64,000 nt of DNA, taken from positions 2,907,501 through 2,971,500 of the forward strand of contig NZ_CP065511.1 in NCBI RefSeq assembly GCF_022811925.1, written 5' to 3'. The translations under genes and the position numbers were made by a program. The number at the start of each line of letters is the position of its first letter. Within the stretch, counting starts at the first letter, position 1. The notes below the pieces were generated by a model. It saw nothing but the letters and a program-made list of their open reading frames with translations, was not told where the DNA came from and ran no database searches. The stretch is from Cytobacillus oceanisediminis. GTDB lineage: Bacteria > Bacillota > Bacilli > Bacillales > Cytobacillaceae. Shown here in pieces: positions 1-64,000 of this stretch.

Positions 1-354
1 TGCACCCGCCATAAAACCGACAATCATCGCCATGATCCAGCCTTCCTGTGTTTGCTTTAACACTTCAGCTAACTGGTAGCCGCCCATATCGGTTGCCAAT
101 ATGGCAGTTGCAGCTATTGCAGGATCTGCCCCGATCGCAGCAAAAAATGGACCGCAGACCTTATCGATAAACCAAGATAAATATGGAATGGAAGCCATGA
201 TCCCGGCAGCCGGAACAAAAATATGGCCTACGGCATGAAGACCCTCCATAAATTGCTTTCCTAACCCCTCATCACTGTTGCGGATGGCTGCAAAGGCTCC
301 AGCTACAGCACAAGCCATGATAATGTAAATAACAATTTTACCTACGATTTCCAT
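1..354 (-). CDS. eutH: Ethanolamine permease EutH, 5' part only
   Basis: The first 118 residues of an EutH-type ethanolamine transporter are visible; the rest lies beyond the left edge. The protein starts MEIVGKIVIYIIMACAVAG and continues through hydrophobic segments with the glycine/alanine-rich pattern of EutH. The family imports ethanolamine across the cytoplasmic membrane. The ATG at 354 follows a strong GGGAGG site. It is the next gene after eutV in the minus-strand eut cluster, but its own leader carries an intrinsic terminator (461-507), so expression probably needs antitermination. Identification rests on the N-terminal part plus context. Confidence 0.85.
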   Translation of the reverse strand, partial: MEIVGKIVIYIIMACAVAGAFAAIRNSDEGLGKQFMEGLHAVGHIFVPAAGIMASIPYLSWFIDKVCGPFFAAIGADPAIAATAILATDMGGYQLAEVLKQTQEGWIMAMIVGFMAGA

Positions 355-460
355 AAATAAATCCCTCCCTAAAAAGTTTTTATATGTTAACGGAATCGTG
401 CAGCTTCTTTACAAGAAAAATAGGATAAAATAGCAGCTTGATAGTATAAGAATAAGTAAA

Positions 461-507
461 AAGACAAAAAGGTGCCGTACGTCAGCTTTTTGCAGACGCA
501 TGGCACC
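461..507 (-). terminator. Intrinsic terminator in the eutH leader
   Basis: Read on the minus strand, GGTGCCATGCGTC and GACGTACGGCACC form a 13-bp stem with two mismatches, followed by TTTTTGTCTTTTT. It lies between the eutV stop and the eutH start, so it would end eutV-side transcripts unless antiterminated. The 5' arm overlaps the shared leader block at 502-529. Confidence 0.8.
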
Positions 508-529
508 CTTGCCTGTTCTATCCACTTGT
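502..529 (-). promoter_or_regulatory. Shared eut leader block, copy at eutH
   Basis: On the minus strand this reads ACAAGTG-N9-GGCAAGGGTGCC. The same block with the same 9-nt gap occurs in the eutB leader (5087-5114). A -10-like TAATAT (535-540, overlapping the eutV stop) lies exactly 5 nt upstream, as TATAAT does at eutB. The last 12 nt can fold as GGC-AAGGGU-GCC, a mini-hairpin that competes with the 5' arm of the terminator. Inference: RNA target of the ANTAR regulator EutV. Confidence 0.55.
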
Positions 530-537
530 AAAAGATA

Positions 538-1110
538 TTAAGCGTTATATTTTACTATGATACGCTTTGCCACATTTTCCAGTGTAACCTGTTTGTTCAT
601 GCTGATCTTTCGCATTTTCCTAAAAGCATCTTCTTCCGGCATGTTAAACTTTTGCATTAAAATGCCTTTTGCTTTTTCAACTATTTTTCTTTCATTTAAC
701 TTTTGATTCATGGATTCCACTTGTTCCCGGAATGCATTTGCATTCTCTGCCTGCCTAAGCGCAATCTCAACCGCGGGAATCAGACTGGCTTCATTAACAG
801 GCTTAACAAGGTAGCCGAGTATATTTGCCTGTTTGGCTTTATCAATATATTCCCGCTGACTATATGCTGTAAGGAGCAGGATGGGTGTATTGATTTTATT
901 GGAAATGATTTCACTTGCTTTTAGTCCATTCAGATTAGGCATCTTGATATCCATTAGGATTAAATCAGGCTTTAATGAAAAAGCAAGCTCGACTGCCCTT
1001 TCACCATCGCCTGCCTCAGCAACTACTTCATAGCCAGCGTCCTGGAGCATCAAGCTTAAGTCCATGCGGACAATTGATTCATCCTCCACAACCATAATTC
1101 TTTTTTTCAC
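538..1110 (-). CDS. eutV: Response regulator EutV, REC-ANTAR antiterminator
   Basis: 190 aa. Residues 1-120 form a receiver domain with the acidic pair E9/D10 and phospho-acceptor D54 (LILMDIKMP). Residues about 128-188 form an ANTAR RNA-binding domain (RKIVEKAKGILM...). Proteins of this class act with EutW to bind leader RNA and stop terminator formation in eut genes. The start is GTG at 1110 with GGAAGGCGG upstream, 2 nt after the eutW stop, so the two are translationally coupled. The two leader terminators in this cluster (461-507 and 5040-5092) are its obvious candidate targets. Confidence 0.93.
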   Translation of the reverse strand: MKKRIMVVEDESIVRMDLSLMLQDAGYEVVAEAGDGERAVELAFSLKPDLILMDIKMPNLNGLKASEIISNKINTPILLLTAYSQREYIDKAKQANILGYLVKPVNEASLIPAVEIALRQAENANAFREQVESMNQKLNERKIVEKAKGILMQKFNMPEEDAFRKMRKISMNKQVTLENVAKRIIVKYNA

Positions 1111-1112
1111 AG

Positions 1113-2537
1113 CTATTCCGCCTTCCTTTCAAAGGGAAATTGCACAGCAGCAATGGTCCCTGTTTCAGCCCGTTCGATTAAAAAATGACCGGATAGATCG
1201 TGCTCGATCATCATTTTCACAATATCTAAGCCTAGAGAAGGTTTTGCTTCCGGGGAATATCCTTCACCGTTATCAATCACTTCAACCTTAATTTCACCAT
1301 TGGAATATTCGAAACAGACCTCGACTATCCCTTCATGCATATGTCTAAATGCGTGCTTTACACAATTCTGTATAAGTTCATTGATGACCAGAGACAGGGA
1401 TACAGCTTTTTCAGAGTCGATTAAAAGCTTTGGTCCCCTGTACTGAATATGTATCTTTTTCTGCTCGTGTTTTGCTTCATGGACCAGCATATTGCCAATT
1501 TTCTCTATTAAACTGTAAATATCCACTTCATCCACACTTGAGCTCGAAAGAATAATTTCATACACCGAGGCAATACTTGAAATGCGGTTCAGACTTTCCA
1601 CGAAATGCACCTTGCTTTCTTCTGGCACACCCCTTCTCATCTGAAGCCTCAAAAGGCTGGCAACAGTCTGCAGGTTATTTTTAACACGGTGATGGATTTC
1701 CCGAATGGCCACAGATTTAACAGCAATCTCCCGTTCCTTTTCCCTGAGCTCGGTCAGATCTTTAAGGATGATGAAGGTCCCATTCGACTTACCGGGTAGA
1801 TCAAGACTTATCTTCTTAACACGGAATACCTTATTCATCATTTTCATTTCTTTTACAAGGAGCTCTTCCGGCTCGTTAAGAATTTCTTGAATACATGGAA
1901 AGCACTCAATCAGCGGAACGCCGGGCCTGCAATCTTCCTTACCGATTTCGTGAATGAGATTGGTAGCTGATGGATTGTTATAGACAACCTTATTTTCATG
2001 GTCAATAAAGAATAGTGATTCCTCAATAACCTCTGGAATGATCGGCCGATCCTCTGCCATTCCAATGAGTATTCCGCTCAAGGTTTCTGTCGCTTCTGAT
2101 AACGCTTCCAATTTGAGCTGCCGCTGAAGCTTTTCACTGATATCCTTCTCCATAATCAGTGCTCCGATGACACGGTCCTCTGATCCTTTAATCGGCACGA
2201 CGCTTTGTTCCACCGTCTTGCCCTCCTGTGTCAAGGCGCGATTGAGAAACATATTTTTCCCTGTCCTCAGGGTATATAAAACGGCGGGTTCAAAAGCTTC
2301 ATAGGCGAACTTGCCTGCGACAGGCTTCTGATAAACTGATTTAGCAGTATTTGGGGCAGCTTCAGCTACTACTATCGCATGTTTCCCTTCTTTAGTAGGA
2401 CAATCAACAAAAACGTTTGCCTGGTTCAGATCGGCGATTAATGAAAGATTGGCAGAGACCTCTTTAATCCTTTCGACATCCATTTTTGAAAGACTTGTAT
2501 GAAGAGTGCATAACTCTTCGACTGAGAAGTTTGGCAT
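1113..2537 (-). CDS. eutW: Sensor histidine kinase EutW
   Basis: 474 aa, soluble: no membrane segment is visible. An N-terminal sensor domain (about 1-150) is followed by a PAS-like domain (about 165-265), a HisKA_2-type dimerisation/phospho-acceptor helix (IREIHHRVKNNLQT, His282/283) and an HATPase domain (N-box VINELIQNCVKHAF near 385). In characterised eut systems the kinase senses ethanolamine and phosphorylates EutV. It is encoded directly upstream of eutV. The ATG at 2537 has GGGAG upstream. A good sigmaA promoter at 2586-2614 gives eutWV their own transcript, separate from eutBC. Confidence 0.93.
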   Translation of the reverse strand: MPNFSVEELCTLHTSLSKMDVERIKEVSANLSLIADLNQANVFVDCPTKEGKHAIVVAEAAPNTAKSVYQKPVAGKFAYEAFEPAVLYTLRTGKNMFLNRALTQEGKTVEQSVVPIKGSEDRVIGALIMEKDISEKLQRQLKLEALSEATETLSGILIGMAEDRPIIPEVIEESLFFIDHENKVVYNNPSATNLIHEIGKEDCRPGVPLIECFPCIQEILNEPEELLVKEMKMMNKVFRVKKISLDLPGKSNGTFIILKDLTELREKEREIAVKSVAIREIHHRVKNNLQTVASLLRLQMRRGVPEESKVHFVESLNRISSIASVYEIILSSSSVDEVDIYSLIEKIGNMLVHEAKHEQKKIHIQYRGPKLLIDSEKAVSLSLVINELIQNCVKHAFRHMHEGIVEVCFEYSNGEIKVEVIDNGEGYSPEAKPSLGLDIVKMMIEHDLSGHFLIERAETGTIAAVQFPFERKAE

Positions 2538-2585
2538 AAACGGAGATCTCCCAATAAATTTTTAAAAGTGTCAGAATATATAAAA

Positions 2586-2614
2586 ATATTAAAGGGAATG
2601 CAGAAGAATGTCAA
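2586..2614 (-). promoter_or_regulatory. SigmaA promoter of eutWV
   Basis: TTGACA and TAATAT on the minus strand with a 17-bp spacer, about 50 bp upstream of the eutW start. Both hexamers are near consensus, which fits constitutive supply of the sensor pair. Confidence 0.75.
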
Positions 2615-2675
2615 CATCGTTTTCGATTGTTTAATAGGAAATTTGGTACAGTTATGGAATTCTCCTGGAGAATGG

Positions 2676-2709
2676 AAAAGGCAGCTGGAAAAAATGGAAT
2701 CCTGCTGCC
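2676..2709 (-). terminator. Terminator after eutC
   Basis: On the minus strand GGCAGC...GCTGCC with extra pairing (GGA/TCC) is followed by TTTTCC, just after the eutC stop. It separates eutBC from the eutWV promoter. Confidence 0.7.
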
Positions 2710-2717
2710 TTCCTATA

Positions 2718-3584
2718 CTATTTAAGCTGTGCTAATTTTACACCGCTGGCTTTATGCTTTAATATTGCCTCTATCAAATCGGCCAGATGGGCACCCGCCT
2801 CAACAGGGGGAACCCCTCCCTCATGAATATTGCTGATAACAGTGCGATCTGCTTCGACAGTATCCTCATTGGGCTGGTATATCAGGTAGGCACTAATGCT
2901 TTTAGCGGTTGCCAATCCAGGCCTTTCTCCTATGAGTGAAATGACGCAATCACAATTGACAATAGATGCTACATCATCCTGAATCCAAACTCTGCTCCGC
3001 TTTATAAAAACAGGATCTCCAATGGTAATCTTTTTCGATTTTAAGCCTTGCACAAGCGCAGGCAGCAGATCTCTTATATTTGCTTCAACACCTGTTGAAC
3101 TCAATCCATCCGATACAATGATTTGAACCTGTTTATTTTTCGGAAGATTTTCTGCAGCCCATTTTCTGGATGTTTCATTGAGTTGTCTCCCGCTGTCCAG
3201 GTCCATTAAGTATTGGTCCATCGTTTCAGATTTTGAAAAGAGCAAAGGCAGCTTTAATTCCTTCAGCAAATCCTCAGAAACGTCTTTAAACACTGCGTCC
3301 TGGGCTGCTGCGTGATCTATCCTGAATTCCAGGTAATTCTTTGTTTTCATACGTGTTCCTGTATGCCCTATCCCAATTCTGGCTGGAGTAATGGATTGCG
3401 CCTTCTCGATCTCTTCCCGATTGGCTGGCTGTTCTACGCCCACTTGTTTGATCTTTTCGTAAATGATATTACGGACATTTGATTCCTCTGTTTCTGCAGA
3501 TTCTTTTGCCATAGGTTTGCTTTTTATTTGCCCTTCTTTCTGGAGCTCTTCCATTACCTGCTTTACGATTGTCTGAATATCCAT
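2718..3584 (-). CDS. eutC: Ethanolamine ammonia-lyase small subunit EutC
   Basis: 288 aa. Light subunit of the adenosylcobalamin-dependent enzyme that splits ethanolamine to acetaldehyde and ammonia, together with EutB. Family signatures are visible: an early RIGIGHTGTR segment, VQIIVSDGLSSTGVEANI, CVISLIGERPGLATA and the C-terminal EADRTVISNIHEGG. The start is ATG at 3584 with GGGGG upstream, 16 nt downstream of the eutB stop; an in-frame ATG at 3629 would overlap eutB and lacks homology. The N-terminal 50 residues are lysine/glutamate rich, as in the family. Confidence 0.95.
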   Translation of the reverse strand: MDIQTIVKQVMEELQKEGQIKSKPMAKESAETEESNVRNIIYEKIKQVGVEQPANREEIEKAQSITPARIGIGHTGTRMKTKNYLEFRIDHAAAQDAVFKDVSEDLLKELKLPLLFSKSETMDQYLMDLDSGRQLNETSRKWAAENLPKNKQVQIIVSDGLSSTGVEANIRDLLPALVQGLKSKKITIGDPVFIKRSRVWIQDDVASIVNCDCVISLIGERPGLATAKSISAYLIYQPNEDTVEADRTVISNIHEGGVPPVEAGAHLADLIEAILKHKASGVKLAQLK

Positions 3585-3600
3585 TACTGATTCCCCCTTC

Positions 3601-4959
3601 CTACTTAAAAATAGATAGATCTCCCGCACGTTCGGTTAGTTTGCCATTTTCCATAATTCCCATCTTCTCCAGCCATATCTCGAATTCACGCAGGGGGCGG
3701 AGCCCAAGCATTTCTCTTAAGCTTGCATCATCATGATAGCTGGTATCCTGATAGCTTAGCATAACGTCGTCTCCGCCAGGCACGCCCATATAAAAATTCG
3801 CACCGGCAAGAGCAGTCAGCATACCGGCGATTTCCTGATCATTTTGATCTGCCTGCATATGGTTGGTATATGTAGGGGCTATCCCCATCGGAAGTCCATG
3901 CATTTTCCCCATAAAAAGGTCCTCGAGATCTGCACGAATCACCTGTTTGCCGTCATAAATTGTTTCAGGCCCGATAAAACCTGATACATTATTAACCATG
4001 AACGGCTTCCAATGCCGGGCGTATCCATAGGTACGTGCTTCGAGTGTCTGCATATCTATGCCAAGATGGGCATCCAGCGATACTTCCGATCCCTGGCCAG
4101 TTTCGAAGTATAGCTGATTCGGGCCAGTTGATGTGCCTTGTGTAGCCATCAGCTGAAAGGCTTCATCCAGAATATCCTTTGAAACTCCAAAATCATCATT
4201 TGCCTCCTGTGTACCCGCAAGGCTTTGGAACATAAGCGCTATAGGGGCACCTTTTTTGAGGGCATGCATTTGTGTTGTAATATGGGCAAGAACACAGTTC
4301 TGCGTTGGGATTTCCCACTTTTGAATAAAATCATGGGTCATATGTAAAATTCTCGAGACTGATTCAACAGAGTCATTGTTGGGGTTCACACCTATGACGG
4401 CATCACCCGAACCATAGGACAGGCCTTCTTTCATGGATGCAAGAATACCTTCGGGATTATCAATGGGATGATTTGGCTGGCAGCGGAATGCCAGGCGTCC
4501 AGGCTCGCCAATCGTTGTGTTGCAATGGGCAGTTGGCCTGATTTTCTGTGAAGCTATTACAAGGTCTATGCTCGACATCAGCTTTGCTGCAGCGGAGATC
4601 ATTTCGCTCGTCAGACCCCTGCTGATTCTGAACAAATCCGAGGTACTGGTTTGGTGGGACAAAATATAATCCCTTAATTCTCCAACAGACCAGTTTGCGA
4701 TTTCTTTATAAATAAAAAGATTAAGATCATCATATATTATGCGGGTTACTTCATCCATTTCATACGGAATAACCGGATTCTCGTATATTTCCTTTAGTGT
4801 TATTTCACTTAACCCCACTTTGGCTGCCATTCGTTCAAGAGAAGATCCTGCAGCAATGCCTGCCATTTTATCCCCTGATTTCTCCTCACTGGCTTTTGCC
4901 AAAACATCTGCAATTGAACGGAATTGATAGGTTTCATTCTTTAAGGTACATGTAAACAT
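3601..4959 (-). CDS. eutB: Ethanolamine ammonia-lyase large subunit EutB
   Basis: 452 aa, normal family length. Catalytic heavy subunit (TIM barrel) binding ethanolamine and adenosylcobalamin. Conserved segments include NTTIGEPG, SYGSGDAVIGVNPNNDS, LYFETGQGSEVSL, NHMQADQNDQE, GVPGGDDVMLSYQ and the C-terminal GMTERAGD-like LTERAGDLSIF. The start is ATG at 4959 behind GGGAGG; the open frame runs further upstream only because it crosses the leader terminator. It is the first gene of the eutBC transcript. No microcompartment shell gene is visible here, but the cluster continues off the left edge. Confidence 0.96.
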   Translation of the reverse strand: MFTCTLKNETYQFRSIADVLAKASEEKSGDKMAGIAAGSSLERMAAKVGLSEITLKEIYENPVIPYEMDEVTRIIYDDLNLFIYKEIANWSVGELRDYILSHQTSTSDLFRISRGLTSEMISAAAKLMSSIDLVIASQKIRPTAHCNTTIGEPGRLAFRCQPNHPIDNPEGILASMKEGLSYGSGDAVIGVNPNNDSVESVSRILHMTHDFIQKWEIPTQNCVLAHITTQMHALKKGAPIALMFQSLAGTQEANDDFGVSKDILDEAFQLMATQGTSTGPNQLYFETGQGSEVSLDAHLGIDMQTLEARTYGYARHWKPFMVNNVSGFIGPETIYDGKQVIRADLEDLFMGKMHGLPMGIAPTYTNHMQADQNDQEIAGMLTALAGANFYMGVPGGDDVMLSYQDTSYHDDASLREMLGLRPLREFEIWLEKMGIMENGKLTERAGDLSIFK

Positions 4960-5012
4960 AAATAGCCTCCCTTCGAGTATAGGGAGCGGTCTGCAACAAC
5001 TATAATCATTAC

Positions 5013-5026
5013 AGTAAGCGGTTACA
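5013..5026 (-). promoter_or_regulatory. cre-like CcpA site in the eutB leader
   Basis: On the minus strand TGTAACCGCTTACT matches the cre consensus TGWAARCGYTWNCW at every position but one. It lies downstream of the leader terminator and upstream of the eutB ribosome binding site, where CcpA could act as a roadblock. Inference from one match. Confidence 0.4.
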
Positions 5027-5039
5027 TTCCGCTCCATAC

Positions 5040-5092
5040 AAAAAGGCGCCTTAACAGTATAAGCCATAAAACAGCTTACCTATTAAGGCGCC
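5040..5092 (-). terminator. Intrinsic terminator in the eutB leader
   Basis: On the minus strand GGCGCCTTAATAGGTAAGC pairs with GCTTATACTGTTAAGGCGCC: about 19 bp with few mismatches, 10 of them perfect at the base, followed by TTTTTG. It sits between the promoter (about 5120) and the eutB start (4959), so it is an attenuator and not an end-of-gene signal. Confidence 0.85.
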
Positions 5093-5114
5093 CTCACCTA
5101 GTATTTTCACTTGT
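5087..5114 (-). promoter_or_regulatory. Shared eut leader block, copy at eutB
   Basis: On the minus strand ACAAGTG-N9-GGTGAGGGCGCC. It matches the block before eutH in both sequence and spacing; the 12-mer consensus is GGYRAGGGYGCC. The block starts 5 nt after the -10 element, so it forms the extreme 5' end of the transcript, and its 3' end enters the 5' arm of the terminator. Confidence 0.6.
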
Positions 5115-5119
5115 CCATA

Positions 5120-5128
5120 ATTATATCA
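5120..5128 (-). promoter_or_regulatory. Extended -10 promoter of eutBC
   Basis: TGATATAAT on the minus strand is an extended -10 (TG-N-TATAAT). No good -35 is seen 17 bp upstream, which is usual for extended -10 promoters. The predicted start falls at the first bases of the shared leader block. Confidence 0.6.
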
Positions 5129-5174
5129 AGTAATTAACTGAAAAGATAGACTTTTTTAAATGTAAATAAATGTC

Positions 5175-6212
5175 TTATGAAAACATCCTCTCCACCATTC
5201 TTCCTTCCCGCCCTTTCGTCGTTTCGGCCTGGGATAAGGAATTCAGAATTGCTTCCTCTGCCGCTTCTGCAGCACCTTGGAAAAGCTTGTTCATAATCGG
5301 ATGGTCGTCTCTGATCAAATGTGCAAATTCAACTTGTTCAGTGCTCTGGTGAGAAATGGTTCTGGCAGTTGAAAAAGCAATGACAATATCCCCGCTGCCG
5401 TTGCTGAAATGGCTGCCTGTCCGGCCGAGGCCAATGCCGCATCTTTTGGCAAGCCTTTTCAGCTGCCTGTCACTCACGGGTGCGTTCGTGGCCAGGATGA
5501 TCATAATCGAACCATCAGGCGTGTCCTTCGTTTCCTGGGGAATTTCCGACAGGCCGTATTTGCTGAATGGAAATTCATCTTTATTGCCAAAATTGGTGAC
5601 CACCAGACACCCGAGTATGTATTCTTTTGAGCTTTGTTCTTCGCTGATGACTCGCGATGACGCTCCTACTCCGCCCTTATATCCGAAACACACCATGCCT
5701 TTCCCTGCTCCGACAGCACCTTCCTCCGCTCTTTCCGGATTGGCATTTTCAATGGCTGCTATTGCATGTTCCGGTCTCACAGGAAGTGTCCGAATGGAAT
5801 TTAGGTACCCATCATTGCATTCTCCCACGACGATATTGACCGTTCCAGTTGTGCCTCCAATTTCAGGAGTAGTTCGTAACAAGTATTCCAGGGTTCCATG
5901 TGTGACCGCTGGAACTCCAAATGTGTTTGTCAGCATGATGGGAGATTCAATAAGGCCTAATTCTTCGACCTGTACCAGACCCGTCGTTTTTCCAAAGCCA
6001 TTGATGACATAGCTCGCTGCCGGGACCTTTTCACGGAATAAATTCCCTCCATGAGGCAAAACTGCGGTTACACCAGTACAGACATGTTGGCCATCATCGA
6101 GGGGATAATCCAGAGTGAATTGGCCTACCAGGACCCCTTCTACATCTGTAATGCAATTCTTTTTGCCAGGCTGCAGTTTTCCAATCGTTACTCCTCTTTC
6201 TCTAATCTTCAT
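5175..6212 (-). CDS. P1-family peptidase (DmpA/BapA-like aminopeptidase)
   Basis: 345 aa. N-terminal-nucleophile hydrolase family S58, whose members cleave themselves and act as L-aminopeptidases, D-esterases or beta-peptidases. Visible signatures: the N-terminal ITDVEGVLVGQ, PHGGN, VVGECNDG, AVGAGKGM and GGVGASSRV, whose serine is the likely nucleophile created by autoprocessing. Start chosen at ATG 6212 behind AAGGAGGAG; an upstream ATG at 6236 lacks a site. It is cytoplasmic by sequence. It stands alone between eut and the divergent MFS gene. No terminator is obvious before the eut leader. Substrate unknown. Confidence 0.85.
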   Translation of the reverse strand: MKIRERGVTIGKLQPGKKNCITDVEGVLVGQFTLDYPLDDGQHVCTGVTAVLPHGGNLFREKVPAASYVINGFGKTTGLVQVEELGLIESPIMLTNTFGVPAVTHGTLEYLLRTTPEIGGTTGTVNIVVGECNDGYLNSIRTLPVRPEHAIAAIENANPERAEEGAVGAGKGMVCFGYKGGVGASSRVISEEQSSKEYILGCLVVTNFGNKDEFPFSKYGLSEIPQETKDTPDGSIMIILATNAPVSDRQLKRLAKRCGIGLGRTGSHFSNGSGDIVIAFSTARTISHQSTEQVEFAHLIRDDHPIMNKLFQGAAEAAEEAILNSLSQAETTKGREGRMVERMFS

Positions 6213-6322
6213 TTGGCTCCTCCTTAAAAATGGCATTCATTAGAATTTCCATTTGTTTTCATTTATAATAGAAAAATATTTAGATTACCTAATCATTTTA
6301 CATCGTTTTTGGGAGGATTTAT

Positions 6323-7507
6323 ATGGCTCATACTATAGCTAGTGATGCAAAAAAACAGAGTGCAGGCTCTGATAAGATTTGGTCTAGAGATTTTGTGCTC
6401 ATATTGATGTCCAATTTTTTTATTTTTCTCGGATTTCAAATGACATTGCCCACCATCCCTCTTTTTGTAGAAAAATTGGGAGGGAATGACCAGCTGATCG
6501 GGATTGTAGTCGGCATCTTTACATTCTCTGCCCTGCTATTGCGTCCTTATGCAGGGCATACGCTGGAGACGAAGGGAAGGCGTTTTGTCTATTTAACGGG
6601 CCTCGCGATTTTCGTTCTTTCGGTTGGTTCTTTTGGATTTGTTAATAGTTTAATCTTCTTATTTGTCTTAAGGATTGTCCAAGGATTTGGCTGGGGTTTT
6701 TCAACTACAGCCTCCGGAACGATTGCCACCGATTTGATACCTGCTAAGCGGCGCGGGGAAGGGATGGGCTACTTCGGTCTTTCCGGGAACATAGCCCTGG
6801 CTTTCGGCCCCACCCTGGGACTGGCGCTGGCCGGAGTTATATCCTTCAAACTCTTATTTTTAATTTGTGCCCTGCTGGGTTTAGCCGCACTGGTATTATC
6901 ATCGAGAATCAAGTACAGGCAGGCTGAAAAACAAAGTGTTCCCTTGAAGCGGTGGGACATCTATGAAAAAAGTGCCTTAAGGCCTTCATTTCTTTTATTT
7001 TTCATTACGGTCACCTTCGGGGGCATCGCTTCGTTTCTTCCAATATACTCTGCTCAAAAAGGCATAGGCGGAATACACTGGTATTTCCTGCTGTTTGCGA
7101 TTGCCTTAATGATTTCGCGGACTTTTGCCGGCAGATTATATGATCAAAGGGGGCATCAGGCTGTGTTTTTACCTGGTGCGGTGCTGATTTTAGCAGCCAT
7201 GTTCCTGCTGGCATGGCTGCCTGACAGCATGATCATGTATATAGCGGCCATTCTTTATGGTCTAGGATTTGGATCGGTCCAGCCTGCCCTACAGGCCTGG
7301 TCTGTAAAAGAAGCGCCTGCCAATCGCCGCGGGATGGCCAATGCAACGTTCTTCTCCTTTTTTGATCTTGGTGTTGGGATAGGTGCTATGGTCTTTGGTC
7401 AAATCGCCCATTTGTTTGGCTACAGCAGCATTTATATGACAGCAGCCGGTTCAGTAGGGATCTCCATACTATTATATATTTGGATACTGATTACAAAACG
7501 AGGTTAA
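6323..7507 (+). CDS. MFS transporter (DHA1-like)
   Basis: 394 aa with about 12 hydrophobic segments and the MFS loop motif near residue 85 (HTLETKGRRFVYLTG). The GEGMGYFGLSGNIALAFGP segment resembles drug/proton antiporters of Bacillus, and the protein resembles the MFS product at 32424-33626 in this window. The ATG at 6323 follows GGGAGG. It is divergent from the P1 peptidase and ends at a strong terminator, so it is a single-gene unit. Substrate unknown. Confidence 0.85.
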   Translation: MAHTIASDAKKQSAGSDKIWSRDFVLILMSNFFIFLGFQMTLPTIPLFVEKLGGNDQLIGIVVGIFTFSALLLRPYAGHTLETKGRRFVYLTGLAIFVLSVGSFGFVNSLIFLFVLRIVQGFGWGFSTTASGTIATDLIPAKRRGEGMGYFGLSGNIALAFGPTLGLALAGVISFKLLFLICALLGLAALVLSSRIKYRQAEKQSVPLKRWDIYEKSALRPSFLLFFITVTFGGIASFLPIYSAQKGIGGIHWYFLLFAIALMISRTFAGRLYDQRGHQAVFLPGAVLILAAMFLLAWLPDSMIMYIAAILYGLGFGSVQPALQAWSVKEAPANRRGMANATFFSFFDLGVGIGAMVFGQIAHLFGYSSIYMTAAGSVGISILLYIWILITKRG

Positions 7508-7511
7508 CGAG

Positions 7512-7551
7512 AAAGACGATTTTCCAGAGAGATGCGGAAAATCGTCTTTTT
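7512..7551 (+). terminator. Terminator after the MFS gene
   Basis: AAAGACGATTTTCC and GGAAAATCGTCTTT form a 14-bp perfect stem followed by a T-run, 5 nt after the stop codon. Confidence 0.9.
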
Positions 7552-7582
7552 AATATGCTGAGTTTTCCAGTAGGTGCGCCGG

Positions 7583-7767
7583 GTTCGGGCTCTCACACCG
7601 GGTTTTTCGACTTCTCTGTCCGAAGTTGACCCAGGTTCGGACTCTCACACCTGGATTTCCTACTTCTCTGTCCGAAGTTGACCCAGGTTCGGACTCTCAC
7701 ACCGGGTATTTCGAATTCTCTGTCCGAAGTTGACCCGGGTTCGGACTCTCATACTAGCTGTCCGAAC
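7583..7767. repeat. 52-bp tandem repeat, 3.5 units
   Basis: Units start with GTTCGG at 7583, 7635, 7687 and 7739, exactly 52 bp apart. Each contains GTTCGGAC near the start and GTCCGAAG near position 37, so each unit can form a stem-loop. The last, shortened unit ends in a perfect GTTCGGAC/GTCCGAAC pair. The array lies between the 3' ends of two convergent genes. Confidence 0.9.
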
Positions 7768-7779
7768 AAAAAAAGCCTG

Positions 7780-8565
7780 CTATAATGCTTTCACCATCCC
7801 GCCATCGACCAAAATGGAGCTTCCAGTCACATAGCTGCTTGCGTCGGAAGCTAGGAAAGTTACGACGTTCGCAAACTCTTCCGGGGTTCCATATCTGCGC
7901 AGCGGGATATTGTTTTTGGCTCTTTCTGCAACTTCTTCTTTGGAGATGTTTTGCCGGTCCGCGTTATGCTGATCCAGATAATCAACCCTGTCCGTCGCAA
8001 TCCTTCCCGGAGCTACTGTATTGATTAAGATATTATAAGCTGCCAATTCCTCTGAGAGTGTTTTGGTCATTCCGACAATGCCCAATCGGAAAGTATTGGA
8101 GAGCAGAAGTCCTGGTATCGGCTGCTTAATACTAGAAGAAGCAATATTAATGATCCTGCCGCCATTTTTCTTTAATTCGGGAAGCGCCTCACGGATCAGC
8201 CTTACATGGCTTAATAGATTTAATTGAAATGCTTTTTCCCAATCTTCATCTGTTAAGGATTCAAACGTTCCCCCGGGAGGTCCGCCGGCATTATTGATCA
8301 AAATATCGATTCCGCCAAGGGTTTCAGCTGTATATTTGACTAACTCTTTTATATCTTCCGGCTTTGTAACATCTGCACGGTAATACTCAATATCAGCATT
8401 ATATTGGTCACGGAATTCCTTTTGAACAGCTTGCAGTTTTGCTTCATCCCTGCTTGTAATCATCACATTGGCGCCTTCCTGTGCAAGCTGTGCCGCAATT
8501 GCTTTACCCAGTCCCTGGCTTGAAGCCACCACAAGCGCTTTTTTATTTTTCAGGTTTAAATCCAT
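7780..8565 (-). CDS. SDR-family protein lacking the catalytic YxxxK
   Basis: 261 aa, classical short-chain dehydrogenase fold. The cofactor motif is degenerate (ASSQGLG at about 14-20 instead of TGxxxGxG). NNAGG (91-95) is present and serine occurs near 143-145. Where the family has Tyr-xxx-Lys this protein has S156-N-T-F-R160, aligned by the following GIVGMTK. Similar variants exist in Bacillus and are usually annotated as oxidoreductases; activity cannot be assumed. Start ATG 8565 behind AGGAGG, whose bases overlap the stop of the upstream methyltransferase. The two genes form one transcript. Confidence 0.85.
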   Translation of the reverse strand: MDLNLKNKKALVVASSQGLGKAIAAQLAQEGANVMITSRDEAKLQAVQKEFRDQYNADIEYYRADVTKPEDIKELVKYTAETLGGIDILINNAGGPPGGTFESLTDEDWEKAFQLNLLSHVRLIREALPELKKNGGRIINIASSSIKQPIPGLLLSNTFRLGIVGMTKTLSEELAAYNILINTVAPGRIATDRVDYLDQHNADRQNISKEEVAERAKNNIPLRRYGTPEEFANVVTFLASDASSYVTGSSILVDGGMVKAL

Positions 8566-8576
8566 CACAATTCCTC

Positions 8577-9353
8577 CTATTGTTTGACGCAAAGTGCCAT
8601 CCATTCATCCACTTTAAAGGATTGCACCCTGCCGTCATCATGTAATTCGATTTGAAAGTAATCCGCAGCAGCTTGATCAGCCTGCAAAATATAATCTTCG
8701 ACCGCCCTAATCTGTTCGTCACTTTCGGCTGTCCGCCTTACCCAGGACGGGAAATCAAATTGTTTCTTCCTGCTCTTCGAGTTCGTTTCATGCAGCCCGT
8801 AAGCAGCAAATAGCTTTCTCCACTCTCCTGTCGACAAACACCGGTAATGACTGTCATCCCGCAATTTCTCAACAGTGTTCATAAAGCCAGCCAGCTCTTT
8901 TTCTTCAGGTGATACGTTATCGATCATCAGGAAATGGCCGCCTGGTTTTAAAACCCTTCCAGCTTCCGAAATGAACTTTTCCGGATTGGGAAAATGATGG
9001 GGGGCTATCCGGCAGGTTACGGCATCAAAGTACTTATCCAGAAATGGCAAAGCTTCAGCATCCGCGAGGACATACCAGATATTTTTAAAACTTTCCAAAT
9101 GGCGTGCGGTATTGGCCAGCATTTCTTTTGTCAAATCAGCTGCGAAGACCTGGGAAACAAAAGGTGCCATACTTTTGGCCACATGCCCGCCCCCTGTTGC
9201 GATATCTAACACCACCCAATCCTTCTGGGGATTCAGGGTTTGAACGAGCTGATTTAATTCAGCCGCGTCTCCATGAATTTTACTTGTCACATATTTTTCT
9301 GCATTTTTACCGAAAGTATTTTGTACCTTTTTCTTTACCTCTTCCTTTTCCAT
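8577..9353 (-). CDS. Class I SAM-dependent methyltransferase
   Basis: 258 aa, UbiE/COQ5-like fold: VLDIATGGGHVAKSMA (motif I, about 48-63), AADLTKEML, DAEALPFLDKYFDAVTCRIAPHHF (motif II region) and LKPGGHFLMIDNVSPEE. It would transfer a methyl group from SAM to an unknown small molecule. The ATG at 9353 has only a weak site (GGTGATTT). The next gene, the variant SDR, starts within a few bases of its stop, so the two probably work together. Not close enough to MenG/UbiE to name a pathway. Confidence 0.85.
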   Translation of the reverse strand: MEKEEVKKKVQNTFGKNAEKYVTSKIHGDAAELNQLVQTLNPQKDWVVLDIATGGGHVAKSMAPFVSQVFAADLTKEMLANTARHLESFKNIWYVLADAEALPFLDKYFDAVTCRIAPHHFPNPEKFISEAGRVLKPGGHFLMIDNVSPEEKELAGFMNTVEKLRDDSHYRCLSTGEWRKLFAAYGLHETNSKSRKKQFDFPSWVRRTAESDEQIRAVEDYILQADQAAADYFQIELHDDGRVQSFKVDEWMALCVKQ

Positions 9354-9434
9354 AAGAAATCACCACTCATCAAAAATTGGAACAGTTCTCCTATTTAGTT
9401 CTATACAAATCCCTATATTCCTGTCAGTTTAATA

Positions 9435-9469
9435 GAAAAAGAGCCTGCCACATGTTAAATGGCAGGCTT
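9435..9469 (-). terminator. Terminator after the quinone reductase gene
   Basis: On the minus strand AGCCTGCCA/TGGCAGGCT is followed by CTTTTTC just after the gene ending at 9475. Confidence 0.85.
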
Positions 9470-9474
9470 CAAGA

Positions 9475-10452
9475 TTATCTTGCAGGTACAAGAATAAGCT
9501 TTCCTTTTGTTTGCCTCGACTGCATTCTTTCATGCACTTTGGCAGCGTCCTCAAGAGGATGGATTTCCCCAATTGTCAGCTTCAGCTTTCCTTCAGCTGC
9601 ATATGTCAATAATTCCTTCATGCTCGGCTGCAGCAGTTCGGGTTTTCTCATAATCTGCGGAAGGAAAAATCCGATGACTGATTGGTTCCGTCCCATTAAG
9701 GATGAAGGATAAAATCGGCTTTGCTCCCCGCTTGCCACACCATAAATGACAAGGCGGCCAAAAGTTGCAAGGCATTTCAGCGTTTTATTAAAAATTTCCC
9801 CGCCTGCCATTTCGAGTGCAACATTTACACCTTTTCCGCCTGTCGCTTCAAGTACTTCATTTTCCCAGCCTTCTTTTGTATAGTTTACGAGAACATCCGC
9901 TCCCATTTCTTTCGCAAGCTGAAGTTTTTCAACGGTGCTGGCTGTGGCGATGACGGTCCCTGCACCGAATAATTTTGCGAGCTGAACAGCAAGTGTTCCT
10001 ACACCGCCTGCTGCTGCATGGACAAGGACGCTTTCACCCGCTTCAAGCCTGCCCATCGTTTTTAAAATATGATAGGCACTCAAGCCCTGCAGGGGCAGAG
10101 CCGCAGCCAGTTTGAAATCCAATCCTTCCGGCAGCGGTATCAGCCCTCTTTCATCTGCTGTTACAAACTCCGAGTAGCCACCTGATTCAATTAGCGTAAC
10201 CACTCTTGTGCCAACAGGAATTTTCGCATCTTCACCTGCTGCAGCGACAACACCTGCTACTTCCGCACCAGGAATGAACGGCAGAGGAGTCGGCACGACG
10301 TATTGTCCTTCTCTTCTTGCCGTATCTGCATAGTTCACCCCAATGGCATGTACCTCGATTAATACTTCACGTCCAGTCGGCTGAGGCCGATCAAGTTCTA
10401 TTAAGTTAAGGACTTCTGGTCCTCCATATTCTTTGAATTGGATGGCTTTCAT
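9475..10452 (-). CDS. NADPH:quinone oxidoreductase-like MDR protein
   Basis: 325 aa, zinc-free medium-chain dehydrogenase/reductase. N-terminal GroES-like domain (MKAIQFKEYGGPEVL), GVNYADTARREG, then a Rossmann domain with VHAAAGGVGTLAVQLAK and ATASTVEKLQLAKEMGAD. Typical members reduce quinones or enoyl substrates with NADPH. ATG at 10452 with AAGGAG upstream. It is the last gene of the acyl-CoA catabolic block (27 bp after the acyl-CoA dehydrogenase) and is followed by a terminator. It may reduce an unsaturated intermediate, but this is inference. Confidence 0.88.
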   Translation of the reverse strand: MKAIQFKEYGGPEVLNLIELDRPQPTGREVLIEVHAIGVNYADTARREGQYVVPTPLPFIPGAEVAGVVAAAGEDAKIPVGTRVVTLIESGGYSEFVTADERGLIPLPEGLDFKLAAALPLQGLSAYHILKTMGRLEAGESVLVHAAAGGVGTLAVQLAKLFGAGTVIATASTVEKLQLAKEMGADVLVNYTKEGWENEVLEATGGKGVNVALEMAGGEIFNKTLKCLATFGRLVIYGVASGEQSRFYPSSLMGRNQSVIGFFLPQIMRKPELLQPSMKELLTYAAEGKLKLTIGEIHPLEDAAKVHERMQSRQTKGKLILVPAR

Positions 10453-10479
10453 TTTAAGACACTCCTTCTCAATAAATGT

Positions 10480-12255
10480 CTAGCAGCAATACTCCCCTTT
10501 TTCATATACAAGCTCAGCGATCCTTCTGTTCCTCGCACTTTCCTTCCCAAAGGAACTGAACCTGCTGCATTCCCGGGTGACTAATCCGATCAATTGACCT
10601 TTTTTCCCTTCTGAAGCCAATTCTAACGCAAGCTGACGGGATAGTCTTTCTGCATCCCATATCGCACCTTCGATAAACGTCCTTGTCAGAAGAATTTTCA
10701 ATTCTTCTTTTTCTTCACCATTTTTTTGAATAGATTTATGAGTACGATAGACAGCCGATTCTGAAGCATACAGGGCAATGGCCAGATCGGCGAGCTTCAT
10801 AAGTGCTTCCTGTTCATGAACAAGTGAGCTGCCAAATGCTTCATAGGCTAGTCCGGCGTTTAGGAGGAATAGGTTTCTTATCGTATCAACCGCTGCTCTT
10901 TCTTTCTCAAAAATGGCCTGGCCGTTTGGTTCAGGTTTGCTCAACTGAACAACAGCCTCCTCCACTCTTGCGGCTAAATCGATTTCACCCTTCAATGCTT
11001 TACGGAAAAGGTGTGTAGGAATCAGCAATCTATTAATTTCATTTGTTCCCTCAAAAATACGGTTAATGCGGGAATCACGATACATTTGTTCCACTCCGTA
11101 TTCCTTGATGAATCCTGCTCCGCCATGAAGCTGCAGTGCTTCATCTGCCACATAGTCGAGTGTTTCCGAGCCAAACACCTTGCAGATGGCACATTCAGTG
11201 GCATATTCGCTCATTCTTTTTCCAATAAGCTTTAAATCAGATGAATCATATAAGTCTCCTAATGATTCTTCCAGCAGATTAGCGGTACGATACTGCAGCG
11301 ATTCAGCAGCGTAGATTTTCCCTGCCATCTTTGCGATTTTTTCCTTGGTAGCCGGAAAATCAGCGATGGACTTTCCAAATTGCTTTCTTTCCCCTGTGAA
11401 ATGAAGAGCTTTCTTCAATCCGGTTTTGGCTGCCCCCATGCACGCTGAACCTAAATTGAAGCGGCCCAGATTCAAGACGTTCAGAGCAATAATATGGCCT
11501 TTGCCCACTTCGCCAAGCAAATTTTCGGCTGGCACAGGACAATCTTCAAAAATGACCGATCTTGTTGAAGACCCTTTAATTCCCATCTTATTTTCTTCCG
11601 GGCCAAGGGAAAGCCCTGGTGTATGACGCTCAACGATAAACGCGGTAAAATGCTGGCCATCCACTTTAGCGTAAACAATAAACGTATCTGAAAATACAGC
11701 GTTGGTAATATAAATCTTGGTGCCATTTAAGATATAATGTGTTCCTTCTTCATTCAGAACAGCCGTTGTCTGGGAGGAAAGGGCATCTGAGCCTGCGTTT
11801 GGTTCTGTCAGGCAGTAAGCGCCAATATACTCACCTGAGGCAAGCTTCGGCAAATATTTTTCTTTTTGCTCCGGTGTTCCAAAGTAAGTGATAGGAAGGG
11901 TAGCAATGCAAGTATGGTTGGAGTGGGCAACCCCATAACCTCCTGATGAAGCAATGTTTTCACCGACAATCCCCTTGCTGATTTTATCCAGGCCAAGACC
12001 GCCGTATTTTTCAGGGATGCTATGTGCAAGCAGGCCAAGTCCGCCCGCCTTCCTCAGCAAATCCGTTACCAGCTCAAATTCCTGGTTTTCAATACGTTCC
12101 TTTTCAGGGTGAACCATTTTTTCAGTAAATTGTTTAGCAGTTCTGCCGATTAAGATATGCTCATCTGTAAAATTCTCTGGTGTGAAAAGTGTTTCAGGAT
12201 TAAGCTTAGTGAACAAAAAACTCGCACCGCGATTGGCTGTATTTACTTCTCCCAT
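10480..12255 (-). CDS. Acyl-CoA dehydrogenase, FadE type
   Basis: 591 aa, the long form of Bacillus FadE/AcdH. Domains: N-terminal helical (about 30-150), middle beta domain (CLTEPNAGSD, near 155), C-terminal helical domain with LQLHGGAGFIKEYGVEQMYRD and the FEGTNEINR segment that carries the catalytic glutamate, plus the ~170-residue C-terminal extension of this subfamily. It oxidises acyl-CoA to 2-enoyl-CoA with FAD. I chose ATG 12255 (MGEVNTANRGASF), which matches the family N-terminus; a GTG at 12267 lies only 1-2 nt from the AAGGAG site. It overlaps the operon of ComB-like, phosphotransferase, thioesterase and hydroxyacyl-CoA dehydrogenase genes. Confidence 0.93.
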   Translation of the reverse strand: MGEVNTANRGASFLFTKLNPETLFTPENFTDEHILIGRTAKQFTEKMVHPEKERIENQEFELVTDLLRKAGGLGLLAHSIPEKYGGLGLDKISKGIVGENIASSGGYGVAHSNHTCIATLPITYFGTPEQKEKYLPKLASGEYIGAYCLTEPNAGSDALSSQTTAVLNEEGTHYILNGTKIYITNAVFSDTFIVYAKVDGQHFTAFIVERHTPGLSLGPEENKMGIKGSSTRSVIFEDCPVPAENLLGEVGKGHIIALNVLNLGRFNLGSACMGAAKTGLKKALHFTGERKQFGKSIADFPATKEKIAKMAGKIYAAESLQYRTANLLEESLGDLYDSSDLKLIGKRMSEYATECAICKVFGSETLDYVADEALQLHGGAGFIKEYGVEQMYRDSRINRIFEGTNEINRLLIPTHLFRKALKGEIDLAARVEEAVVQLSKPEPNGQAIFEKERAAVDTIRNLFLLNAGLAYEAFGSSLVHEQEALMKLADLAIALYASESAVYRTHKSIQKNGEEKEELKILLTRTFIEGAIWDAERLSRQLALELASEGKKGQLIGLVTRECSRFSSFGKESARNRRIAELVYEKGEYCC

Positions 12256-12263
12256 GTACGGAT

Positions 12264-13004
12264 TCACTCTCCTTTTAAAGCTGTCTGATGGATGACCGCT
12301 CTGCCATTTTTCAGAATAGGTACAATTGCTGCCACGTCAGTCTGTGAAGCGAACTCTAAATCTTCTGCCATCCCGTGCCGGGCAAAAAGCCTGCCTACCC
12401 TGGATGATGACAGGATATCAAAAGCGCTTCCTGATGCACCCCGGTAAAAATGCAAAGCTGCTTTTGCAGAATCGGTCATTTCCAATTGATCATATTCGGT
12501 TAAGCAGTCGATAAAGTGCCCTGCACCGTAAAAGTCCTCCAAACTGAATTCCCCCGAATTTCCTGAGCATATAACGATGACTGTCTCAGCTTCTCCCTTT
12601 ATGGACTCTGCAACTGCCCGATTGTTTAAAAGTGAACTGATATAGACTTTTGAGGCACAGGCTGATTTTCTTAAAGCTACCGTTCCATTTGTTGTTGACA
12701 GGATCAGCTTCTTGCCGTTTATCATTTCCCGGAGGCGGCTTGGAATGGGATACACGAATCCATCAATCGGCTTCCCATGAATCTCGCCGGCAAGAACAAA
12801 GGTCTCCGGCTCCATGCCTGCAGCAACATTAATCCCTTCCGTAACATCCAATACAGGGATGACTTCGGCAGCTCCATTTGCCAGTGCTGAGGTAATCGTC
12901 GTGGTTGCCAAAAGAACATCCAAAACGACCGACACTTTACCGCCTTCACTTAATTTCTTTTCTGAAATATCCTCTTTCTTTAAAATCACATGTACTTTCT
13001 TCAT
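12264..13004 (-). CDS. ComB/YitC-family 2-phosphosulfolactate phosphatase-like protein
   Basis: 246 aa. Family signatures: VVLDVLLATTTITSALANGA (about 24-43), LAGEIHGKPIDGF, STTNGTVAL and SLEDFYGAGHFID. Characterised members dephosphorylate 2-phosphosulfolactate (coenzyme M and spore sulfolactate pathways). Here the gene sits inside a fatty-acid-type operon with no sulfolactate gene nearby, so the true substrate is open. ATG 13004 follows the phosphotransferase stop by one base, and its stop lies next to the acyl-CoA dehydrogenase start. Confidence 0.85.
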   Translation of the reverse strand: MKKVHVILKKEDISEKKLSEGGKVSVVLDVLLATTTITSALANGAAEVIPVLDVTEGINVAAGMEPETFVLAGEIHGKPIDGFVYPIPSRLREMINGKKLILSTTNGTVALRKSACASKVYISSLLNNRAVAESIKGEAETVIVICSGNSGEFSLEDFYGAGHFIDCLTEYDQLEMTDSAKAALHFYRGASGSAFDILSSSRVGRLFARHGMAEDLEFASQTDVAAIVPILKNGRAVIHQTALKGE

Positions 13005-13005
13005 C

Positions 13006-14079
13006 TCAGTTTTTCTCATTTGCAGCCTGTACAGCCTGTTTCAGGAGCACTTTAACGAATGAATTGAATTGTGAAAACCGGGGATCGCCTGTTTGGCCTT
13101 TCTTGTAGCGGTAATAGATTTGCTGGCAAATGACGGCGAGCTTAAAATAGGCAAATGTTAAATAAAAATCCATGCTGCTGAGATCTCGGCCAGTTTTTCT
13201 AGCATATGCCTCCATAAATTCCCTGCGGGAGTAAAAGCCATTTAAAACGGTTACTGGCGGTTTACCTAAGCCAAACTTGAGCAGATCAGGATCATCCCCC
13301 TGAATCCAATAGCTCATCGCTGCACCAAGGTCTGCCAGCGGATCGCCTGCCGTGGACATCTCCCAGTCAAACAGTCCGGCCATTTCTGTCATATCCTCAT
13401 TGAACATAGCATTGTTCAGTTTGTAATCATAATGGATGATGGAAGGTTCCGGACTTACTGGGATATGATTGATCAGCCACTTTTTCAGTGTATCCGCTTC
13501 AGAAACTTCATCCGTCTTTGCCCGCTCATAACGGCCAATCCAGCCATGCACCTGCCTTCCCATAAATCCATCGGGATTGCTGATTTCCACTAAACCGGTA
13601 CTTTTATAGTTAATGGAATGAAGTTCGGCAAGTTTATCAACCATAATTTGAGACAGCCTTCTGCAAACTCCCTCATCTGCATCCAGTCCTTCAGGAAAGG
13701 AGGTATCTAAAACAACTCCATGCCTTCTTTCCATAATGAAAAAAGCTGCTCCGGCGATTTCTTTATTATCTGTGAAAAGGAGCGGCTTCGGGGCTGCATT
13801 GAAAAAGGGATGGATCTCAGAAATCACTCTGAATTCCCTCTCCATGTCATGAGCTTTCGGTGCGACAGGTCCAAGCGGAGGTCTGCGGAGCACTGCTTCC
13901 CACTCTCCCATTTTCAGCTGATATGTCAGATTGGAGTGCCCTGCGGAAAACTGCAGAATCTCGAGTGGTTCATTTGGAAGATTCCCAATCTCGCTCCGCA
14001 GGAATTTTTCCAGTGCAGCGGTGTTCAATTGCTCCCCTTTTCTCACAGGAATGGTATCCTGGCTCATTTGCTGCGGCAT
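13006..14079 (-). CDS. APH-family phosphotransferase (ACAD10/11-like kinase domain)
   Basis: 357 aa, aminoglycoside/choline-kinase fold. Catalytic loop HYDYKLNNAMF (Hx-D-xxxx-N) near residue 204 and metal-binding LFDWEMSTAGDPLADLG about 20 residues later; an N-terminal lobe FSAGHSNLTY precedes them. Relatives fused or linked to acyl-CoA dehydrogenases phosphorylate 4-hydroxy fatty acyl-CoA for breakdown, which fits its neighbours here. ATG 14079 has GGAGGAG 5 nt upstream. Not an antibiotic-resistance enzyme by context. Confidence 0.88.
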   Translation of the reverse strand: MPQQMSQDTIPVRKGEQLNTAALEKFLRSEIGNLPNEPLEILQFSAGHSNLTYQLKMGEWEAVLRRPPLGPVAPKAHDMEREFRVISEIHPFFNAAPKPLLFTDNKEIAGAAFFIMERRHGVVLDTSFPEGLDADEGVCRRLSQIMVDKLAELHSINYKSTGLVEISNPDGFMGRQVHGWIGRYERAKTDEVSEADTLKKWLINHIPVSPEPSIIHYDYKLNNAMFNEDMTEMAGLFDWEMSTAGDPLADLGAAMSYWIQGDDPDLLKFGLGKPPVTVLNGFYSRREFMEAYARKTGRDLSSMDFYLTFAYFKLAVICQQIYYRYKKGQTGDPRFSQFNSFVKVLLKQAVQAANEKN

Positions 14080-14119
14080 GTGACTCCTCCTTTTTAAAAG
14101 AAAATTCAGATTTTTGAAT

Positions 14120-14521
14120 TTATGTTTCCCTTAAATTTTGGTTAAGACCTTCCCGGAGAAGATCAGGTATGACAGCACTTTCCTGTTTGCCGAAATCAAA
14201 ATAGACGATTACGGCGCTCCCTTTGGCAATGAGATCACCCGTCTGGGTGCAGACAATTTCATGATCCAGCTGAAAGCTTTTGGTGCCAATCCTTGATACC
14301 CGCGTTTTCACCGTAAGGATTTGGTTGAAATACCCCTGGCTTAGAAAGTCACACTTAGTCGAGGCCAGGATAAAGCTCCATTTTTTCACATCCATGCTGT
14401 AGCCAAGCGTCTCGAAATATTTCACTCGCGCTTCTTCAAGGTAAATAAAATAACTTGTATTGTTGACATGGCCAAGTGCATCAGTCTCGCAAAACCTCAC
14501 TGTTACCTGCATTTCATGCAT
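14120..14521 (-). CDS. 4HBT/YbgC-type acyl-CoA thioesterase
   Basis: 133 aa hot-dog-fold protein. The signature RFCETDALGHVNNTSYFIYLEEAR holds the catalytic Asp (D14) and the helix start. Enzymes of this type hydrolyse acyl-CoA thioesters. ATG at 14521 with AAGGGGTGG upstream, 12 bp after the hydroxyacyl-CoA dehydrogenase. It probably releases CoA or a carboxylate end product within the pathway of this operon. Confidence 0.9.
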   Translation of the reverse strand: MHEMQVTVRFCETDALGHVNNTSYFIYLEEARVKYFETLGYSMDVKKWSFILASTKCDFLSQGYFNQILTVKTRVSRIGTKSFQLDHEIVCTQTGDLIAKGSAVIVYFDFGKQESAVIPDLLREGLNQNLRET

Positions 14522-14532
14522 GGCGCCACCCC

Positions 14533-15417
14533 TTAACTCTTAATCTTGTTTGAAGGATACTCGTACCATCCCCTGCCTGTCTTTCTGCCCAATTCTCCTC
14601 TTTTCACTTTTTCGGCAACACAGTCGAAGGGTTTATCAGCAGGATCTCCCGTCTCGCGATAACGCTGATCCATTACATAATAGGCGACATCCAATCCGGA
14701 TAAATCCATGAGCTCAAAAGGGCCGATTGGGTTATTCAATGCTTTCCGGCAGATGATATCAATATCTTTATAGTCTGCAATCCCCTGTTCATACAGAGCC
14801 ACTGCCTCCTTTTGGAGCGCACCGAGAATGCGGTTTGCTACGAATCCGGAAATCTCCTTTTTCAGAAGGACGGCTGTCCTGTTGATTTTTTTACAGACTT
14901 CCATAGCTATTTGTGCGGTTTCTTCAGATGTCTGTTCACTCATTACTACTTCCACACAATCCATAACGAGAGGCGGGAAGAAGAAATGCATATTAACGAC
15001 TTTTTCTGGCCGCTCCGTTTCACCAGCTATTAAACTATTTACGATTGTTGAACTATTGGTCGCAAAAATGGCATGTGGAGGGGCATACTGCTCCAGCTTG
15101 CTGAAGACCTCTTTTTTTACATCAAGTCTTTCTGTTACTGCTTCAATAATCAAGTCGGAGTTCCTTATACTTTCTTCAAGGCTGGTGGAAAAGCGCAGCC
15201 TATTAAATGCAGAAGCTTTAGCATCTTCTGCTAGTTTGCCCTTGGAGACCCATTTAGAGATAATCGTTTGAAGCTTTGCCTCAGCATCCTGCAATGCGTT
15301 TTCGTTTAAATCCTGGATAATCGTTTCAAATCCTCCCAGCGCACACAGCATTCCGATCTGGTGGCCCATCTGCCCGGCACCGATAACGGTAATTTGCTTA
15401 ACATCATTTGCATTCAT
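14533..15417 (-). CDS. 3-hydroxyacyl/3-hydroxybutyryl-CoA dehydrogenase
   Basis: 294 aa. N-terminal NAD-binding motif GAGQMGHQIGMLCA (about 12-25), the NSSTIVNS and MHFFFPP segments with the catalytic His, and the C-terminal domain (NPIGPFELMDLSGLDV). It oxidises 3-hydroxyacyl-CoA with NAD. It is the single-domain type, as in Hbd/MmgB. ATG 15417 behind AAGGAGGAG. First gene of the downstream block, directly behind TetR operator A (15434-15451). Confidence 0.93.
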   Translation of the reverse strand: MNANDVKQITVIGAGQMGHQIGMLCALGGFETIIQDLNENALQDAEAKLQTIISKWVSKGKLAEDAKASAFNRLRFSTSLEESIRNSDLIIEAVTERLDVKKEVFSKLEQYAPPHAIFATNSSTIVNSLIAGETERPEKVVNMHFFFPPLVMDCVEVVMSEQTSEETAQIAMEVCKKINRTAVLLKKEISGFVANRILGALQKEAVALYEQGIADYKDIDIICRKALNNPIGPFELMDLSGLDVAYYVMDQRYRETGDPADKPFDCVAEKVKRGELGRKTGRGWYEYPSNKIKS

Positions 15418-15433
15418 CTTTTCTCCTCCTTAT

Positions 15434-15451
15434 ACTGACCAGTTGGTATGT
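15434..15451 (-). promoter_or_regulatory. TetR-type operator A
   Basis: ACTGACCAGTTGGTATGT, a copy with two changes of operator B (19871-19888). The core GACC-AG-TTGG resembles TetR-family fatty-acid operators with a GACCGGTC centre. It lies just upstream of the hydroxyacyl-CoA dehydrogenase ribosome binding site. Confidence 0.65.
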
Positions 15452-15456
15452 TAAGA

Positions 15457-15487
15457 GTAAGAGAGGCTGTGAGACATCCTCTCTTAC
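15457..15487. other. Perfect 10-bp stem-loop between tetR and the downstream block
   Basis: GTAAGAGAGG and CCTCTCTTAC flank an 11-nt loop. No T-run follows on either strand, so it is not a standard terminator. It lies immediately upstream of operator A and could attenuate read-through from tetR. Confidence 0.5.
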
Positions 15488-15499
15488 TGTGAAAAATGG

Positions 15500-15592
15500 A
15501 ATTCGCGGATAAAATCAAAATTTCGCGGTTATATTCAAGAATTCGCGGATAAATATAAAATTTTCGCCGATATATTGAAAAATTCGCGGATA
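15500..15592. repeat. 20-21-bp tandem repeat, five units
   Basis: Core ATTCGCGGAT at 15501, 15541 and 15582 with variants at 15521 and 15562; steps of 20, 20, 21 and 20 bp. The spacers between cores are AT-rich. It lies directly after the tetR stop codon. Confidence 0.85.
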
Positions 15593-15593
15593 T

Positions 15594-16157
15594 CTAAATC
15601 TCGATTCCTTTTAAAATCATTTCCGTAAATATCCCTGCCACTTCCCGGTCAGATATAGATCCATCCGGATTGAACCACTGATAGCTCCAGTTGGTGACGC
15701 CCAGGATGCCAAAGGCAATAATCGGAGAGTTGAGATTCGCACGGAACTCTCCGTTCTGTTTGCCTTCTTCTATTAGTTTTTCGATATTCAGCCTGAACTG
15801 ATCTCTTTTCGGAATGATTTCCGATAAGCTTTCCTCACTGAGGTTGCGCATTTCCCTAAAAAAGACTTTCGCGCTGGCTCCCTGTGTTTTTATATTACTG
15901 AGCAGCATTTGCACAATCGCAAAGAGTTTGTCTTTGCTGGATTTTGAATCATCCCCGAGGATTTCGTGCTGATTAGCCAGCATGTCATCAATGTAGCGAA
16001 GATGGATGTCCATCAAAAGTTCTTCTTTGCTGGAAAAATAGTAATAAAACGTCCCTTTCGTCACACCAATGCTGTCGACAATATCCTGAATCGATGTCTC
16101 GCTGAATCCTTTCTGATCAAATAGCCGGATGCTCTTTTCAGTAATTTTTTCTTTCAA
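15594..16157 (-). CDS. TetR-family regulator of the acyl-CoA catabolic blocks
   Basis: 187 aa. N-terminal helix-turn-helix (SETSIQDIVDSIGVTKGTFYYYFSSKEEL split about residues 19-45) and a divergent C-terminal ligand domain. Relatives (FadR, PaaR and others) repress fatty-acid or aromatic-acid degradation and are released by acyl-CoA. TTG start at 16157 with GGGG upstream. It is the fourth gene of the upstream block, lies between two copies of one palindrome (15434 and 19871), and is therefore the best candidate to bind both. Confidence 0.9.
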   Translation of the reverse strand: MKEKITEKSIRLFDQKGFSETSIQDIVDSIGVTKGTFYYYFSSKEELLMDIHLRYIDDMLANQHEILGDDSKSSKDKLFAIVQMLLSNIKTQGASAKVFFREMRNLSEESLSEIIPKRDQFRLNIEKLIEEGKQNGEFRANLNSPIIAFGILGVTNWSYQWFNPDGSISDREVAGIFTEMILKGIEI

Positions 16158-16208
16158 TGTTAGTCCCCGCTTCTGTTAGAAAATATCGACTGAATTATAT
16201 CATAAAAA

Positions 16209-17822
16209 TCAGTGACTCCGGACCTCATCCCGCAAAGCTCGACGAAGGATTTTTCCGACATTTGTCTTTGGAAGCTCATGGCGGAATTCTATGGCCGATG
16301 GGATTTTATAGGCAGCCAGGTTCTGCTTGCAATATGAAATGATTTCTTCTTCTGTCGTCGTTTTGCCAGCTTTCAGCACGACGAAAGCTTTTACTGTTTC
16401 ACCCCGGTACGCATCCGGGACACCAATGACTACGGCCTCCTGAACTGCAGGATGCTCATAGAGCACTTCCTCAATATCGCGAGGATAAATATTATACCCG
16501 CTTGCAATAATCAGGTCTTTCTTACGGTCGACAATATAAAGGAAACCGTCATCATCCATTCTCGCAATATCACCGGTGTAGAGCCATCCATCCCGTAATG
16601 TAACGGCCGTCTCCTCAGGCATATTCCAATATCCTTTCATAATCTGCGGTCCCTTGATGATGACCTCACCGAGTTCTCCATTCGGAACTTCTTCTGTTCC
16701 TGTGGCCAAATCGACTACTTTATAATCAGTTGAAGGAAAACCGATTCCGACGCTTCCAGGCTTACGTTCTGAAAAAGGCGGATTGCAGTGGGTTACTGGG
16801 GAAGCTTCGGATAAGCCATAGCCTTCGAGTATTTTTGCTCCTGTCTTTCTTTCAAAATCACGCAGCAGTTCGACAGGCATTGGCGCGCTGCCGCTATTGC
16901 AGGTTTCAATGCTGTCAATGCCATATTCCTCTGCACGTGGGTGATTGGTGATTGCCACATACATGGTTGGAACACCTGGAAATACAGATGGCTGCTCATT
17001 TCTAATTGTATTTAACACTTCCTCCAAATCAAAGCGTGGCAATAAAATAGATTCATTGGCGGTATAAATGGCAAAGTTCATACAGGCAGTCATTCCAAAA
17101 ACGTGGAACAGCGGAATGACGGTTAAGAATTTTTCCCCGCCTATTTTGGTTCTTTCTTTAAAAAATTCATAGGACTGAACCACATTTGCGAGAACATTGT
17201 GATGTGTCAGCATGGCTCCTTTAGATCGGCCCGTTGTACCGCCAGTATATTGAAGGACGGCTATATCCAGTTCAGGCTCAATGTTTACCGGGGTGAATTG
17301 TCCTTTGCCTTCCTGTAAAAAACCTTCAAACGTTTTATCAGACGAAAAATCTGCATCTGATTGCTGGAGGCTGACAACAATTACATTTCTTAATTTCGTT
17401 TTGCTCTGTACCCCTTTTACGCGTGGATATAAAGCATCAAAAACGACAAGGGTTTCAGCACCCGAATCATTCATGATATACTCAATCTCGCGCTCAACCA
17501 GCATCGGGTTCACTTGAGTAACGATCGCGCCTGCTGCAAGGGTGCCATAATAAGCAATCACATATTGCGGGCAATTGGGCAGCATGATGGCAACACGGTC
17601 GCCTTTTTGAACACCATTTTTCTGCAGTGATGCAGCAAATCCATAGACGGCTTTTTGAAGTTCCGCATAAATCATTTTTCGGCCATAAAAAGATAAAGCT
17701 GTATTCTGCGGATACATCGCTGTAACTTCCTGCAGCATCTCAGGCATCGACTTGCTCGGAATGCTTACTTCGGCTGCAATTGATTCAGAATAGCGGGCAT
17801 GCCAGGTTTTCTTCTCGCTCAT
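16209..17822 (-). CDS. Long-chain acyl-CoA synthetase (AMP-forming)
   Basis: 537 aa. ANL superfamily: AMP-binding P-loop YTGGTTGRSKGAML (about 180), GYGLSEASPVTHCNPP (A5 region), GELGEVIIKGPQIMKGYWN and the C-terminal GWLYTGDIARMDDDGFLYI and catalytic-lysine PKTNVGKILRRALR. It activates fatty acids to acyl-CoA at the membrane surface. ATG 17822 behind GGAGGGG; an ATG at 17837 has no site. The operon partners (SDR, acyl-CoA dehydrogenase, TetR) support a beta-oxidation role. Confidence 0.93.
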   Translation of the reverse strand: MSEKKTWHARYSESIAAEVSIPSKSMPEMLQEVTAMYPQNTALSFYGRKMIYAELQKAVYGFAASLQKNGVQKGDRVAIMLPNCPQYVIAYYGTLAAGAIVTQVNPMLVEREIEYIMNDSGAETLVVFDALYPRVKGVQSKTKLRNVIVVSLQQSDADFSSDKTFEGFLQEGKGQFTPVNIEPELDIAVLQYTGGTTGRSKGAMLTHHNVLANVVQSYEFFKERTKIGGEKFLTVIPLFHVFGMTACMNFAIYTANESILLPRFDLEEVLNTIRNEQPSVFPGVPTMYVAITNHPRAEEYGIDSIETCNSGSAPMPVELLRDFERKTGAKILEGYGLSEASPVTHCNPPFSERKPGSVGIGFPSTDYKVVDLATGTEEVPNGELGEVIIKGPQIMKGYWNMPEETAVTLRDGWLYTGDIARMDDDGFLYIVDRKKDLIIASGYNIYPRDIEEVLYEHPAVQEAVVIGVPDAYRGETVKAFVVLKAGKTTTEEEIISYCKQNLAAYKIPSAIEFRHELPKTNVGKILRRALRDEVRSH

Positions 17823-17849
17823 TATAAACCCCTCCAAAATTTTCCGTTT

Positions 17850-18623
17850 TTACATTGCATGTGTTCCTCCATCGACGATTAATACGTCTCCCGTCACATA
17901 ATTTGAAGCATTAGAAGCCAGGAACAAAGCGGCGCCTTTCAAATCATCATCAGAACCAAAGCGTCTGAGAGGTGTTGCCTCCAGAATTGGATTTTTCCCC
18001 TGCTCAATAATCGCTGCTGACATTTTAGTCGGGAAAAAACCTGGCGCAATAGCATTCACATTGATGCCGTACCTGCCCCATTTTACAGCCAGATCCTTTG
18101 TCATCGTAATAACAGCGCCTTTACTTGTGTTATATCCGATCGTATCCATCACCCGGGGATCAGTGCCGCCAAGTCCGGCAACTGAGGCAATATTAATGAT
18201 TTTTCCTGACTTTTGTTCAATCATGATCTTACCTGCAGCCTGGCTCATTAAAAACGTCCCTGTCACATTCACATTGATGACTTTATGCCAGGCTTCAAGT
18301 GGCATCTCCTCGGCAGGTGCCCCCCAGGTGGCACCGCTGTTGTTGACAAGAATATCGATGCTTCCAAATTCCTTAACCGTTCCTTCGATCACTTTATGGA
18401 CATCCTCCGGTTTGCTTATGTCACAGGATAGAGCTAATGTTTTCACGCCATGTTTTGCAAGACGATCAGCTGTTTCCTGACATGCCTCCACCTTTCTTGA
18501 ACAAAGAACGATATTTGCGCCTGCCTCGGCAAAGCTTTCTGCAATCTGTGCACCAAGCCCTCGCCCGCCTCCAGTAATCAGTGCCGTTTTCCCGGTTAGG
18601 TCAAATAAATCCATCACGTTCAT
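17850..18623 (-). CDS. SDR-family 3-oxoacyl/hydroxyacyl oxidoreductase
   Basis: 257 aa, complete classical SDR: TGGGRGLG (17-24), NNSGA (94-98), Ser147, Tyr164-xxx-Lys168, and the C-terminal VTGDVLIVDGG. NAD(P)-dependent oxidation or reduction of a hydroxy/oxo group. ATG 18623 with AGGGAG upstream. It lies between the acyl-CoA dehydrogenase and the acyl-CoA synthetase, which suggests an acyl-CoA intermediate as substrate. Unlike the SDR at 7780-8565 its active site is intact. Confidence 0.9.
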   Translation of the reverse strand: MNVMDLFDLTGKTALITGGGRGLGAQIAESFAEAGANIVLCSRKVEACQETADRLAKHGVKTLALSCDISKPEDVHKVIEGTVKEFGSIDILVNNSGATWGAPAEEMPLEAWHKVINVNVTGTFLMSQAAGKIMIEQKSGKIINIASVAGLGGTDPRVMDTIGYNTSKGAVITMTKDLAVKWGRYGINVNAIAPGFFPTKMSAAIIEQGKNPILEATPLRRFGSDDDLKGAALFLASNASNYVTGDVLIVDGGTHAM

Positions 18624-18641
18624 ATGGCTCCCTGCTTTCTC

Positions 18642-19850
18642 CTATTGGTATTTTTTTAACTCAAGCTTAGCAATCTGTGCCCGATGGACTTCATCTGGTC
18701 CGTCAGCCAGTCTCAGCGTTCTGGCATTTGCCCACAATGCCGCAAGCGGAACATCCTCAGAGACTCCTGCCGCGCCAAAAGCCTGAATCGCACGGTCAAT
18801 TACCTTAAGGGCCATGGATGGGGCCACAACTTTGATCATAGCAATCTCTGTTTTCGCCACTTTATTACCGACTGTATCCATCATATGGGCCGCTTTAAGC
18901 GTTAATAGTCTTGCCTGCTCAATTTCAATTCGGGAATCCGCAATCCATTCCCGGATGACTCCCTGACAAGAGAGCGGTTTTCCAAAGGCGATGCGATTTT
19001 GTACACGCTTACATAATTCTTCAAGAGCACGCTCTGCTGCCCCTATTAGCCTCATGCAATGGTGGATGCGTCCTGGACCAAGCCTTCCCTGTGCAATGGC
19101 AAACCCTTTCCCTTCGCCCCAAATCATATTTTCAGCGGGAACTCTGACATTGTCGTATGTAATTTCAGCATGACCATGGGGAGCATGATCATAGCCAAAC
19201 ACCGGAAGCATCCTCTCTATTTTTACTCCTGGCGTATCCAGAGGAACGAGAACCATAGATTGCTGTTCATGACGGCTGGCAGCTGGATCGGTTTTTCCCA
19301 TGACGATCGCTATCCGGCATCTCGGATCTCCCGCACCTGAGGACCACCACTTCCGTCCATTAATGACATACTCTTTTCCTTGCCTTTCAATCCGTGCTTC
19401 AATATTTGTGGCATCAGAAGAGGCTGCATCCGGCTCTGTCATGGAAAAACAAGATCGTATTTTCCCTTCTAATAGAGGCTGCAGCCAATCACTTTTTTGC
19501 TGATCGGTGCCATATCTTGCGAGCACTTCCATGTTGCCGGTATCAGGTGCATTGCAATTGAAAATCTCCGGTGCAATCATCGAACGCCCCATAATTTCGC
19601 AAAGTGGAGCATATTCCACGTTCCTGAGTCCTGCGCCATACTCGCTTTCCGGTAAAAATAAGTTCCATAACCCAGCATCTTTCGCCTTGCGTTTCAGCTC
19701 TTCCATAATGGGCGGAATAGCATTCCAGCGGTTTTCCTGTTCATTCAATTGCTGTTCATACAATGATTCGTTCGGATAAACGTTTTCATCCATAAACACA
19801 TTTAATTTCCTTATGAGCTCCTGTACTTTTGATGAGTATGAAAAATCCAA
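18642..19850 (-). CDS. Acyl-CoA dehydrogenase family protein
   Basis: 402 aa, medium-length acyl-CoA dehydrogenase: [16 protein letters not shown] (FAD/substrate region), [32 protein letters not shown] and [15 protein letters not shown]. The C-terminal GPDEVHR segment is typical of the ACAD10/11-like group, which acts on phosphorylated 4-hydroxyacyl-CoA or branched substrates; that matches the APH-type kinase in the partner block. I chose TTG at 19850, 8 nt after AAGGAGG; the GTG at 19868 lies upstream of that site. First gene of its operon. Confidence 0.9.
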
Positions 19851-19870
19851 ATTCCATCCCTCCTTCACTA

Positions 19871-19888
19871 ACTGACCGGTCGGTATGT
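19871..19888 (-). promoter_or_regulatory. TetR-type operator B
   Basis: ACTGACCGGTCGGTATGT with the perfect centre GACCGGTC. It lies between the -10 element and the ribosome binding site of the acyl-CoA dehydrogenase operon, the classic repressor position. Operator A (15434) is its near-copy. Confidence 0.7.
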
Positions 19889-19897
19889 TACAAGTTT

Positions 19898-19925
19898 AGT
19901 ATAAACAATCTGCAGAAATAATCAA
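19898..19925 (-). promoter_or_regulatory. SigmaA promoter of the acyl-CoA dehydrogenase operon
   Basis: TTGATT and TATACT on the minus strand with a 16-bp spacer; operator B begins 10 bp downstream of the -10. Confidence 0.65.
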
Positions 19926-20057
19926 CCATTTATTCTGAAAATTCACTATAAACAGTTTTTACTTTCTTTTAACCTATCAACATTATTTGTTAACCTCATC
20001 TTAAAAAGATTAAAGTTTCTCAGCTAATATGGAATTAATATAAAAGGAGAATCTACC

Positions 20058-20240
20058 ATGTTTCTAAAAATGCTTGCTACAAATAAATTAATAAATGTGG
20101 ATTTCTATAAAAATGGATCCCTTAAAACATTAAAAGGGAGTGTCCATAAAATTGACCCTCGTGCCCAAAAGTTATTTCTGAAGGATGAAAAACAAAAAGT
20201 ATTACTGATTAGCCTTTCAGAGATAAAAGCTATTTATTAA
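20058..20240 (+). CDS. Small 60-aa protein, YolD-like fold possible
   Basis: 60 aa with AAGGAG before the ATG and its own terminator downstream. The pattern of basic and hydrophobic stretches (KGSVHKIDPRAQKLFLKD, VLLISLSEIKAIY) suggests a small beta-barrel such as the YolD family, but I cannot assign it firmly. It is a monocistronic gene divergent from the acyl-CoA dehydrogenase operon. Function unknown. Confidence 0.7.
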   Translation: MFLKMLATNKLINVDFYKNGSLKTLKGSVHKIDPRAQKLFLKDEKQKVLLISLSEIKAIY

Positions 20241-20273
20241 ACTATCGATTAAGCCCATTTCTTAAACATAGAA

Positions 20274-20308
20274 ATCCCGCCGAGAGCATCTTCAGCGGGA
20301 TATTTTTG
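20274..20308 (+). terminator. Terminator after the 60-aa gene
   Basis: ATCCCGC/GCGGGAT stem followed by ATTTTTGTT. Confidence 0.75.
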
Positions 20309-20337
20309 TTTGGAGGCAAGTATTCAGCTGTTAAAAA

Positions 20338-21576
20338 TTAGCTCTTAACCGATGCGCGTTCTTTTTCCTTTATTAACCCTGCGCCCATCAGTCCAATCAA
20401 TGAAAAGATGACTGGAATAATAAATCCATACTGGTATCCTGCTTCAAATGTATCCAAAACTTTTCCGAAAATAAATGGCAGCAAAACTGCGCTCAGAAAG
20501 CCGCCGGTGTTGGCAAAACCTGAAACGACACCCACATCTCTAATGTCAAACGATTTTCTCACAATCGCGAACGTCAGTGTACTTGCCCCATTCCCATAAC
20601 CCATGATCAGGAAAAGAACAATGAGGAGCGGATATGGAGGTTTGCCTTGGAATACAAGAAAAACTGCCCATCCCAGAACCACGATTACGTGTGCAAAAAG
20701 ATAAGGGCGTTTAATGCTGCCCATCCGTCCTGATATGAAGCTCATTAAAGGAGCACCAATAATTGCCCCAATCAGTCCAATCATGACTAGCTGGCTGGAT
20801 TCGGAACGGGTCAGATTATACATTTCCATTCCATATGGCACTGCCCATGATCCGATGAAGCCAACATAAGTGCCAACCACGCCAAAGTGACACAAAAACG
20901 TGGCCCATGCCTGACGGTCAGAAAAAATTCTTTTGATTATACTTGCTGTTTTTTCTCTGGACTTGTTCTTAACTGACCTTTTCTTGGGTTCCATTCCCAT
21001 TCGTGAAGGCTGCCAGATTAAGATTATATACAGCAGTATGGCAAGGATTGTCAAAATAATGCCCACCGCCAAAAATGGAATGCGCCAGCCCCATATGGAA
21101 ATCCAAATGGAAAATGGCACAGTCGCGAGCAAAAATCCAAAGCTCCCGGACATGCCTGCAAAACCAAGCAATTTTACAAATTCATTTACCTTAAACCATC
21201 TGCCTAAAATGATGACAACATTAATCCAGATCGTCGCATCACCTATTCCAACTAGCATCCTTGCCGCGAAAAGGATGTATTCATTCGCTGCAAAGCTGAA
21301 TAATAAAGTGCCGATTCCGTTTAGAAGAGTTCCGGCGATTAAAAATGCATTAGGTCCAAAACGGTCGGATAATATTCCAATGGGAACCTGCAGGCTGGCA
21401 TAGGCGAAAAATTGGATGCTTGTCAGGAGCCCAATAGCCGCAGCTGTCACGCCGAATTCCTTCATTAATTGATCAGTAATTAAGCCAGGAGCTGTCCTTT
21501 GGCTAACGATTAAAAAGTAAGTAAATAAAACCGCGCCAAAGACAAGCCACCTGTATTTGCTGTTATGTTTCTCCAC
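20338..21576 (-). CDS. MFS transporter
   Basis: 412 aa, 12 predicted membrane segments. The loop motif QVPIGILSDRFGPN and the second-half loop SFISGRMGSIKRPYL are typical MFS features; the protein resembles anion/cation symporters of the ACS type or CynX-like transporters. GTG start at 21576 behind AGGAGCAGAGGG. It stands alone with no catabolic neighbour on its strand, so the substrate is not deducible. Confidence 0.85.
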   Translation of the reverse strand: MEKHNSKYRWLVFGAVLFTYFLIVSQRTAPGLITDQLMKEFGVTAAAIGLLTSIQFFAYASLQVPIGILSDRFGPNAFLIAGTLLNGIGTLLFSFAANEYILFAARMLVGIGDATIWINVVIILGRWFKVNEFVKLLGFAGMSGSFGFLLATVPFSIWISIWGWRIPFLAVGIILTILAILLYIILIWQPSRMGMEPKKRSVKNKSREKTASIIKRIFSDRQAWATFLCHFGVVGTYVGFIGSWAVPYGMEMYNLTRSESSQLVMIGLIGAIIGAPLMSFISGRMGSIKRPYLFAHVIVVLGWAVFLVFQGKPPYPLLIVLFLIMGYGNGASTLTFAIVRKSFDIRDVGVVSGFANTGGFLSAVLLPFIFGKVLDTFEAGYQYGFIIPVIFSLIGLMGAGLIKEKERASVKS

Positions 21577-21622
21577 TGCCCTCTGCTCCTATTTTCTAAA
21601 GAATACCCTCCATTATACGCTA

Positions 21623-21674
21623 AAAAAAGGCAGCTGTCCTCCACTGCGTTAAAGCAGTGGAATACAGGTGCCTT
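21623..21674 (-). terminator. Terminator after the dioxygenase gene
   Basis: A long stem (CCACTGC/GCAGTGG inside an outer GGCACCTGT/ACAGCTGCC) followed on the minus strand by a run of T. Confidence 0.85.
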
Positions 21675-21682
21675 TGGCTTAG

Positions 21683-22660
21683 TTATTCTTTTACAAAATC
21701 CTTCGTGCTTCTTACTGTATCGATTGGACGGACATAGCTTTCGATTTGTTCTCTTTTCGGCTCCAGGAATGGCGGCAGGGAGAGTTTTTCCCCAAGTGTT
21801 TCATAAGGCTCGTCACCCATGAATCCAGGACCATCCGTCGCGAATTCAAATAAAATCTGCGGAGCAACCCTCGAATATAAAGAACCGAAGAAGAAGCGAT
21901 CTACAAACCCTGAAGTCTGGAAGCCAAAGCCTCTCAAATGCTGATCCCATTCCTCGAGAACAGATTTATCTTCCACGCGGAATGCTGCGTGATGGACTGT
22001 TCCATAACCCTGGCGTGCCTGGGGAAGAGACGGGTTATATTCCACTACAACCTGTGCTCCATTTCCTCCTTCACCCACTTCGAATAAATGGAAATCTCCT
22101 TCTTGAGCAATTTCCTTAAAGTGCAGCACCTTTTCCATCATTTCCTTAAAATAATCAAATTGAGCTACCCTTACAAAAAGCGGTCCGAGACCAGTGATCG
22201 CGTATTCAAGCGGAATGGGACCTTTCTGCCAAGGTGTGCCTGATGGTACTCCTTTATTGGTTTCATCCGAGATCATTTGGTATTTTTGATCATCGAAATC
22301 TGTGAATGACAGGGTTTTCTTGCCGAACTGCTCCTTGATGCCGGAATGAGGAACCTCTAAGCGGTCAAACCGTTTCACCCAATAATCGAGTGCTTCATCT
22401 GTCGGAACCCGGAATGAAGTTTTCGATATTTCATCCGTTCCATGAGAACCCTGCGGAATACCCGGAAAATCAAAGAATGTCATGTCTGTACCCGGACTTC
22501 CTTTATCATCTGCAAAAAATAGGTGATACGTTTGAATGTCATCCTGATTTACGGTCTTCTTTACTAAACGCATTCCTAATGTATAAGTGAAAAACTCATA
22601 ATTTTTTTCCGCACTGCTTGTAATTGCTGTAACATGGTGAATACCTTTTAATTGATTCAA
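21683..22660 (-). CDS. Ring-cleaving dioxygenase, MhqO-like
   Basis: 325 aa, two VOC/glyoxalase modules: IHHVTAITSSAEKNYEFF at the N-terminus (metal His), a second HHAAFRVEDKSVLEEW near 225, and a C-terminal ILFEFATDGPGF with the third metal ligand. Relatives are extradiol dioxygenases that Bacillus induces against quinones and catechols. TTG start at 22660 with AAAGGGGAGG upstream. Its promoter overlaps a palindrome of the MhqR type (22700-22717), which supports the assignment. Confidence 0.9.
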   Translation of the reverse strand: MNQLKGIHHVTAITSSAEKNYEFFTYTLGMRLVKKTVNQDDIQTYHLFFADDKGSPGTDMTFFDFPGIPQGSHGTDEISKTSFRVPTDEALDYWVKRFDRLEVPHSGIKEQFGKKTLSFTDFDDQKYQMISDETNKGVPSGTPWQKGPIPLEYAITGLGPLFVRVAQFDYFKEMMEKVLHFKEIAQEGDFHLFEVGEGGNGAQVVVEYNPSLPQARQGYGTVHHAAFRVEDKSVLEEWDQHLRGFGFQTSGFVDRFFFGSLYSRVAPQILFEFATDGPGFMGDEPYETLGEKLSLPPFLEPKREQIESYVRPIDTVRSTKDFVKE

Positions 22661-22699
22661 GTGGATTTCCTCCCCTTTGTTATTTATCTTAAAGTAAAA

Positions 22700-22717
22700 T
22701 ATCTTTAATTCGAGATA
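22700..22717 (-). promoter_or_regulatory. MhqR-type operator
   Basis: TATCTTTAATTCGAGATA fits the MhqR box pattern ATCT-N8-AGAT. It is flanked by AAAGTAAAAT and ATTTTACTTT, which extends the dyad to about 37 bp. It lies just downstream of the -10 element of the dioxygenase promoter. Confidence 0.65.
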
Positions 22718-22722
22718 ATTTT

Positions 22723-22751
22723 ACTTTATCACGGCTTACTGATGGTGTCAA
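22723..22751 (-). promoter_or_regulatory. SigmaA promoter of the dioxygenase gene
   Basis: TTGACA and TAAAGT on the minus strand with a 17-bp spacer. Confidence 0.7.
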
Positions 22752-22765
22752 TATAACCTGGGGCT

Positions 22766-22906
22766 TTAGAAAAAGGATTTAATGATGTCTTCCTCATGAT
22801 TGCATTCCTTGCAGATGTATTCAATTTCCAGTGCATCTTCCCTGGCGATCTGGACAGTTTCTTTTCCGCAGACTTCGCAATATCTCTTTTCCGTAATTTC
22901 TTTCAT
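22766..22906 (-). CDS. Small zinc-ribbon protein, 46 aa
   Basis: 46 aa with two CxxC knuckles (RYCEVCGKE and YICKECNHEE) about 20 residues apart, so a single zinc ribbon is likely. The ATG at 22906 follows AGGAG. It begins 64 nt downstream of the terminator of the structured RNA element (22970-23206) on the same strand, with no clear promoter of its own in between, so it may be read from that element by read-through. Function unknown. Confidence 0.8.
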   Translation of the reverse strand: MKEITEKRYCEVCGKETVQIAREDALEIEYICKECNHEEDIIKSFF

Positions 22907-22969
22907 TATTCCATCTCCTGTTAATGTGTCGTTTATCTTGGTTTAACCAGAATTTTGATTTCTAAACGC

Positions 22970-23206
22970 AAAAAAACCAGCTCCCCTTGGGAACTGGCTT
23001 TTTTTACGTATGTACAGCCGCCATTGCCGTAAATAATGATAAGAAAGTTTTAAACCACCACTCCTCAAAGTGGGTGTTCGCAGAAACATTCCTGCCTGTC
23101 CTCCTTGTCTTATAGACGGAGGCCTGTCATTCCCGTTTCAATGTAAAACTCCCTTTTACAGCTTAAAGGTTAAAACTTTATTATGATTACGAACAATGCA
23201 GCTTGT
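22970..23206 (-). ncRNA. Structured RNA / leader element, copy 1
   Basis: A 237-nt transcription unit read on the minus strand: promoter at 23213-23241, a long outer stem, inner closing helix AAAGTTTTAACC/GGTTTAAAACTTT, hairpins CCTCCGTC/GACAAGGAGG, GCAG/CTGC and CCACT/AGTGG, and a terminator (CCAG...CTGG then TTTTTTT). Copy 2 (61936-62173) has the same length, promoter spacing and terminator. Not matched to a family I know. It could be a free sRNA or an attenuating leader of the zinc-ribbon gene. Confidence 0.7.
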
Positions 23207-23212
23207 ATTTAT

Positions 23213-23241
23213 ATATTAACGGATGTTGGCGGATTTTTCAA
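23213..23241 (-). promoter_or_regulatory. SigmaA promoter of RNA element copy 1
   Basis: TTGAAA and TAATAT on the minus strand, 17-bp spacer. The same -35 and spacer occur at copy 2. Confidence 0.7.
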
Positions 23242-23347
23242 TGGGCATGCTCAGTCATTTTAGTATGTGAAAAAACAAATTTTAAGAAGGTGTTGAACAG
23301 TGATTGTTGAATATATTTTACACTAGTGAACAATCGGAGGATTTCAA

Positions 23348-23764
23348 ATGAAAAAAAGCCCTATGATTATATCTATTATTACCATCTTACTTCTAATCGG
23401 ATGTTCAAACGATGCCTCAAATGAGTTTGACCTGAACCAGCTGACTAGAGTTGACATCTCAGAAGAAAAAAGGGAAAAAGAATTCATCATAACTGAAAAA
23501 GAAAAGATTAAATCCTTAAGAAAAATAATCTCAAGAATTGAATGGAACGCCAACATAAAGCCCCAGATGACTGAAAAAGAAGATGTGATAGCCACTTTAT
23601 TCTTTACTTATGATAAAAATATGCCAGAAAGATTGACTGAGTACTCAATATGGTTCAGCAAGGAAGATGGATCTGCAGAGATTTTTCACAGAGAAAAAAA
23701 TGCATTAGGAACCTTAGACAAAGAAAATGCCCAAATCCTAAAAGAACTCCTAATTAATAACTAA
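23348..23764 (+). CDS. Lipoprotein of unknown function
   Basis: 138 aa. Signal peptide MKKSPMIISIITILLLIGC with lipobox LIGC (lipidated Cys19), then a charged secreted domain rich in Glu and Lys. GGAGG lies before the ATG. No recognisable domain. The gene stands alone between the RNA element and the 52-bp repeat array. The mature part resembles small substrate-binding-like lipoproteins only in general composition. Confidence 0.8.
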   Translation: MKKSPMIISIITILLLIGCSNDASNEFDLNQLTRVDISEEKREKEFIITEKEKIKSLRKIISRIEWNANIKPQMTEKEDVIATLFFTYDKNMPERLTEYSIWFSKEDGSAEIFHREKNALGTLDKENAQILKELLINN

Positions 23765-23830
23765 AAAGCAGATATGCCATGAAACCTTTACTGTTTTAGT
23801 TTTGTTCTGCTTTGGACTTCATGAATTCTT

Positions 23831-24454
23831 TATGGCGACCGTTTTCTCCTCGTCTCTCCATTTTTGGGCTTCATGAATGCTCTATGACGACCATTTTCTC
23901 CTCGCCTCTCCAATTTTGGGTTACATCGAGCCTCTATGGCGACCGTTTTCTCCTCTCCTCTCCATTTTTGGGCTTTATCAACCCTCAATGGCGACCGTTT
24001 TCTTCTCGCCTCTCCAATTTTGGGCTTCATCGACCCTCTATGGCGACCGTTTTCTTCTCGCCTCTCCAATTTTGGGCTTCATCGACCCTCTATGGCGACC
24101 GTTTTCTCCTCGTCTCTCCATTTCTGGGCTTCATGAATGCTCTATGACGACCATTTTCTCCTCGCCTCTCCAATTTTGGGTTACATCGAGCCTCTATGGC
24201 GACCGTTTTCTCCTCTCCTCTCCATTTTTGGGCTTTATCAACCCTCAATGGCGACCATTTTCTTCTCGCCTCTCCAATTTTGGGCTTCATCGACCCTTTA
24301 TGGCGACCGTTTTCTCCGCTCTCTCTTAATTTTTGGCTTCATGACTCCTCTATGACAACCGTTTTCTCCGCTCTCTCTTAATTTTTGGCTTCATGACTGC
24401 TCAATGACGACTATTTTTTTTCGTCTCTCCAATTTCGGACTTCATGAATCACCT
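23831..24454. repeat. 52-bp tandem repeat, twelve units
   Basis: The anchor TATGGCGACC (variants TATGACGACC, AATGGCGACC) starts at 23831, 23883, 23935, 23987, 24039, 24091, 24143, 24195, 24247, 24299, 24351 and 24403: every step is exactly 52 bp. Units also share TTTTGGGCTTCAT. Units 2-6 are repeated as units 7-11, a 260-bp higher-order repeat. All of it lies between the lipoprotein and the formate dehydrogenase operon. Open frames inside it are repeat artefacts. Confidence 0.95.
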
Positions 24455-24588
24455 AAGTCTTGACCTTTTGATCCATAGCGCCCACTTTCTCTCCTCATTC
24501 GCCTCCTGCCAATTCCGACCATTTTGTAATACATTTCCCACTTTTAACAAATACTTTTTAAATAGGACGAATGAATAGGTGGTGCAGA

Positions 24589-27579
24589 ATGGACGGAGGA
24601 AAATTTACTTTTTTCCTGGATGAAAAGGAAATCGAAGCAAAACCGGGTCAGTCGATTTTTGAGGCAGCGCGGAATCATAATCATTTTCTCCCGGGGATTT
24701 GTTCTTCCCAGCCGGATTTGGGAGTTGGCGTCATTCAGACTTGCGATACATGCTACGTGGAGATTGATGGAGAGCTGAAACGGTCTTGTGCGACGAAGGC
24801 TGAGCCGAATATGAAAGTAAGTTCTGTTTCGGAGCTGGCCAAGGAAGCCCAGCTTGAGGGAATGTCCCGCATCTTGAAAAATCATGAGCTATATTGCACG
24901 GTTTGCGATAACAATAATGGAAATTGTGTAGTCCATAATACAGCGGAGCATTTTAAGATTGAGCATCAGAAGTATGAATTTAAGCCAAAGCCATACCCTC
25001 AGGATACTTCGAACCCCTTTTACCGGTATGAACCGGATCAGTGCATTCTTTGTGGGCTATGTGTAGAAGCATGCCAGGATCTGCAGGTGAGCGAGGTGCT
25101 GAGCATCGCCTGGGACCGGGAGCAGCCGCGCGTGATTTGGGATAATGATGTGCCCATTAATGAATCCTCCTGCGTATCCTGCGGCCATTGTGTGACGGTG
25201 TGCCCCTGCAATGCATTAATGGAAAAATCGATGCTCGGCAAAGCCGGCTATCTCACAAATATTCCAAAGCCTCTTCTTGAGCCGATGATTGATTTAACGA
25301 AAGAAGTTGAGCCTGGCTATAAAGAGATTTTTGCTATTTCCAATGTAGAGGCAGCGATGCGGGAAGCCCGTATTAAGCGGACAAAAACAGTCTGTACGTA
25401 TTGCGGGGTCGGCTGCAGCTTCGAGGTTTGGACGAAAGACCGGGAAATTCTCAAAATACAGCCGTCGCCTGAAGCTCCTGTTAATGGAATTTCGACTTGT
25501 GTAAAAGGAAAATTCGGCTGGAGCTTTGTGAACAGCAAAGAGCGCCTCACCAAGCCTCTCATCAGAAAAGGCGAAAAATTCTATGAAGCCACATGGGATG
25601 AGGCCCTCTCTCTGATTGCAGAGAAATTCATTGACATCAAAGAACAAAATGGACCGGATGCCCTTGGTTTTATCGCATCTTCCAAATGTTCCAACGAGGA
25701 AAACTATCTGTTCCAAAAGCTTGCCAGGGCCATTTTTAAAACGAACAACATTGATAATTGTTCAAGATACTGTCAGACACCTGCCTCCATGGGTCTTATC
25801 CGCACAGTCGGCATCGGAGGTGATTCCGGTACGATGAAGGATATTGCAAGCTCGGATTTAATCATTGTTGTCGGTGCTAACCCGGCAGAATCACACCCTG
25901 TTCTGGCAACACGAATTAAACGGGCGCATAAATTGGCGGACCAGAAGCTGATTGTAGCCGACCTTCGGAAAAATGATTTGGCAGAGCGGGCTGATTTGCA
26001 TATCCACCCGAAGCCGGGGACGGATCTGGTCTGGCTCTCGGCTGTCACTAAATACTTTATCGATCAGGGGTGGGAAGACCGCGAATTCCTTAACACCCGA
26101 GTCAACCATGCGGACGAATATACTGAGTCCCTTGAAAAATTCACGCTTGAATATGCAGAGGAAGTAACCGGCATTTCAAAGGAAACTTTAATCAGGATTG
26201 CTGAAATGATTCATGATGCAAACGGTACTTGCATTTTATGGGCAATGGGTGTTACGCAGCACTTAGGCGGTACGGATACAAGCACCGCGATCAGCAACCT
26301 TCTTTTAGTTACAGGCAATTTTGGCAAGCCGGGTGCAGGAGCTTACCCGCTGCGCGGCCACAATAATGTCCAAGGGGCGAGTGATTTTGGCACAATGCCT
26401 ACCTGGCTTCCGGGATATCAGCCAATTGAAAATGATGAAATCCGCACCCGCTTTGAACAAGCCTGGGGCACTGAACTCCCTAAAAACCCTGGTCTCAACA
26501 ATCATCAGATTGTAGAAGCCATCCAGGCTGGCAAAGTTAAGGGTATGTATCTTTTTGGGGAAGAGATGGGACTTGTGGATTCGAATATCAATTATGTTCA
26601 CGAAGCTTTTGAAAAACTGGATTTCTTTGTCGTGCAGGATATTTTCTTTTCCAAGACGGCCCAATTTGCGGATGTGATTCTGCCGGCAGCGCCAAGCCTT
26701 GAAAAAGACGGAACCTTCACGAATACAGAGCGGCGGATCCAAAGATTCAATAAAGTTTTCGAGCCGCTTGGGGACAGCAAACCGGATTGGCTCATCTTTC
26801 AGGAGCTTGCCAGCAAGCTTGGCGCAAACTGGAATTATAAAGATCCAGGTGAAATCATGGATGAAGCCGCTAAGCTTTCGCCTGTGTTTGCCGGTGTCAG
26901 CTACAAGCGACTTGAAAACTGGGAAAGCCTTTTATGGCCTGTTGCTCCTGATGGAACTGATACACCTTTGCTTTACAAGGAAAATTTCCATTTTCCGGAT
27001 GGAAAAGCCCGCTTAATCACAGTGGATTGGACTCCTCCTTTTGAAGCCGGAGAGGAGTACGACCTTCACTTGAATAATGGAAGAATTCTGGAGCATTTCC
27101 ATGAAGGCAATATGACCTATCGATCCGAAGGCATTTCCTATAAGGTGCCAGAGCTATGGCTGGAGGTTTCTCCTGAGCTGGCTGAGGAACGGAATATCAA
27201 ATCAGGCAGTCTTGTGCGCCTCACCTCCCCTTACGGCCATGTCAAAGTAAAAGTTTGGGTGACAGATCAGGTCAAGGGAAAAGAACTGTATTTGCCAATG
27301 CATACGACTGAAGGAATGGGAGCAGTCAACAAGCTGACCAGCAGCTATCATGACAAAATTACACATACGCCCAACTACAAGGAAATGCAGGTGAAAATGG
27401 AAGTGCTGGAACGGGACGGCGATCCACCGCTTCCTCATCACAATTTCAGGTTTGGGAACCCGCAGCCGCATATTGGGGTAGAAACAGAGAAAAAATGGAG
27501 CCGGGACGACTTCATTTCCATTCCGGAAATGCTGAAAAAGGAGGGGATCTACGATGGCGAAAGCGATCAAGCAAATTGA
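24589..27579 (+). CDS. Formate dehydrogenase alpha subunit, NAD-linked type (YjgC/YrhE-like)
   Basis: 996 aa. N-terminal 2Fe-2S domain (GICSSQ...CDTC, about 35-75), NuoG-like Cys/His cluster (CDNNNGNC, about 105), two 4Fe-4S ferredoxin motifs (CILCGLCVEAC, CVSCGHCVTVC; about 145-215), then the molybdopterin domain starting CTYCGVGCSF and a C-terminal dinucleotide-binding domain. It oxidises formate to CO2 in the cytoplasm. The residue at the metal site is Cys (NCSRYCQTPAS). ATG 24589 follows AGGTGGTG; ATG 24571 has a poorer site. First gene of a four-gene operon with an overlapping DUF1641 gene. Confidence 0.93.
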   Translation: MDGGKFTFFLDEKEIEAKPGQSIFEAARNHNHFLPGICSSQPDLGVGVIQTCDTCYVEIDGELKRSCATKAEPNMKVSSVSELAKEAQLEGMSRILKNHELYCTVCDNNNGNCVVHNTAEHFKIEHQKYEFKPKPYPQDTSNPFYRYEPDQCILCGLCVEACQDLQVSEVLSIAWDREQPRVIWDNDVPINESSCVSCGHCVTVCPCNALMEKSMLGKAGYLTNIPKPLLEPMIDLTKEVEPGYKEIFAISNVEAAMREARIKRTKTVCTYCGVGCSFEVWTKDREILKIQPSPEAPVNGISTCVKGKFGWSFVNSKERLTKPLIRKGEKFYEATWDEALSLIAEKFIDIKEQNGPDALGFIASSKCSNEENYLFQKLARAIFKTNNIDNCSRYCQTPASMGLIRTVGIGGDSGTMKDIASSDLIIVVGANPAESHPVLATRIKRAHKLADQKLIVADLRKNDLAERADLHIHPKPGTDLVWLSAVTKYFIDQGWEDREFLNTRVNHADEYTESLEKFTLEYAEEVTGISKETLIRIAEMIHDANGTCILWAMGVTQHLGGTDTSTAISNLLLVTGNFGKPGAGAYPLRGHNNVQGASDFGTMPTWLPGYQPIENDEIRTRFEQAWGTELPKNPGLNNHQIVEAIQAGKVKGMYLFGEEMGLVDSNINYVHEAFEKLDFFVVQDIFFSKTAQFADVILPAAPSLEKDGTFTNTERRIQRFNKVFEPLGDSKPDWLIFQELASKLGANWNYKDPGEIMDEAAKLSPVFAGVSYKRLENWESLLWPVAPDGTDTPLLYKENFHFPDGKARLITVDWTPPFEAGEEYDLHLNNGRILEHFHEGNMTYRSEGISYKVPELWLEVSPELAEERNIKSGSLVRLTSPYGHVKVKVWVTDQVKGKELYLPMHTTEGMGAVNKLTSSYHDKITHTPNYKEMQVKMEVLERDGDPPLPHHNFRFGNPQPHIGVETEKKWSRDDFISIPEMLKKEGIYDGESDQAN

Positions 27580-28060
27580 GCTGGTTCAGACTTCAGCCCA
27601 GGAGGAACAAGCACAGGATATAGCTGGTCTTTTAACGCAACTTAGCCAGAACCGGGAGGCCATCTCAAATGCCATCGATATCATCGGACAGCTGCAAAAA
27701 TCCGGAATACTTGATATTATTCAAGGATTTCTGCATTCGAAAGATAAAGTGGCTGCCATTGCGATTGACCAGGTTAACCAGCCGAACATGCACAATATCA
27801 TCCGCAACGGTTTTAATACCGTCGATTTTCTTGGCTCCCTCGATCCACAGCAGATGAATATCATGATGAGTGCTGTCACTAAAGGCCTTGATGAATCCGC
27901 AGAAGTGATGAAAAGGAATGAAAAGACCGGTGTGCTCGGGCTTATGAAAGCCTTGCGCGATCCTGATATTAATCTTGCCATCAATTCTACGCTTGGTTTT
28001 CTCAAAGGAATGGGCAGGGAAATGGGAAAAGAGCACAGTCATTATAAAACAGGAGAGTGA
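27554..28060 (+). CDS. DUF1641 protein (YjgD/YrhD-like), formate dehydrogenase partner
   Basis: 168 aa. DUF1641 proteins are encoded next to FdhA in Bacilli (yjgCD, yrhED) and are probably an accessory subunit. Sequence shows a helical N-terminus (QNREAISNAIDIIGQLQKSG) and the conserved NTVDFLGSLDP and GLMKALRDPDINLAI segments. The start ATG lies 26 bp inside the end of fdhA behind AGGAGGGG, so the two are translationally coupled. No membrane segment. Confidence 0.9.
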   Translation: MAKAIKQIELVQTSAQEEQAQDIAGLLTQLSQNREAISNAIDIIGQLQKSGILDIIQGFLHSKDKVAAIAIDQVNQPNMHNIIRNGFNTVDFLGSLDPQQMNIMMSAVTKGLDESAEVMKRNEKTGVLGLMKALRDPDINLAINSTLGFLKGMGREMGKEHSHYKTGE

Positions 28061-28065
28061 TTACT

Positions 28066-28281
28066 TTGATTACTCGGACGGTTTCATTAGAAAACATGAA
28101 TCAGGCGGATGAAGAAAAATTAAGCCAGGCTCTTAATGATGTCTGGGGTGTCCGAAAAGTTAAGCTGAATTCCATGAGTGGCGAAGCAGTCATTTCATTT
28201 GATGAAGATGCTGCCTCCTTCCTGGATTTTGAACAGGCTATCAAAGACTGCGGATATAACATCCTATCAAGTGATGAATAA
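28066..28281 (+). CDS. HMA-like small protein without a metal-binding CxxC
   Basis: 71 aa with a ferredoxin-like beta-alpha-beta pattern seen in heavy-metal-associated domains (VRKVKLNSMSGEAVISFD, FEQAIKDCGYNIL), but the GMxCxxC loop is replaced by LENMNQADEE. I chose TTG 28066, 9 nt after AGGAG; a GTG at 28057 overlaps the previous stop. Third gene of the formate dehydrogenase operon. It may help mature or regulate the enzyme; this is inference. Confidence 0.75.
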   Translation: MITRTVSLENMNQADEEKLSQALNDVWGVRKVKLNSMSGEAVISFDEDAASFLDFEQAIKDCGYNILSSDE

Positions 28282-28293
28282 GGGGGTGTTACT

Positions 28294-28422
28294 TTGGCAA
28301 AAGTCTGTGAAATCTGCGGGCATAGGGAGGAAACGGAGGAAGATGAATACAGCTTTGATATGCTGATCATTTGCCCGGATTGCTCCAATGACCGTGTTCA
28401 TCCATTTTCCTTTGAAAATTAA
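28294..28422 (+). CDS. Small zinc-ribbon protein, 42 aa
   Basis: 42 aa from TTG 28294 behind AGGGGGTG. Two knuckles, VCEICGHRE and IICPDCSND, about 22 residues apart. It closes the formate dehydrogenase operon and lies right before the terminator. Function unknown; it is comparable in size to the zinc ribbon at 22766-22906 but not alike in sequence outside the cysteines. Confidence 0.75.
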   Translation: MAKVCEICGHREETEEDEYSFDMLIICPDCSNDRVHPFSFEN

Positions 28423-28428
28423 TAAAGA

Positions 28429-28459
28429 ACTCCTGCCAGCTAATCCGGCAGGAGTTTTT
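28429..28459 (+). terminator. Terminator of the formate dehydrogenase operon
   Basis: ACTCCTGCC/GGCAGGAGT perfect 9-bp stem followed by TTTTCTCTTT. Confidence 0.9.
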
Positions 28460-28463
28460 CTCT

Positions 28464-29729
28464 TTATTCAGTCACAAGCTGTCCGCTTGCTCTTTTTTGC
28501 ATCTTCGCAGTTCTGATTTTCTTAATGTCGCGCTTCATCAGCAGTGAGACGATGAAGCCGATGGCAAGCATGGTGCCAAATACATAGAAAGTAATCGTAT
28601 AGCTTTGCGTATTTTCATATATGCTGGATACGAGCATAGGGCCGACCACTCCGGCGATGGACCACGAGGTAAGCAGATAACCATGAATCGCGCCAAGCTG
28701 TTTGGTACCAAACAGGTCTCCAATAAAGGCCGGAAGCGATGCAAATCCCCCTCCATAGCATGAAACAATGATATAAAGGAATACAGAAAAGATAAATGAG
28801 TTTGTGATGAATGGAAGAATGAAGAATGCAGCAACCTGGATCAGGAAGAAGGTCATATATGTATTTCCTCTTCCAAGATAATCTGATGCAGATGCCCAGC
28901 CAATTCTTCCGCCTCCATTAAAGAGGCCCATTATGCCGACGATGCTTGCAGCCGTGATAGCACTGGCTCCAGTGATTTCCTGGGCCATTGGTGCGGCAAC
29001 CGAGAGAATCATGATACCTGCAGAAATATTGATGAACATCATAATCCAAAGAAGCCAGAAACGCTTGGTCTTAATCGCTTCATTGGCAGTCAGCTGTGCC
29101 AGATCTGCCTTTACCGGGCGCTCTTCCGTGTTCTCTTCCATTCCTTCTGGTGCCCATCCTTCAGGCGGCTTTGTGATATAAAGTGATCCCAAAATCATCA
29201 GAATAAAATAACTGATTCCCAGGACATAGAAGGTTGTCGGAATCGAAGTTGCAATCATTAATCTGCTTGCAATGGGGCTTGTTATCAGGGCCCCTGCACC
29301 GAAGCCCATAACGGCCATTCCGGTTGCAAGCCCCCTTCTGTCAGGAAACCACTTAACCAATGTGGAGACAGGTGCAATATAGCCGAATCCGAGACCCAGT
29401 CCCCCAATGACACCGAAGAAAATCAAGAATAGGATATAATTCTCCAATTGAATGGCGAAGCCGGAGCCAATAATGCCTATTCCAAAGAAAACTGCGGCAA
29501 TCATGGCTGAAACTCTTGGCCCCCGCTTTTCCACAAACCGGCCAAAAAAGGCTGCCGCAATCCCAAGAATAAAAATGGCAATGGTAAAAGCAAGTGAGAC
29601 GTCTGTTTTTTCCCAGCCCAGCGTTTCTTTCAAGGGATTTTGATAAACACTGTACGCATACACCGAACCAATTGATAAATGAATGGCAACCGCTGAAAGG
29701 GCAATTAGCCATCTATTCTTATTCGCCAT
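28464..29729 (-). CDS. OFA-family MFS transporter (oxalate/formate antiporter-like)
   Basis: 421 aa, 12 membrane segments. The start NRWLIALSAVAIHLSIGSVYAYSVY and the conserved GLGLGFGYIAPVSTLVKWFPDRRGLATG are signatures of the oxalate:formate antiporter family. It converges on the formate dehydrogenase operon, which makes formate (or oxalate/formate exchange) a plausible substrate. ATG 29729 with AAAGGGG upstream. Substrate is inferred from family and neighbours only. Confidence 0.88.
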   Translation of the reverse strand: MANKNRWLIALSAVAIHLSIGSVYAYSVYQNPLKETLGWEKTDVSLAFTIAIFILGIAAAFFGRFVEKRGPRVSAMIAAVFFGIGIIGSGFAIQLENYILFLIFFGVIGGLGLGFGYIAPVSTLVKWFPDRRGLATGMAVMGFGAGALITSPIASRLMIATSIPTTFYVLGISYFILMILGSLYITKPPEGWAPEGMEENTEERPVKADLAQLTANEAIKTKRFWLLWIMMFINISAGIMILSVAAPMAQEITGASAITAASIVGIMGLFNGGGRIGWASASDYLGRGNTYMTFFLIQVAAFFILPFITNSFIFSVFLYIIVSCYGGGFASLPAFIGDLFGTKQLGAIHGYLLTSWSIAGVVGPMLVSSIYENTQSYTITFYVFGTMLAIGFIVSLLMKRDIKKIRTAKMQKRASGQLVTE

Positions 29730-29806
29730 AAATAACCCCTTTCCAAAATATTGTTTTATTTATTCCCCTAATAAGGAATAAGCGCCATGCTATTTTTTAC
29801 CTTCCC

Positions 29807-29844
29807 AAAAAAGCCTGTCTCTAATCCTTTTAGAGACAGGCTTT
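29807..29844 (-). terminator. Terminator of the relP operon
   Basis: On the minus strand AAGCCTGTCTCTAA pairs with TTAGAGACAGGCTT over 14 bp, followed by TTTT; it lies just past the tetR stop. Confidence 0.85.
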
Positions 29845-29851
29845 CCGAAAA

Positions 29852-30460
29852 TCATCCTGATATAAACCCTTTTTTTAATAAATAGATTTCTGTTCTGTAA
29901 TTATTTACAGCTTCATCGAATGGCAGTTCCCCCGCAAATTTTTTCACGATATTATGAAATGTGACGGAGGAAATGATCTGCATCATATGAAAAAGTTCAT
30001 GCTCGTCCTGAAAATTCAGCCGCTCCTTATTAATCAGGTTGCTGATTTTCTTGAAATTCTCATTCAGGTCATTTTCCCCGAAGCTTCTTGCCATAACATT
30101 TTCGATTCGATGCGTCATATTGAGAAACAAATTCCTCAGAAACTGCAGATTTTCTTTTTCCTCTGTAATGATGGTTGTATAAAAATCGATCATCGCATCA
30201 AAAATATCGCCATTACTTTTGCGCAGCGTTTCCAGAAAGTGAAGCTTATAAGAAGAAACATGGCTATTCAATAAGTAGAAAAACGCATCTTCTTTGTCGT
30301 CAAAATACTGATAAAAGCTGCCGCGCGGGATTTTGGCATCTTTTATGATATTGGATATGGATGCCTGATAAAGCGGGACGCGGGCAAATTCCTTTTTGGC
30401 CGCATGGACTAAGTTTTCCCGTTTGTCTTCAGGCAAATTGAAAAAAGTAATTTTGGGCAA
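29852..30460 (-). CDS. TetR-family regulator, last gene of the relP operon
   Basis: 202 aa. N-terminal helix-turn-helix (QASISNIIKDAKIPRGSFYQYF, about 32-53) and a helical ligand domain. TTG start at 30460 with AAGGAGG 7 nt upstream, 14 bp after the DUF5392-like gene. TetR genes commonly control their own operon; the three TGACAC-type palindromes over the relP promoter are the natural targets. Ligand unknown. Confidence 0.88.
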   Translation of the reverse strand: MPKITFFNLPEDKRENLVHAAKKEFARVPLYQASISNIIKDAKIPRGSFYQYFDDKEDAFFYLLNSHVSSYKLHFLETLRKSNGDIFDAMIDFYTTIITEEKENLQFLRNLFLNMTHRIENVMARSFGENDLNENFKKISNLINKERLNFQDEHELFHMMQIISSVTFHNIVKKFAGELPFDEAVNNYRTEIYLLKKGFISG

Positions 30461-30473
30461 GCTCGGTTCCTCC

Positions 30474-30899
30474 TTACTGCCAGTCTCTTTTTTCCTCCTT
30501 TAAGAATTGGATAAAATAAGGGACTGCCTTTCTGGGATTCTCATTGATCAGTGCTTGATATCTCTTTTTATTAGGCTCAGAAGCCCATTGGCTTTTAGTA
30601 ATCCGTTCTTTAATGTACTGTGAGCTCAGTTTTTGGATTTCCAGCTGCTGATGCTTCCCTTCTTTAGAAAGCGCGAAACCGAGCGCACCAATAATAGCGT
30701 AAATCAGGATGGTTAACGGCGATGTTTTCTCATCCTGCACGGTGAAAATTAAGGTCATGAGATTGATTAATGACAGAATAATCAAGGGTGTTGACCAAAA
30801 AATATATCTGGATGCTTTTTTCATTATGGGGGATACTTTTTCTTCAAGCTGCTCCAGTTCTCTTTTTACGAAATTTGGCATATCTGTCCACACTTGCAT
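30474..30899 (-). CDS. DUF5392-like two-TM protein (YwnF-like)
   Basis: 141 aa. Two hydrophobic segments (YIFWSTPLIILSLINLMTLI and LTILIYAIIGALGFAL) flanked by a charged N-terminus and a long basic C-terminal tail (KSQWASEPNKKRYQALI). It resembles Bacillus YwnF/DUF5392 in layout. ATG 30899 with AAAGGAG upstream, 14 bp after relP. Middle gene of the relP-tetR operon. Function unknown. Confidence 0.75.
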   Translation of the reverse strand: MQVWTDMPNFVKRELEQLEEKVSPIMKKASRYIFWSTPLIILSLINLMTLIFTVQDEKTSPLTILIYAIIGALGFALSKEGKHQQLEIQKLSSQYIKERITKSQWASEPNKKRYQALINENPRKAVPYFIQFLKEEKRDWQ

Positions 30900-30913
30900 C
30901 TATTTCGTCTCCT

Positions 30914-31633
30914 TTAAGTTTTAATCCCTTTATTGGCCAGCAGAATTTGCAGGCTTTCCGGGGAAAAAATCATGGCTTCATCATCTTCAAGCTGTTTTAG
31001 GCCAATCATTTCATCATGGATGTTCTCCATTTTCCGATCGAGGCGTGAAGCCGTGTCAGCTGCCTCTTTCAGTTCATTCACTATTCTTTGCGGAATTTCT
31101 TTATTGTACTTGTAGTAAATCTTGTGCTCGAGGCTCGCCCAGAAGTCCATAGCAATCGTCCGAATTTGAATCTCCACAGGAACCAGCTCTTCCCTGTCAG
31201 ACATAAAAATGGGGATCTGGACAATCAGATGAAGGCTCTGGTAGCCATTTGGCTTTGGATGCTGAATATAATCTTTGCATTCGAGCACGGTTATATCTTT
31301 CTGGCTTTCAAGCATGGCTTTGATTTTATAAATATCTGATACAAAGGAACATGTAATGCGGACGCCCGCAATATCCCTAATATTTTGCTTAATGGATTCT
31401 AAAGAAATCACCAAATTTTTCCTTTGAAGCTTTTTAAATATACTTTCAGGAGATTTAATTCGTGATTTTACATGCTCAATTGGATTATAGTCATGCACAT
31501 ACTGAAATTCTTCTTTCAGAATATTTATTTTCGTGTTTATTTCTTCCAATGCGAACTTATAGGACATCCTAAAACGCACTAAATCAGTCCTTAGTTCTTT
31601 CAGTGTAATTTGCTCAGGCGTATTTGTGACCAT
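30914..31633 (-). CDS. relP: Small alarmone synthetase RelP (YwaC/SasA type)
   Basis: 239 aa, single-domain (p)ppGpp synthetase without hydrolase or regulatory domains. Family segments: HDYNPIEHVKSRIKSPESI, IRDIAGVRITCSFVSDIY, HPKPNGYQSLHLIV and VEIQIRTIAMDFWASLEHKIYYK. It transfers pyrophosphate from ATP to GTP/GDP. ATG 31633 is 5 nt after AAAGGAG and gives the same N-terminal length as YwaC; an ATG at 31705 is possible. The protein has about 30 extra C-terminal residues compared with YwaC. Controlled by a promoter with three palindromes. Confidence 0.93.
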   Translation of the reverse strand: MVTNTPEQITLKELRTDLVRFRMSYKFALEEINTKINILKEEFQYVHDYNPIEHVKSRIKSPESIFKKLQRKNLVISLESIKQNIRDIAGVRITCSFVSDIYKIKAMLESQKDITVLECKDYIQHPKPNGYQSLHLIVQIPIFMSDREELVPVEIQIRTIAMDFWASLEHKIYYKYNKEIPQRIVNELKEAADTASRLDRKMENIHDEMIGLKQLEDDEAMIFSPESLQILLANKGIKT

Positions 31634-31754
31634 ACGGACTCCTTTGAATTTTTGCCTTATTTTTGGGTGGCTTAAAACTGGATGGCTTTTTGCAGACTTC
31701 TGCATTTACTCCCTGTTTTTGCAATTTAGAAATAAGCAATTGAATCTTGGACAA
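31614..31754 (-). CDS. Possible 46-aa leader protein before relP
   Basis: TTG at 31754 has GAGGTGA at good spacing and is the first start in the transcript from the relP promoter. The frame (LISKLQKQGVNAEV, then a proline/lysine-rich tail) ends at 31614, 20 bp inside relP, so translation could be coupled. No homologue recognised. Real gene, regulatory uORF or chance are all possible. Confidence 0.4.
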   Translation of the reverse strand: MSKIQLLISKLQKQGVNAEVCKKPSSFKPPKNKAKIQRSPYGHKYA

Positions 31755-31769
31755 TGCTTTCACCTCGAT

Positions 31770-31847
31770 ATGACACAGTGTCATCCTTACAATTGAATTG
31801 TATATGACAACGTGTCATACGTCAACTGAATGTGACACAATGTCACA
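31770..31847 (-). promoter_or_regulatory. Three palindromic operators on the relP promoter
   Basis: TGACACAGTGTCA (31771-31783), TGACAACGTGTCA (31805-31817) and TGACACAATGTCA (31833-31845). The middle one fills the 17-bp spacer of the promoter, one lies just upstream of the -35 and one just downstream of the -10. Centres are 34 and 28 bp apart. Confidence 0.75.
31797..31825 (-). promoter_or_regulatory. SigmaA promoter of the relP operon
   Basis: TTGACG and TACAAT on the minus strand with a 17-bp spacer that is itself the middle palindrome. Confidence 0.75.
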
Positions 31848-31903
31848 AATTTGCCTTCTTTTGATTCAATGGATAGCTGTTTTGGAAGCACAGCTCTAGC
31901 CTA

Positions 31904-31933
31904 TTTACATGTCATCGGTAAGAGCTGTATAAT
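31904..31933 (+). promoter_or_regulatory. Promoter of the marR-MFS pair
   Basis: TTTACA and TATAAT with an 18-bp spacer. Confidence 0.6.
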
Positions 31934-31940
31934 ATATAAT

Positions 31941-31959
31941 TAGTTACTCTAGATAACTA
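31941..31959 (+). promoter_or_regulatory. MarR-type operator
   Basis: TAGTTA-N7-TAACTA inverted repeat just downstream of the -10 of the marR promoter; likely autoregulation. Confidence 0.55.
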
Positions 31960-31993
31960 TTACTCAAAGTAACCAAATTGGGAGGTTTTTACG

Positions 31994-32422
31994 ATCGAAA
32001 CATTTCAGCGGTTTTTTCATCAGCTTGTGCTATTGTATCGCCCATTTGAGAATAGGCTGAACAATGTGTTAAGCAAGCATCTTTTATACCGGGCTCAATG
32101 GTCCATCATGTATTACTTGAATAATGATGGTTCCGGTACATTGGTGGAGCTTTCACATTATCTTGGCGTTGAAAAACCAACGGTGACAAGGACGATTGCA
32201 AAATTGGAGGAAATGGGCTATTTAGAACCTGTTGCGACTAAAGACAAACGGGAAAAAAGAATGCAGCTGACCGATACTGGCAGGAAGGTTTATCAGGAAG
32301 TCCGCGCAACTATTGATGAATTTGAACAGGAAATTCTAAGAGGAATTTCAGAGGAGGAACAGCTGGAAGGGATTCGTCTGATGAGCGAAATCCGCAAAAA
32401 TTTAATGCAGGGAGAGTTATAA
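31994..32422 (+). CDS. MarR-family regulator with a non-canonical AUC start
   Basis: 142 aa from 31994. Winged-helix protein: helix FQRFFHQLVLLYRPFENRLN, then ALTLVEISH-like TLVELSHYLGVEKPTVTRTIAKLEEMGYL (DNA recognition) and the wing DKREKRMQLTD. The GGGAGG at 31980-31985 is 8 nt before ATC, and the residues from there form the expected first helix. The only standard in-frame start is GTG 32027, which lacks a ribosome binding site and would cut the helix. The MFS gene follows 1 nt after the stop. Confidence 0.85.
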   Translation: METFQRFFHQLVLLYRPFENRLNNVLSKHLLYRAQWSIMYYLNNDGSGTLVELSHYLGVEKPTVTRTIAKLEEMGYLEPVATKDKREKRMQLTDTGRKVYQEVRATIDEFEQEILRGISEEEQLEGIRLMSEIRKNLMQGEL

Positions 32423-32423
32423 A

Positions 32424-33626
32424 TTGGATCAGCCTATACCGAAGCTTTGGACAAAGGATTTTATGATCGTTTCATCCGTTAATTTTTTCTTAACATTGAT
32501 TTTCTATCTGCTGATGGTGACCATTGCTGTCTTTGCAGTGGATTACTATAGTGCCACAACTAGCCAGGCTGGGCTTGTGACGGGCATCTTTATTATTGGA
32601 ACGCTCATTGGCAGGCTTTATATCGGGCGAGCCATTGATAACATCGGGCGTAAGAAAACACTATATATCGGTTTGATCTTTTTTACGCTGACGACTCTTT
32701 TATATTTCGTGAACATCGGAATTGCTTTCTTGCTGATTACGAGGTTTATACACGGCATTGCTTTAGGTGTGGCGAGTACGGCGACTGGGACAATCGCTGC
32801 ACAAATTATTCCTGCAGCCCGCAAAGGAGAAGGAATTGGCTACTTCAGCATGAGCACAACGCTGGCGACAGCTGTTGGGCCATTTATTGGCTTATTGATG
32901 ATGCAAAAAGTTTCTTTTCAAATGATTTTTGCCTTCTGTCTGGCCATCGGCATCATTGCTCTGATTACATCCTTCTTTTTAAATGTTCCTGCAATTGAAA
33001 CCTCAGGTGTGAAAAAGCAAGGCTTCCAAATTTCCAGCTTTATAGAGCCAAAAGCAGTCCCGATTGCATTTATCACACTGGCAATCGCATTTGGTTATTC
33101 CGGGGTCCTCTCTTTTATCAATTTTTATGCGATAGAAGTCGATTTAATCAAGGCTGCGAGCTTTTTCTTTCTCATCTACTCAGCCGCTGTCCTGGTTTCA
33201 CGTCCATTTACCGGGCGGCTGATGGATCTTAAAGGAGCAAATTATGTTATGTACCCCGCTTTTATCTTATTTGCGGCAGGCATGTTTGTGCTTAGTACAG
33301 CAAACAGCAGTTTTACTTTGCTATTGGCTGGAGCGCTAATTGGGCTGGGCTTTGGAAACATGCAGTCCTGCACACAGGCAGTGGCCGTCAAGCTGACACC
33401 TGCACATCGGATGGGGCTTGCGACATCAACTTTCTTCATATTTCTTGATGCAGGCTTGGGATTTGGACCTTATTTGCTGGGATTCATTATTCCGATTACA
33501 GGCTATGGCAAACTCTATGGTATGATGGCAATCTTTGTTTTATTATCAGCCATTTTATATTATTTCCTTCATGGGAAGAAAGAAGCTGCAGCTCTAAAAA
33601 AATTGAACACATCTGTTTCAGCTTGA
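32424..33626 (+). CDS. MFS transporter paired with MarR
   Basis: 400 aa, 12 membrane segments, DHA1-like. MFS loop GRAIDNIGRKKTLYIGL near 70 and GEGIGYFSMSTTLATAVGP near 130; similar to the product of 6323-7507. TTG start at 32424 with GGGAG upstream, 1 nt past the marR stop, so co-transcribed. Probable drug or metabolite efflux relieved by an unknown MarR ligand. Confidence 0.87.
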   Translation: MDQPIPKLWTKDFMIVSSVNFFLTLIFYLLMVTIAVFAVDYYSATTSQAGLVTGIFIIGTLIGRLYIGRAIDNIGRKKTLYIGLIFFTLTTLLYFVNIGIAFLLITRFIHGIALGVASTATGTIAAQIIPAARKGEGIGYFSMSTTLATAVGPFIGLLMMQKVSFQMIFAFCLAIGIIALITSFFLNVPAIETSGVKKQGFQISSFIEPKAVPIAFITLAIAFGYSGVLSFINFYAIEVDLIKAASFFFLIYSAAVLVSRPFTGRLMDLKGANYVMYPAFILFAAGMFVLSTANSSFTLLLAGALIGLGFGNMQSCTQAVAVKLTPAHRMGLATSTFFIFLDAGLGFGPYLLGFIIPITGYGKLYGMMAIFVLLSAILYYFLHGKKEAAALKKLNTSVSA

Positions 33627-33648
33627 ACCTTAGCCATTGCAAAATATT

Positions 33649-33684
33649 AAAAAGCCATGGACCTATTTACCGTCCATGGCTTTT
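33649..33684. terminator. Bidirectional terminator between MFS and S8 protease genes
   Basis: AAAAGCCATGGAC/GTCCATGGCTTTT perfect 13-bp stem; A and T runs serve both strands. Confidence 0.9.
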
Positions 33685-33691
33685 AATCGTT

Positions 33692-36600
33692 TTAGTTCTG
33701 AAATACTGTAACAGTTTTAGGACTCGTGGTCACTTTAAAGCCCTGCTTACTTGATACATCCGCACTAATGGTGTAAGTCCCATTCGGAAGATCTGCGTCT
33801 GGAGTCCACTTCAAGTGAATTTCATGTTCGTTTTCCACATTGATTGTGTCAACGGTTTTTCCTGCTTCATCTTTAATGTTCACTGTCCAGTTAACACGGT
33901 TATTTGCAAATGCATTGATGCCGGCAGGCGTGTTTGCATTCACATTTTTATTAGGATAAACACTGAAGTAGCTCACTAGCATCCCCTCATCTATATAGGA
34001 AGGATCTCCCCATACAGCATAGCTCTGGTTTAATGCATGGTCGACACCCATTACGACAACGCTCTTCGGTTCTTCTTTTACAAGGGCTGAAGTTTTTCCA
34101 GGTTCGAGCGGCATATACTTCCCGTTATACCAGATGATTGCACCATTATAGCCGCTACCCCCTTCGTTATCTTCTGACTTGAAGGAAATCTCATATTGGC
34201 CGTCCTTTGGCTGTACTTGAATATCCGAGACTATTGGTGCAACTGAATCTACGTGAACCGGAAGCCTTACTTCCTGAGGTTTGGCATCCTTGTAATCAAG
34301 TGTTGTTTTGATTACATACTGATAGGTTCCATCCTCAACGAATTGCCCATTTTGATTCTTAACATCCCATAAATAGCCGTAAATCAGATAATCCCCGAAT
34401 GCCATAATATTTTTTCGGAACTTCCATGGCTTGCCGGTATATTCACTGAAGTCGCCTAAATAATTGATCATTTCACCTTTATCATTCTCAACGTACATTT
34501 CTGTTTTTTGTAAGTTGCGGAGAGCTGTAAAGGATGGGAAAACACCCGGCAAGACAGCATTAGGAGAAATCACAATGCGGTCCATATTAAAGGTTCCGGT
34601 ATACGGGTCATATCCCATTGGGAATCGTGCGCCTTCATCGTTCCAAAGCACGGAATATCCTAAGAAAGCATCTTTCTCCCATGCAGCAGGGTCAAGGTTT
34701 TGCGGCTTGTCCCATTCTCCATAATAGCCCATGTATGGTACCGTTAGCGAAACAGCTGCATCGCTATTTTCCCCAGATGGCACAAGACGGACATATCCTT
34801 CGACAAATGTGCCCTTTTTTAGGCTATCCGGCAATTGAATCTGTACATCCAGACTCTTATTTTGTCCTGGCTTAATTTTAAGCGTTTTTCCTTCTTTGCC
34901 GGTCACTTTTTCACCATTTACGATGGCAGAAGCAACTGAAATCCGCTTGCTGGTCATTGTTAAATATTCCTTGGCATCCAAATTACCGTCGTTGTCCAAG
35001 TCAAACTCTTTTGTTTCAGTTTCGTCTGTTAAAACATCAACGAACACTTTATATTCCAAATCTTTCACGCCTGCATCCTGAAATGCTTCTACATTCAATT
35101 TGAAGTGTGTTTTGTTTTCTGTAATTTCCTTAAGAGCAATCGCTCCTGCCTGTTCCAAAGGAGCGTTATTATTTGTGACAATTACAGGTGTTTTGATCGC
35201 ATTTTGTATTTGCATCAATCCGGATCCCTGTACGCGTGGAGAGTAAGGGACTTGGCTGTTTGCCCGCGGATCCTTAATGATTTTTGACGTATTCATTAAG
35301 GCGATTTTCGCTTTTAATGCCGTCTCTTTGGATTGCGGCAATCCTTTTTCATATAAAGCCTGCAGCAGCAAAGCTGATCCGCCTGCGACATGAGGTGCTG
35401 CCATGGACGTACCGCTCATGATTTCATATTCATTGCCGGGAACAGTGGAATAAATCCCCCCGCCTGGTGCTGATAGCTCAGGTTTGAAGTCAAGCGTATG
35501 CGGAGTTCCAAAAGATGAAAAGTCTGACATGTTATCTTTATCAGCATTATCCACCCAAACACCTTTGCTCATCTGCATTTTCACTGTTTGTCCCTTGGAC
35601 AGCTGCGAAATTAAAGCATTCCCGTCCTCCTTGCTGGTTGTTGCTGCAGGGGTTAAGTATGGACTAAAATACAAGAAAGGATAATCAGCTTCGTCATGAG
35701 GCGGTACAAGGATAACCGCCTTGGCACCATTTTTTCTGGCTTCAGATTGTACATATGAATATAAACCATATTTTTGATTTGGTTTTGCTACGACTATTTT
35801 GCCTGCAACATCTTTTCCGGCAAAATCAGCCGTCTTCCCTTCCCCTACATATACCATTTCATAGCTTTCTCCTGATGTTAGAACTTTTGAAAGCTTGAAG
35901 TTTACATGGGTCTGATCCTGGTATGGAAGCTGCAAACTGTTTTCATCAGTAAGTGCATTCATATGCAATTTAGTATTTTCATAGGATGCTACTGATAGAG
36001 CAAACGGGCTGACAGATGGTTCTCCGACAGTGCCGATATCCGGATTTTCCGCATATGGCTTGGCAGAAGCCTCCAAAATATTATTTTTAGTACTGTAAGA
36101 TGAATTGCCTCCAGCAACTACCACTAGGGTACCCTGCTCAGTTGCTTCCCGGATTGACTTTTGGATTGGATCATTTTCTTCTCCAACAAAGCCGGCATCT
36201 GAGCCAAGACTCATGTTAATGACATCAGCCCCCATTGCCACAGCGTGTTCAATTCCAGCAATAATATCATCTTCATATGCTCCCCCGCCGTTATCAGAAA
36301 ATACTTTTTCAGCTAATAACTGTACACCCGGAGCAATACCCTTAACTCCATCATTTTCCTCATCGCCATTAGCACCTACTGTACCGGCGACATGCATGCC
36401 ATGCGGACTTCCATACTGTCCGCGGGGTATGACATCCGTATCTTCATCGGCCCAGTCATAGCCTGTCGGCACTTTGTCACTATACCAGACGTCATTAATA
36501 GCCGTTTCAGAGAGTTTTGCCTGAATTCCTCCCTCAGACCATTTCTGCTTGTCTTTCCCTTCATCCGTCAATGTCATATCCTGGTGTGTATAGTCCAATC

Positions 36601-37207
36601 CGGAGTCAACTACAGCAACAAGCAGCCCTTCGCCTTCAAAGCCATGCTGCTCCCAGACCTTCTGTGCCTGCACTAATTCCTTGCTGGCACCCATGGATGG
36701 CTGGAATGTTCTCGCAATATGTACGTTAGTGACACCAGGAATTGCCTGAATTTCTTTTAAATTACGAAACTCAGTTTCCAGGCTGAAACCATTAAACCCC
36801 TCAAAAAAGCGATGCTTTACTTTCTTGAAAGATTTTTTCTTGGAAAGCGCTGAAATAACCTCGTCTTGTTTTGCCTTCATTTTACTTTTTTTGCTTTGTT
36901 TCGTTTCTTCAGTATCTGACAGCTGTTCGACCTCAACAATTACACGTAAAATTTCATTTGGCTCATATGGTTTCGTTAACCCTTTTTCTTTTAGATCCTT
37001 ATATCCCAGCTTGTCCACGGCCTTTGTTTCAGCCTGATATTGCTGTTCCAAAAATATTTTCTGCCCCTGCTTAACAATGTCTTCAACACTTGGAGCCTCG
37101 ATCTGATCATCCTGAGCTCCTTGTGCCGAGACTGTCCCCCCGAATAGCATTGCTGCTGCCAATGCTGAAGCCAGCACCTTATAGGGTACCCCTTTTTTCA
37201 CTTTCAT
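33692..37207 (-). CDS. Secreted subtilisin-family (S8) protease, multidomain
   Basis: 1171 aa. Signal peptide (hydrophobic stretch LASALAAAMLFGGTVSA), propeptide, then the subtilase domain with Asp about 201 (VAVVDSG), His about 269 (HGMHVAGTVG) and Ser about 601 (SGTSMAAPHVAG). A PA-type insert lies near 425-550. Downstream are beta-rich domains, and a perfect EF-hand-like loop DLDNDGNLDAKE near 736-747. Similar to Vpr/lactocepin-type exoproteases; no sortase motif at the C-terminus, so released or loosely bound. ATG 37207 behind GGGAGAG. Its promoter belongs to the CCCAA group. Confidence 0.93.
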   Translation of the reverse strand: MKVKKGVPYKVLASALAAAMLFGGTVSAQGAQDDQIEAPSVEDIVKQGQKIFLEQQYQAETKAVDKLGYKDLKEKGLTKPYEPNEILRVIVEVEQLSDTEETKQSKKSKMKAKQDEVISALSKKKSFKKVKHRFFEGFNGFSLETEFRNLKEIQAIPGVTNVHIARTFQPSMGASKELVQAQKVWEQHGFEGEGLLVAVVDSGLDYTHQDMTLTDEGKDKQKWSEGGIQAKLSETAINDVWYSDKVPTGYDWADEDTDVIPRGQYGSPHGMHVAGTVGANGDEENDGVKGIAPGVQLLAEKVFSDNGGGAYEDDIIAGIEHAVAMGADVINMSLGSDAGFVGEENDPIQKSIREATEQGTLVVVAGGNSSYSTKNNILEASAKPYAENPDIGTVGEPSVSPFALSVASYENTKLHMNALTDENSLQLPYQDQTHVNFKLSKVLTSGESYEMVYVGEGKTADFAGKDVAGKIVVAKPNQKYGLYSYVQSEARKNGAKAVILVPPHDEADYPFLYFSPYLTPAATTSKEDGNALISQLSKGQTVKMQMSKGVWVDNADKDNMSDFSSFGTPHTLDFKPELSAPGGGIYSTVPGNEYEIMSGTSMAAPHVAGGSALLLQALYEKGLPQSKETALKAKIALMNTSKIIKDPRANSQVPYSPRVQGSGLMQIQNAIKTPVIVTNNNAPLEQAGAIALKEITENKTHFKLNVEAFQDAGVKDLEYKVFVDVLTDETETKEFDLDNDGNLDAKEYLTMTSKRISVASAIVNGEKVTGKEGKTLKIKPGQNKSLDVQIQLPDSLKKGTFVEGYVRLVPSGENSDAAVSLTVPYMGYYGEWDKPQNLDPAAWEKDAFLGYSVLWNDEGARFPMGYDPYTGTFNMDRIVISPNAVLPGVFPSFTALRNLQKTEMYVENDKGEMINYLGDFSEYTGKPWKFRKNIMAFGDYLIYGYLWDVKNQNGQFVEDGTYQYVIKTTLDYKDAKPQEVRLPVHVDSVAPIVSDIQVQPKDGQYEISFKSEDNEGGSGYNGAIIWYNGKYMPLEPGKTSALVKEEPKSVVVMGVDHALNQSYAVWGDPSYIDEGMLVSYFSVYPNKNVNANTPAGINAFANNRVNWTVNIKDEAGKTVDTINVENEHEIHLKWTPDADLPNGTYTISADVSSKQGFKVTTSPKTVTVFQN

Positions 37208-37265
37208 TTCTCTCCCGCCCTTTCCCCTTGAAAAATTCAATATTTTTTAACTTTTCATAAAATTA

Positions 37266-37299
37266 ATTGTAGAGCCGGGTCTGAGAGAAGTAAATTGGG
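37266..37299 (-). promoter_or_regulatory. CCCAA-abutted promoter of the S8 protease
   Basis: On the minus strand CCCAA, then directly TTTACT (-35), 17 bp, TACAAT (-10). The same layout is found before the calY operon and the M4 protease. Confidence 0.7.
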
Positions 37300-37444
37300 G
37301 GAATCTAAAAGGAGGTATCTGTTTAATTTTAGAACTTTATATCCAGATCGCAGGGTCTCTTCCTATTTAAACAGTATAAAAGACACATTCCCTAACCTAT
37401 TTTCTTTTAGCTTCCTCACTTTCTGGTAAAAAAGGCTTTTTCAA

Positions 37445-37504
37445 ATTACCCCAAATTGAAATCTTTAAAAACCTCTTAGGAATAATATCCCAAGATATTT
37501 TGGG
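37445..37504 (+). promoter_or_regulatory. CCCAA-type boxes before the first RNPP regulator
   Basis: TTACCCCAAATTGAAAT at about 37446-37462 and a true palindrome CCCAA-N6-TTGGG at 37489-37504. The 387-bp divergent region (37208-37594) between the S8 and regulator genes also holds the S8 promoter box. Promoter elements for the regulator are not clear. Confidence 0.5.
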
Positions 37505-37594
37505 AAAAACAGACATCTGACATTTCCTGGCTATCTGTTTCTAGCTGATAAGGTATGCTACGATAATATTCAGAACCACAGGGGGGATGCTGTT

Positions 37595-38839
37595 TTGAAG
37601 GAAGGCTTAATTATAAAATATTACCGGGAACGGGCTGGTTTGACCCAAACACAGCTGGGCGAAGGGATTTGTTCAGTGACTCATATCAGTAAAATAGAGC
37701 GGGGACATACACAATATTCGTCCGAAATCACAAATCTGATCTGTAAACGCCTGAACATAGATCTTATAAAAGAGCTTGAAAAGTTTGATATGCTGGAGAC
37801 TAAACTTCATGAGTGGCTGGATGCCATGGTTAAACAGCAAAAAGAAGATATAGAATTAATTAAAGAGGAATTAGCCCAAAATCCTTACCTGCATTTTTCG
37901 GAAACAAAATATTTTCATTCAATCCTTTTGGCTCGCTACCACCTGATGCAAGGAGACCACGAAAAAGGCAAATCGCTTTTAGACAGCTGCCAAAAAGCCT
38001 GGAACACTCTGGATCGTTTTGAACGGAATCTTCTGGAGCATACATGGAGCATTTATTTTCTAAACTTACAGAATTGCAAAGAAGCCATCGCCCATTTAAA
38101 GAATATTAACCCTAAAGAATATAATAACCATGAATTTTATTTTCACCTCGCAACCTCTTCCCATTTGATGAATGATAGGGTAAAAGCCTATCACTATGGC
38201 ACTCTTGCACTATCCTATTTTCGGGAAACCAATAATTTTAAAAGAATTCTTGATACAGAAACCGTTTTACTGATACAAATGGGTACATACGACCTTTGCC
38301 AATTTGAAGAAACCGTTTAGCAGTATCATACATTAATCAGGTCCTGCCGGGCTCATAAAGAAGAAGCCAGGGAAATGAACCTTTGGCATAATCTTGCCGT
38401 TGAATACTTTGCAAAAGGCTTTTATTCAGAAGCGAGTGAAGTTTACAAAAAGGTATTGGAACAATGCGATTTAATTCCTAATCCACTTATAAAATTAGGT
38501 GCTATAAGAGGCTATGTCCATAGCTGCCTTAATCTTGATCATTATAAGAAACAAAATCTCAGATCCTTGCTTGACGATGGCCGCAGGCTAGCTGAACAAT
38601 TTCAAAATAAAACCTATCAATATGTTTTTTATATGCTCGATATCCTTTTAGAAGATAAAGACATAAATGATTACTATCTCTTTTTAGAAAATACATTCCT
38701 TCCCCACCTCCATGAATTAGGGAATAGCACATTAATCAACCTCTATGAAAAAGAATTATTCCATTATTACAGGAAGTCGTCACAGCATGAAAAAGCTAGC
38801 GGGCTTGCAGCAAAGTACTTCGAGCCGCTCATCCATTAA
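37595..38839 (+). pseudogene. RNPP/NprR-like HTH-TPR regulator broken by one amber codon
   Basis: Frame of 415 codons from TTG 37595 (behind GGGGGG) with a single in-frame TAG at 38318-38320. Before it: helix-turn-helix (GLTQTQLGEGICSVTHISKIERG) and first TPRs; after it the same frame continues with TPRs (LWHNLAVEYFAKGFYSEASEVYKKVL) to 38839. The paralogue at 39074-40333 is intact and aligns throughout. The change is probably a single substitution of a Gln or Glu codon. A truncated 241-aa product, read-through or a sequencing error are alternatives. Confidence 0.85.
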
Positions 38840-38845
38840 ACAGCA

Positions 38846-38884
38846 GAAAATTCTCCTTATCTTTCATAGGAGATTTTTCTTTTT
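38846..38884 (+). terminator. Terminator after the first RNPP gene
   Basis: TTCTCCTTAT/ATAGGAGAT stem followed by TTTTTCTTTTT. Confidence 0.7.
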
Positions 38885-38933
38885 GCCCTCTTTTCTGCTT
38901 TCTCCCAGTTGAGCCTTTTCTCCTTATTTCCTG

Positions 38934-38987
38934 TTTACTCCCCCAAAGGAGTTATGTCTTCTGACCCTAAAAATTCCCCCAAAAAGG
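38934..38987 (+). promoter_or_regulatory. Two CCCCCAA boxes before the second RNPP regulator
   Basis: TTTACTCCCCCAAAGGAG (38934-38951) and AAATTCCCCCAAAAAGG (38971-38987). The ATTCCCCCAA core of the second is identical to that at the S8 promoter. No good -35 or -10 follows at fixed distance, so the role is inferred from the core only. Confidence 0.4.
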
Positions 38988-39073
38988 AAAATCTTAGATA
39001 AAAGATAATTAAGTATTTAAGAGACAGCTGCCTGGCATATTCACCTATATATAATATAGAAGGAGAGGATCAC

Positions 39074-40333
39074 ATGCTGGAAGGGGAAATTATTAAATTC
39101 TACCGGGAAAAATCCGGACTTACACAAGCCATGTTAGGTGAAGGGATTTGCACTCCTACCCATGTAAGCAAAATTGAAAGAGGGAAAACTGCTTATTCAC
39201 CGGAAATTATTTCACTTTTCTCTGCCGTTTTAAATATCGACATTCAAAAGGAAATTGAATATTTTCGGGATTTGGACAAGCGCCTGCAGGAATGGCATAA
39301 AGCCATCATTATGTATAGATTAGCCAGGGCTGAGGAAATAAAAAATGAACTGGAAAGCACACCTTTTATTCAGTCTTCTAAATATGCAGCCCACTATCTG
39401 CTTTTAAAGGCAAGATATCATTTCCTGCATCAGGAATTAGAAGAAGCATCCCGGATTATTAAGCAAATAGGCACTGAGTTTCCTAACCTCTCCCTTTTTG
39501 AAAGAAATTTATTTTACCATGTTCAAGGGATGTATTATATTAATCAAGCAATAAAACCTGATAGCCCGGATCAGCAAAAGGCACTTCAGGTCTTAAAAAA
39601 TATCGATATAAATGAATATGGCAATGAAGAATACTTTTATCACCTGGCAATCGCCTATCATTATATTGATTCAAAAATCATGGCTTACATGTTTGCGGAA
39701 AAATCATTGCAGCACTTCAAAAACACAAACAACTACACGATGGCTATAAAAGCGGAATCCATTATCCTCCTGCAGATCAGCAGTGATATCTTAACCGACA
39801 TGGATAAACTGGCAGAACGGTATCATCATTTAATCTGGGACTGCGAACGAATAGGATTTCATGACTATAAAGGGCTGCTATACAATAATTTAGGATTTGA
39901 GTATTTTAATAGGGAACAATATGCTAAGGCAAAGGAGTGCTATAAACAGGCCTTGCGTTTAGCTGACAGGAATACAGTCATTTATCTTCAGCGATTATAC
40001 TCTTACCTTAATTCCTGTATAGAAGGCAAATTATCCGGTAAAACAGCCCTTCTTAAAAAAGCATGCGAAGGGATTCAGGTTTCAAAGGAGCTAAAAAGCA
40101 CTTTATACTTATCGTTATTTAAACTTTCTAAGTATCAGCTTTATCATCAGCGAGAGAAATACTTTAAGTTTTTGGAAGAAAAGGCTTTCCCTGAATTTGT
40201 TAAAATTAAGCATATGATTCTTATGCGCAGGTATGGCAAAAAGCTTTATGAATATTACATCGAGACAGGAAATCATGAAAAAGCCATTCATTTGAACAGG
40301 CAGCTTGAAGGCAAAGAATTAATTAATGTGTAA
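39074..40333 (+). CDS. RNPP/NprR-like HTH-TPR transcriptional regulator
   Basis: 419 aa. N-terminal helix-turn-helix (SGLTQAMLGEGICTPTHVSK, about 12-31) followed by TPR repeats to the C-terminus (NNLGFEYFNREQYAKAKECY). RNPP proteins (NprR, PlcR, PrgX) bind a secreted-and-reimported peptide and switch exoprotease and virulence genes. ATG at 39074 with AGGAGAGG. No hydrophobic signal-bearing propeptide gene is seen next to it. Neighbours are two exoproteases and the camelysin operon, its likely targets. Confidence 0.9.
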   Translation: MLEGEIIKFYREKSGLTQAMLGEGICTPTHVSKIERGKTAYSPEIISLFSAVLNIDIQKEIEYFRDLDKRLQEWHKAIIMYRLARAEEIKNELESTPFIQSSKYAAHYLLLKARYHFLHQELEEASRIIKQIGTEFPNLSLFERNLFYHVQGMYYINQAIKPDSPDQQKALQVLKNIDINEYGNEEYFYHLAIAYHYIDSKIMAYMFAEKSLQHFKNTNNYTMAIKAESIILLQISSDILTDMDKLAERYHHLIWDCERIGFHDYKGLLYNNLGFEYFNREQYAKAKECYKQALRLADRNTVIYLQRLYSYLNSCIEGKLSGKTALLKKACEGIQVSKELKSTLYLSLFKLSKYQLYHQREKYFKFLEEKAFPEFVKIKHMILMRRYGKKLYEYYIETGNHEKAIHLNRQLEGKELINV

Positions 40334-40370
40334 AAAAATCCCTTGAATTTTCTTTCAAGGGATTTTTTTG
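40331..40370. terminator. Bidirectional terminator between RNPP regulator and calY
   Basis: AAATCCCTTGAA/TTCAAGGGATTT stem with A and T runs on both sides. Confidence 0.9.
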
Positions 40371-40379
40371 TCGCATCTA

Positions 40380-40979
40380 TTATTTTACTGTTCCTTCAGC
40401 CTGTTCTGCATTGAATTTCCATTCCACCTGCAGTGCATCTCCCTGGAATTCATTTTGGTCCTCTCCGTTATCCACAAATTCGAACAGCGCTATTATTTTA
40501 TCGGTTTCCCCAGGTTTCAGGCCATCCGGTACTGTTCCCCCTCCTACAAAGTTATCAATGGCTGTTAAATCCGGAGTTTGTGATTGCAGTTCATGCAAAG
40601 TCGTCTCTGCAACCTGTACGGTTGCGTTAGCCTGATTGTAAAGGATCGTGACTTTAATATGCTTGCCGAAATCATCCGCATTTGCAGCCCCATTTAATTT
40701 TGCATCTTCCACCTGATAATTTGTATGCAGCAAGATCTTGGAGATATCTAGAGTGCCGTTATTTGTGATGGTAAATTCACGTGAAACTTCATCACCTGGT
40801 TTTAAATCGCCAATATTGACGATTGTTTCAGGGTTTACCGCCAAATCCAGGGTACCTGCTGCAAACGTGTTATTCGTAACCTCCGTATCGCTGAAGTAAG
40901 CGTATGTACCCCCACCCATTAATGAAAAACCTAAAGCAGCTGTCAAAAGTCCTTTACTTACCTTTTTTGCAAATCCCAT
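40380..40979 (-). CDS. calY: CalY/TasA-family camelysin, biofilm matrix protein
   Basis: 199 aa. Signal peptide (GLLTAALGFSLMGGGTYA) followed by the family start YFSDTEVTNNTFAAGTLDLAV, then ITNNGTLDISKILL. CalY/TasA proteins assemble into amyloid-like fibres in the matrix; CalY also has the peptidase M73 name. Processed by SipW, encoded directly upstream in the operon. ATG 40979; the operon is read from the promoter at 42308-42341. Confidence 0.92.
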   Translation of the reverse strand: MGFAKKVSKGLLTAALGFSLMGGGTYAYFSDTEVTNNTFAAGTLDLAVNPETIVNIGDLKPGDEVSREFTITNNGTLDISKILLHTNYQVEDAKLNGAANADDFGKHIKVTILYNQANATVQVAETTLHELQSQTPDLTAIDNFVGGGTVPDGLKPGETDKIIALFEFVDNGEDQNEFQGDALQVEWKFNAEQAEGTVK

Positions 40980-41058
40980 GTGTTACTTCCTCCTTTAAAT
41001 ACTATAAATTTATTTAACTCTTATTTACCTGTGGCAGATAAGAGGCATAACCGAAGTA

Positions 41059-41601
41059 TTAAGCGTTTTTAGTTTCGTATTCTTTAAGAGCCAGAAAAAT
41101 AGTCCTCCCTGCAGATAGCAGCAGGAGCAGTCCCGGGATAAACAGCAGGAGTGCGGCTCCTTCCTTGGATGCTGCAAACTCAGCAGCATAGCCTGCATAT
41201 GGAATGGTAAAACCCGCATATTTACCGGTTATATTTTCAGGCTGCACATATTCCATATCCGGAGCGTCATTGTTGTCGCCTTTCGTTTGATATAAAATTC
41301 CGGCTTTCGTTGTCTTTACTTCGACAATTCTATGGGTAATTAATTTATCTCCTGATTTAAAGGTAATAATATCTTCCGTTTTTAAATTTTCTTTACTGTC
41401 CAGTTGTTTCACTAGAATGATGGATCCTGTCATGAAGGTCGGTTCCATCGATCCCGATAAAACAGCTTTTGCCTGATACCCTGCAAGGGACGGTTCTCCT
41501 CCGGATGCTTTTGAGGATATCACCCAAATAGCAAGCAGGCAGAGGAGCATCAATCCTGCTGCACTGATACATTTACTCAGTATTTTCAGGGCTTTCTTCA
41601 T
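41059..41601 (-). CDS. sipW: ER-type signal peptidase SipW
   Basis: 180 aa. Catalytic Ser in LSGSMEPTFMTGSIILVKQ (about 52), His/Asp box GDKLITHRIVEV and GDNNDAPDMEYVQP; N-terminal membrane anchor and a C-terminal hydrophobic stretch (GAALLLFIPGLLLLLSAG). SipW-type enzymes mature TasA/CalY-like proteins. ATG 41601 with AGGAGG; overlaps the end of the DUF4047-like gene by 29 bp, so translationally coupled. calY follows after 79 bp. Confidence 0.93.
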   Translation of the reverse strand: MKKALKILSKCISAAGLMLLCLLAIWVISSKASGGEPSLAGYQAKAVLSGSMEPTFMTGSIILVKQLDSKENLKTEDIITFKSGDKLITHRIVEVKTTKAGILYQTKGDNNDAPDMEYVQPENITGKYAGFTIPYAGYAAEFAASKEGAALLLFIPGLLLLLSAGRTIFLALKEYETKNA

Positions 41602-42271
41602 TGGCTATTTCCTCCTCTTCATCCTTCTGTGTGTGATCGTTAGTAACAGAATGTTCTTCCTTTAGGTTCGCCTGTTCTTCAATTGTATCTTCGTGGTCTA
41701 CCTTTTGCTTAGGTATTTCTATTTTTTCATCCTCATCCAACTTGTCTGTTTTAAGGCCCTCGTTTTGCTGCTCTTTCTTCCGCGCCTGTAATTTTTGGTT
41801 AAAAAGCTGTTCCAGCTCCTGAAGATAAAGAGAATCATTCATTATCAAAAGGAGCTTGTCTACTTTTAGAAAACCTTCACTTACATACTCATATCCTTCC
41901 TTTTTTTCTGCTTGCCGGTCCAGTTTTTCCAGTTCAGCTCTTATTCTATGAAGTTCCTCCAAGCTGGCTGTTATCTGTTCTTTTTTTCTCAAAAATTCAG
42001 AGGGCGGATCTTCGGTCCCATTAAAGAGCCCGTTCTTCACAGATGTTTCTAAACCCGCCTGCTCTTTTACTATTTGTTCACTGCTTATCCTCGCTTTCTC
42101 TTCAAGCCCGTGAATATATGAAGGGAAGACAAAAGCAGTGGAGATATTAATAGGCTTTGCCTCTGCCTGGCTTGTAAAGGCAGCTTCTGTTTTCCCGACA
42201 AGCTGAGTGCCCGCATAAAAACTCAGGCAGCAAAGACATGGCAATATGACTTTGTTCAACTGCTTCCCCAT
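41573..42271 (-). CDS. DUF4047-like secreted protein, first gene of the calY operon
   Basis: 232 aa. Hydrophobic N-terminus VILPCLCCLSFYAGTQLVGK then TEAAFTSQA, as in DUF4047 proteins found with sipW/calY in Bacillus. The remainder is a long charged helix, probably coiled coil, ending in a Glu-rich tail. The signal segment resembles the ones cut by SipW. ATG 42271 behind GAGAGGAG. Likely matrix accessory, in the place of tapA. Exact role unknown. Confidence 0.8.
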   Translation of the reverse strand: MGKQLNKVILPCLCCLSFYAGTQLVGKTEAAFTSQAEAKPINISTAFVFPSYIHGLEEKARISSEQIVKEQAGLETSVKNGLFNGTEDPPSEFLRKKEQITASLEELHRIRAELEKLDRQAEKKEGYEYVSEGFLKVDKLLLIMNDSLYLQELEQLFNQKLQARKKEQQNEGLKTDKLDEDEKIEIPKQKVDHEDTIEEQANLKEEHSVTNDHTQKDEEEEIANEESPENTE

Positions 42272-42307
42272 CTCCCGCTCTCCTCTCGAAAAGGTGTCTG
42301 TGGAACA

Positions 42308-42341
42308 AGCATACGAGAGGTCATGTGCAAAGTAAATTGGG
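42308..42341 (-). promoter_or_regulatory. CCCAA-abutted promoter of the DUF4047-sipW-calY operon
   Basis: On the minus strand CCCAA, then directly TTTACT (-35), 17 bp, TATGCT (-10). The 12 bases CCCAATTTACTT are shared with the S8 protease promoter. Confidence 0.7.
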
Positions 42342-42425
42342 TTATTTTGCGGTATTCCAAGGCAAAATACAAGCTATTTTGATTTCCGAGTTCATGAAAG
42401 ACAGTCATTTCGCTGATCCCTATAA

Positions 42426-42459
42426 CCCAATTGACCATTTGTGGAATTTTCAGAATAAT
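42426..42459 (+). promoter_or_regulatory. CCCAA-abutted promoter of the M4 protease
   Basis: CCCAA, then directly TTGACC (-35), 17 bp, AATAAT (-10). Together with the calY promoter it forms an inverted pair of boxes about 80 bp apart in one divergent region. Confidence 0.7.
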
Positions 42460-42498
42460 GGACCTTGAAATACCAATCCAAATTAAGAGGTGATCCGT

Positions 42499-44280
42499 TT
42501 GAAAAGAAATCAGCTGAAAAAGAAAGTCCTCCCTGCAGTTCTGGCAGCTTCGTTTGCCATCTCAGGACTATCACTGCCCGCCAAAAATGTGCTGGCAAAT
42601 GAAGAAATCGTTAAGTATCATCAGGAATTAAAGACGCCTTCCTACATAATTGGGAACTGGCAAGCTCCTGAAGGAATGAACAAGGAAGAAGCCGTTTATG
42701 CGTTCCTTCAATCAAAGGCGAACTTATTCAAAAATGCCGGCTACGATTCCAGGGATCAATTCAAAATCATTGATCAATTTAATGATAAGCAAACAAACAC
42801 ACACCATTTCAGAACAGTAGAGCAATATAACGGAATTCCTGTATACGGATCACAGCAGACCATTGCTTTGGACGACAGTAACAATGTGACAGCCTTCTTC
42901 GGTAAAGTTACACCAAATCTGGCACGTTCCATTATTCCTACAGATGCGAAACTGGGGGAAGATGAAGCATTGGAAAAGGTAAAGGAAAGCATTGAAGATA
43001 AAATCGGAGAAGTGAAGAGCTATGACGGTATAGAAGGAGAACTTGTTATTTATCCGCATAATGGGCAAAAGGTTCTGGCTTATTATGTAACAGCTTCCAC
43101 CTCAGCGCCGGCACCGGGGTATTGGCATTATTTCGTAGATGCTGCAACTGGAAACATCATTCATAGCTATAATGCCATCACAGAACTGACACCATCTTTG
43201 CCTGAACAACCTGAGGCACAGCAGACGGCTTCTTCCCAGCCTGCACCGAAAGCACTTCCGACTGTTTCAGAACCTGTTCAGGCAAGAGGAATGGATATTT
43301 TCGGGACACTGCAGTCATTCCAGTCAGTTAAAGATCCGGAAACAGGAACACATTATTTATTCGATGGGACAAGATCTAAGGGAGTCCATACATTCAAAGC
43401 GAACCGCATGCCTGAAAACACGTTTATTATCCTTTCAGCGCTTTTGGGCCTAACTGGATTTGAGGTTGAAAGCCGAAATAACTTCTTCTATGATCCCTCT
43501 GCTGTGTCTGCACATGTGAACGCAGGTAAAGTTTATGATTACTATAAAAAGGTTCATGGCCGGGATTCCCTTGATGGCGATGGGATGAAATTAGTTTCAA
43601 CTGTCCATATCGGTTCGAAGTGGAATAATGCTGCATGGAATGGGAAGCAGATGCTATACGGTGATGGTGACGGGACTCGCATGATTTCCTTGTCCGGCGG
43701 TCTTGATGTGATCGGGCATGAAATGACACACGGTGTTATCACCAATACAGCCGATTTAATTTATGAAAATGAATCCGGTGCGATCAATGAATCCATTGCA
43801 GATATTTTAGGGGCTTTCGCTGAAAATAAAACAGGTGAAGACCTATGGTTATTGGGCGAGGATATTTGGACGCCTAATACACCAGGTGACGGTCTCCGTT
43901 CCATGAGTGATCCAGGTTCGGTCTATATTGGCGGCTATACAGAATCAGGCTACTACCCTGATCACTACAGCAAACGTTATATTGGAGAACTTGATAAAGG
44001 CGGTGTGCATATCAACAGCAGCATCAACAACAAAGCAGCCCATCTGATCACAGATGGAGGCACTCATTACGGTGTTTCGGTTACAGGAATTGGAAAGACA
44101 AAAGCCGAGAAGATCTTCTACAGAGCACTTACCCATTACCTGACAGCAAGCTCCGACTTCAGCCAAATGCGCCAGGCAGCCATCCAGGCGGCAAGAGATC
44201 TGCATCCGGATCGAAACGGACAGCCTTCAGCTGAGGTAAAGGCCGTCATGGCAGCATATGATGCTGTTGGCGTTCAGTAA
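42499..44280 (+). CDS. Bacillolysin-type M4 neutral metalloprotease
   Basis: 593 aa preproenzyme. Signal peptide, FTP/PepSY propeptide (about 50-220), then the thermolysin domain: zinc motif GHEMTHGVI (HExxH), downstream glutamate ligand in ESGAINESIADI, and the C-terminal helical domain with IQAARDLHP. Secreted zinc protease that degrades extracellular protein. TTG 42499 follows AGAGGTG at 6-7 nt; the GTG at 42490 lies inside that site. Divergent from the DUF4047-sipW-calY operon with a matching CCCAA promoter. Confidence 0.94.
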   Translation: MKRNQLKKKVLPAVLAASFAISGLSLPAKNVLANEEIVKYHQELKTPSYIIGNWQAPEGMNKEEAVYAFLQSKANLFKNAGYDSRDQFKIIDQFNDKQTNTHHFRTVEQYNGIPVYGSQQTIALDDSNNVTAFFGKVTPNLARSIIPTDAKLGEDEALEKVKESIEDKIGEVKSYDGIEGELVIYPHNGQKVLAYYVTASTSAPAPGYWHYFVDAATGNIIHSYNAITELTPSLPEQPEAQQTASSQPAPKALPTVSEPVQARGMDIFGTLQSFQSVKDPETGTHYLFDGTRSKGVHTFKANRMPENTFIILSALLGLTGFEVESRNNFFYDPSAVSAHVNAGKVYDYYKKVHGRDSLDGDGMKLVSTVHIGSKWNNAAWNGKQMLYGDGDGTRMISLSGGLDVIGHEMTHGVITNTADLIYENESGAINESIADILGAFAENKTGEDLWLLGEDIWTPNTPGDGLRSMSDPGSVYIGGYTESGYYPDHYSKRYIGELDKGGVHINSSINNKAAHLITDGGTHYGVSVTGIGKTKAEKIFYRALTHYLTASSDFSQMRQAAIQAARDLHPDRNGQPSAEVKAVMAAYDAVGVQ

Positions 44281-44302
44281 AATTATCTTCTAAAATAAAG
44301 AG

Positions 44303-44336
44303 AAACTCGCCACATTTTTGCTATGGCGAGTTTTTT
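44303..44336 (+). terminator. Terminator after the M4 protease
   Basis: AACTCGCCA/TGGCGAGTT stem followed by TTTTTT. Confidence 0.9.
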
Positions 44337-44802
44337 AATATAGCTTTGCCTTCCTCATAGCTGAAAGGATGCCTAAAATTACGGTGATAATATGGGTTAA
44401 GAAAAAGGTGTAAACATTAAAATAAAGACTATTTGTGTATTGATTAAACCAGCCAAAACGGTAAATTCTTGATTCTGGGTTATCGGGCGTTCCTCCAAGA
44501 GCGATGATCAGCTCACTTGTGTAATCATGAATGGCAATCATCAGCAAAACACAGCCGGCAAGTGCAAAAAGAAAGATTCCTATAGTGATTTTACTATCTT
44601 TCACAACCTTTGCTTTTACCAGTTTAAAAGTATAGACCCAACTGGAAATAAAGACAGGTGTAAAAAGAAAGATGACGAGGATGCCTAAATTTCCATTGCC
44701 GGAAACCACATGCGGCTTTACCGTAAAAAGATGTTCTATAAGGTAAAAACCAAAGAATGAAAACATGAAGCATAAACTCCAAAGGATAAGTTTTTTACTC
44801 AA
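44335..44802 (-). CDS. Four-TM membrane protein of unknown function
   Basis: 155 aa, about four hydrophobic segments (e.g. LCFMFSFFGFYLIEHLF, IFLFALAGCVLLMIAIH, VYTFFLTHIITVILGIL). TTG start at 44802 with GAGGGTG upstream. Ends inside the M4 terminator on the other strand. No domain I recognise and no operon partner. Confidence 0.7.
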   Translation of the reverse strand: MSKKLILWSLCFMFSFFGFYLIEHLFTVKPHVVSGNGNLGILVIFLFTPVFISSWVYTFKLVKAKVVKDSKITIGIFLFALAGCVLLMIAIHDYTSELIIALGGTPDNPESRIYRFGWFNQYTNSLYFNVYTFFLTHIITVILGILSAMRKAKLY

Positions 44803-44908
44803 GAGCAGACACCCTCTTCGTAATTTACTTTATTTCAATAAATTTCAAGGCAGCTTAATACTAATTAACGCTATTTTAATAGCCCCGCCTTTTTTTCATG
44901 TTTACTAC

Positions 44909-45625
44909 CTACCCCACACTCGCAGCCAGCAGGTAAATCCCTGTGAAAATCAATATAATGTATGTAAAAACCTTGAAAAAACGCTGATTGATTTTAACAA
45001 ATAAAATTTGTCCCAGGTATAGACCCAGCAGCACCAGCGGCAAAGCATACAAGCTTGAAAGCCAAATCGTCTTATTGGTCCCTGCAAAGATAATCTGAAA
45101 TACCAGACTCGCCGAATAGATAAACAAGTAAAAAGCCAAAGTGGTTCCCCTAAGCCGCTCTTTTTCGGTATCAGTTCCTGAAAAATATAACAGGAGCGGC
45201 GGGCCTGGCATGCCAATGCTTGTTGTCATTATTCCTGACAATCCGCCTACTGAATAATCCCTGCGGCTTGTTTCTTTCACACGGAAATTCGCCATCAAAA
45301 GGAGAGTTAAAAGCAAAATAATGAAACTGACAGCTAACTTCAGCCGGGAAATGTCCAAAAATAAAAAAATGGCAATACCGATGGGCAGCCCGGCTGCACT
45401 TCCAATTGCGAACCTTTTCAAAACTCCAAAGTCTGTATCCTTCTTGATTTTTGAAAATAAGGCAGCAGAAATAATTAAAGATAAAATCAAATTAATTTGA
45501 ATGGCTTCTCTAGGTTCAAAAAGAAGCAGCAAAAACGGTGTGGCCAGGATTGAGAAACCAAATCCCGTGCTTGTCTGTAAAATGGATGCAATTAAAATAA
45601 TAAGGATGAAGAGAAAGATTTCCAT
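44909..45625 (-). CDS. TSUP/TauE-SafE family membrane protein
   Basis: 238 aa, about eight hydrophobic segments. Family motifs QTSTGFGFSILATPFLLLL (first TM pair) and GGLSGIMTTSIGMPGPPLLLYF (second repeat), typical of sulfite/organosulfonate exporters. ATG 45625 lies 8 nt after AGCAGG; an upstream TTG at 45631 is less likely. Single gene, transport direction and substrate unknown. Confidence 0.88.
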   Translation of the reverse strand: MEIFLFILIILIASILQTSTGFGFSILATPFLLLLFEPREAIQINLILSLIISAALFSKIKKDTDFGVLKRFAIGSAAGLPIGIAIFLFLDISRLKLAVSFIILLLTLLLMANFRVKETSRRDYSVGGLSGIMTTSIGMPGPPLLLYFSGTDTEKERLRGTTLAFYLFIYSASLVFQIIFAGTNKTIWLSSLYALPLVLLGLYLGQILFVKINQRFFKVFTYIILIFTGIYLLAASVG

Positions 45626-45736
45626 GCACAAAACCTGCTTTTTACCCTATTTTAACACAGCCTGGAAACAATCTGGCACACCTTGAGCTTTTCCTATACA
45701 ATAATGGAAGGAATATGCAAAAGTGTGGTGAGTTAA

Positions 45737-46432
45737 TTGTTTAAAGTGCTTTTAATTGAGGATGATGCCTCCCTTTTTACTGAAATCAAAGACCGTCTCT
45801 CCCAGTGGTCTTATGAAGTCCATGGAATTCAGGACTTCAGTGGAGTCATGAAGGAGTTTGCTGACATTCAGCCTGATTTGGTCATTATCGATATCCAGCT
45901 TCCGAAGTTCGACGGGTTTCATTGGTGCCGGATGATTCGTTCACATTCGAATGTGCCGATTATTTTCCTGTCATCCCGGGATCATCCAACAGATATGGTC
46001 ATGTCCATGCAGCTTGGCGCTGACGATTTTGTCCAAAAGCCCTTCCACTTCGATGTGCTGATTGCCAAAATACAGGCAATACTCAGACGTGTCTATAACT
46101 ATAGTGCCGTTCAGAATAACCTCAAGACCTGGTGCGGTGCAGCGGTTGATTTCGAAAAGAATACCGTTACAAATGAAAGTGGCTGCATAGAATTAACGAA
46201 AAATGAAATTTACATATTAAGGCTTCTGATAGAAAGAAAAAATCAAATTGTCAGCAGGGATGATATCATCAATAGCTTATGGGATGACAAACGATTCATT
46301 AGCGACAATACTCTAACGGTCAATATTAATAGACTAAGGAAAAAGCTTGATGAAATTGGGCTTGGCACCAGGATCGAAACAAAGGTCGGCCAGGGATATA
46401 TGGCAATTGAAGAGGATGCCTCGCATGTTTAG
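45737..46432 (+). CDS. BceR-type OmpR-family response regulator
   Basis: 231 aa. Receiver domain with D9/D10-equivalent IEDDAS and phospho-acceptor in LVIIDIQLPKFDG (about 54), followed by a winged-helix domain (NTLTVNINRLRKKLDEIG). TTG start at 45737. Group resembles BceR/PsdR, which activate peptide-antibiotic ABC transporters. Followed by the kinase with 8-bp overlap. Its target boxes are at 47427-47440 and 47476-47489. Confidence 0.9.
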   Translation: MFKVLLIEDDASLFTEIKDRLSQWSYEVHGIQDFSGVMKEFADIQPDLVIIDIQLPKFDGFHWCRMIRSHSNVPIIFLSSRDHPTDMVMSMQLGADDFVQKPFHFDVLIAKIQAILRRVYNYSAVQNNLKTWCGAAVDFEKNTVTNESGCIELTKNEIYILRLLIERKNQIVSRDDIINSLWDDKRFISDNTLTVNINRLRKKLDEIGLGTRIETKVGQGYMAIEEDASHV

Positions 46433-47429
46433 GAAATATATCTGGGAAAGGTTAAGCTGGATCCTGCTGTTCGGTTTCCTTCAGGTGCTTGCTGCCTTTG
46501 TAGTATATATGGACTCTGCCATATCTCTTAAGCCATTCCTTTATTACACCTTTTTATCTGCAATCATTTTTACTGGGTTCATCTTTCTCCGTTATCAAAA
46601 AGAAACACGATTTTACAGAGAAGTAGCCGAGAGGGAAGATAATTTAGATCTATCGAGCATACCGGAGTCAGAAAGCCCATTTGAAAAAATAGTGGAGTCG
46701 GGCCTGGTTAGCCAAACCGAACGGTTTAAAAAGGAGTTCACCCAGAACTGGACACTTCTCGAGCAGGAAAAAGATGAACTTCTGTCCTGGATTCATGAAG
46801 TAAAAACACCCTTGACTGCCATGCATCTCATGATTGACCGGATTGGGGATCAGACCCTTAAATCCGCCCTGACGTATGAATGGCTGCGCATACACCTTCT
46901 TCTTGATCAACAGCTGCATCAAAAGCGGATTCCTTCTATGGAAAATGACTTGTATATTGAAATGATTAATCTCGAAGACATCCTATACAGTGAAATCAAA
47001 TCTCTGCAGTCCTGGTGCATGCAAAAAGGCATTGGCTTTGAAATGGAAATGGAAGAAACGGAAGCTCTGAGCGACGCGAAATGGTTTAGTTTTATCATTC
47101 GCCAGCTTTTAACCAACGCTGTGAAGTATAGTGAGAAATCAGACATTTTGATTTCGGGTTCGCAGCATGACGGTATAATATCGTTGAGGATTCAGGATTT
47201 TGGCAGAGGCATTGATCAAAGGGATTTGCCGCGAATCTTTGAGAAGGGGTTCACATCTACTGCAAATCACCATGAAAACGCAGCAACAGGCATGGGGTTA
47301 TATTTAGCCAAAAAAGCCGCAGACCAGCTAAAAATAAAAATCCATGTGGAGGCTTGTTTAGGCAAAGGCACAATCATGACACTTGTCTTCCCTACCCGCA
47401 ATGATTTCGTCAGCATAACAGGCATGTGA
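46425..47429 (+). CDS. BceS-type intramembrane-sensing histidine kinase
   Basis: 334 aa. Two N-terminal membrane helices (SWILLFGFLQVLAAFVVYM and FLYYTFLSAIIFTGFIFL) with a very short outside loop, then phospho-acceptor region SWIHEVKTPLTAMHLM and ATPase motifs QLLTNAVKYS, FGRGI and GMGLYLAKKAA. Such kinases do not bind the drug directly but sense through the partner ABC transporter. Start ATG 46425 overlaps the response-regulator stop; alternative ATGs at 46416 and 46347 are less likely. Confidence 0.9.
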   Translation: MFRKYIWERLSWILLFGFLQVLAAFVVYMDSAISLKPFLYYTFLSAIIFTGFIFLRYQKETRFYREVAEREDNLDLSSIPESESPFEKIVESGLVSQTERFKKEFTQNWTLLEQEKDELLSWIHEVKTPLTAMHLMIDRIGDQTLKSALTYEWLRIHLLLDQQLHQKRIPSMENDLYIEMINLEDILYSEIKSLQSWCMQKGIGFEMEMEETEALSDAKWFSFIIRQLLTNAVKYSEKSDILISGSQHDGIISLRIQDFGRGIDQRDLPRIFEKGFTSTANHHENAATGMGLYLAKKAADQLKIKIHVEACLGKGTIMTLVFPTRNDFVSITGM

Positions 47430-47500
47430 CAGAAATGTCACATGCTTTTGCTGTTTGTTCGTTCAATCGAAGGAATTACATAAACGTAACCTTCTATAAT
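47427..47500 (+). promoter_or_regulatory. Two BceR-like boxes and promoter of the ABC transporter
   Basis: Perfect TGACAGAAATGTCA at 47427-47440 matches TNACA-N4-TGTNA and begins on the kinase stop codon. A second near-match TTACATAAACGTAA lies at 47476-47489, followed by -10 TATAAT at 47495-47500. No good -35 is present, as expected for an activated promoter. The first box sits in a GAAA-loop hairpin GCATGTGACA/TGTCACATGC followed by TTTTG, so it may also terminate the regulator transcript. Confidence 0.75.
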
Positions 47501-47528
47501 AAAGCTATCAAAGAAAGGATGGTTACAC

Positions 47529-48290
47529 ATGTTTGTACTTGAAGCCAAAAAAATTCATAAAAGCTACGGCAATAAATTTAATAGGCAGGAAGTATTAAAA
47601 GGAATTGATATGAAAATTGAAACGGGTGAATTTGTAAGCATTATGGGCGCTTCAGGTTCAGGGAAGACCACTCTTCTCAATGTACTCTCGTCTATTGATA
47701 GTGTTAGCGGCGGAGAAATCAAGATTGAAGAAAAGGAAATGACAAGACTGAAGGAAAAGCAGCTCGCCCAGTTCCGCAAGAAGCATCTCGGGTTTATTTT
47801 TCAGGAATATAATCTCCTGGATACATTGACAGTGAAGGAAAATATCCTTCTCCCGCTTTCCATCAGCAAAACACCAAAAAAAGAGGCAGATGAAAAGTTT
47901 GCAGAGGTTGCGGGTGAACTGGGCATATTCGAGTTAAAGGATAAATACCCTAATGAAATTTCCGGCGGGCAAAAGCAGCGGACTTCTGCAGCTCGTGCTT
48001 TCATTCATGAACCAAGCATCATTTTCGCGGATGAGCCGACAGGTGCGCTGGATTCGAAATCAGCATCAGACTTATTAAATAAGTTAAGTGATTTAAATGA
48101 GAAAAGGAAAGCAACGATCATCATGGTTACCCATGATCCTGTTGCTGCTAGCTTCTGCAGCCGGGTTATTTTCATCAAGGATGGCCAGATTTATACTCAG
48201 CTGAATAAGGGTGATCAATCAAGACAGGCTTTTTTCAAGGATATTATGAAAACACAAGGCGTTTTGGGCGGTGTGCAGCATGAGCATTAA
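47529..48290 (+). CDS. BceA-type ABC transporter ATPase
   Basis: 253 aa. Walker [10 protein letters not shown] (about 40), signature SGGQKQR, Walker [13 protein letters not shown] and switch HDP. Drives the FtsX-type permease that follows, in the peptide-antibiotic sensing and detoxification group. ATG 47529 with AAAGGATGG upstream. Follows the promoter with BceR-like boxes. The permease starts 11 bp inside its 3' end. Confidence 0.94.
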
Positions 48291-50220
48291 TACCATCATC
48301 CTCCGCAATCTGAAAAAGAATCTGAAAAATTATTATCTCTATGTGTTCGCGCTCATTTTCAGTGTTGCGCTCTATTTCGCCTTTGTCACCCTTCAATATG
48401 ACCCATCGATGTCTGAAGCAAAAGGCTCGATTAAAGGTGCAGCAGCAATCAAAACAGCCTCTATCCTGCTCGTTGCGATCGTTTCCATCTTTCTTCTGTA
48501 CGCCAACACTATCTTTATCAAAAGGCGAAGCAAAGAAATCGGGCTTTTTCAGCTGATAGGAATGACAAAAAATGAAATTTTCAGGCTGCTTAGCCTGGAA
48601 AATCTCTTGCTGTATTTTGGTTCCTTGATCATTGGAATCTTTATCGGTTTTTCAGTTTCAAAATTAATACTGATGATCCTTTTTAAATTGACAGGTGTTG
48701 AAGGAATTGCGTCATTGCACTTTTCAAGTGAGGCGCTTTTGCAGACTGTCATCGTCTTTACGGTAATTTATGTTTTCATCATGCTGATGAACTTTGTTTT
48801 TATCAAAAGGCAAACCATTCTATCTTTATTCAGGGTGGTTTCGGTTGCAGAAGGAAAAGTCAAAAAGCTGTCCATTATGGAAATGATCTTGGGGGTGCTT
48901 GGTTTAGCCTTGATCATTGCCGGCTATTATATCTCTTCCCTTTTATTTGGCGGGGATTTCACGTCCATGAACGAGCTGTTCCTCGCGATGGTGGTCATCC
49001 TTGCTTCCGTTATCATTGGAACCTATCTTTTCTACAAAGGATCGGTAAGCTTTATCGCCAGCCTGATCCGCAAAAGGAAAGATGGATACCTGAATGTTAA
49101 CGAAGTGCTTTCATTGTCCTCCATCATGTTCCGCATGAAGTCGAGTGCACTGCTTTTAACGATTATTACAACTGTGTCCGCCCTTGCGATCGGGCTGCTG
49201 TCATTAAGCTATATTTCTTACTACTCAGCGGAAAAATCAGCCCAGGATAGCCTCCCCTCCCACTTTTCGTTCACTGACAAGGAAGATGCAGGGAAGTTTA
49301 TAGGGAGCCTTCATAAAGAGGGGTTAGAGTATAAGGAACAAAGTATTGAGGTATTGCAGGTGGATGCTGATATGGAGGACATCCTGGATGTCAATCTGGA
49401 AGAAATGAATTTTGATTCGCCAACCATGCTTTTGCCGGTTGTAAGCGAAAAGTCCATAGCTGGCATGGAACTTTCCCCTAATGAAACCGTGCTGACTGGA
49501 TATAATGATGCACTGCAGAAGTTCATGACGATGAAGGACTCAGGAAAGCTTGAGTTCAAGGGAAAAACAAATACCATTAAACAAAATTATATAGGGCTAA
49601 ATAAAGACTTTGTCATCCCGTTTTATTTTACAGCAGGCGGGCTGCCGGTGGCCATTGTGGATGAGCAGGTGTATGAAGAGCTGAAAGCAGACCTTAATCC
49701 TGAGATCCAGCTGGAGGATTCGCTTTTCATCGGAGTGGATATGAAGAATGACAGCGATATTGAAAAAGCCAATACACTCTTCAAAAAGATGGAGTTCAGC
49801 GGCAGAGCCGATTCCCAGCAAGAGATGAGCACAAGGCAAAAAATGAACATGGGACTGGTCATGTTTATTGTCGGTTTTCTTGGCTTAACCTTCCTGGTCA
49901 CTTCAGGCTGCATCCTTTATTTCAAACAAATGGATCAGAGTGAGGATGAAAAACCAAACTATACAATTCTGCGGAAACTTGGCTTTACACAGGGAGACCT
50001 GCTGCGCGGGATTCGATCCAAAATGGCATTCAACTTTGGAATTCCGCTTATCGTCGGCCTTCTGCACAGCTACTTTGCCGTAAAATCCGGCTGGTTCTTC
50101 TTCGGAAGCGAGCTTTGGATGCCGATGATCCTGGTTATGGTGCTTTACACGGTGCTTTATTCGATTTTCGGAATTTTGTCTGTGATTTATTCGAAAAAAG
50201 TGATAAAAGATGCACTATAG
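48280..50220 (+). CDS. BceB-type ABC transporter permease
   Basis: 646 aa, ten membrane segments of FtsX type, with a large extracellular domain (about residues 310-525) between TM7 and TM8; such domains recognise the peptide drug and signal to the kinase. Conserved [22 protein letters not shown] near 75. ATG 48280, overlapping the ATPase gene. Likely confers bacitracin/lantibiotic-type resistance; the precise drug is not deducible. Confidence 0.93.
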
Positions 50221-50227
50221 AACGGAA

Positions 50228-50267
50228 AAACCGCTCAGGTATGCTGGCCTGAGCGGTTTGGTTTTTG
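50228..50267 (+). terminator. Terminator after the ABC permease
   Basis: AAACCGCTCAGG/CCTGAGCGGTTT 12-bp stem followed by GGTTTTTG. Confidence 0.9.
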
Positions 50268-50276
50268 TTGGTTTTA

Positions 50277-50397
50277 TTTGCAGTTTTCCAAGCTTGTTTG
50301 CCAGATTCCATTGTTTTTTTGCAAGTTTTCAGAGTTTATTTGCTAATTATTGGATTTGTTTGCAATTTCTTCGCATTTATTTGCAATTTGTCTCATT
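50277..50397. repeat. 20-21-bp tandem repeat, TTTGC type
   Basis: TTTGC at 50277, 50297, 50318, 50339, 50359 and 50380: steps of 20, 21, 21, 20 and 21 bp. The right half extends into the 3' end of the spo0E-like gene. Spacers between cores are not conserved. Confidence 0.8.
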
Positions 50398-50555
50398 AGG
50401 ATCATACTTTTAAAACTTTTCATTAGCTGTGATTCAACAATTAACTTATCCAGTTCCTGGCTTAATTTCAAGGTCTCTTCATCGGTTAGTCCCCTTGAAT
50501 GAATGCATGCAATCATAGCTTGCCTGGTCTGTTCAATTGCCTTTAGTAATTCCAT
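50343..50555 (-). CDS. Spo0E-like aspartyl-phosphate phosphatase
   Basis: 70 aa. Matches the Spo0E family in size and the motif LSQELDKLI after an N-terminal helix. These proteins dephosphorylate Spo0A~P and delay sporulation. ATG 50555 with AAGGATAAGGGG upstream. The C-terminal residues ANKCEEIANKSNN are encoded by the TTTGC repeat and may be a recent extension. Downstream is the terminator of the ABC transporter on the other strand. Confidence 0.85.
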   Translation of the reverse strand: MELLKAIEQTRQAMIACIHSRGLTDEETLKLSQELDKLIVESQLMKSFKSMILMRQIANKCEEIANKSNN

Positions 50556-50559
50556 CCCC

Positions 50560-51297
50560 TTATCCTTCCAGAAGCGGAATTCGGGATTTATACCTTCTAA
50601 CCAGCTCGCGGTTATGCTGTTCTGCTCCGTCTACATTGCCGCTTTTAAAGATAGGCGGTTCGAACCCGTTTTCTATCATCACTTCCACTGCTTCCGCCAT
50701 TAGGCTGTTTACAATCGCAAAGCCAATAATAGATGAGGCGGAGCCAAACCGAATCCCCAAAGCTGAATGCTCCATCAATGCGTCCCCTGGTTCTATATGA
50801 TTGTCGATCGCCAAATCCACAGATGAATAAAGATACTTTCCGTTTTTGTGCCGGGAGGATTGAGTGTTCGCATAACGCGGGGATGTGATCCCAATGACGA
50901 ATGCTCCACTCTCTTTTGAGATTTCAGCTACATCGATCGGGACTGGATTCCGTCCAGATGTTGATGCTACAATGACGACATCACCAGGCCGGATATCAGC
51001 ATTCTCCATAAAGCTTTCCGCAAGATCATTTTGTTTTTCCATTAATGAGGAACGGACCGCTCCCTTATGAAGCATTAAATCCTCTGCAAAAATAGGCTTA
51101 ATCGGGGCGAGCCCTCCTGCCCGGTAAAACAGCTCTTCCCCGAGCATATGAGAGTGACCGCATCCAAAAACATGAATAATCCCATTGTTTTGAATACACT
51201 CAGCCAAAGCACGGGCGGCATTTTTCATTTTTTGACCTTCTTCTATTTCCAAAAGGGTCAATAATTCTTTTACTTCATTCAGATATTTCGCAAGCAT
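50560..51297 (-). CDS. SIS-domain sugar isomerase-like protein (UPF0309 type)
   Basis: 245 aa. SIS fold: IIHVFGCGHSHMLGEELFYRAGGL (about 38-61) and VVIVASTSGRNPVPIDVA (about 105), which bind sugar phosphate. Resembles UPF0309/MurQ-like proteins. ATG 51297, just after the nagB stop, so co-transcribed with nagB. Its place where nagA often stands suggests a role in amino-sugar phosphate metabolism; specific reaction unknown. Confidence 0.88.
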   Translation of the reverse strand: MLAKYLNEVKELLTLLEIEEGQKMKNAARALAECIQNNGIIHVFGCGHSHMLGEELFYRAGGLAPIKPIFAEDLMLHKGAVRSSLMEKQNDLAESFMENADIRPGDVVIVASTSGRNPVPIDVAEISKESGAFVIGITSPRYANTQSSRHKNGKYLYSSVDLAIDNHIEPGDALMEHSALGIRFGSASSIIGFAIVNSLMAEAVEVMIENGFEPPIFKSGNVDGAEQHNRELVRRYKSRIPLLEG

Positions 51298-51311
51298 TGC
51301 TACTACCCCAT

Positions 51312-52052
51312 TTATACCGAGACTTTTGATGCGCTTAGAGCCGCTTCGTCGGCAATCACTTTAACGTTTGGATGATTTTTTAAGATGGATGCCGGGAAAA
51401 GTTCATTAACACCATTTCCAAGAAGCTTTTGAATGGCATCCGCTTTTGCTTCACCTGAAGCGAGAAGAAGGATCTCCCTGCTCTGCATGATCGTTGAGAT
51501 TCCCATTGTAATGGCTTGGGTCGGCACCTCTTCGATCGTATTAAAAAACCTGGCATTGGCTTTAATAGTAGAATCTGCTAAATCAACAATATGAGTTTTA
51601 GATAAAAAAGACGTGCCAGGCTCATTGAAGCCAATATGTCCATTATTGCCGATCCCCAAAATTTGCAGATCAATGCCACCATGGTTTTTCAGCTTATTTT
51701 CATAATTACGGCATTCTTCTCCCAAATCCTCAAGCGTACCATTGGGGACAAAAGTATTTTCCTTCTGGATGTCCAGATGATTAAACAATACTGTATCCAT
51801 AAAATAACGGTAGCTTTGCGGATTTTCCCCAGAAAGACCGATATATTCATCCAGATTAAAAGTTGTCACGTTTTTATATGATGTTTTGTTGCCCTGGTGA
51901 TCTTCAATCAACCTTTTATAGGTTCCCACAGGGGTGCTTCCGGTTGCCAATCCCAGTGTTGCTTCAGGAAGCTGGCGGACCTTCCTGATGATATAATCTG
52001 CTGCGGTTTTACTCATTTCTTCATAATTGGTTACTTTAATAATCTCCATCAT
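51312..52052 (-). CDS. nagB: Glucosamine-6-phosphate deaminase NagB
   Basis: 246 aa. Phosphate loop LGLATGSTPVGTYKRLI, catalytic TFNLDEYIGL (Asp), and LGIGNNGHIGFNEPG (His). Converts glucosamine-6-phosphate to fructose-6-phosphate and ammonia. ATG 52052 with AGGAGG 6 nt upstream; ATG 52049 is nearly as good. Divergent from nagE with a NagR-type dre site on each side. No nagA is visible in this window. Confidence 0.95.
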   Translation of the reverse strand: MMEIIKVTNYEEMSKTAADYIIRKVRQLPEATLGLATGSTPVGTYKRLIEDHQGNKTSYKNVTTFNLDEYIGLSGENPQSYRYFMDTVLFNHLDIQKENTFVPNGTLEDLGEECRNYENKLKNHGGIDLQILGIGNNGHIGFNEPGTSFLSKTHIVDLADSTIKANARFFNTIEEVPTQAITMGISTIMQSREILLLASGEAKADAIQKLLGNGVNELFPASILKNHPNVKVIADEAALSASKVSV

Positions 52053-52160
52053 GAGTTTCCTCCTTGCTCAAAAAGCTGAATAAGAATATATTTGCACTTT
52101 TAATTGCAAAATATAGTAATTAAATAAACCCATTTATATTAATTATCGTATCACCTCAAA

Positions 52161-52180
52161 GTATAGTTGTCTATACCAAT
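52161..52180 (-). promoter_or_regulatory. NagR/YvoA dre site before nagB
   Basis: On the minus strand ATTGGTATAGACAACTATAC, close to the Bacillus NagR dre site. The site faces nagB. The exact promoter hexamers are not clear. Confidence 0.8.
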
Positions 52181-52245
52181 TTCATTGTTAGAAAAGTCTT
52201 AATATAAGAAAGAAAATCCTGCCCTTTAGAATTTTTTCTTTCAAA

Positions 52246-52281
52246 ATGGTATAGACAACTATATTTATATTTTGGTATGAT
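52246..52281 (+). promoter_or_regulatory. dre site and promoter of nagE
   Basis: dre ATGGTATAGACAACTATAT at 52246-52264 covers the -35 TAGACA (52252-52257); an 18-bp spacer leads to extended -10 TGGTATGAT (TATGAT at 52276-52281). Repression by NagR is inferred from the site. Confidence 0.8.
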
Positions 52282-52339
52282 TACGACAGTTTAGTAAAAC
52301 GCTTTCTTATTCATAATTTTTTATTAAGGAGAGATCAAT

Positions 52340-53716
52340 ATGTTAGGATTCTTACAAAGAATTGGTAAGGCATTAATGCTTCCGATTGCCGTCCTGCCTG
52401 CCGCCGGTCTACTGCTCCGCTTTGGACAAGATGATTTATTGGGCATTCCGTTTATTGCAAATGCCGGCAATGCCATTTTCGCCAACCTGGCACTTATTTT
52501 TGCCATCGGGGTTGCGATGGGATTTGCGAAAGACAGTAATGGAGCAGCTGCCCTTTCAGGCGCCATCGGTTTTCTTGTATTAACCGAAGGGGCAATTGCC
52601 ATCGATGAAAATATAAATATGGGAGTTCTGGGCGGTATTATTGCCGGTATTATTGCTGGATTATTATATAACCGCTTCCATGATATCAAACTTCCGGATT
52701 GGCTCGGATTCTTCAGCGGCCGCCGATTCGTTCCGATTATTACTTCCGTAACGATGATTTTGCTGGCTGCCATCGCTGGTTTTGCCTGGCCTCCTATCCA
52801 GGGTGCAATCGATTCACTGGGCAACTGGATTATTGGTCTCGGCGCTTTGGGATCAGGTCTATTTGGATTCTTAAACCGCCTGCTTATTCCATTAGGTCTT
52901 CATCACGTATTGAACAGTTTATTCTGGTTCCAGTTCGGCGAATTTGAAGGAGTTAATGGAGATATTGCCCGCTTCTTCGCCGGAGACCCATCAGCAGGCG
53001 CTTACATGACTGGATTCTTCCCTGTTATGATGTTCGGTCTTCCTGCTGCAGCTTTTGCGATCATTGCAACAGCTAAGCCTGAAAAAAGAAAAGCTGTATC
53101 AGGAATGTTCATCGGTCTTGCACTGACTTCATTCCTGACTGGTATTACGGAACCAATCGAGTTCTCATTTATGTTTATTGCACCGCTTCTATATGGAGTG
53201 CACGCAATCTTAACCGGGGTTTCCATGTGGGTTACCTCTCTATTGGGCATCCGCGATGGTTTCACATTCTCAGCAGGCGCACTCGATTTTGCGCTGAACT
53301 TTAATATCGCTGAAAAGCCGCTGCTGCTTTTGGGAATTGGCGTCATCTACGCTATTCTTTACTTCGTTATCTTCTATGCCTTAATAAAAGCGTTAGACCT
53401 GAAAACGCCTGGCCGTGAAGATGAAACAGACGCAGTTGAAGAAGAAGAGGCACCTGCTGCTCAGGGCAATAATAAGTATGAAGTTATGGCCAGCCAGTTT
53501 ATCAAAGATATTGGCGGAGCTGACAACATCACTTCCATTGATAACTGTGCAACACGCCTTCGCTTAAATATTGCTGATATGGAAAAAGTTAAGGAAAGTG
53601 CACTGAAGGCACATGGTGCTAAAGGAATCATGAAATTAAGCAAAACCAATCTGCAGATCATTGTTGGAACAGATGTAGAGTTTGTAGCAGATGAAATGAA
53701 GAAAATTAAGAAGTAG
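52340..53716 (+). CDS. nagE: PTS N-acetylglucosamine EIICB transporter NagE/NagP
   Basis: 458 aa. EIIC domain with about 10 membrane segments (1-365; GLHHVLNSLFWFQFG, GITEPIEFSFMFI) joined to EIIB (about 385-458) with phospho-Cys403 (IDNCATRLR). No EIIA domain, which is typical of Bacillus NagP; EIIA comes from elsewhere. It imports and phosphorylates GlcNAc. ATG 52340 with AAGGAG. Divergent from nagB. Confidence 0.95.
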   Translation: MLGFLQRIGKALMLPIAVLPAAGLLLRFGQDDLLGIPFIANAGNAIFANLALIFAIGVAMGFAKDSNGAAALSGAIGFLVLTEGAIAIDENINMGVLGGIIAGIIAGLLYNRFHDIKLPDWLGFFSGRRFVPIITSVTMILLAAIAGFAWPPIQGAIDSLGNWIIGLGALGSGLFGFLNRLLIPLGLHHVLNSLFWFQFGEFEGVNGDIARFFAGDPSAGAYMTGFFPVMMFGLPAAAFAIIATAKPEKRKAVSGMFIGLALTSFLTGITEPIEFSFMFIAPLLYGVHAILTGVSMWVTSLLGIRDGFTFSAGALDFALNFNIAEKPLLLLGIGVIYAILYFVIFYALIKALDLKTPGREDETDAVEEEEAPAAQGNNKYEVMASQFIKDIGGADNITSIDNCATRLRLNIADMEKVKESALKAHGAKGIMKLSKTNLQIIVGTDVEFVADEMKKIKK

Positions 53717-53725
53717 TAATAATTA

Positions 53726-53757
53726 AAAAACAGTGTCCCCTGCCGGACACTGTTTTT
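53726..53757. terminator. Bidirectional terminator between nagE and chbG
   Basis: AAACAGTGTCC/GGACACTGTTT stem with A and T runs. Confidence 0.9.
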
Positions 53758-53758
53758 C

Positions 53759-54457
53759 TTATAGCAGCTTAATATCAGGTGGAAGCTTTGCAGAGCAGAG
53801 TATTTCCAGCTCCTTTATGCGCATTAAATTATAAGATGACCCTTCCATAAGCAATTGATCTGCAAATGCCGGATGGCACATGACTTCCACTGTTTCCCCG
53901 TCTTCTGCCTTTTCTGCCAGCCTGCTGAAATAGTCTTCCTGAATGCCATCTCCGTAAAAATCGAATAAGCATCTGTGAGAATAGCTTTTGACCCCTTCAA
54001 GCACTTGCACGCCATTTACTCTGAAAGGGAGGTCGTATTTATTGGACAGGCTTTGAACCACTGGGAGAAACTCTTCGCGTGTATGAACGTGATGATGGCT
54101 ATCCAAATGGGAAGGCGTAAGACCAGCCCCGATAAAACGGTCAATTTGTGCAGACCACTCAAGCTCGAGCTCTTCTGCGGATATTCCGTCCAAATCTGCC
54201 TGTGATCTGAAGTATCCACCTTTATTTGTTAAAGTTATTAAATGGGATAATAACGGCTTCCCGCATGTTAGGACTAAATGGACGCCAGTTCGTAAACCCG
54301 GGTATTGACTGGCCATTGCCAGGGCCTGCTCGGTTCCCGGCATGTTCATCATCATGGTGGCAGAATTGACAATTCCATATAGGTGGCTGTGCAAAATTCC
54401 ATAGTTAACTCCGGGACTATAGCCGAAATCATCAGCATTGACGATGAGTTTGATCAT
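53759..54457 (-). CDS. chbG: Carbohydrate deacetylase ChbG (YdjC family)
   Basis: 232 aa. YdjC fold: LIVNADDFGYSPGVNYGI (metal Asp), HLDSHHHVHT (metal His pair) and VEVMCHPA. Removes an acetyl group from chitobiose-6-phosphate before hydrolysis. ATG 54457 behind GGAGGAAAA; an upstream start at 54517 lacks support. It is last in the PTS operon but lies 472 bp after the GH4 gene, with a repeat array between. Confidence 0.9.
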   Translation of the reverse strand: MIKLIVNADDFGYSPGVNYGILHSHLYGIVNSATMMMNMPGTEQALAMASQYPGLRTGVHLVLTCGKPLLSHLITLTNKGGYFRSQADLDGISAEELELEWSAQIDRFIGAGLTPSHLDSHHHVHTREEFLPVVQSLSNKYDLPFRVNGVQVLEGVKSYSHRCLFDFYGDGIQEDYFSRLAEKAEDGETVEVMCHPAFADQLLMEGSSYNLMRIKELEILCSAKLPPDIKLL

Positions 54458-54529
54458 GATTATTTTCCTCCGGTTGCATAGCTGCAAGGCAGCTTGAAAC
54501 GATCTGCTTCCCTGCAAATTTCTACTTTA

Positions 54530-54945
54530 ATTGTTCTGTTCTCTTTTTTTATTGTGTCTTTATTTAAGTCATTTGCATCTGATCCTTGCTTTTTTGCGCT
54601 TTCGGGACTGATTGCGTCGTGATTTACTTTAATTGCGCTGTTCTGTTTCTTTATTGCGCCGATATTTAAGTCATTTGCGTCTTCCACTTGCTTTTTTGCG
54701 CTTTTGGGACTGATTGCGTCGTGATTTACTTTAATTGCGCTGTTCTGTTTCTTTATTGCGCCGATATTTAAGTCATTTGCGTCTTCCACTTGCTTTTTTG
54801 CGCTTTCGGGACTGATTGCGTTGTGATTTACTTTAATTGCGCTGTTCTGTTTCTTTATTGCGCCGATATTTAAGTCATTTGCGTCTTCCACTTGCTTTTT
54901 TGCGCTTTCGGGACTGATTGCGTTGTGATTTATTGAAATTGCGGC
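54530..54945. repeat. TTGCG tandem repeat, 21-bp steps in 102-bp units
   Basis: Units of 102 bp start with GCGTCTTCC at 54677, 54779 and 54881; a degenerate unit precedes them. Inside each unit TTGCG recurs at 21, 18, 21, 21 and 21 bp. The array fills the 472-bp gap between chbG and the GH4 gene and reaches into the last codons of the latter. An ORF on the minus strand here is a 34-residue repeat artefact. Confidence 0.9.
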
Positions 54946-56252
54946 AAATAGGTACGATGGGCTTCGAGCATTTCATCAAGGATCTTTTTAGCTATTTTAT
55001 CGGAACCCACCAGCGGATTGATTGTCAGCGCCAGTAGAGCAGTATTGTAATCACCAGTCAGGGCAGCTTCTATGGTCACCCTTTCAAAGGATTTAATGGA
55101 TTGAACCAGCCCTCTGACTGCAACTGGGAGTTCACCGACCGCTATCGGCTTCGGTCCATCCTTCGTTATTACGCAGCTGACTTCAACGGCTGAATCTGAC
55201 GGAAGGCCTGCAATGGCACCATAATTACGGGTGTTAACCGGCTGTATATCCCTTTTATCAGTATAGATGGAATGAATCAGCCTGCATGCTGCATCACTGT
55301 AGTAAGCCCCTCCCCTTTTTTCAAGCTGCGGCGGCTTTTCAGCAAGATCTGGATTCTGATATAACTGGAACAGCTCTTCCTCCAGCTTTTTAACCACTTC
55401 AGCCCGAGTTCCGCCTTCTGATGCTGCCTTGACTTCTTCTTCCACCATTTCACGTGTTTTATAGTAATAATTATGGTAAGGACAAGGAAGCACATTTAAT
55501 GCCTGCAGAAATTCCGGTTCCCATCCCATCGCATGGATGTTTTTCATCGTGATCGAATGTTCTTTGTCCGTAAGCTTATTCAGCACCTCTTCCTTGACGC
55601 TCACTCCATCGACATAGACGTCAAGCCCGTATACGAGGTGATTGAGTCCCGCAAAGTCAATTCTTACTCTGCTGTGATCCACATTCATTAACTGGGCAGC
55701 CCCCATCTCCATCCCAATCGGCACATTGCATAAACCAACCACTTTTTTGATATTGCTGTATCGCAGGACTGCTTCTGTGATCATTCCTGCCGGATTGGTA
55801 AAATTGATGAGCCATGCATTGGGGCACAATTCTTCCATTTCACGGCAAATCTCCATAATGACTGGAATGGTTCTGAGTGCCTTGAAGAATCCTCCCGGGC
55901 CATTGGTTTCCTGGCCCAGGACTCCATATTTCAGCGGAATTCTCTCGTCTTTTCCTCTTGCATCCAAAAGCCCGACACGAAATTGGGTTGTAACAAAATC
56001 GGCATTCTTAAGCGCTTTTTCCCTATCCAAAGTAAGCTGAATCTGTATGGGAACCCCGGCTTTTTCAACCATCCGCTTCGCTAATTGTCCGACAATCTCG
56101 AGCTTATTTCTTCCTTCCTCCACATCTACAAGCCAAATTTCCCTGACTGGCAATTCCTCATGTCTTTTGATAAAGCCTTCAATTAATTCAGGTGTATAGC
56201 TTGAACCTCCGCCTATTACGGCTATTTTTATACTATCTGGTTGCTGTGCCAT
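54930..56252 (-). CDS. GH4 6-phospho-beta-glucosidase (ChbF/LicH-like)
   Basis: 440 aa. NAD-binding [18 protein letters not shown], then [27 protein letters not shown] (metal Cys) and LNHLVYG (metal His). GH4 enzymes use NAD and a divalent metal. Following ChbG deacetylation it would split chitobiose-6-phosphate; a cellobiose-6-phosphate role is the alternative. ATG 56252 behind AGAGG; TTG 56273 rejected for lack of a site. Confidence 0.93.
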
Positions 56253-56265
56253 TCGTTTACCTCTC

Positions 56266-56580
56266 TTAGTCAAGTTTCTTGTATAAGTCGATAAATTCCT
56301 GTGCCATGTCTTTGATAGTCAGTGCATTCATCAAATGATCCTGGGCATGGACAAGAATGATGGGCAGATCGAATTGAGCCCCGGAAGCCTCGCCCTGAAT
56401 TAACTCAGTTTGATGTCTGTGTGCCAGCACAAACTCCTCCTCTGCTTCCCGGATTTTTGCTTCCGCTGCTTCGAACTTTCCGGCCTTTGCTTTCTGGATG
56501 GATTCCATGGCGAGACTTCTGGCATTCCCGCTGTGCAAAATAAGCTGAAATGATATTTGATAAAGCTTTTCTTTATCCAT
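56266..56580 (-). CDS. PTS lactose/cellobiose-family EIIA
   Basis: 104 aa, helical. Phospho-His78 in LVHAQDHLMN. Passes phosphate from HPr to EIIB. ATG 56580 starts after the EIIC stop. ChbA/LicA-like. Part of the IIB-IIC-IIA-GH4 operon. Confidence 0.93.
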   Translation of the reverse strand: MDKEKLYQISFQLILHSGNARSLAMESIQKAKAGKFEAAEAKIREAEEEFVLAHRHQTELIQGEASGAQFDLPIILVHAQDHLMNALTIKDMAQEFIDLYKKLD

Positions 56581-56592
56581 TTATTAACCCGC

Positions 56593-57927
56593 CTAACCTT
56601 GAATTGTTGGTGTTTGTTCTGGCTGCACATGCTTCAGTTTCTTTTCATCCATTTTCCCTGTTATATATACGAAAGGAAGATAAATGACAATGGAAATTGC
56701 TAAATTCACAAGTGCCAGCACAGCACCGGAGATATGCCCTCCTGTAGCAAGATAGCCGCCAATTCCTGCAGGCGTCACCCAAGGAATGCTTGCCACAACG
56801 ACCGGATAAACAAGGCCCCATTTAATAGCCAGATAAGCCACTACAGTCATAATGACCGGTGCCGAAATAAACGGTATTAGCCAGATTGGATTTAACACGA
56901 TCGGCAGGCCGAATAATAAAGGTTCATTGATTTGGAAGATTCCAGGCGGCGTTCCCAATGCCAGCATTTGCTTGTGCCTCTTCCGGCCTGCAATAAACAT
57001 GGCAATGATAAGTCCAAGAGTTGCTCCAGAGCCGCCAAGATATACAAAGGCATCCAGGAATGGGCCTGCCAGAATGGCATACTTATCAAGATCTGCTACT
57101 CCCTGAGCATACAAATCTGTATTTTTGGTTCCGAGAGATGTGAATAAAGGCGTTGTTACACCTCCAAGAATATTAGGCCCATGGAGTCCAACCGCCCAGA
57201 AACCATGCACCAGAAAGACAATAAGGATCGCAAATGGCAATGAATCAGCTGCATTTGTCAAAGGTGCGACAAGGGTTGCATTGAGCCAGTCATTCAAAAA
57301 TTCCCCATTTGTCATTTTTCTGAACAGAAGGCCTGCCACTCCAAATATGAAAATCGTCAGCATGCCCGGCACCAGTTTGGCAAAAGCCCCTGCAACGGCT
57401 GGTGGGACTCCATCCGGCAGTTTGATAATAAAGGCTTTTACCTTGGTCAGACGTATAAATAATTCGGTTGCAAGAAGTGCTACCACAATCCCTGTAAATA
57501 AAGCCGTAGCATTAAAGTATCCATAGCCAATGAATCCCCAGACGCCTTCCGTATCAGGCACCTGGCCTACCTGAGGGATTAAGAGGAAGAAGCAGGCTGC
57601 GGCAACCAGCATCGCCTCGAATCCATCATCCCCATACGATTTGGCAAGCCTGTGGGATATACCAAATACGGCGAATATGGTTAAGAAGGCAAACGTACCC
57701 CACCAGATATCTCCGCCAAGTGTTTTCCAGGATTCGCCGAAAATACTTTCCATGAGCCTGCCGTATGGTTTAATGATTTCCCCCAAATTATTAAACAGGA
57801 CAGCAAATGATCCTACCATCGTGATGGCGATCATCCCGATCAATGCATCCCGGATAGCAAGCAAATGCCTGTTATTGCCGAATTTCATTGCATAAGGCAT
57901 GATATATTTCTCAATAAACGTCATCAT
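56593..57927 (-). CDS. PTS lactose/cellobiose-family EIIC
   Basis: 444 aa, about 10 membrane segments; hallmark PPAVAGAFAKLVPG and NEPLLFGLPIVLNPI. Imports the disaccharide with phosphorylation. ATG 57927 with AAAGGGTG; overlapping start/stop with the IIB gene. Chitobiose is more likely than cellobiose because chbG and nag genes are linked. Confidence 0.94.
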   Translation of the reverse strand: MMTFIEKYIMPYAMKFGNNRHLLAIRDALIGMIAITMVGSFAVLFNNLGEIIKPYGRLMESIFGESWKTLGGDIWWGTFAFLTIFAVFGISHRLAKSYGDDGFEAMLVAAACFFLLIPQVGQVPDTEGVWGFIGYGYFNATALFTGIVVALLATELFIRLTKVKAFIIKLPDGVPPAVAGAFAKLVPGMLTIFIFGVAGLLFRKMTNGEFLNDWLNATLVAPLTNAADSLPFAILIVFLVHGFWAVGLHGPNILGGVTTPLFTSLGTKNTDLYAQGVADLDKYAILAGPFLDAFVYLGGSGATLGLIIAMFIAGRKRHKQMLALGTPPGIFQINEPLLFGLPIVLNPIWLIPFISAPVIMTVVAYLAIKWGLVYPVVVASIPWVTPAGIGGYLATGGHISGAVLALVNLAISIVIYLPFVYITGKMDEKKLKHVQPEQTPTIQG

Positions 57928-57929
57928 CA

Positions 57930-58235
57930 CTATTCACCCTTTATTAATGAAATAGCTTGCTTTAATACTTCCTCTCCATTGCATAAGCCATAATGCATTG
58001 GGTTTATGGGAGCTACAGGAATCCTGTCGCCAGCCTCCTTCTTCAACTGCTCGGTCATAAACCGAATCTGCGGTCCCAGCAGCAGGACATCTGCCGAATC
58101 AATATGGTTTCTAACCTCCCCGTTGCCAACAGCCCAAATTTTACAGTCGATCCCCTGGCTCTCAGCGCTTGCCTGCATTTTTGTCACTAGAAGACTGGTA
58201 GACATTCCAGCCGAACAGCATAACAAAATATTCAT
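57930..58235 (-). CDS. PTS lactose/cellobiose-family EIIB
   Basis: 101 aa. Phospho-Cys at position 7 in [12 protein letters not shown]. Gives phosphate to the incoming sugar with EIIC. ATG 58235 behind AAAAGGGGG. First gene of the operon; a cre-like site and a promoter region lie upstream. Confidence 0.94.
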
Positions 58236-58253
58236 GATTGACCCCCTTTTCTC

Positions 58254-58267
58254 TGTAAGCGATTTCA
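58254..58267 (-). promoter_or_regulatory. cre-like CcpA site before the PTS operon
   Basis: On the minus strand TGAAATCGCTTACA matches TGWAARCGYTWNCW at all but one position, just upstream of the EIIB ribosome binding site. A possible extended -10 TGGTACTAT lies further upstream. Confidence 0.5.
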
Positions 58268-58443
58268 AAATAATAGAATGATTGCTTAACTTAATAGTAC
58301 CATTGATAAAACAGATTATTCAGTCAATTCAAACGAAAAAATATTCCTTTTTTGAAGTCATTCACCCCCCTTCAATATCCTATGCTTGAAATTAATTGTA
58401 ATGACAAATATTTAATTTTTCAATACATTTTTAAAATTTGTTA

Positions 58444-58461
58444 TTACAAATTAATTTGTAA
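58444..58461 (+). promoter_or_regulatory. 18-bp perfect palindrome in the PTS/GntR divergent region
   Basis: TTACAAATTAATTTGTAA reads the same on both strands and lies just upstream of the gntR -35 (TTGATA, 18 bp, AATAAT). Likely operator of the GntR regulator. It is unlike the dre sites at nagB and nagE. Confidence 0.6.
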
Positions 58462-58521
58462 TTGATATGACAATAAGTTTTATGGAATAATAGAAAGAAG
58501 AACAGAGTAGGAGGAACGGGT

Positions 58522-59253
58522 ATGAAAGACGGTTTCACCGAGGATAGTGCCCTGCACTTGATGGTTAAAGAAAGCATTCTTGAACTTATTCGAAATGGAG
58601 AATACAAACCGGATACAAAATTGCCGACAGAAGCGGAGTTTTGTGAAAAATATGGAGTCAGCCGGACGACCATCAGAACAGCACTCCAGCAGCTGAGCAC
58701 AGAAGGCCATATTTATCGCCAGCAAGGCAGAGGCACTTTTGTATCAAGCAATAAAGTTAAGCAGCGGCTGACTTCTACAGTCGAAAACTTTTCAAAGCAA
58801 ATGGCGATGCAGGGAAAAAACCCGCTTATAAAAGTAATAAACCTGGAAGTCATCCCTGCCGATCCCTTCTTGGCAGATGTCTTTGACCTGTCAGAAGGCG
58901 ATCCGGTTAATGTACTCGAACGGATCAGGTATGCGGATGACGAGCCGCTTCAATATGAAAAAGCCTTTCTGCCATGGAAAAAGACCCCCAGCTTGAACCG
59001 GCAGGCCTGTGAAAAATCCTTATACAATTTGCTGCAGACTCAATACAACTTAAAAATCCAAAAGACAGTCGAGCATTTAGAAATTTCATTCCCGGAAGAG
59101 GAAATTAGTGACCTGTTAAAAATCAAACCTGAAACACCGTGTTTCGCTCTTGAAACCTATGCCTATATTGAAGACGGAAGCTTAATCGAGTATTCCAAAA
59201 CGATGTTCCGCGGGGACTATGCTCATTTTATTATTGAACGGAATTATGAATAA
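58522..59253 (+). CDS. GntR/HutC-family regulator with UTRA domain
   Basis: 243 aa. N-terminal winged helix (LPTEAEFCEKYGVSRTTIRTALQQL, about 34-58, split here) and C-terminal UTRA effector domain (LERIRYADDEPLQYEKAFLP; SKTMFRGDYAHF). HutC-type regulators bind sugar phosphates. Divergent from the chitobiose-type PTS operon, so probably its repressor. It might also bind the dre sites, but its own region has a different palindrome. Confidence 0.9.
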   Translation: MKDGFTEDSALHLMVKESILELIRNGEYKPDTKLPTEAEFCEKYGVSRTTIRTALQQLSTEGHIYRQQGRGTFVSSNKVKQRLTSTVENFSKQMAMQGKNPLIKVINLEVIPADPFLADVFDLSEGDPVNVLERIRYADDEPLQYEKAFLPWKKTPSLNRQACEKSLYNLLQTQYNLKIQKTVEHLEISFPEEEISDLLKIKPETPCFALETYAYIEDGSLIEYSKTMFRGDYAHFIIERNYE

Positions 59254-59279
59254 AAGCTAAGCGGATTAATTCGCTTAGC

Positions 59280-59801
59280 TTAATGCCTCTTTTTGTACCA
59301 CCTAATCGCCTTTTGCTCAATTTCCCGTACCAGTGCTTCCTTCCCCTTTATGTATGCCTCAATGTCAAAGGGGTATTGTTTCGCTAACTCCATTTTTAAT
59401 ACTCCATATTGTTTTGCTTCTTCGCCGTTTAATCTTAAATAATCACGAAATGCAAGATGCCGGGTGATATCAGGATTCCCTTTTTCGTAGATATGGACAT
59501 GATGGGTCCGCTGATTGCCACCCTTCTGAAAATACCGCCGGCCTGGCAGTCCGTTTTCTCCGCGGGGTTCATACCCCAGTGAAATCATTTCCGCATTGAA
59601 GCGATCAACCATCTCAATATCATTTACTATAGGCATGATATCGATGACCGGCTTTGCTGCCAGACCTGGAATGGACGTGCTGCCTATATGGTGGATGTCC
59701 AGAATCTCTCTTTTAAAAATCGTCTTGAGGAGTGCTGCCCCGCTTTTAAATAAGTATGGCCAATCGGGATTATATGGAGTAACTGCCACTTTCCTTGTCA
59801 T
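59280..59801 (-). CDS. GrpB/UPF0157 family protein
   Basis: 173 aa, nucleotidyltransferase-like fold. Signature VTPYNPDWPYLFKSG and HHIGSTSIPGLAAKPVIDIMPIV. Function unproven; related to CoaE-linked GrpB domains. ATG 59801 behind GAGGAGG. Co-directional with the methyltransferase upstream. Confidence 0.88.
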   Translation of the reverse strand: MTRKVAVTPYNPDWPYLFKSGAALLKTIFKREILDIHHIGSTSIPGLAAKPVIDIMPIVNDIEMVDRFNAEMISLGYEPRGENGLPGRRYFQKGGNQRTHHVHIYEKGNPDITRHLAFRDYLRLNGEEAKQYGVLKMELAKQYPFDIEAYIKGKEALVREIEQKAIRWYKKRH

Positions 59802-59824
59802 GTTTCCTCCTCATTTGAAAACTT

Positions 59825-60523
59825 TTATTTTAGCCTCATCAAACAGGCCCATAAAAAATCTTCTCCAAATAGATTACTAGGCTGCTGAATCTCTTTCATT
59901 CTTCTAAACTCCATGAAATTAAAATCATTCTGAAAGATCGCTTTCAAGCGTTCTTCAGTATACCCGATGCCTCCCTTTAAGCTGCCGCTGTGATATACCT
60001 CCCAGTCCGGAGTAGGAAGCGCGCCATCAGTATTAAAGCAAACAAGTCCGAACTTTCCGCCGGGCTTCAGTGCAGCTTTGATTATGTCCAAATATGTCAG
60101 CCTTCTATGTGGGGGAAGATGATGAAACATGCCGCTGTCATAAATAAAATCATAGGTGTGAGGTTCAAAATGGAAATCAAAAAGAGATACACATTTATAA
60201 TTTATATCGGCTTGTGCTTCTTTTGCTCTTTCAGCGGCCCATTTGATCGCCTTTTCGGAAAAATCAATGGCATCCACTTGCGCTCCATTCTTCGCCAGAA
60301 AAATGGCATTCCTCCCTGGACCGCAGCCAATCTCAAGGGTTTTTTCCGGCCGCAAGCCATTTTGAACATACTCATCCAGGTTTTCATCTGGCCCCTTCGC
60401 TATGAAAAATGGAATCTCTTTGTCCCGGTCTTCATAAAAATTTTCCCAGAAGGCTTTTGGTTCTCTTAACAATCCATCCAGCATTTCTAATATATCATCG
60501 TAATATAAAATAGCTTTCTCCAT
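59825..60523 (-). CDS. SAM-dependent methyltransferase, TehB-like
   Basis: 232 aa. Motif I TLEIGCGPGRNAIFLAKNG (about 62-80), VDAIDFSEKAIKWA, FDFIYDSGMFHHL-like YDFIYDSGMFHHLPPHRR, and LKPGGKFGLVCF. Similar to tellurite/thiol methyltransferase-like proteins. ATG 60523 behind AAAGGGGGG. GrpB follows 23 bp later and is probably co-transcribed. Confidence 0.88.
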   Translation of the reverse strand: MEKAILYYDDILEMLDGLLREPKAFWENFYEDRDKEIPFFIAKGPDENLDEYVQNGLRPEKTLEIGCGPGRNAIFLAKNGAQVDAIDFSEKAIKWAAERAKEAQADINYKCVSLFDFHFEPHTYDFIYDSGMFHHLPPHRRLTYLDIIKAALKPGGKFGLVCFNTDGALPTPDWEVYHSGSLKGGIGYTEERLKAIFQNDFNFMEFRRMKEIQQPSNLFGEDFLWACLMRLK

Positions 60524-60867
60524 GGCAATGCCCCCCTTTCCTTTATTTTACTAATACCCTCATAATCAAGGATTACAGCTCCATTAAAAATAGATTATTT
60601 AAGCAAAAGCAAGCTGCTGATCCTTCATTATTTTTCCAGTTAGAGACCCTATAAGGGGGTATTTTCAAATCAAATAGTCTAATAAATACTAAAGTCTTTT
60701 AACATTAGAAAATGCTCGGATACGCTCATTATACATATTTGGCAATCTTCACCCTTTCCTATTTCGTCATATTCGTAACATTTATGAAACATTTTCTTCT
60801 TAAAACTTGTCCTTCATTTAGACTAGCTCACATATAATGACTGACAAGAAGGTATAGGAGGTACATA
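60524..60867. other. Intergenic region, no feature identified
   Basis: The 344 bp between the divergent methyltransferase and YqhV-like genes is AT-rich. A TATAAT at about 60834 may be the -10 of the YqhV-like gene, but no -35 fits at 16-18 bp. A weak ACCCTATAAGGGGGT dyad lies near 60646. I see no ORF. Confidence 0.5.
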
Positions 60868-61143
60868 ATGTTTATTTTTCTTGATAAAGCGATTCTTGGT
60901 ATGGCGATTCTGCGGCTTATTTCTGGAAGCATTGAAATTTTTGTTGCACTATTAATTATAAAAATGAATGATATCGAAAAAGCACTGGTTGTGAATAGTT
61001 CACTTGCCCTGATTGGACCGCCTGTGCTTCTGCTGACGACAGTGATTGGGTTGACTGGAATGGCCGATAAAGTTTCACTAAGCAAGATATTATGGGTGCT
61101 TTGCGGAGTTGGCTGCATTCTTTATGGGGTAAAAGGCAACTAA
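60868..61143 (+). CDS. YqhV-like DUF2619 membrane protein
   Basis: 91 aa, three hydrophobic segments. VNSSLALIGPPVLLLTTVIGL and the leading GMAILRLISGSIEI match Bacillus YqhV (DUF2619). In sporulating Bacilli yqhV lies near spoIIIA genes, but here it is alone. ATG 60868 behind TAGGAGG. Function unknown. Confidence 0.85.
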   Translation: MFIFLDKAILGMAILRLISGSIEIFVALLIIKMNDIEKALVVNSSLALIGPPVLLLTTVIGLTGMADKVSLSKILWVLCGVGCILYGVKGN

Positions 61144-61152
61144 TCCAATAAG

Positions 61153-61176
61153 AAAAAGAGCTGTACGGACAGCTCT
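61153..61176 (-). terminator. Terminator after the polysaccharide deacetylase
   Basis: On the minus strand AGAGCTGT-CCGT-ACAGCTCT is followed by TTTTTC, overlapping the gene's stop. Confidence 0.85.
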
Positions 61177-61885
61177 ACTTCTGATGTTTCAGCAATTCGG
61201 AAACCGTGGTCATATGGTAATCCTGCTCTTTTAATGAAGAAATAATGGTCTTAACAGACTTCAAAGACTCTTCCCGGCTTTCATACATGACATGAAGAAG
61301 AATGATGGAGCCTGGTTCTATATTCTCAGTTACATGCTCGGTTATTTTGTTGGCATCTCCTTCTATTTCCGGATGACTTTCAGGCTCAATGTTCCATAAG
61401 ATCGTCTTACGCTCCTGTTTAGATAAGTAGTAAGGCAGAAAAAATAGTTTTTTTCCGTATGGAGGCCGAAAATGAATTTCTCCCTCATAACCTGTCTGCC
61501 TGATCAAATCATCTGTTTTCTCAATTTCATCTTTAATAAAAGAGGGGGTTTTTAGAACCATTCGTGTATGAGAATATGAATGATTGCCAATTTCATGCCC
61601 TTCTCCCGCAATCCTTTTGGCATCGTCCATATGCTGCTCAATCTCTTGCCCAGTCAGGTAGAAAGTGGCTTTAATTTCTTCTTCCCGCAGAATATCCAAT
61701 ATTTCCTCGGTGTTGACGCCCGGACCATCATCAAATGTTAATGCCACCACTTTTTCCTCTGTTTCTGCTTTACTTACAAGGCCGCCGAAAAACTGAAAGC
61801 TCCTTGACTTGGAAATTTCAAACAGCAAAAAGCAAATTCCCAAAATCAGAATTATAGAAATGCTGATTTTTAGCAGTTTTTTCAT
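61175..61885 (-). CDS. Polysaccharide deacetylase (CE4)
   Basis: 236 aa. N-terminal membrane anchor or signal (LLKISISIILILGICFLLF), then NodB homology domain with catalytic TFDDGP (Asp base and metal Asp), HSYSH (metal His pair), RPPYG and a C-terminal LLH. Removes acetyl groups from GlcNAc or MurNAc residues outside the membrane. ATG 61885 behind AGGAGG, 51 nt past the terminator of RNA element copy 2, so it may depend on that leader. Confidence 0.93.
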   Translation of the reverse strand: MKKLLKISISIILILGICFLLFEISKSRSFQFFGGLVSKAETEEKVVALTFDDGPGVNTEEILDILREEEIKATFYLTGQEIEQHMDDAKRIAGEGHEIGNHSYSHTRMVLKTPSFIKDEIEKTDDLIRQTGYEGEIHFRPPYGKKLFFLPYYLSKQERKTILWNIEPESHPEIEGDANKITEHVTENIEPGSIILLHVMYESREESLKSVKTIISSLKEQDYHMTTVSELLKHQK

Positions 61886-61935
61886 AATTCCTCCTGAAAG
61901 CTATAGTATCAGGGTAATTATAATTTCTATATAAT

Positions 61936-62173
61936 AAAAAAACCAGCCCCCGATTGGAAACTGGTTTGATAATATAAGTATGGAGCCGCTTTTGCCGTAA
62001 CTGTTATAAGAAAGTTTTAAACCACCACTCCTCAAAGTGGGTGTCCGCAGAAACATTCCTGCATGTCCTCCTTGTCATATAGACAGAGGCTTGTCATTCC
62101 TGTTCCGATGTTAAACTCCCTATTTCAGCTTAAAGGTTAAAACTTTAGTATGATTACGTACAATGCAGCTTGT
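61936..62173 (-). ncRNA. Structured RNA / leader element, copy 2
   Basis: 238-nt unit matching copy 1 (22970-23206) along its length, roughly 85-90% identical by eye over the central 170 nt. Promoter TTGAAA-17-TATTAT at 62180-62208. Central hairpins and closing helix are intact; CCTCC became CCTCT opposite GGAGG, which keeps a G-U pair. Terminator CCAG...CTGG then TTTTTTT. The polysaccharide deacetylase starts 51 nt further on, on the same strand. Confidence 0.7.
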
Positions 62174-62179
62174 TTTATT

Positions 62180-62208
62180 ATAATAAAATAATTAAGTAAC
62201 GATTTCAA
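62180..62208 (-). promoter_or_regulatory. SigmaA promoter of RNA element copy 2
   Basis: TTGAAA and TATTAT on the minus strand, 17-bp spacer; positional match to the copy 1 promoter. Confidence 0.65.
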
Positions 62209-62260
62209 TAGAAATGTTTTCCTATTGATATAACATTATCAACTGGGAACGTATATTTTT

Positions 62261-62770
62261 CTAGGAAGACTTCTTATCTTCGCCAAAACCTGGTGGTGCA
62301 GCCTTCCTGGCAAGAACACCTCCATCATAAAACTTGCCGTACTGTCTTAAAATATTTTTCACCTCATCAACGGAAGGGATTGTCTCATTTGCAGAGTATG
62401 TAAGATAGTAGTTTTTAGTGTTTTTCCGATGGATGATCCACGTGAAAAATTTCATCGCAAAAGCATGTGTATTGTGATTTCGGAAGTTCGGCATCTGCTT
62501 TCCGTTCCATACGGTCATTGTCTGCCCATTCCCCTTCCATTTCTTTAGTTCCCCATTTAGTTCGGCATAGATTAGACCGGGTGCTTTTTTCATCTGATTC
62601 ATTACCAATAATGTCAGCACCTGATTAATAAACAATTGAATGAGATTTAATCCTTCCCCTCTTGTCAGGGAGATAAATGCCTGTTCAGGCAGCACTTCCG
62701 GCTTATCGCCCCAAACCAGCGTATTCGATCCGTCCATTTCCTTTATCGGTGTCCATTTTTTTTGCTCCAT
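62261..62770 (-). CDS. Protein of unknown function, 169 aa
   Basis: 169 aa, soluble, basic. The segment TVWNGKQMPNFRNHNTHAFAMKF and the later WIIHRKNTKNYYLTY recall heme/monooxygenase-like alpha-beta barrel proteins (e.g. DUF3291 type), but this is weak. ATG 62770 with GGAGGGAAGG. Terminates upstream of RNA element copy 2. No operon partner. Confidence 0.75.
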   Translation of the reverse strand: MEQKKWTPIKEMDGSNTLVWGDKPEVLPEQAFISLTRGEGLNLIQLFINQVLTLLVMNQMKKAPGLIYAELNGELKKWKGNGQTMTVWNGKQMPNFRNHNTHAFAMKFFTWIIHRKNTKNYYLTYSANETIPSVDEVKNILRQYGKFYDGGVLARKAAPPGFGEDKKSS

Positions 62771-62840
62771 TACCTTCCCTCCTGTTTTGGTAAAAAATAC
62801 CCAGATATATAAGTGTTCTCCAAAAGGAAGAATATTCCTT

Positions 62841-62876
62841 CAGAAAAAAGAACGGAGGCTAAAGGAGGCCTCCAAA
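62841..62876 (-). terminator. Terminator after the LysM-SPOR gene
   Basis: On the minus strand GGAGGC...GCCTCC is followed by GTTCTTTTTT. Confidence 0.7.
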
Positions 62877-62881
62877 TGGAA

Positions 62882-63763
62882 TTATCGATACGTGAGATCG
62901 GTTATTTCAAGAAACTGAACAGTGGCTTGATCCCTGTCAATCCGGACTTTGAGTTCTAAATGATCCAGCTGGTAGGTTAACTCTTCACACTTGGCTGATT
63001 CGTAACAAGTTACAGTTTTTGTCTTGTTAGCATCACCGTACATTTTTACTACTTCGTTCTTGTTAAAGGGAAGTGCGGGAAACATACGCGGGCTTAAATA
63101 TTCTGGATATACAGCAAGACTGCCTATTGTACCATCCTTCATATTTAAGGTTACCCTTAGCCCGGCTCCATCACCCTGATAGTAGAGGCTTTTAATATTC
63201 AGCTGGGTTTCAGTCTTTTTTGGTTTGCCCATTCTGGATATTATCTCTTCATAGGCATCTCCTGGCTTTAAGCCAAAAATATGAAGCTCTTTTTTGGAAA
63301 GAATGAAGGCATCTTTAATTCCTGCCTTTTTGACTGCCTCTAGTTGCTTCACAGCATTCTTTTTGTCTTTATAGGCACCTGCCTGCACACGGTAATATGT
63401 TTTGCCATCAATGACAGCCGTGCTAATTGCTGCAGAGATCTCTTTTTTCTTTAATAGTGCTGCCCGCTTTTCCGCATTCTCTTTTTTGCTGAAAGAACCG
63501 GCAATAATCTTATGATATCCACCTTCCTCCCCGGATAGAATGAGTCGCTGCCCCGGATAGATTGTCGTACCTGCTAAATGATTCAGCTCCGTAATCTGCG
63601 CCACACTCATATGATGCTTCTTAGCCAGGGAATATAGTGTATCCCCTTTTTTCACCACAGCTATTTCTTTATCTCCGCCGTGGTCCGCCAAAACTGCCCC
63701 TCCTGAAAAAATTACTGCCAGAGAAATGACTCCTGCTGCAATTGCCTGTTTAATTTTCTTCAT
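62882..63763 (-). CDS. Secreted LysM-SPOR protein
   Basis: 293 aa. Signal peptide ending AVLA-DHG, LysM domain (VVKKGDTLYSLAKKHHMSV...YPGQRLIL, about 37-78), SPOR domain (YHKIIAGSFSKKENAEK...YRVQAGAYKDKKNA, about 85-155), and an extra C-terminal domain of about 135 residues. It should bind peptidoglycan. ATG 63763 behind GAGGTGAAA; the open frame extends to 63844 without homology. Role in cell wall or spore assembly is inferred. Confidence 0.9.
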   Translation of the reverse strand: MKKIKQAIAAGVISLAVIFSGGAVLADHGGDKEIAVVKKGDTLYSLAKKHHMSVAQITELNHLAGTTIYPGQRLILSGEEGGYHKIIAGSFSKKENAEKRAALLKKKEISAAISTAVIDGKTYYRVQAGAYKDKKNAVKQLEAVKKAGIKDAFILSKKELHIFGLKPGDAYEEIISRMGKPKKTETQLNIKSLYYQGDGAGLRVTLNMKDGTIGSLAVYPEYLSPRMFPALPFNKNEVVKMYGDANKTKTVTCYESAKCEELTYQLDHLELKVRIDRDQATVQFLEITDLTYR

Positions 63764-63876
63764 TATTTTCACCTCACTATATATGACGAAGGGAAATAAT
63801 GGATGTCGCAGTGGGACGAGCCTATTTTGGAAATTGGGCAGCATCAGTGGTTATAGATTAACTCCGTGGGTCAGAA

Positions 63877-64000
63877 TAACTACCATTTTCCCTGAGACAG
63901 CTCTTTTTTCGTCTTTATTCACTCCGATTAACTACCATTTTCTCTTTTGCTGCACTCTTTTCGTCTTTATTCATTCGGATTAACCACCTTTTTTTCTAAG
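63877..64000. repeat. 52-bp tandem repeat at the right edge
   Basis: Anchor TAAC-YACC at 63877, 63929 and 63981, exactly 52 bp apart; units share ACTACCATTTTC and CGTCTTTATTCA. The array continues past the window. Confidence 0.8.

Follow-up and report, generated by a model that had tools for sequence, protein, structure and literature searches.

The analysed window, a stretch of 64,000 nt from Cytobacillus oceanisediminis (GCF_022811925.1, NZ_CP065511.1, positions 2,907,501-2,971,500, forward strand), contains genes for secreted proteases, a biofilm-matrix operon and paralogous regulators. On the minus strand lies S8-1, a secreted S8 (subtilase) protease (33692-37240; Pfam PF00082, 2.9e-51). 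Two regulator genes are on the plus strand: regulator 1 (37595-38839), which is broken by an in-frame TAG into open reading frames at 37595-38320 and 38375-38839, and its paralogue regulator 2 (39074-40333), an NprR-like helix-turn-helix (HTH)-TPR protein of 419 aa. The copies of regulator 1 in five relatives are intact and have no TAG, while the genome analysed has one. The matrix operon, on the minus strand, consists of genes for a TapA-like protein with a DUF4047 domain (41573-42271; Pfam, 2.6e-6; the first gene, named by its position), the signal peptidase SipW (41059-41601; NCBIfam SigPepSipWBacil, 5.8e-67, above cut-off) and a CalY/TasA-type fibre protein (40380-40979; Pfam Peptidase_M73, 2.2e-74), and the divergent gene on the plus strand encodes a secreted M4 (thermolysin-family) protease (42490-44280; Pfam M4 and M4_C).

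The earlier note had placed CCCAA directly against the -35 hexamer, with a 17-bp spacer and a -10, at the promoters of S8-1, the matrix operon and the M4 gene, and all three are exact: CCCAA-TTTACT-N17-TACAAT at 37266-37299 (minus strand), CCCAA-TTTACT-N17-TATGCT at 42308-42341 (minus strand) and CCCAA-TTGACC-N17-AATAAT at 42426-42459 (plus strand), the latter two being the left and right halves of a divergent pair. The related CCCCAA cores that it had noticed before both regulator genes are likewise present, all on the plus strand. The operator-like site ATTACCCCAAATTGA (37445-37459), upstream of regulator 1, is oriented opposite to the S8 site and lies 151 bp from it, first C to first C; a weaker CCCAA site (38937-38951) and ATTCCCCCAAAAAGG (38973-38987) precede regulator 2, where autoregulation is possible. 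Five close relatives have all three sites as well; one base varies in the first, the second takes a looser form and the third is identical. The box upstream of the S8 orthologue is found in 5/5 of these relatives (L036-L040). To the earlier note the analysis adds operator pairs at set spacing, a link from recognition helix to operator word, the S8-2 locus described below and the interruption of regulator 1.

The exact pattern has three matches in the window, and not one of 200 first-order Markov sequences contained a match. With two mismatches permitted, the six window matches show no excess over the shuffle mean of 8.6; consequently, only the exact form is informative. A genome-wide scan (5.58 Mb) for the promoter-type pattern, of the kind that the earlier note had called for, yielded four exact matches; the reversed-pattern control gave two. 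Three of the four are the window sites, and the fourth precedes a different S8 protease, S8-2, which adjoins a third regulator paralogue. When the -10 was defined only loosely, the motif had nine matches in the genome and 11 in the reversed control, and enrichment was discarded as an argument. A further scan with WWWAMCCCAAWTKR gave 21 matches and 12 in the control, five of them known or paired sites (two of the tapA-M4 pair, two at S8-2 and one upstream of regulator 1). Since the loose -10 form shows no excess over its control across the genome, it is where the boxes stand and how well they are conserved, more than how often they occur, that carries the signal.

Regulator 2 has the HTH-plus-TPR architecture of the RNPP family (HTH_3, 1.1e-9; TPR_1 and TPR_2 at cut-off), and its recognition helix region reads TPTHVSKIERG. 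Its predicted model is wholly helical (pLDDT 91.2), and the fold of the modelled TPR domain matches Rap/NprR among the families listed (VIA-align). A single-sequence search of solved relatives returned NprR at 1.7e-12 and PlcR at 4.7e-5, and a profile search NprR at 1.5e-35, RapI at 5e-13 and PlcR at 4e-7, with two designed TPR proteins outscoring NprR. No other solved natural protein comes as close to regulator 2 as NprR in sequence or, among the families listed, in predicted fold.

A shared element and the recognition helix

The element AWTMMCCCAATTKAC, followed by a 17-bp spacer and a -10, recurs in many genera of Bacillaceae. There it precedes tapA-sipW-calY operons and the genes of S8 and M4 proteases, in the neighbourhood of NprR-like HTH-TPR regulators, and occurs in 0/777 other upstream regions of those loci. 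The boxes lie where an activator could contact sigma, and the spacer of 17 bp is widespread: 27/39 non-redundant exact sites have a -10-like hexamer at that offset. The association has exceptions: no exact box lies near 19 of the 51 regulators whose helices are permissive, five of the 51 lack a core, and the M4 promoters of L043 and L044 have no box. These comparisons support a single cis element common to exoprotease and matrix genes and tied to neighbouring NprR-like regulators.

Across relatives, the predicted operator word covaries with the neighbouring regulator's recognition helix: TH-type helices occur with ACCCAA, LSY-type with TCTCRA, and SSKH- and GKAY-type with ACCCGR, the helix classes and words having been chosen post hoc from data already seen. 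The SNTH and SSTH classes have no clear operator word. The tree holds only four independent supported pairs, too few for a sign test, in which the core agrees in 3.4 and opposes in 0.0 on average. One GKAY target additionally contains AACCCAATTG.

Bacillus matrix and exoprotease genes are classically under regulators of the SinR, AbrB, ScoC or DegU type. It might therefore be supposed that another widespread regulator of this kind binds the element and that the HTH-TPR gene is a passenger of the cassette, and some boxed S8 genes indeed adjoin no detected regulator. However, the operator word tracks the helix of the nearby HTH-TPR protein through several classes, and the exact box is found in 0/24 SipW and 0/24 M4 remaining loci, which are mostly away from regulators (one SipW and 7-8 M4 loci adjoin diverged ones). 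We therefore regard this explanation as improbable.

Operator pairs and a candidate mechanism

Counted from the first C of one to the first C of the other, the divergent tapA-M4 operators are separated by 84-88 bp, in most cases 85, and the window pair (42341 to 42426) is at 85 bp. This spacing holds for all three operator words. Pairs upstream of S8 genes are spaced at 95, 128 and about 150 bp, S8-2 having the same opposed sites as S8-1 at 128 bp. Tandem pairs fall at 107-110 bp in 10/12 listed cases, some from close relatives, which is only suggestive of a set distance. Partners are not universal: 15/28 boxes have a CCCAA site in the opposite orientation no more than 320 bp away, both members of a pair being counted. 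For ACCCAA pairs the count is 17/29. The regex used found no pair at the SY-type loci L221, L249 and L250 or the SSKH-type locus L222; it also missed L244 and L245, which the pair listing has at 85 bp.

A regulator-blind scan covered 397 genomes. Of the pairs examined, every one of the 19 spaced at 84-86 or 95 bp lies upstream of a protease or matrix gene, as against 0/11 at other distances, the 84-86 bp grouping having been fixed only once the results were seen. Under the range used before, 84-88 plus 95 bp, the counts are 19/20 and 0/10 (Fisher 3.7e-7), the exception being a coding match at 87 bp; adding two coding-looking matches at 86 bp gives 19/22 (Fisher 4e-6). At 108-138 bp only 3/30 examined matches are targets, all at 128 bp in a single genus, so that the longer spacings are supported by few lineages. 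Divergent-promoter geometry by itself could hold the tapA-M4 spacing, but not the spacing at S8 genes that have no divergent partner gene.

Regulator, S8, M4 and tapA genes do recur together as cassettes, and the boxes might on that account be functionless remnants of duplicated promoters whose spacing persists because indels are rare. In comparisons of the window with eight regions from other genera, however, the DNA between the tapA and M4 boxes is at shuffle-level identity, yet the boxes and the length between them are kept. Moreover, the same box stands upstream of different types of gene, and the operator word varies by helix class while the spacing stays constant. Inherited homology thus appears very improbable as an account of the boxes.

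We consider it likely, from these sequence comparisons, that the boxes serve as operators for the NprR-like HTH-TPR regulators encoded beside them, which would bind paired sites as looping tetramers and switch their targets jointly; secreted-protease and biofilm-fibre genes are probably switched together by the neighbouring regulator. The HTH would read AWTMMCCCAAT, which adjoins the -35 of sigma-A-type promoters on its upstream side and extends into it. In the simplest mechanism, a tetramer with two HTH pairs would bridge both operators in a short DNA loop, and the divergent protease and matrix promoters would thereby be switched as one. The regulator may activate rather than repress, and an imported peptide may control it; these two steps, like direct binding, the tetramer and the loop, we infer.

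The set spacing fits a tetrameric regulator of the NprR/PrgX type bridging two sites. For NprR, binding of two sites by the two HTH pairs of the tetramer has been put forward only as a proposal (PMC5349214). PrgX of Enterococcus pCF10 is an RNPP tetramer with two operators on one helix face, one an 11-bp palindrome and the other a half site at the promoter, with centres 91 bp apart, for which looping has been tested (PMC5552905). Here too the sequence holds two operators at a set, near-helical spacing, one of them at the promoter, although not at every box. A PrgX-like repressor might accordingly block polymerase through a half site on the -35, anchor a loop at the distal site and be relieved by ligand; the layouts are alike, and the box extends into the -35. 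Nevertheless, in three loci (L046-L048) the M4 box lies 10-11 bp upstream of a TTGACG -35 and is clear of it, and 37/41 genes were down in an nprR-nprX mutant (PMC3325205). Activation is likelier than repression, given that NprR acts chiefly as an activator, that the -35 hexamers are non-consensus and that the box of C. kochii-like M4 promoters has moved about one turn upstream; repression we hold to be unlikely. PrgX differs, furthermore, in repressing plasmid conjugation, whereas the promoters here are chromosomal exoprotease and matrix promoters with another operator, in many lineages and with looping as a prediction. Likewise, RcoLS20 of pLS20 forms tetramers that loop two operators with a 75-bp spacer between them (PMC8014075), but it is a conjugation repressor relieved by a Rap anti-repressor and has no exoprotease link.

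Peptide control and relation to known regulators

The earlier note had read the proteases and matrix genes as a quorum-sensing regulon. The regulon part is supported in that a common cis element is tied to RNPP-type regulators; quorum sensing itself is only a possibility, as no small ORF conserved across genera was found beside the regulators and the checked NprX-contact residues are not kept. RNPP systems are characterized by a propeptide gene directly adjacent to the regulator (PMC10075063). When 188 small intergenic ORFs from the vicinity of regulators were compared all against all, no family spanned genera, and the only matches were within-genus, overlapping or limited to two or three loci; in the named loci, 60/88 regulators are followed by no small ORF with an RBS. 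As no adjacent propeptide family was found and fast-evolving peptides could escape such a comparison, the RNPP placement is by fold alone. An SKPDIVG-type pattern matched four times in 397 genomes, and none of the three matches examined is near an NprR-like or protease gene; an NprR fragment, used like that pattern to look for the nprA promoters of the B. cereus group and so for NprR's own operator, found nothing at 1e-40 in 15 genomes guessed to be near that group, a search with no positive control. In a single pairwise alignment numbered by W79 and unsure around 159-161, the NprX-contact residues R126, Y165 and W167 of NprR are replaced by Q120, A159 and K161 in regulator 2, and the Spo0F-contact residues D107 and Y118 by S101 and K112.

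Classical quorum sensing, with a dedicated NprX-like secreted pheromone encoded beside the regulator, would agree with the NprR-like fold and with a conserved TPR asparagine aligned with NprR 275. The replaced NprX contacts and the small-ORF results argue against it, and we find it somewhat doubtful, although fast-evolving or distant peptide genes may have escaped the comparison.

The loci differ from NprR-NprX of the Bacillus cereus group not only in these residues but also in that no nprX-like gene was found beside the regulators, that each genome has several regulator paralogues, that S8 proteases and a TasA-type matrix operon are among the predicted targets, and that the predicted operators form pairs. 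PlcR-PapR of the same group is alike in being an HTH-TPR activator of secreted enzymes, but its match is weak (E 4e-7) and no papR-like gene was found here; its box is a TATG...CATA palindrome (PMC4147580), as opposed to AWTMMCCCAATTKAC here and CCCAATTKAC at the three window boxes. The same paper, of 2014, describes the target DNA sequence of NprR as undetermined. Our literature search found no paper on this operator and pair system; subscription papers were mostly outside its scope, so that absence from print is not established.

More speculatively, and as a reading that we advance with considerable reserve, a large new family of NprR-like regulators, with no pheromone gene of their own, might control secreted proteolysis and TasA-type matrix across Bacillaceae, perhaps sensing peptides from their own target proteases or pro-region fragments, with the tetramer as an 85-bp ruler and a helix-operator code (TH = CCCAA, LSY = CTCRA, SSKH/GKAY = CCCGR). 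If so, the several regulator-protease paralogue sets in each genome would act as feedback circuits running in parallel, with different extracellular proteins under them. For relatives of NprR, the analysis offers a candidate operator, the variants of it that accompany different recognition helices, and a set distance between paired sites from which a short loop is predicted; these make helix-swap and spacing tests simple. One switch would link public-good proteolysis with matrix production, and regulon prediction would become feasible in many non-model Bacillaceae.

The boxed promoters and their neighborhood

The S8 protease, two NprR-like HTH-TPR regulator paralogues, TapA-like/SipW/CalY operon and M4 protease are found at 33.7-44.3 kb of the window. 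The earlier note had placed a shared box, CCCAATTKAC, with CCCAA abutting the -35, before the S8 gene (37266-37299, minus strand), the tapA-sipW-calY operon (42308-42341, minus strand) and the M4 gene (42426-42459, plus strand), and all three are exactly as it described. The genome scan that it proposed returns four exact matches to the promoter-type pattern in the 5.58-Mb genome, all before protease or matrix genes, and no enrichment is left when mismatches or a loose -10 are tolerated. The fourth match is 88 bp upstream of an S8 gene (S8-2) that is 28% identical to the window's S8 (S8-1) and adjoins a third regulator paralogue (41% identity). The genome also encodes a second SipW (G000:C1:1266060-1266605; 56% identity to the window's SipW), which probably marks a second matrix operon; none of the four exact boxes is at this copy.

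Among 39 non-redundant exact sites, which include chance ones, a -10-like hexamer occurs at the 17-bp-spacer offset in 27 and one base further in six, while the left flank reads AWTMM, with T at position -3 in 37. In the M4 promoters of three C. kochii-like loci (L046, L047 and L048), the box is located 10-11 bp, or about one turn of the helix, ahead of a TTGACG -35, and the pair spacing is 87-88 bp. Regulator 1 (37595-38839) is split by an in-frame TAG, and its orthologue is open in five close relatives. Upstream of it is an inverted repeat, TCCCAA-N6-TTGGGA (37488-37505), which is poorly conserved among relatives.

Recurrence among relatives and genera

The nearest named relatives among the entries listed are Bacillus sp. 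NTK034 and C. oceanisediminis strains, and genus mates carry the same box before orthologous and paralogous S8, M4 and tapA genes adjoining regulators. For loci drawn by SipW, M4 and S8, the exact box is found in 18/18 from this genome and five close relatives, and in 0/24 SipW, 0/24 M4 and 2/24 S8 of the remaining loci; most of these SipW and M4 loci are away from regulators, with one SipW and seven to eight M4 loci adjoining diverged ones. One of the two S8 matches is stray and the other is a true site before an S8-1 orthologue lacking a regulator match nearby (L204, G003:C1:2275068), where the gene aligns in two pieces; together with the lack of a regulator match, this suggests cassette decay.

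Among the best 79 named loci of a longer listing drawn by regulator alignment, the box is found again in Rossellomorea, Ornithinibacillus, Virgibacillus, Peribacillus, Fictibacillus, Gottfriedia, Neobacillus, Scopulibacillus and Paucisalibacillus, and many other loci among the 79 are without it. With redundancy removed, CCCAATTKAC is present in 29 of 153 upstream regions of protease and matrix targets vs. 0 of 777 other upstream regions, compared to a mean of 0.10 and a maximum of 12 for permuted motifs, and a motif-free search yields TAACCCAA as its top 8-mer. Twelve further matches, selected visually and chiefly for a good -10, comprise six intergenic ones with a gene within 374 bp, one intergenic one lacking a near gene and five inside ORFs; all six genes concerned encode S8 subtilases (Pfam), three of them alike.

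Recognition helices, candidate operator words and pair spacing

The recognition-helix classes of the regulators were set after inspection, and operator words were likewise picked after they had been seen. Under this classification, which covers 79 non-redundant regulators that have targets close by, [ST][VTAIGP]TH helices are accompanied by the exact box in 32/51 and by its core in 46/51, vs. 0/28 and 3/28 for all other helices. SSKH helices pair with ACCCGR, LSY helices with TCTCRA and GKAY helices with AACCCGATTG (5/7 targets vs. 0/235 elsewhere). At least seven helix changes are found on the tree, which offers four independent supported pairs, too few for significance; on average, the core follows the helix in 3.4 of them and runs opposite to it in 0.0. 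In the SNTH class (L258, L262, L265, L272 and L284), GGGTACCC and CCCCCCAT are among the words common to S8 promoters (4/7 upstream regions); such words are possibly another operator variant.

In several genera, divergent core pairs between tapA (or sipW) and the M4 gene have a spacing of 84-88 bp, most often 85. The window's pair spacer is 0.22-0.39 identical to eight other-genus spacers (shuffle means 0.26-0.31, maxima 0.38-0.44), and despite this shuffle-level identity their lengths agree to within 1 bp. Across 43 tapA-M4 regions, four of them seen twice, the operator words are mutually exclusive at this spacing: ACCCAA pairs at 84-88 bp occur in 17/29 regions with TH-type or other regulators vs. 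0/14 with SY or SSKH, TCTCRA pairs at 84-85 bp in 6/9 SY regions vs. 0/34 others, and ACCCGR pairs at 85 bp in 4/5 SSKH regions vs. 0/38 others, one of which has an ACCCGR pair at 42 bp. S8 promoter pairs are 95 bp apart in the Gottfriedia group, 128 bp at Cytobacillus S8-2 and 151 bp at S8-1, and tandem operator pairs are 107-110 bp apart.

A scan that took no account of regulators or genes, TTGGGTTAN{70,100}TAACCCAA across 397 Bacillales genomes, gave 38 matches in 35 genomes, and its reversed control matched 10 genomes. Thirty of the 38 loci were read, the remaining eight including five at 85 or 86 bp. At 84, 85, 86 or 95 bp, a grouping chosen after the scan, 19/19 are in intergenic DNA ahead of M4, TapA, SipW or S8 genes, vs. 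0/11 upstream of targets at other distances, where one is inside an S8-like ORF (Fisher 1.8e-8, related species counted separately). The earlier range of 84-88 plus 95 bp gives 19/20 vs. 0/10 (Fisher 3.7e-7), and adding two unread, coding-looking 86-bp matches gives 19/22 (Fisher 4e-6). At 108-138 bp, three of 30 read matches are at targets, all at 128 bp and in one genus. Based on these sequence comparisons, the neighboring HTH-TPR regulator probably reads the box, and the candidate operator differs where the recognition helix differs.

Regulator class and candidate signals

The regulators are grouped with NprR by fold and sequence, and the operator architecture would work in the manner of PrgX looping. 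The earlier note regarded a quorum-sensing regulon as likely. Small ORFs near the regulators form no family spanning genera, 60 of 88 regulators have no RBS-bearing small ORF downstream, and the checked NprX-contact residues are replaced in regulator 2 (39074-40333); a dedicated quorum-sensing peptide is thus a possible signal. By the adjacency criterion for RRNPP systems, as set out in PMC10075063, the regulators fall short of a complete quorum-sensing system. A bolder alternative is that they may sense peptides produced by the very proteases under their control.
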